Shown: positions 1 to 14,373 of the stretch, piece after piece
Position numbering within the stretch: the stretch's first letter is position 1
How the letters are laid out: each line of letters begins with the position of its first letter
Assembly (NCBI GenBank): GCA_001799195.1
Contig: MGSU01000076.1
Location: 1-14,373, forward strand
Direction: 5' to 3'
Origin: Deltaproteobacteria bacterium RIFOXYA12_FULL_61_11
GTDB taxonomy: Bacteria; Bdellovibrionota_F; JAHFAK01; YA12-FULL-61-11
DNA length: 14,373 nt
The notes under the pieces: model-generated
Seen by the model: the letters and a program-made list of their open reading frames with translations, nothing else
Databases searched by the model: none
Told to the model about the DNA's origin: nothing
Made by a program: the position numbers and the translations under genes

Positions 1-741
1 CGCCAACAACGCAGGCCCATGGTGCCCGATCTGCACCGCTTCCCCTCGGAAATCGGTGACCACGCCACCGGCTTCCCTGACCAGGAGAGCCCCTGCGGCC
101 ACGTCCCAAGGGTTGTAATCCTCAACCCAGACAGCATCGAAACGCCCACAGGCAGTATAGGCCAGGGCGAGGGCGACGGATCCGGTCAACCGCAGGGCTC
201 GGCAAGCACGGTAGAGTGCTCCCGCACGCGCCCAAGAGTGAGAGAAACTCGGATCTCGCCGATACCAGTCCCCGGTAGCGAGCACTGCCTCGGCCAGTTC
301 CGACTTTGTCCCCACCTGGAGCCTCTTGTCCTGGAGCCAGGCTCCGCCGCCATGCTCGGCCCAGAACAATTCTTTGCTCACCGGATTAAAAACCACCCCC
401 TGCCGCAACTCCCCCTGCGCCTCGACCGCTAGGGAGACCGCGAAGAACGGGATGCCATTGGCATAGTTGGTGGTACCATCGAGCGGATCGATGATCCAAC
501 GCAGCGGCGCACCGGGGTTCTTCGTCCCCGCTTCTTCGGAGAGGATCGCACTGCCCGGGAACGCCTCATCGATCGCACCGAGCAGAAAGGCCTCGGCCTC
601 GAGATCCGCAGCGGTGACAAACCCGGCCTCCGGCTTCTCGATTCGCGCGTGGTCCTTACCGAAACCGCGGAGCAGGATCGAGCCTGCGCCTCGACAAAAC
701 CCCTCGAGAACCGACCTTTCCAGAGCAAAAACCTCGCTCAC
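1..741 (-). CDS. suhB: Inositol monophosphatase family protein (C-terminus cut by window edge)
   Basis: Mg2+-dependent phosphatase of the inositol-monophosphatase superfamily, expected to hydrolyse inositol-1-phosphate or a similar sugar phosphate in the cytoplasm. The visible 247 residues carry the family metal-site motifs in order: SEEAG (residues 68-72), the WIIDPLDGTTNY signature (82-93, metal ligands D85 and D88) and WDVAAGALLVREAGG (212-226, metal ligand D213). Family members are about 260-270 residues, so only a short tail is missing. The start is GTG at 741: an in-frame stop lies just upstream and a perfect AGGAGG (748-753) sits six bases before the codon. It is transcribed divergently from the radical SAM/riboflavin block. 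The family and fold are clear. Substrate is not: SuhB-type, histidinol-phosphatase-like or CysQ-like activities share these motifs, so the symbol is a best guess. Confidence 0.93.
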   Translation of the reverse strand, partial: MSEVFALERSVLEGFCRGAGSILLRGFGKDHARIEKPEAGFVTAADLEAEAFLLGAIDEAFPGSAILSEEAGTKNPGAPLRWIIDPLDGTTNYANGIPFFAVSLAVEAQGELRQGVVFNPVSKELFWAEHGGGAWLQDKRLQVGTKSELAEAVLATGDWYRRDPSFSHSWARAGALYRACRALRLTGSVALALAYTACGRFDAVWVEDYNPWDVAAGALLVREAGGVVTDFRGEAVQIGHHGPALLA

Positions 742-781
742 CTCGTCCCTCCTGCATGGTCAAGGCTGTTCCATCGAACCC

Positions 782-810
782 ACCCTACTCGCTCGAGCTA
801 TCTCCGACAA
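782..810 (-). promoter_or_regulatory. Possible promoter for the inositol monophosphatase gene
   Basis: Reading the minus strand, TTGTCG (805-810) and TAGGGT (782-787) are separated by 17 bases and lie about 40 bases upstream of the GTG start. The -35 matches the sigma-70 consensus at 4 of 6 positions and the -10 at only 3 of 6, so this is a weak call resting on spacing and position. Confidence 0.3.
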
Positions 811-872
811 GTCGGCACACCTGCCTCGAGTTCTACGCTTCGTGCCCTTCTCCCCTCTGCAATGCAATTGCC

Positions 873-901
873 TTGAAGCACACCGTGGGGCGCGCTACAC
901 T
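873..901 (+). promoter_or_regulatory. Sigma-70-type promoter for the radical SAM-ribD-ribE block
   Basis: TTGAAG (873-878), a 17-base spacer and TACACT (896-901) form a good sigma-70-like promoter in the divergent gap. Transcription would begin near 908, leaving about 22 bases before the GTG at 930. This placement also argues against the longer reading frame that opens at 756, which would put the promoter inside the protein. Confidence 0.55.
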
Positions 902-929
902 GACAGCCGTCTTCATCACGGAGCGCCGC

Positions 930-1985
930 GTGCTCGACGACAATCTCACCGGTTTCAGGAATACTCTCACCCGCTTGCGCGACCGCCTCGCCAGGGTTCC
1001 CGGCTCCGCACCAGAGCACTGGAAACCCACCTATTGTGCAATATTCCTCAACGATTCTTGCAATTTACGCTGCCGGATGTGCGGCAAGTGGAGAAGCACC
1101 GACGCTCCCGATGCCCCAACCCTCGAGCACTGGCGGACCATGCTCGAAGAACTCCGCGCTCTTGTCGAACCGGGTTGCCTGCTCAATATCACGGGCGGTG
1201 AACCCCTGCTGTCCCCCATGCTCTTCCCATTCCTCGCGCTGGCCCGCGACCTCGGTTTCAAGACTCAGCTCCCGACCAACGGCTCACTGCTCGACGAGGC
1301 CGCGGTCGACCGTCTCGCCGAGGCCGGGGTATCGTTCCTCACCCTGTCCCTAGACGGCCGCACGCCGGCACTGCACGATTACCTGCGGGGAGTGCCCGGC
1401 GTTCACGCAAAGGTCTGGAGGGCGATCGACTTGCTGCATCGCCGCACTTCCATCGGCCTCAATACCTGCACGGTTATCCAGGCAGCAAACCTCCACGAAT
1501 TGGTTCCCTTGGCCGAGGATCTCTGTGCGGACGAGCGCATTTTGCACTTCATCTTCCAAGCCGTCTGCAAACCCTTCAATGTCGAACTCGGCGAGAACTG
1601 GTTCGAGACTCCACCGTATGCCGAGCTCTGGCCTCGGGACAGAAGCGCGCTCGAGGCCACGCTCGACGCCCTGGGCTCCCTGGGCGCTCGATGCTCGAAA
1701 CTGCTCAACTCGCGACAACAATTCGAGATCTTCAAACGCTACTTCGCGGATTATCGTGCCTTTCTCAGGAAAAGTCCCTGCCTCATCGATCAGGCCGTGC
1801 TCAACATCGACGATCGCGGCGAGGTTTTCTTCTGCCTGTACCATGGCAGTATGGGCAACGTGAAAACCCGGGGACTGACCTCTATTCTCCGTTCCCCGGC
1901 CGTCGACGAGCACCGCCGGAGAATCCGGGCCTGCCGGCAGAACTGCCAATCCCTGGTAAATTGCAATTTCAACGAGTTGTGGTGA
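930..1985 (+). CDS. Radical SAM protein with C-terminal auxiliary-cluster cysteines (SPASM/twitch-like)
   Basis: A radical S-adenosylmethionine enzyme of 351 residues. The CxxxCxxC [4Fe-4S] site is C44, C48, C51, in the context CNLRCRMC. ITGGEPLL (87-94) is the SAM-binding GGE motif, and LPTNGSLL and LTLSLDG match later strands of the barrel. The C-terminus has five further cysteines (C284, C302, C335, C339, C345) arranged C-x17-C, then C-x3-C-x5-C, as in enzymes that bind an auxiliary Fe-S cluster. The start is GTG at 930: GGAG at 920-923 is six bases away and the promoter at 873-901 lies just upstream, although the frame stays open back to 756. ribD begins two bases after its stop, so the genes are co-transcribed. 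Substrate is unknown: peptide modification or cofactor chemistry are both possible, and proximity to riboflavin genes does not settle it. Confidence 0.9.
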   Translation: MLDDNLTGFRNTLTRLRDRLARVPGSAPEHWKPTYCAIFLNDSCNLRCRMCGKWRSTDAPDAPTLEHWRTMLEELRALVEPGCLLNITGGEPLLSPMLFPFLALARDLGFKTQLPTNGSLLDEAAVDRLAEAGVSFLTLSLDGRTPALHDYLRGVPGVHAKVWRAIDLLHRRTSIGLNTCTVIQAANLHELVPLAEDLCADERILHFIFQAVCKPFNVELGENWFETPPYAELWPRDRSALEATLDALGSLGARCSKLLNSRQQFEIFKRYFADYRAFLRKSPCLIDQAVLNIDDRGEVFFCLYHGSMGNVKTRGLTSILRSPAVDEHRRRIRACRQNCQSLVNCNFNELW

Positions 1986-1987
1986 TC

Positions 1988-3103
1988 ATGTATTCTGATC
2001 CCATGCGTGAGGCAATCCGGCTGGCTCGCCGGGGCTTTGGCCGTACCAGCCCCAACCCCTCGGTCGGCGCGGTGTTGGTCCGAGATGGACAGCTCCTGGG
2101 TCGGGGCTACCACCGCGGTTTCGGGCTCCCCCATGCCGAGGTCGAGGCCGTGGCCGACGCGGACCGCCAACACCACGAACTCCGGGGAGCAACCCTCTTC
2201 GTGACCCTCGAACCGTGTAGCCACTACGGGAAAACCCCACCCTGCGCTGAGTTGCTTATCAAACGAGGACTCGCCACAGTGGTCTACGGCAGCCTCGACC
2301 CCAATCCCCTGGTCGCCGGCAAGGGTCTCGCGATGCTGACAGCGACCGGTATCGAGGTCTTTCCCTATAAAGACGAGCGGGCTTGCAGAGACCTCAACCC
2401 CGGTTTTTTCCGGGTCATGGAACGAGGGCTGCCTCACGTGGCCCTGAAAATCGCGCAAACCCTCGACGGACGCATCGCTCCGAGTTGCGGGGATGCTCGC
2501 TGGATCACGGGTGAGGCCTCACGCCGTCACGTCCACGCTCTGCGCGCTCGGTACGACGCGATCTTGGTCGGCGCTGGGACGGTCCGCCAAGACGATCCCG
2601 CGCTCACCGTGCGGCACGTCCGCGGTCGCCAACCCTGGAGAATAGTCCTCGACACCCGGCTCGACCTCCCGTCGACCAGCGCCGTGTTCTGCGATGCGCA
2701 TGCCGCCAGAACCCTCGTGGTCACGAGCTGCACCGAGGAGCACCGGCATCGGGTCACGACCGGTCACGGAGCGTCGATCCTCACCGTCCCCCTCGACTCC
2801 TCCGGCCGGATCGAGCTCGGCGCGCTGCTGAGGCAATTGCCGAGTAGGGGCATCCATTCGGTGCTGGTCGAGGGCGGGGCAAAGGTTTTCACCGAACTCC
2901 TCCGGCTGCATTTGGCTGACCGGCTCCTCCTCTACCTCGCACCCAAAATACTCGGCTCTGGGCTTCCTTCCGTGGGCGACCTCGGTTGTACCGACATGTC
3001 CGGCGCCTGGCTCTGCACCCCGCGTTCCTCGCATCGGTTCGGAGACGATCTGCTGCTCGAATTCGACCTGCCCGAAGGAGACCCACCATGTTCACGGGGT
3101 TGA
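1988..3103 (+). CDS. ribD: Bifunctional riboflavin biosynthesis deaminase/reductase RibD
   Basis: Catalyses two consecutive riboflavin steps: deamination of the GTP-derived diaminopyrimidine and NADPH-dependent reduction of the ribosyl side chain. The 371-residue length fits the family. The N-terminal deaminase domain (about 1-145) shows TSPNPSVGAVLV (20-31), the zinc site H49-A-E51 and PCSHYGKTPPC with C77 and C86; E51 is the expected proton shuttle. The C-terminal reductase domain (about 148-365) shows LKIAQTLDGRIA (153-164), WITGEASR, DAILVGAGTVRQDDPALTVR and LVEGGAKVF. ATG 1988 follows the radical SAM stop by two bases with only a weak ribosome site, suggesting translational coupling; M6 at 2003 is an alternative start. 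The 3' end overlaps ribE by 16 bases. No residue loss is apparent, so it is probably active. Confidence 0.97.
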   Translation: MYSDPMREAIRLARRGFGRTSPNPSVGAVLVRDGQLLGRGYHRGFGLPHAEVEAVADADRQHHELRGATLFVTLEPCSHYGKTPPCAELLIKRGLATVVYGSLDPNPLVAGKGLAMLTATGIEVFPYKDERACRDLNPGFFRVMERGLPHVALKIAQTLDGRIAPSCGDARWITGEASRRHVHALRARYDAILVGAGTVRQDDPALTVRHVRGRQPWRIVLDTRLDLPSTSAVFCDAHAARTLVVTSCTEEHRHRVTTGHGASILTVPLDSSGRIELGALLRQLPSRGIHSVLVEGGAKVFTELLRLHLADRLLLYLAPKILGSGLPSVGDLGCTDMSGAWLCTPRSSHRFGDDLLLEFDLPEGDPPCSRG

Positions 3104-3753
3104 TCGAAGAAATCGGCGCGCTCATCGGCGTACAGCCCACGGGAACCTCGACCTTGTTGACCATTGAGGCCACGCTCGTGCTCGAGGACCTCGCCGTCGA
3201 TAACAGCATTGCCGTCAACGGCGTCTGTCAGACCGTGGTCCGTCGCACCGGCACCACCTTCACCGTCGAGGCCGTGGCCGAAACCCTCGGTAAGACCACC
3301 TTGGGCCGATTGTCCCCCGGCTGCCGGGTCAACCTCGAACGCGCCCTCCGCCTCTCCGACCGGCTGGGCGGACATCTCGTGCTCGGCCACGTCGACGGTC
3401 TCGGCACCCTGCGCGCAATAGAGGACCGACGCGGCAGCAAGCTCTTCCGGCTCCAAACCCCAGAGATGCTGCGTCGCTACCTCGTCCCCCAAGGTTCTCT
3501 CGCGGTCGATGGAGTCAGCCTAACCCTGGCCTCAGTCCAGGAAGACGAAGTCCACCTCTCGCTCATACCCTTCACTCTCCGAGCCACGACCCTCGGAGAG
3601 CGCCGGCCCGGCGACCACGTGAACCTGGAAACCGATATCCTGGCCCGCTACATCGAACGCCTCGCGGCAGACCGTCCTGCTTCCACCGCAAACCCGGGCC
3701 TCGACCAGACGTGGCTTGCGGCCCGGGGCTATACTCCGGGACGAAAGGGCTGA
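3088..3753 (+). CDS. ribE: Riboflavin synthase alpha chain
   Basis: Dismutates two 6,7-dimethyl-8-ribityllumazine molecules into riboflavin and the pyrimidine precursor; family members are homotrimers. The 221-residue protein has the expected tandem lumazine-binding barrels. The first begins MFTGLIEEIG and contains SIAVNGVCQTVV, ETLGKTTLG, VNLERAL and DRLGGHLVLGHVDG. The second contains GSLAVDGVSLT, PFTLRATTLG and VNLETDILARYIERL. A polar tail from about 195 exceeds the usual domain end. ATG 3088 has GAAGGAG at 3074-3080. The gene starts 16 bases inside ribD, so the two are translationally coupled. The other usual partners, ribBA and ribH, are not in the window and must lie elsewhere if the pathway is complete. 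The stop is five bases from the convergent membrane-protein gene. Confidence 0.96.
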   Translation: MFTGLIEEIGALIGVQPTGTSTLLTIEATLVLEDLAVDNSIAVNGVCQTVVRRTGTTFTVEAVAETLGKTTLGRLSPGCRVNLERALRLSDRLGGHLVLGHVDGLGTLRAIEDRRGSKLFRLQTPEMLRRYLVPQGSLAVDGVSLTLASVQEDEVHLSLIPFTLRATTLGERRPGDHVNLETDILARYIERLAADRPASTANPGLDQTWLAARGYTPGRKG

Positions 3754-3758
3754 ACCCG

Positions 3759-4565
3759 TCAGAGTTGGGCCTCTTCGTCGCCCCGCCGGAGATTGCCGGT
3801 CCGATCGAGGAAGAGCAGGGTGCCACCGGCGACCAACGCCGGGGAGCAGAAGAACACGAAGAACGGAACGAGGGTGGGAACCCCGAAACTGATCAAGGCA
3901 GCGGGGTTGCCCAGGGCGAATCGCAACCCTTCCCGAAAACCATAGCCGTGTCTCACCATGGCGAAATCGGTATACACATACCCTTGGATCCACGCCGTGG
4001 TCACGTTGACGGCCACCACGTAGACCAGACTGCCAAACCCCGGCACAAGGTTCAACACCAGGAGGAGCAGCGGGACCAGGAGGAAGAAGACGGCCTTCTT
4101 GAGTTCATTGAACATCAAACGCGGAGTACTTGCCAGTAGTTGCCCCAAGGTCTGTTCCTCCGCCGGTCTGATGGCACAGCGACGTTCGACTCTCTCCGCG
4201 ATGAGGTCGTGGAAGGGAGCATTGATCACCGCGGCCATGAGGAAGAAGCAGAGGATGGTCATGATGAGGAGCAACAACCATGCGAATGCTTTGAATATAT
4301 AGAACAATCCCAAAAGAAAAACGTTGAGCAACCCGATCAAGAAGCCCTCTCCCGCGAGTTCGAACTCGGGCAAGATAGCGAGCATCCAATCAAAGAGATC
4401 ATTGAATTTCCAGGAGAAAAAACTCAGTAGCAGCAATAACACGGAAAAGTTGACGACCAAGGGCAGCACCACCAACGGGCGCAACTCGGGGAATTGTCCG
4501 AAAGCCTTGAAGCCTTGCCGCACATAAGACCATCCGGAACTCGCCGCAACCACGACCTTGAACAT
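3759..4565 (-). CDS. EI24 / CysZ-like integral membrane protein
   Basis: A 268-residue inner-membrane protein with hydrophobic segments at about 31-50, 75-112 (long enough for two passes), 156-190 and 222-252. The opening GWSYVRQGFKAFGQFPELRP and the central NAPFHDLIAERVE (115-127) match the EI24 family, which includes the bacterial sulfate transporter CysZ. The start is ATG 4565, chosen over an upstream in-frame ATG (4610) because GGAGG (4573-4577 on the minus strand) is seven bases away. It stands alone, divergent from def and convergent with ribE, with no sulfate-assimilation gene nearby. Sulfate transport is therefore only a family-level possibility; other EI24 proteins have no known transport role. 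Confidence 0.8.
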   Translation of the reverse strand: MFKVVVAASSGWSYVRQGFKAFGQFPELRPLVVLPLVVNFSVLLLLLSFFSWKFNDLFDWMLAILPEFELAGEGFLIGLLNVFLLGLFYIFKAFAWLLLLIMTILCFFLMAAVINAPFHDLIAERVERRCAIRPAEEQTLGQLLASTPRLMFNELKKAVFFLLVPLLLLVLNLVPGFGSLVYVVAVNVTTAWIQGYVYTDFAMVRHGYGFREGLRFALGNPAALISFGVPTLVPFFVFFCSPALVAGGTLLFLDRTGNLRRGDEEAQL

Positions 4566-4623
4566 GCTTCGGCCTCCAGGACCAGATCCGTACCAAGGTT
4601 CCAATAGCAAATATTTCCCCCTA

Positions 4624-4650
4624 TGCCTAGCCCGTCTCGGGAATTGTCAA
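4624..4650 (-). promoter_or_regulatory. Possible promoter for the EI24/CysZ-like gene
   Basis: On the minus strand a perfect TTGACA (4645-4650) lies about 80 bases upstream of the ATG. It is followed after 15-16 bases by TAGGCAT, a poor -10 by consensus. The same TTGACA plus AG(G)CAT look recurs at 6921-6949 and 9893-9921, which supports it slightly. Confidence 0.35.
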
Positions 4651-4670
4651 TACGGGGAGAATCCAAGGCC

Positions 4671-4699
4671 TTGCCATCCTCACCGCCAAAGGTTATCAT
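4671..4699 (+). promoter_or_regulatory. Sigma-70-type promoter for def-fmt-rpe
   Basis: TTGCCA (4671-4676), a 17-base spacer and TATCAT (4694-4699) match the sigma-70 consensus at 5 of 6 positions in each hexamer. Transcription would start near 4706, giving a leader of about 45 bases before the def ATG. It lies back-to-back with the putative EI24 promoter in the divergent gap. Confidence 0.6.
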
Positions 4700-4750
4700 G
4701 GTCCTCGCGGCAGTGATTCCCGCGGCTGTTCACCACGTGAGAGGACCGGC

Positions 4751-5278
4751 ATGGCCGTGCTCGACATCCTGACCTACCCCCACCCCATCCTGCGCAATCA
4801 TTCCCGGCCGATCGGGCAGGTCGACGAGCGAATACGCAAGCTCCTCGACGATATGGCCGAGACCATGTACGCGGCGCCCGGCATCGGCCTGGCGGCACCG
4901 CAAGTCGGCCTGAACCTGCGGGTCGTGGTGGTCGACGTGGAATGGAACAACGACGGCAAGACCGCCGCACAACGCGACACCTTGTACAAGCTGATCGATC
5001 CCGAGATCCTCGAACGGCACGGCAAAGCCAAGGGCAAAGAGGGCTGTCTGAGTTTCCCCGGCCTGGAAGCCTCGGTCGAGCGGGCCGAGCGCATCCTCGT
5101 CCGCACCCTGAACCTCGAGGGTCACCCCATCGAGTTCTCCTGCGATGGACTTCTCGCCGTCGCTATCCAGCACGAACTCGATCACCTCGACGGCGTGCTC
5201 CTCATCGACAACGCCTCCCCCCTCAAACGTCGTCAGTACAAGCACCACCTGCGCAAGCAAGGAGTCCTCGAGACCTGA
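4751..5278 (+). CDS. def: Peptide deformylase
   Basis: Metalloenzyme that removes the N-formyl group from nascent proteins at the ribosome. The 175-residue protein carries all three family motifs intact: GIGLAAPQVG (44-53), EGCLSFP (97-103, metal ligand C99) and QHELDHLDG (140-148, metal ligands H141 and H145 with catalytic E142). Length and the EGCLS motif are typical of the bacterial class. ATG 4751 is preceded by GAGAGGA. It heads the def-fmt-rpe operon, 33 bases before fmt; pairing with the formyltransferase that adds the group it removes is a classic arrangement. No defect is seen. Confidence 0.98.
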   Translation: MAVLDILTYPHPILRNHSRPIGQVDERIRKLLDDMAETMYAAPGIGLAAPQVGLNLRVVVVDVEWNNDGKTAAQRDTLYKLIDPEILERHGKAKGKEGCLSFPGLEASVERAERILVRTLNLEGHPIEFSCDGLLAVAIQHELDHLDGVLLIDNASPLKRRQYKHHLRKQGVLET

Positions 5279-5311
5279 GGACGCCGGCATCTTCGCGGAG
5301 CACCACCCGAC

Positions 5312-6253
5312 ATGTTCACCACTTGCTTCTTCGGCACCCCTGACTTCGCCGTACCCGCGCTCGAGGCCCTGATCGCCCATCCGGAATGCACCGTGGCCGC
5401 AGTAGTGACTCAGCCGGACCGGCCTCGAGGTCGAGGCCTGCAGCTCACCCGGTCTCCGGTCAAACTCTGCGCTGAACGACACGGCCTCCTCGTGCTCCAA
5501 CCCGAGAAACTCGACCGCCGCGAATTCCTTCCCCGGTTAGCCGCCCTCACCCCCGACCTCTGCCTGGTCGCCGCGTATGGGAAGATCCTCGGCCCACGGC
5601 TCCTGGCGTTACCTCGGCTGGGTTGTTTCAACCTCCACGCTTCCCTGCTCCCGAGCTACCGCGGAGCAGCTCCCATCAATCATGTCCTGCTCGACGGTCG
5701 CACAGAAACCGGCCTCACGGTCATGCGTATGGACGAGGGCCTCGACACCGGACCGACCCTGTCGCACCAACGCCTGGACATCGGCGCCGAGGAGACAGCC
5801 GGCGAGTTGCACGACCGGCTCGCCCGACTCGGGGGGTCGATGACCACCGAGCTCCTGGACCGGGCTCTCCGCAACAAGCTCACCACGGAGGAACAGGATC
5901 ATTCCCAGGCCTCCCTGGCTCCCAAGCTCACCAAAGAGATGCTCTTCCTCGACTGGCGTCGCAGCGCGGCCTCGTTGCACAACCAGATCCGAGCCCTCAA
6001 TCCCACTCCCTCTGCCAGGACCTACGCGGAGGGCGAATTGTACCTCATCCACCGCAGCAGCCTGGATTTCGCCGACGGCCCCGTTCATCCCGCGGAACCC
6101 GGCACGCTTTTCACCCGAGCAGAACACCTGTGGGTCGCCACCGGTGATGCTTGGCTCCGGCTCGTCGAATTGCAACGAGAGGGAAAACGCCGACTCGAGG
6201 TTCCCCAGTTCCTCGCCGGCCTCGCCAACCGAACCTTACCGAGGTTCTCATGA
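5312..6253 (+). CDS. fmt: Methionyl-tRNA formyltransferase
   Basis: Transfers a formyl group from 10-formyltetrahydrofolate to initiator Met-tRNA. The 313-residue length is standard. The N-terminal Rossmann domain begins FFGTPDFAVPALEAL. It holds the folate/catalytic signature NLHASLLPSYRGAAPI (107-122, with N107 and H109) and MDEGLDTGP (140-148, with D145), which are the N-H-D triad positions of the family. RPRGRG (38-43) fits the acceptor-stem loop. The C-terminal OB-like domain (about 208-313) contacts tRNA and includes the family-like KLTKEMLFLDW. A GGAG lies about 11 bases from ATG 5312, a long spacing. The stop overlaps the rpe start as ATGA, indicating coupled translation. Confidence 0.98.
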   Translation: MFTTCFFGTPDFAVPALEALIAHPECTVAAVVTQPDRPRGRGLQLTRSPVKLCAERHGLLVLQPEKLDRREFLPRLAALTPDLCLVAAYGKILGPRLLALPRLGCFNLHASLLPSYRGAAPINHVLLDGRTETGLTVMRMDEGLDTGPTLSHQRLDIGAEETAGELHDRLARLGGSMTTELLDRALRNKLTTEEQDHSQASLAPKLTKEMLFLDWRRSAASLHNQIRALNPTPSARTYAEGELYLIHRSSLDFADGPVHPAEPGTLFTRAEHLWVATGDAWLRLVELQREGKRRLEVPQFLAGLANRTLPRFS

Positions 6254-6924
6254 CCGACCACCGGATTATTGCTCCCTCTCTGCTCTCCGCCGATTTCTCC
6301 GAGCTCGCCACTGAAGTGCGCAGACTGGAGGAGGCCGGGGCCGATTGGCTGCACCTCGACGTCATGGATGGTCGCTTCGTTCCCAACCTGACCTTCGGAC
6401 CGCCCCTGATCGCAGCGCTCCGTCCCCACACCTCCCTGACCTTCGACGTCCACCTCATGATCGTCGAACCCGAACGCCATTGTGACGCCTTCCTCGAGGC
6501 GGGTGCAGACATCCTGACCCTCCACGTCGAAACCGGCGGTCACCTCGTCCGCACGCTCCAGACCATACGGGCCGCCGGCAAACGTGCCGGTATCGCCCTC
6601 AACCCCGGCACACCCCTCTGCGCGCTGGAAGAGCTACTCGACCACGTCGATCTGATCTTGTTGATGTCGGTAAACCCGGGGTTCGGTGGCCAGCGCTTCC
6701 TGCCCGCCACCCTCTCCAAAGCCCGGCGCTTGACCGAATTGCTCTCGACCCGGGGGCATCGGATCCCCATAGCCATGGACGGGGGCATCGGCCCCTCCAA
6801 TGCAACGGATATCTCGGCCGCGGGCGTCTCGGTCCTGGTCAGCGGCAGCGCGGTCTTCGCCGGCGGCGATTACGCCTCGGCCATCGCCGCAATGCGCGGC
6901 GACAACGGTCGGAACGGAGCTTGA
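6250..6924 (+). CDS. rpe: Ribulose-phosphate 3-epimerase
   Basis: Interconverts ribulose-5-phosphate and xylulose-5-phosphate in the pentose-phosphate pathway. The 224-residue TIM barrel has its metal and catalytic residues in place: IAPSLLSADF (S10), LHLDVMDGRFVPNLTFGP (H35 and D37), FDVHLMI (H68), LMSVNPGFGGQRF (138-150) and AMDGGI (D177). The phosphate-binding VSGSAVF follows at 197-203. ATG 6250 overlaps the fmt stop by four bases. In deltaproteobacteria and several other groups rpe commonly follows def-fmt, sometimes with rsmB between; rsmB is absent here. The promoter of the next operon begins at the last bases of this gene, so the operon probably ends here. Confidence 0.98.
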   Translation: MTDHRIIAPSLLSADFSELATEVRRLEEAGADWLHLDVMDGRFVPNLTFGPPLIAALRPHTSLTFDVHLMIVEPERHCDAFLEAGADILTLHVETGGHLVRTLQTIRAAGKRAGIALNPGTPLCALEELLDHVDLILLMSVNPGFGGQRFLPATLSKARRLTELLSTRGHRIPIAMDGGIGPSNATDISAAGVSVLVSGSAVFAGGDYASAIAAMRGDNGRNGA

Positions 6925-6949
6925 CATGCCCCTCCCTCCCCTCTAGCAT
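6921..6949 (+). promoter_or_regulatory. Strong sigma-70-type promoter for the HAMP-CAP-CSD/Sm block
   Basis: A consensus TTGACA (6921-6926), overlapping the rpe stop codon, is followed after 17 bases by TAGCAT (6944-6949; 4 of 6 in the -10). Transcription would start near 6956, about 45 bases before the preferred ATG at 7000. This separates the accessory block from the def-fmt-rpe operon. Confidence 0.6.
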
Positions 6950-6999
6950 GGGCGGCCCGGATCGGTACAGTGTCCGGGACTGCCATGCGGGGGCGGATC

Positions 7000-7563
7000 A
7001 TGCAGCAATCAAGCCGACGTCCGAATATCTTTCAGAGAAAATACCTGATAAACAAAGGGTTCCAGCTACGATACACCGCGATCGTGGTGCTGGTCTGTTC
7101 CATCGTGTACCTGATCCTAGGGTATTATTTCTATACGACCAGCCTCGACAACACCGACCTCCTCGCGGTCCGCTCCTTCGAACTCAAGGGCGTGGTCGAG
7201 GCCGAGGACAACTTCACCCTCTTGGCCCTCCTCATCGCCTTCGTCGTGCAGGTCGGCAGTCTTTTCGTGCTCGGCACCCTGCTCACCCATCGGATCGTCG
7301 GTCCGACCTTCGTGATAGCCCGCGCCCTGGACAACCTCTCGACCGGGCGCTACCAATTCATGCGCCCACTGCGCAAGAAAGACGAATTCCACGAGTTCAT
7401 CGACCGCATCAACACCGTGGTCCGCATACTTCGCGAGGGGGTGAGCGAAGACCTCAAGGTGCTCGAACAGGTCGAGGCGGCCATCGAACCCACGGCCTCG
7501 GCGGAACTGCGCGAACTCCTGAGCCGGACCAAAGAACAGAAGAATCGCCTGATCAATCCCTGA
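7000..7563 (+). CDS. Small two-TM HAMP-like membrane protein without an output domain
   Basis: A 187-residue inner-membrane protein. A basic N-terminus leads into TM1 (about 25-44), a short external loop (45-72), TM2 (about 74-95) and a cytoplasmic HAMP-like linker. The linker starts LTHRIVGPTFVIARALDNL (95-113) and continues through RKKDEFHEFIDRINTVV. It ends in about 40 polar helical residues and has no kinase, cyclase or methyl-accepting domain. Such proteins occur in deltaproteobacteria, where their role is generally unassigned. ATG 7000 is preferred because GGGGGCGG lies about five bases upstream; ATG 6985 and GTG 6970 are in-frame alternatives. Ten bases separate it from the CAP gene, so they share an mRNA. 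It may relay envelope signals to a partner protein, but nothing here shows that. Confidence 0.75.
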   Translation: MQQSSRRPNIFQRKYLINKGFQLRYTAIVVLVCSIVYLILGYYFYTTSLDNTDLLAVRSFELKGVVEAEDNFTLLALLIAFVVQVGSLFVLGTLLTHRIVGPTFVIARALDNLSTGRYQFMRPLRKKDEFHEFIDRINTVVRILREGVSEDLKVLEQVEAAIEPTASAELRELLSRTKEQKNRLINP

Positions 7564-7573
7564 GGAACCGTCG

Positions 7574-9142
7574 GTGCGTGTACCGTTCTGCTGCGCCGGC
7601 CTGCTGCTGGTTTCGGTCGGCCTGGCCCAGGTGGGTCAGTACCACAGTCCTATCGAGAGTACCGTCTCCCTCGATCCCATGGAACAGGAGATCCTCGATT
7701 GGATCAATACCGTCCGTGCCGGTCGAGGCGTCCCCCCCTTGACCGTCGAAGGGGGCTATGTCCAGGTCCTCCGCCGCTATAGTGCCCTCCTGGCCAACCA
7801 GCGAACCGCCGAAGCCGTGAACAAGGACATTCTCCGCGCCCTGTTCTGGCAACAAGGCCTGTCCGATTACAAGATCGTACCCACCAGTCTGATGGCCGAA
7901 GGCAGCACCAAGCGCTTGCTCATCCAACTCAAGAGCATGCTGGTCCATGCCTTCGACCAACGCTTGCTCGACCCCCAGTACAACGTGGCCGCCTTTGGTA
8001 TCAAACTCCGGGAGGATGACCTCAAGGGTGCCTTCAGCTTGATGGAACGCAAGACCGTGCTCGCTCCGTTCCCCGCGCAAGTCGAGGCCGGCCGCTCCTA
8101 CCATCTCGAGGGAACCTTCGGTCCAGGCTACGGCGGCCCGATCCTCTACGTGACCTCGCCGCTCGGCACCGTGGTCAAGCTCGACGGTAAGCACCGCGGA
8201 GAACAGTTCTTCTTCGACTTCACCTTCCCCCGGGAAACTGGGAGGTACAGCCTCGAGGTCCTGGTCCGGGGGACCAAAGGACCGACCGTGGCCAATCTCT
8301 TCCCGGTCTTCCAGGGCGTCGATCCGGACTACGGCAAGGAGAATGCGGAGTTGGAGGTTGACGAGGACTTCGATTGCGATCCCACGGTCTGTGAACGCAC
8401 CCTCCTCGGGTGGGTCAACACCTATCGTGCCCAATACAAGCTGTCTCTCCTGGAGAGGGATGCAAAAATGGACCTCATCGCGCGAGGCCACAGCATCGAC
8501 ATGCAGCGCAACAAGTTCTTCGGCCATCAATCTCCGACCACGGGGAATGTCGGCGACCGGACCAAGGCCCAAGGCGTCGCCTTCCTCAAGGTCACCGAGA
8601 ACCTCGGCAAGGACACCAGCCTCGGGAAGGGGTTCTTGGGCCTCCTCGAAAGCCCCGGGCATCGCATGAACCTGCTCGATCGCGAGGTCTCCCGCATCGG
8701 AGTAGGTGTTGCCGGTGGGAAGGGACAACTCAAGTTCCTCACCCTCAACTTCCTCCTGCCTGGGAAAGGAGGTGCCCCAGGCGAGGTGCTGTCCGCTTTC
8801 AGCTCGAAGCTCGAATCGCTGCGCAGGAGCAGCGGAGTACCGGCGTTGAAACGGGACGACCGCCTCGAAGAGGTTGCCCGGGAACACAGCGGCTTCATGT
8901 TGGCCGAGGCTTCGGTGTCCTCGCAACTCAAGACCCACCCCCCGCTGACCGACAGGCTCCGCCAACGCACCCTGCGGGTGCGTAAGCTGTCCGTACTCGT
9001 GGGCAAGACCAAGACTCCCGAGAGCATGCTGACCTCGGAGAAGCTCAAGAGCGCCGAATTCGACACCCTGGGTCTGGGTGTCGTAGAAGATCCGGCCGAG
9101 AAAGGAATGTACTGGGTTACCATGATCCTGGCTAAGCTCTGA
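7574..9142 (+). CDS. Secreted multi-CAP (SCP/YkwD-type) domain protein
   Basis: A 522-residue exported protein with a short signal peptide (about 1-19, hydrophobic LLLVSVGLAQ). Only the middle CAP domain (about 274-395) is canonical: LLGWVNTYRA, then H306 in RGHSIDM, FFGH with H318, ENLG with E342, and SPGHRMNLL with H363. These are the histidines and acids lining the CAP cavity. An N-terminal copy (about 36-150) keeps only EILDWINTVRAGRGVPPL, and a C-terminal one (about 411-522) keeps RSSGVPALKRDDRLEEVA and REHSGFM, then LGLGVVED. Between the first two lies a beta-rich stretch (about 170-250) resembling an Ig-like sandwich. The GTG start at 7574 has TGAGGA upstream, overlapping the previous stop. 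Bacterial CAP proteins are usually extracytoplasmic; their activity is mostly unknown, so I assign none. Confidence 0.85.
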   Translation: MRVPFCCAGLLLVSVGLAQVGQYHSPIESTVSLDPMEQEILDWINTVRAGRGVPPLTVEGGYVQVLRRYSALLANQRTAEAVNKDILRALFWQQGLSDYKIVPTSLMAEGSTKRLLIQLKSMLVHAFDQRLLDPQYNVAAFGIKLREDDLKGAFSLMERKTVLAPFPAQVEAGRSYHLEGTFGPGYGGPILYVTSPLGTVVKLDGKHRGEQFFFDFTFPRETGRYSLEVLVRGTKGPTVANLFPVFQGVDPDYGKENAELEVDEDFDCDPTVCERTLLGWVNTYRAQYKLSLLERDAKMDLIARGHSIDMQRNKFFGHQSPTTGNVGDRTKAQGVAFLKVTENLGKDTSLGKGFLGLLESPGHRMNLLDREVSRIGVGVAGGKGQLKFLTLNFLLPGKGGAPGEVLSAFSSKLESLRRSSGVPALKRDDRLEEVAREHSGFMLAEASVSSQLKTHPPLTDRLRQRTLRVRKLSVLVGKTKTPESMLTSEKLKSAEFDTLGLGVVEDPAEKGMYWVTMILAKL

Positions 9143-9173
9143 CACGAGCGCCGGGTCGTTACAAAGAGGGACG

Positions 9174-9875
9174 ATGGAACGCGGAAAGATCAAATGGTTC
9201 AATGATGTCAAGGGATTCGGGTTCATCCTGGACAAGCATGCGCGGGAGGTCTTCGTTCACCGCAAGCACATCCAGGACTTTCGTCCCGCCATGGTCGAAG
9301 ATGAGGATGAAGTCTCCTACGAGCTCAAGATAGTCGATGACAAACCACAGGCACGCAAGGTCAAACTGCTCAATATTGCGCCCAAGAAAAAATTCGGAGC
9401 AATGGCCAAGAAGTTCTACAAGGATCTGATAACCAAAAAAAAACCTGTGGTCCTCAAGCTCCACGGGCGGAAGACAGCCGAAGGCCGCATCCTGCGCGTC
9501 GAACCCTACTTCCTGTACCTCGACATCGGCGGCGAAGAACTGGAAATCCGGAAACTCGACATCAAGTACCTCTATATGAAGAACGACGCCTACCTGGTCC
9601 AGAACAAGGTCAGGGTCGACAGCACTATCCGGCAGCTCGGGCTCGGTCCCATCGAACAGGTCAAGGACCGTTTTCGTTTACTGTGGGGCGACTTGATGTT
9701 GCATACCGCTCAGAGAGCCCGGCTGATCTTCTACCTGCTCGAAGGCGAATCCATGCTCGGCATGGTCGATTGGTTCACCAAGTATGAGATCCATCTCAAG
9801 CTCACCCCGCAACAGTCCGTGCTCCTCTTCAAACACAACCTTTTCAACCTCCGCCCCTTCAAGCCCCGGGACTGA
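9174..9875 (+). CDS. Cold-shock-domain protein fused to two Hfq/Sm-like domains
   Basis: A 233-residue predicted RNA-binding protein. The N-terminus (about 1-69) is a cold-shock domain: GKIKWFN, KGFGFI (13-18, RNP1) and VFVHR (26-30, RNP2), which bind single-stranded nucleic acid. Two Sm-fold-like segments follow. The first (about 81-136) has PVVLKLHGRKTAEGRI, then YFLYLD and IRKLDIKYLY. The second (about 172-228) has RLIFYLLEGESMLGMV, FTKYEIHL and LLFKHNLFNLRPF. The second aligns without gaps to the first two strands of Hfq, and its F219-K220-H221 falls where E. coli Hfq has Y55-K56-H57. The Sm call is my alignment by eye and is less certain than the CSD. GAGGG lies three bases before ATG 9174. 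It follows the CAP gene by 31 bases and is probably co-transcribed. A role as RNA chaperone or post-transcriptional regulator is inferred. Confidence 0.85.
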   Translation: MERGKIKWFNDVKGFGFILDKHAREVFVHRKHIQDFRPAMVEDEDEVSYELKIVDDKPQARKVKLLNIAPKKKFGAMAKKFYKDLITKKKPVVLKLHGRKTAEGRILRVEPYFLYLDIGGEELEIRKLDIKYLYMKNDAYLVQNKVRVDSTIRQLGLGPIEQVKDRFRLLWGDLMLHTAQRARLIFYLLEGESMLGMVDWFTKYEIHLKLTPQQSVLLFKHNLFNLRPFKPRD

Positions 9876-9892
9876 TCCCCGGCCCAGGTGAC

Positions 9893-9921
9893 TTGACATC
9901 CCCGATCATCCGGAGAAGCAT
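9893..9921 (+). promoter_or_regulatory. Promoter for the HEAT/HD-GYP-like pair
   Basis: A consensus TTGACA (9893-9898) lies 18 bases after the CSD/Sm stop, followed by a 17-base spacer and AAGCAT (9916-9921). The -10 is weak by consensus, but the whole element closely resembles the promoter at 6921-6949 (TTGACAT followed by AGCATG). Transcription would begin near 9928. Confidence 0.45.
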
Positions 9922-9924
9922 GCT

Positions 9925-9943
9925 CTGGCTATCGCAGAGCCAG
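9925..9943 (+). promoter_or_regulatory. Inverted repeat at the predicted 5' end of the HEAT-pair mRNA
   Basis: CTGGCT (9925-9930) and AGCCAG (9938-9943) can form a 6-bp stem with a 7-base loop. The repeat sits at the predicted transcription start and just before the GAGG ribosome site (9947-9950). It could be an operator or a leader hairpin. An alternative, mutually exclusive pairing of GCTCT with AGAGC overlaps it. It is short enough to be chance. Confidence 0.25.
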
Positions 9944-9959
9944 CTCGAGGTTGCCTCCG

Positions 9960-11759
9960 ATGTCGTCCGAGCCCCGAGATACCCCTGGAGCCGGTGCAGC
10001 CTCGCCACCCTCTCCCCCACCACACCGGAAAGACGCCGAGAATACCCTCGTCCAAGCAGTCGCCGAGCTCATGGTCGGTATAGAGAAATCGATCCGCACC
10101 CTCGTCCAGTTCGGCCCGGAGCACCAAAACTTCACCACCGTGGTCGGCCGCACCTACAAGCACCTCGATGGGGTGCTAGCCAAAGAAGAGGTATTGAGCC
10201 TGGGTATCGAACCCTTCCGCATCACCTACACCGACACGGTCGTGCTGGAAGACTTCGAGATAGACAAGAGCCTGTGCTACAAACTCTATCAGGATGGTGT
10301 TCGGGTCCTGCGCCTGCTCAGAGGCCTGAGCCTTAAAGAATTCAGTGAATTATTGTCAATCCTTGCCATCGATTTTCGCAACCCGCAATACCTGGACGAA
10401 GACACCATCACCCTGATGTGGAAACGGGACCTCGAAAGGATCCAATGCGACGTGGTCGAGGTCCTCTTCGAAGAGGACGAGCAACGGACGATCACCTATG
10501 AAGGCGTGGTCTCGGGTCTGACCGCAAGTACGGACCTCGTCTCGGCGCATCCCCCCCGGGGAGGTCACCGCGAGGACATCGATTCGTTGACCTTCGATCG
10601 TATCGAGCTCGACTCGGCCAAAGTAGAGGCCGTGTTCCGCTCCCTCGACACCCCTGATCTGCTCGAGCAAAAGGTCTACGGGTTGAGTGAGCACGATCGC
10701 GAGCAACTCGCCAAGGCCACCCACTCCCTCGATGCCGGCCAGGCGCATAAACTGATGCACGTGTTCATCTACCACATCGCCGAACTCCGCCCCGATGAAC
10801 GTATTGACCTCTACCTGAGCCGCTTGGTCGACCAGCTCCTCGAGCAGCGGAAGCTCAAGGAACTCGTCGCCATCTTGGTCCTACTGCAACAATTCTCCAA
10901 TGCCTTCCAGGGGAGGAAGCAGGAACTGTTGCGCTCCTTCTTGGCCGAAGCCACCTTGGCCGTGATCGAGGGCGAGCGGCGTACAGCGATACTCTCCCTG
11001 CTCAACGACCAAACGATCGAAACCCAGGAGAAACACTACCTCCTCGGGCTGCTCAGCACCAACCCACGGCTCCTCCCGACCCTCATCGACCTGATCGAAG
11101 AACTCCGCCAGCCGGCCTTGCGCCGCGCTGTTGCCGACCTCCTCTTGCCCCACCTCCGTCGGGACTTCTCACTCCTGACGGGAAAACTCTCGGCCAAGAC
11201 CTCCACGCTCCTCGCCTCGGAGGCCCTCTACCTCTTCGAAAAACTCCCCTTCGTCACCTACCGGCGCTTACTCCCCACGCTCCTCAGCCACCCCGATCCC
11301 TTCATTCGGAGAGCCTTACTGACCCTGGTAGAGAACAACGCCTCGGAGGAGTGCCTCGCCCTGGTGGTTCCCCTGCTCGAGGACGCCGACCGCGAAGTCC
11401 GCCTCGCGCTCCTGAAACTCTTGAAAAAACGCTCCTCGACGCAGTGCCATGAACTGCTGTGGCAACAACTCGAGCGCGGGGTCCTGTACGAACGAGACGA
11501 TCGCGAGCGTCGGCTCGTCCTCGGTCTCCTTGCTGCAGACGAAACCCGGCACCCCCAACTCAGGGACTTCTTCCTCTCCCGCAAACTGATCGGCTCGAGC
11601 GGAGTCCTAGAAACCCGCATCCGTCTGGCCGAGGCCCTGGCCGCCTCCACCCTGCCCGATAAAGTTGCGATGTTGAAGGAGGTGGCCGGCCGCCGGCTCG
11701 AGAACAAGGACCTCAAGATCGTCTGCGAAAACCTGCTCAGGACCATCGACCATGTCTGA
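9960..11759 (+). CDS. HEAT-type helical repeat protein with an N-terminal module shared with its partner
   Basis: A 599-residue cytoplasmic protein with no signal peptide or membrane helix. After a Pro/Ser/Ala-rich tail (1-23) comes an alpha/beta module (about 25-170). It contains KSIRTLVQFGPEHQNF, GIEPFRITYTDTVVLED, RLLRGLSLKEFSELLSIL and TLMWKRDLERIQCDVVEVLF. A variable linker follows (about 175-225). From about 260 to the end the protein is helix after helix, with HEAT-like units such as LLPTLLSHPDPFIRRALLTL and VVPLLEDADREVRLALLKLL, typical of a protein-interaction scaffold. The ATG at 9960 is preferred over the in-frame TTG at 9951 because GAGG (9947-9950) abuts the TTG but is nine bases from the ATG. 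Its stop overlaps the HD-GYP-like gene by eight bases, so expression is coupled. No catalytic motif is seen and the function is unknown. Confidence 0.8.
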   Translation: MSSEPRDTPGAGAASPPSPPPHRKDAENTLVQAVAELMVGIEKSIRTLVQFGPEHQNFTTVVGRTYKHLDGVLAKEEVLSLGIEPFRITYTDTVVLEDFEIDKSLCYKLYQDGVRVLRLLRGLSLKEFSELLSILAIDFRNPQYLDEDTITLMWKRDLERIQCDVVEVLFEEDEQRTITYEGVVSGLTASTDLVSAHPPRGGHREDIDSLTFDRIELDSAKVEAVFRSLDTPDLLEQKVYGLSEHDREQLAKATHSLDAGQAHKLMHVFIYHIAELRPDERIDLYLSRLVDQLLEQRKLKELVAILVLLQQFSNAFQGRKQELLRSFLAEATLAVIEGERRTAILSLLNDQTIETQEKHYLLGLLSTNPRLLPTLIDLIEELRQPALRRAVADLLLPHLRRDFSLLTGKLSAKTSTLLASEALYLFEKLPFVTYRRLLPTLLSHPDPFIRRALLTLVENNASEECLALVVPLLEDADREVRLALLKLLKKRSSTQCHELLWQQLERGVLYERDDRERRLVLGLLAADETRHPQLRDFFLSRKLIGSSGVLETRIRLAEALAASTLPDKVAMLKEVAGRRLENKDLKIVCENLLRTIDHV

Positions 11760-13218
11760 CATCCTCGAGGCCCCCGCCCCGGGACCGCAACGTCCGGAGG
11801 ACGGCCGCCGAGAGGAATTCTACTCCTCGGGAAGCTCCTTTCTCTCGGCCTTCTCCATCCTGCTGAAATCCGCCTTCATGTATGATCTCAGCAACCAGAC
11901 CATCCACGACGCGGCGGCCCGGGTGGCTGAGGCCGCACGCTCTCTCTGCGCCATCCTCAACGAGCCGAGTATCACCTATACCCACTCCAAGGATCTCTCC
12001 TTCGTCAACCGCACCGTGCTGCGCGTCAACGCCAACACCTATTGTTTCAACACATTGATACGAGAAACCCTCTTACGCTTGAACATCGGCGAATGCACCT
12101 TCGAACGCACGATCGAGGGTCCCATGCTCGTCTCCTTCCTGGCCGAATTCCAACACCACCTCGCCTTGCCCGAAGAGCGCCGTTCGGAAGTGTTCCGTTC
12201 GTCCTCTGGAGGTTTCACGATAGCTCCGGTCAAACGCCAGCGTGAAATCCTCTGGGGAGTAACCTCGGACCCCAAGGAGAACGCGGTCAACATCTGCGCC
12301 CTGCTCTACCTCTATGTGGACCGCATCGTCGACCAGGTCGACCAGGACCAGAAGAAACCGACCAAGGGAGTGAAGCGGTTCCTCCAACAAGTCGTCGATG
12401 CCTGCGCCGGACAGGAGCATCTGTGGTTGAGCCTCCTCTTCCTCGACAGCTACCGCGGCCAGACCACCGATCAGGTGGTCAAGTCGGCGATCCTGACCAT
12501 CATCCTGGCTCGCGCCGCGGGTCTCGATCGCAATCACCAGGCCGACCTGGGTTACGTCGCCATCTACTACAACCTGTTCAATGGGAAACTTCGCTCAGCC
12601 CTGGGCCAGGCCGAAGGGCACGTGGAGAGATTGTTGGCTCGCCGCAACACCTTGTTCTCGGCCCTCGATTATCTCATGACCTTCTTCTCCCTCACCGACG
12701 ACTGGGCCCGCCGCGCCATAAGCCTATTCGAACGCTACCACCGCTTTGACGGCGAACCGATCCATGGTCTGCCGGGGTATCGTTTTCGCTGGCCGCCTCA
12801 CCTCTATACCCAGATCGTGGCCCTGACCTCCGAATTCGTGGCCCTCGTCTCGGATCCCACGAGAGCGATGCTCCCCGACGAAGCCCTGCGGCTCTTCCAT
12901 CAACAGGCTGGAACCCTGTACAACCCCGCGCTGGTCAAGCTCCTGGTCAACCACATCGGCATCTACCCGATCGGCTCCATGGTAGAACTCAACACCGGAG
13001 AACGCGGCGTCGTCTACGACCTCCCCAAGGGCGCGACCAACTTCAACAAACCGATCGTCAAGGTCCTCTTCGACCCGCAAGGCCGCCGCGTCGGAGGCGA
13101 CGAACTCCGCGATCTCTCGGCCCTCGACGGCCAAGGGAAACCCTATCTCCGCATCCTCCGGTCGATCGATCCCTCGGCAACCTCGACCAATATCCCCTTC
13201 CTGTTCCTCTCGGCCTGA
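11752..13218 (+). CDS. Degenerate HD-GYP-like protein lacking metal-binding residues
   Basis: A 488-residue cytoplasmic protein. The N-terminal module (about 27-140) resembles that of the upstream HEAT protein. The rest follows the layout of HD-GYP cyclic-di-GMP phosphodiesterases: a helix with VVKSAILTIILARAAGL (242-258), then LGYVAIYYNLFNG where the HD of the HDIGK motif should be (about 270-278). ERYHRFDG (327-334) replaces HHE..DG, and GLPGYRFRWP stands near the GYP position. The C-terminal NPALVKLLVNHIGIYPIGSM and VELNTGERGVV match the usual region after the HD-GYP core. With the HD pair and several metal histidines gone, phosphodiesterase activity is unlikely; a binding or scaffold role is inferred. 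ATG 11752 overlaps the HEAT gene by eight bases. The fold is an alignment by eye and should be confirmed by profile search. Confidence 0.75.
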   Translation: MSDILEAPAPGPQRPEDGRREEFYSSGSSFLSAFSILLKSAFMYDLSNQTIHDAAARVAEAARSLCAILNEPSITYTHSKDLSFVNRTVLRVNANTYCFNTLIRETLLRLNIGECTFERTIEGPMLVSFLAEFQHHLALPEERRSEVFRSSSGGFTIAPVKRQREILWGVTSDPKENAVNICALLYLYVDRIVDQVDQDQKKPTKGVKRFLQQVVDACAGQEHLWLSLLFLDSYRGQTTDQVVKSAILTIILARAAGLDRNHQADLGYVAIYYNLFNGKLRSALGQAEGHVERLLARRNTLFSALDYLMTFFSLTDDWARRAISLFERYHRFDGEPIHGLPGYRFRWPPHLYTQIVALTSEFVALVSDPTRAMLPDEALRLFHQQAGTLYNPALVKLLVNHIGIYPIGSMVELNTGERGVVYDLPKGATNFNKPIVKVLFDPQGRRVGGDELRDLSALDGQGKPYLRILRSIDPSATSTNIPFLFLSA

Positions 13219-13233
13219 ACCACCGATCCTGCC

Positions 13234-14373
13234 TCAGCCTACCGGTAGGCGGTCCAGGGCCGCCGCGCTCATCGCGCTGCCTTCACGGAAACGTATGGCC
13301 CTGGCAAGTTCATAGGAAGCCTGGAACAACTGTCTGGCCTCGCGGAGCGAACCCCGCAGCTCGGTGATGGCCGCCAGATTGAAGGTCTGCTTGGCTTCTC
13401 CGAGCCGGTCACCGGTCCTGCGGGTCAGCGCCAGCGCCTGTTCGGCACATCCGGCGGCCTCGGCGTACTTCCCCTCTCGACAGAGGAGGGCGGCGAGATT
13501 TCCCAGGGCCTTGCCCTCGAGGATCACCTCCTTCGACGCCCGGGAAAGCTCCAAGGCCGTGCGAAAATCGTGTTCCGCCTCCTTCCCCCTCTCCAACTTG
13601 AGCAGCACGGTGCCACGCATATTATGGCCGGAGGCCCGCACCCGCTGCTCCGTGGCCGTCACCAGCTCGCCGGCCAACGCGAGGGCCTCCTCTCCACGGT
13701 CAGTTTCTTGGAACACGGAACCCAAGGCTTGGAGACCTCGCAGGTATCGGACCTGGTCACCGCGACGGCGAGCCACCTCCATGGCCTTGCGCAGGTGGGT
13801 CTCGGCCGCCCCTCTCTCGCGTCGAGCGTGGAGCGCCAACCCGAGGAAGTGCAGGCCATCGAGGAAGGGTTCGAGGTGTTCGAGGCGACGGGCTTCACTG
13901 CAGGCTTGCTTGGCCAAGGTCAGGACCCGCTCGTGCTCTTGCTGGAGGAAGGAGAGCTCGGCCAAGCCGAGCAGAGCCTTGCAAAACACACTCCCTCTTT
14001 CCTGCTCCGTCCACTCCTTGGGAGGTGAATTGCCAACAATTTCTAGTACTTGTTCGAGACAGGTCCGCCGGCCATCCTGATCGTGCGCCCCGTGGAGTTC
14101 CTCGGCCCGGCGCTGGAGGTACTCGAGCTGAGCGACCCGCTCACCGGTCTCCAGATAGTGGGTGAGGATCGCGGCAGTATCCGAGCCTCTCACCTCCTCG
14201 AGCGCCTTGGCGCACCGCAGGTGCAAGTGGGCTCGCTCGGGTCCGGGATTGGCGTCATAACAGGTCTGGCGCAGGAGTTGGCTAGAGAATCGCAGACCGC
14301 GATCGTCCCCAACCTGGAGCAACCCGGCCTCTACGAGCACTGCCAGCGTTGCTTCCTCGCGGTCGGGAAGTAC
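13234..14373 (-). CDS. C-terminal part of a STAND/AAA-type ATPase regulator with TPR repeats (N-terminus off window)
   Basis: The frame is open to the right edge, so only the last 379 residues are visible. The first part reads like the end of a STAND ATPase with winged-helix segment: LVEAGLLQVGDDRGLRFSSQ, then the arginine/histidine-rich PERAHLHLRCAKALEE and AAILTHYLETGE. Large predicted ATPases and Ser/Thr-kinase-ATPase fusions show the same order before their TPRs. At least six TPR-like helical pairs follow, for example HFLGLALHARRERGAAETHL, LQALGSVFQETDRGEEALAL, LGNLAALLCREGKYAEAAGC and TFNLAAITELRGSLREARQL. The missing N-terminus could be a kinase, a LuxR regulator or a plain ATPase; this cannot be decided here. 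It converges on the HD-GYP-like gene with a 15-base gap. Confidence 0.8.
   Translation of the reverse strand, partial: VLPDREEATLAVLVEAGLLQVGDDRGLRFSSQLLRQTCYDANPGPERAHLHLRCAKALEEVRGSDTAAILTHYLETGERVAQLEYLQRRAEELHGAHDQDGRRTCLEQVLEIVGNSPPKEWTEQERGSVFCKALLGLAELSFLQQEHERVLTLAKQACSEARRLEHLEPFLDGLHFLGLALHARRERGAAETHLRKAMEVARRRGDQVRYLRGLQALGSVFQETDRGEEALALAGELVTATEQRVRASGHNMRGTVLLKLERGKEAEHDFRTALELSRASKEVILEGKALGNLAALLCREGKYAEAAGCAEQALALTRRTGDRLGEAKQTFNLAAITELRGSLREARQLFQASYELARAIRFREGSAMSAAALDRLPVG
13237..13250. repeat. Perfect 14-bp palindrome at the convergent gene ends
   Basis: GCCTACCGGTAGGC is a perfect palindrome within the last codons of the minus-strand TPR gene, 18 bases past the HD-GYP-like stop. 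As RNA it could fold into a 5-bp stem with a 4-base loop. No U-run follows on either strand, so it is not a typical intrinsic terminator. It may be a protein site, a weak transcription block, or chance. Confidence 0.5.

Follow-up and report, generated by a model that had tools for sequence, protein, structure and literature searches.

The CSD-Sm-Sm gene and its surroundings

The window, i.e. the whole stretch of 14,373 nucleotides that was analysed, is contig 76 of a genome of 4.64 Mb that is 87% complete (G000). An open reading frame (ORF) on its forward strand encodes a protein with a cold-shock domain (CSD) followed by two Hfq-like domains, here called Sm1 and Sm2. The gene has the following features:

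9164..9171, forward strand: possible ribosome-binding site, AAGAGGGA, preceding the start codon at 9174, read from the sequence
9174..9875, forward strand: ORF of the CSD-Sm-Sm protein, 233 aa and stop, ATG start (ORF calls, Pfam, conserved homologues L003 and L004)
9174..9371, forward strand: cold-shock domain, residues 1-66, with RNP1-like KGFGFI and RNP2-like VFVHR (PF00313)
9399..9581, forward strand: Sm1, Hfq-like domain 1, residues 76-136 (AlphaFold model, Foldseek/VIA, hhalign)
9582..9686, forward strand: linker, residues 137-171, containing VDSTIRQLGLGPI (alignment A3, motif listing)
9687..9860, forward strand: Sm2, Hfq-like domain 2, residues 172-229, with G191, G196, F201 and Y204 retained (PF17209, hhalign, residue table)
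9828..9836, forward strand: F219-K220-H221, at the place of Y55-K56-H57 of Hfq, the proximal uridine pocket (alignment with E. coli Hfq)

The letters AGAGGG could be read directly 5' of the ORF start, and the codon-position G+C of the ORF is close to that of the adjoining genes. The product of the upstream gene (7574-9142) is 522 aa long and matches CAP in two stretches (PF00188, E 1e-20), and Pfam assigned the downstream gene (9951-11759) to a HEAT-repeat protein. A Pfam search of 11752-13218 revealed no match, and an Rfam search of the window detected no RNA. In genome G001 the homologue seems, as judged by eye, to have a ribose-phosphate pyrophosphokinase and a HemW-like protein as its neighbours. 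Because the gene neighbours differ between the window and G001, the genomic context gives no function, and an operon-based function was rejected.

Domain architecture of the protein

Pfam detected the cold-shock domain (PF00313) at residues 3-64 with an E value of 1.6e-14 and 53.9 bits, above the gathering cut-off of 27. This confirmed a preliminary description of the DNA, which had placed a CSD with KGFGFI and VFVHR at the N-terminus. With both RNP motifs, the N-terminal domain is like the cold-shock proteins CspA/CspD (PF00313); these are normally free proteins of about 70 aa, whereas the CSD of the window protein is one module of three.

When residues 75-233 were searched against PDB sequences, Caulobacter Hfq ranked first (E 0.005). 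In Pfam, 'Hfq related' (Hfq_1, PF21979) matched best at residues 84-117 (E 3.3e-5, two stretches) and Hfq (PF17209) at residues 179-229, with E 9.5e-5 in the search with the whole protein and E 3.6e-5 with the Sm2 piece by itself. The score for PF21979 (24.4 bits) was 2.6 bits short of the curated cut-off of 27 bits; for PF17209, also with a cut-off of 27 bits, the whole protein scored 22.4, 4.6 bits short, and the Sm2 piece 23.7. As these scores lie just under the Pfam cut-offs, the window protein taken alone is borderline, a doubt that is removed by its family.

Two profiles of the Sm-Sm region were built, A2 from three proteins (window, G001 and G040) and A3 from an alignment of 23 rows. 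Searching 386 genomes with A3 revealed matches of the first half to single-domain Hfq_1-type ORFs and of the second half to short ORFs resembling ordinary Hfq (QD.LN..R.....G....F...YKHAI). The Hfq set for hhalign was gathered with A3, and the E. coli and B. subtilis Hfq sequences aligned to this set alike. Comparison of the family profiles showed 97.5% for Sm1 with Hfq_1, 91% for Sm1 with Hfq and 97.7% for Sm2 with Hfq, which bears out the earlier assignment of residues 75-233 to the Hfq/Sm families. Sm1 and Sm2 matched each other with 76% at 10% identity; controls against the CSD gave 0.2-0.4%. Scores from 150 column-shuffled Hfq profiles peaked at 15.2 for Sm1 and 19.9 for Sm2, compared with 35.6 and 64.2 observed, and hhalign gave at most 2.4% and 12.4%, respectively. 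A chance resemblance to Sm was rejected on these shuffled profiles and on the homologues in two phyla.

AlphaFold modelling of residues 75-233 from the single sequence showed a helix (76-88) and five strands (91-96, 101-109, 113-118, 121-126, 130-135) across approximately residues 76-136, with pLDDT mostly 57-79. Alignment of this Sm1 model with Hfq (Foldseek and VIA-align) gave Z up to 11.4 and an rmsd of 1.4 over 63 residues; all 50 matches listed in the structure search were Hfq, including the E. coli, S. aureus and cyanobacterial proteins. In the model, Sm1 is an Hfq/Sm fold with a helix and a five-stranded barrel. Single-sequence pLDDT was below 50 for Sm2 and 37 for the full-length protein, too low for the latter model to be used, so the predicted monomer upholds the proposed fold for Sm1 and leaves Sm2 to the sequence profiles. 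Within residues 75-233, the model rules out a non-Sm fold of Sm1, and the profiles make one unlikely for Sm2. Profiles, profile-profile comparison, Sm1 model and homologues agree with the original proposal of a CSD and two Sm/Hfq domains in one chain, and the window protein almost certainly consists of a CSD followed by two different Hfq-like domains in tandem.

Conserved residues in Sm1, Sm2 and the linker

Sm1 of the window protein keeps G104, Y112 and K127, and the histidine of the KH motif is absent (L128). The preliminary description had the first copy lacking KH altogether; the loss holds for the histidine (L128 at the place of H57), and the lysine is present (K127 at the place of K56). 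Mapping of the 23 family rows on E. coli Hfq showed K or R at position 56 of Sm1 in 22/23, absence of H57 in nearly all and no conservation of D40. Sm1 has an F/Y-Y-x-x-K-Q-M/I helix and an I-K-Y-M/C-F/Y-K end in common with single-domain Hfq_1-type ORFs (PF21979; Hfq_rel_Cyano, NF047718). It differs from the three Hfq_1-type ORFs, which are single-domain proteins, in the lost KH histidine and in scores below the cut-offs.

In Sm2, G191, G196, F201 and Y204 correspond to G29, G34, F39 and F42 of E. coli Hfq, and F219-K220-H221 to Y55-K56-H57; the loop is two residues longer than in Hfq. The G-x4-F-x2-aromatic spacing, the FKH triplet and the longer loop noticed before all agree with this alignment. 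Across the family, G29 and G34 are kept in 23/23 rows, H57 in 21/23, an aromatic residue at F42 in 20/23 and K or R at position 56 in 18/23. D40 of Hfq is absent from Sm2, and the rim residues R16/R17, common in Sm2 of the family, are replaced by T and A in the protein studied here. With H57 lost from Sm1, and D40 from both domains, the RNA code is predicted to differ from that of Hfq. The linker sequence VDSTIRQLGLGPI resembles DEEIKxxxLxPI, which is present in many relatives; a regular-expression search showed that it is conserved only in part, and a fixed linker motif was rejected.

Distribution of the family

Relatives were searched with the complete protein. G001, which is of the same class, had a match over the full length at 28% identity, and G040, which belongs to another phylum, had a partial one. 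Both homologues carry CSD, Sm and Sm in this order, so the arrangement noticed in the window protein is retained. The G001 homologue (L003) exceeds the Pfam Hfq cut-off with 30.0 bits in two separate stretches.

Profile A2 matched 2/2 genomes examined of the window's phylum and 79/84 genomes of G040's phylum (55/55 good-quality genomes), in the latter mostly over the whole profile length and in ORFs of 210-357 aa. Of 74 ORFs with at least 85 matched Sm-Sm profile positions, 44 had a CSD and 30 did not, a rough split since the copies of some genomes are counted twice and since the local CSD model missed at least one Pfam-seen CSD (L135) and may call a weak one (L120). Tandem Sm-Sm forms without CSD were found in other lineages (G426 and relatives, 228 aa; G178; G154; G430), as well as in G181/G446 with a weak ParB_N match. 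PhyH matches numbered 82-140 in each of 5/6 genomes tested of G040's phylum; as a high PhyH content is a known feature of Poribacteria (PMC3909097), this phylum is probably Poribacteria.

Viral contigs scanned with the Sm-Sm part contained no relative, and genome contigs searched with the whole protein gave CSD matches only. The matches listed in a plasmid search were mostly annotated cold-shock proteins; a single record had a query coverage above 80%, at 25.8% identity and E 1e-3. A phage or plasmid origin was rejected on the viral and plasmid searches.

In a single-domain tree of 59 columns, and hence of modest power, Sm1 and Sm2 each formed one clade, and a split with support 99/93 separated Sm1 and three Hfq_1-type proteins from Sm2 and the Hfq set. 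The grouping of Sm1 with Hfq_1-type proteins and of Sm2 with classical Hfq points to an old and asymmetric pair. Within its rows, the tree is consistent with a single origin of the pair, be it an old duplication or the fusion of two types of Hfq. Single and repeated gain of the CSD were not separated (p-AU 0.169).

Occurrence of single-domain Hfq

A Pfam Hfq search of G000, G001 and G040 revealed no single-domain Hfq ORF above the cut-off. The best match in G000 and G040 was the CSD-Sm-Sm protein itself; in G001 a slightly better weak match lay in an unrelated 600-aa frame. Since G000 is 87% complete, a missing Hfq gene in this genome could be a gap. In 81 genomes of G040's phylum, Hfq matches above the cut-off were found in ORFs of 158-1244 aa, except for one 96-aa ORF in G060; this genome is without the tandem, its tandem-profile matches being short and single-Sm. 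The tandem check covered these long ORFs apart from two, of 826 and 1153 aa. None of the six other tandem-bearing genomes tested had an ORF above the Pfam Hfq cut-off.

Some tandem-bearing genomes of G040's phylum have degenerate single-Sm ORFs below the cut-off. Two of these (L130:2246-2719 and L131:2468-2848) combine a possible coiled-coil with a single degenerate Sm (FKHALCYI).

The CSD-Sm-Sm protein spans at least two bacterial phyla that are little known and that, for the most part, yielded no single-domain Hfq. The odds that it functionally replaces Hfq in lineages without a clear single-domain Hfq appear to us about equal either way.

Comparison with known RNA chaperones

Hfq is the best-studied bacterial RNA matchmaker. 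Its Sm fold with an N-terminal helix, G29, G34 and Y/F-K-H (PF17209, TIGR02383) recurs in Sm2, and an RNA-chaperone role is expected. Hfq has one domain per chain and is a homohexamer of single-domain subunits, whereas the window chain has two different Sm domains and a CSD, and scores below the cut-offs of both models (22.4 of 27 bits for PF17209, 23.1 of 61.7 for TIGR02383). With its 176 positions, NF010691, named RNA chaperone Hfq, has room for a pair of Hfq domains on a single chain, as in the window protein; we take NF010691/PRK14091 to be a tandem Hfq with both copies Hfq-like. No CSD is described for NF010691, in contrast to the window protein, which scored 15.2 bits against its cut-off of 270. 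Searches of Pfam and NCBIfam gave no model of the CSD-Sm-Sm architecture, NF010691 being the closest long model, and searches confined to open-access papers on Hfq yielded no account of a fusion of CSD and Hfq or of this Sm-Sm tandem family.

Proposed function and alternative explanations

We favour, as the moderately probable overall explanation, a single-chain RNA chaperone composed of a cold-shock domain and two unlike Hfq domains. That the protein binds RNA is predicted with high probability. A putative pseudo-hexamer, to which we give an even chance, would consist of three chains closing into one six-domain ring with Sm1 and Sm2 alternating; the presence of two Sm domains in each chain and the linker length of about 35 residues speak for it. 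In such a ring, working uridine pockets (Y204, F219, K220, H221) would lie in the three Sm2 domains and an altered pocket, with K and without H, in the three Sm1 domains; the cold-shock domains on the rim would hold or melt single-stranded RNA. The protein would then do the job of Hfq, binding and remodelling sRNA and mRNA. Points that count against the overall explanation are the Hfq scores of the window protein slightly short of the Pfam cut-offs, the low pLDDT of Sm2, T and A in place of R16/R17, the altered RNA code, the possible gap in G000 and the degenerate single-Sm ORFs.

Instead of closing into a ring, the tandem could act as a monomer or small oligomer, like the Sm-like protein Rof, and form a docking module, for example for Rho, an RNase or the ribosome, with RNA bound by the CSD. 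Rof, an Hfq homologue, acts on the transcription machinery as a Rho inhibitor (PMC11018626); unlike the window protein, it is a single domain without CSD. The loss of the KH histidine in Sm1 agrees with docking, as does the fusion of Sm-Sm to large unrelated proteins, which is expected of such a module; given that Sm2 keeps both glycines (23/23) and the KH histidine (21/23) and that Sm1 and Sm2 stay together in nearly all members, we regard it as rather unlikely. Six chains could also build one Sm2 ring, or two stacked rings, with Sm1 as the second ring or as decoration and no pseudo-hexamer. Nothing counts directly against this arrangement; the linker allows either. Both the closeness of Sm2 to the classical, homohexameric Hfq and the dissimilarity of Sm1 and Sm2 (76% at 10% identity) speak for it; we nevertheless judge it unlikely. 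It is highly improbable that the Sm likeness is due to chance and conceals another small-barrel fold (WYL, S1, SH3-like). Small barrels do have patterns in common and the window scores are borderline alone, but the family profiles reached 91-98% with Hfq, shuffled profiles at most 2.4% (Sm1) and 12.4% (Sm2), and the Sm1 structure matches listed were Hfq in 50/50 cases. For Sm1 the model essentially refutes another fold.

If the pseudo-hexamer is correct, the expected ring is asymmetric and has RNA sites of two kinds; such a hetero-domain ring would be a bacterial parallel to the eukaryotic move from homomeric to heteromeric Sm rings. Csp and Hfq, the two classical bacterial RNA chaperones, are joined here in one polypeptide. 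The family further suggests duplication or fusion as a way for Sm rings to diversify within bacteria. The protein may be the route by which these bacteria handle regulatory RNA, and the family is the obvious candidate for this task in lineages without a recognisable hfq. More tentatively, with the balance somewhat against it, two phyla could have swapped the Hfq homohexamer for a ring of alternating Hfq_1- and Hfq-type domains with CSDs around it, the tandem module having spread onto putative defence proteins.

Other proteins carrying the Sm-Sm tandem

Sm-Sm was located at the C-terminus of sacsin-type proteins of approximately 1200 aa (L125:650-4381; L126:3998-7621), which match PADLOC TmtA models with E down to 1.7e-106 and are candidate anti-phage proteins. 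GmrSD-type (DUF262) restriction proteins (L136:2285-4948; L137:413-3247) carry a C-terminal Sm-Sm followed by a CSD, i.e. the modules of the window protein in another order on a likely defence nuclease. A 433-aa ORF (L135:44-1342) has S1 repeats, then Sm-Sm and CSD, and a 1344-aa ORF (L127:878-4909) combines a UvrD-type helicase, a GrpE-like stretch, Sm-Sm and S1 repeats. Two 538-aa proteins (L149:1204-2817; L150:622-2235) have repeated helical segments in the N-terminal part, Sm-Sm, and a ParB_N-like stretch at the C-terminus (weak match, E 0.0036).
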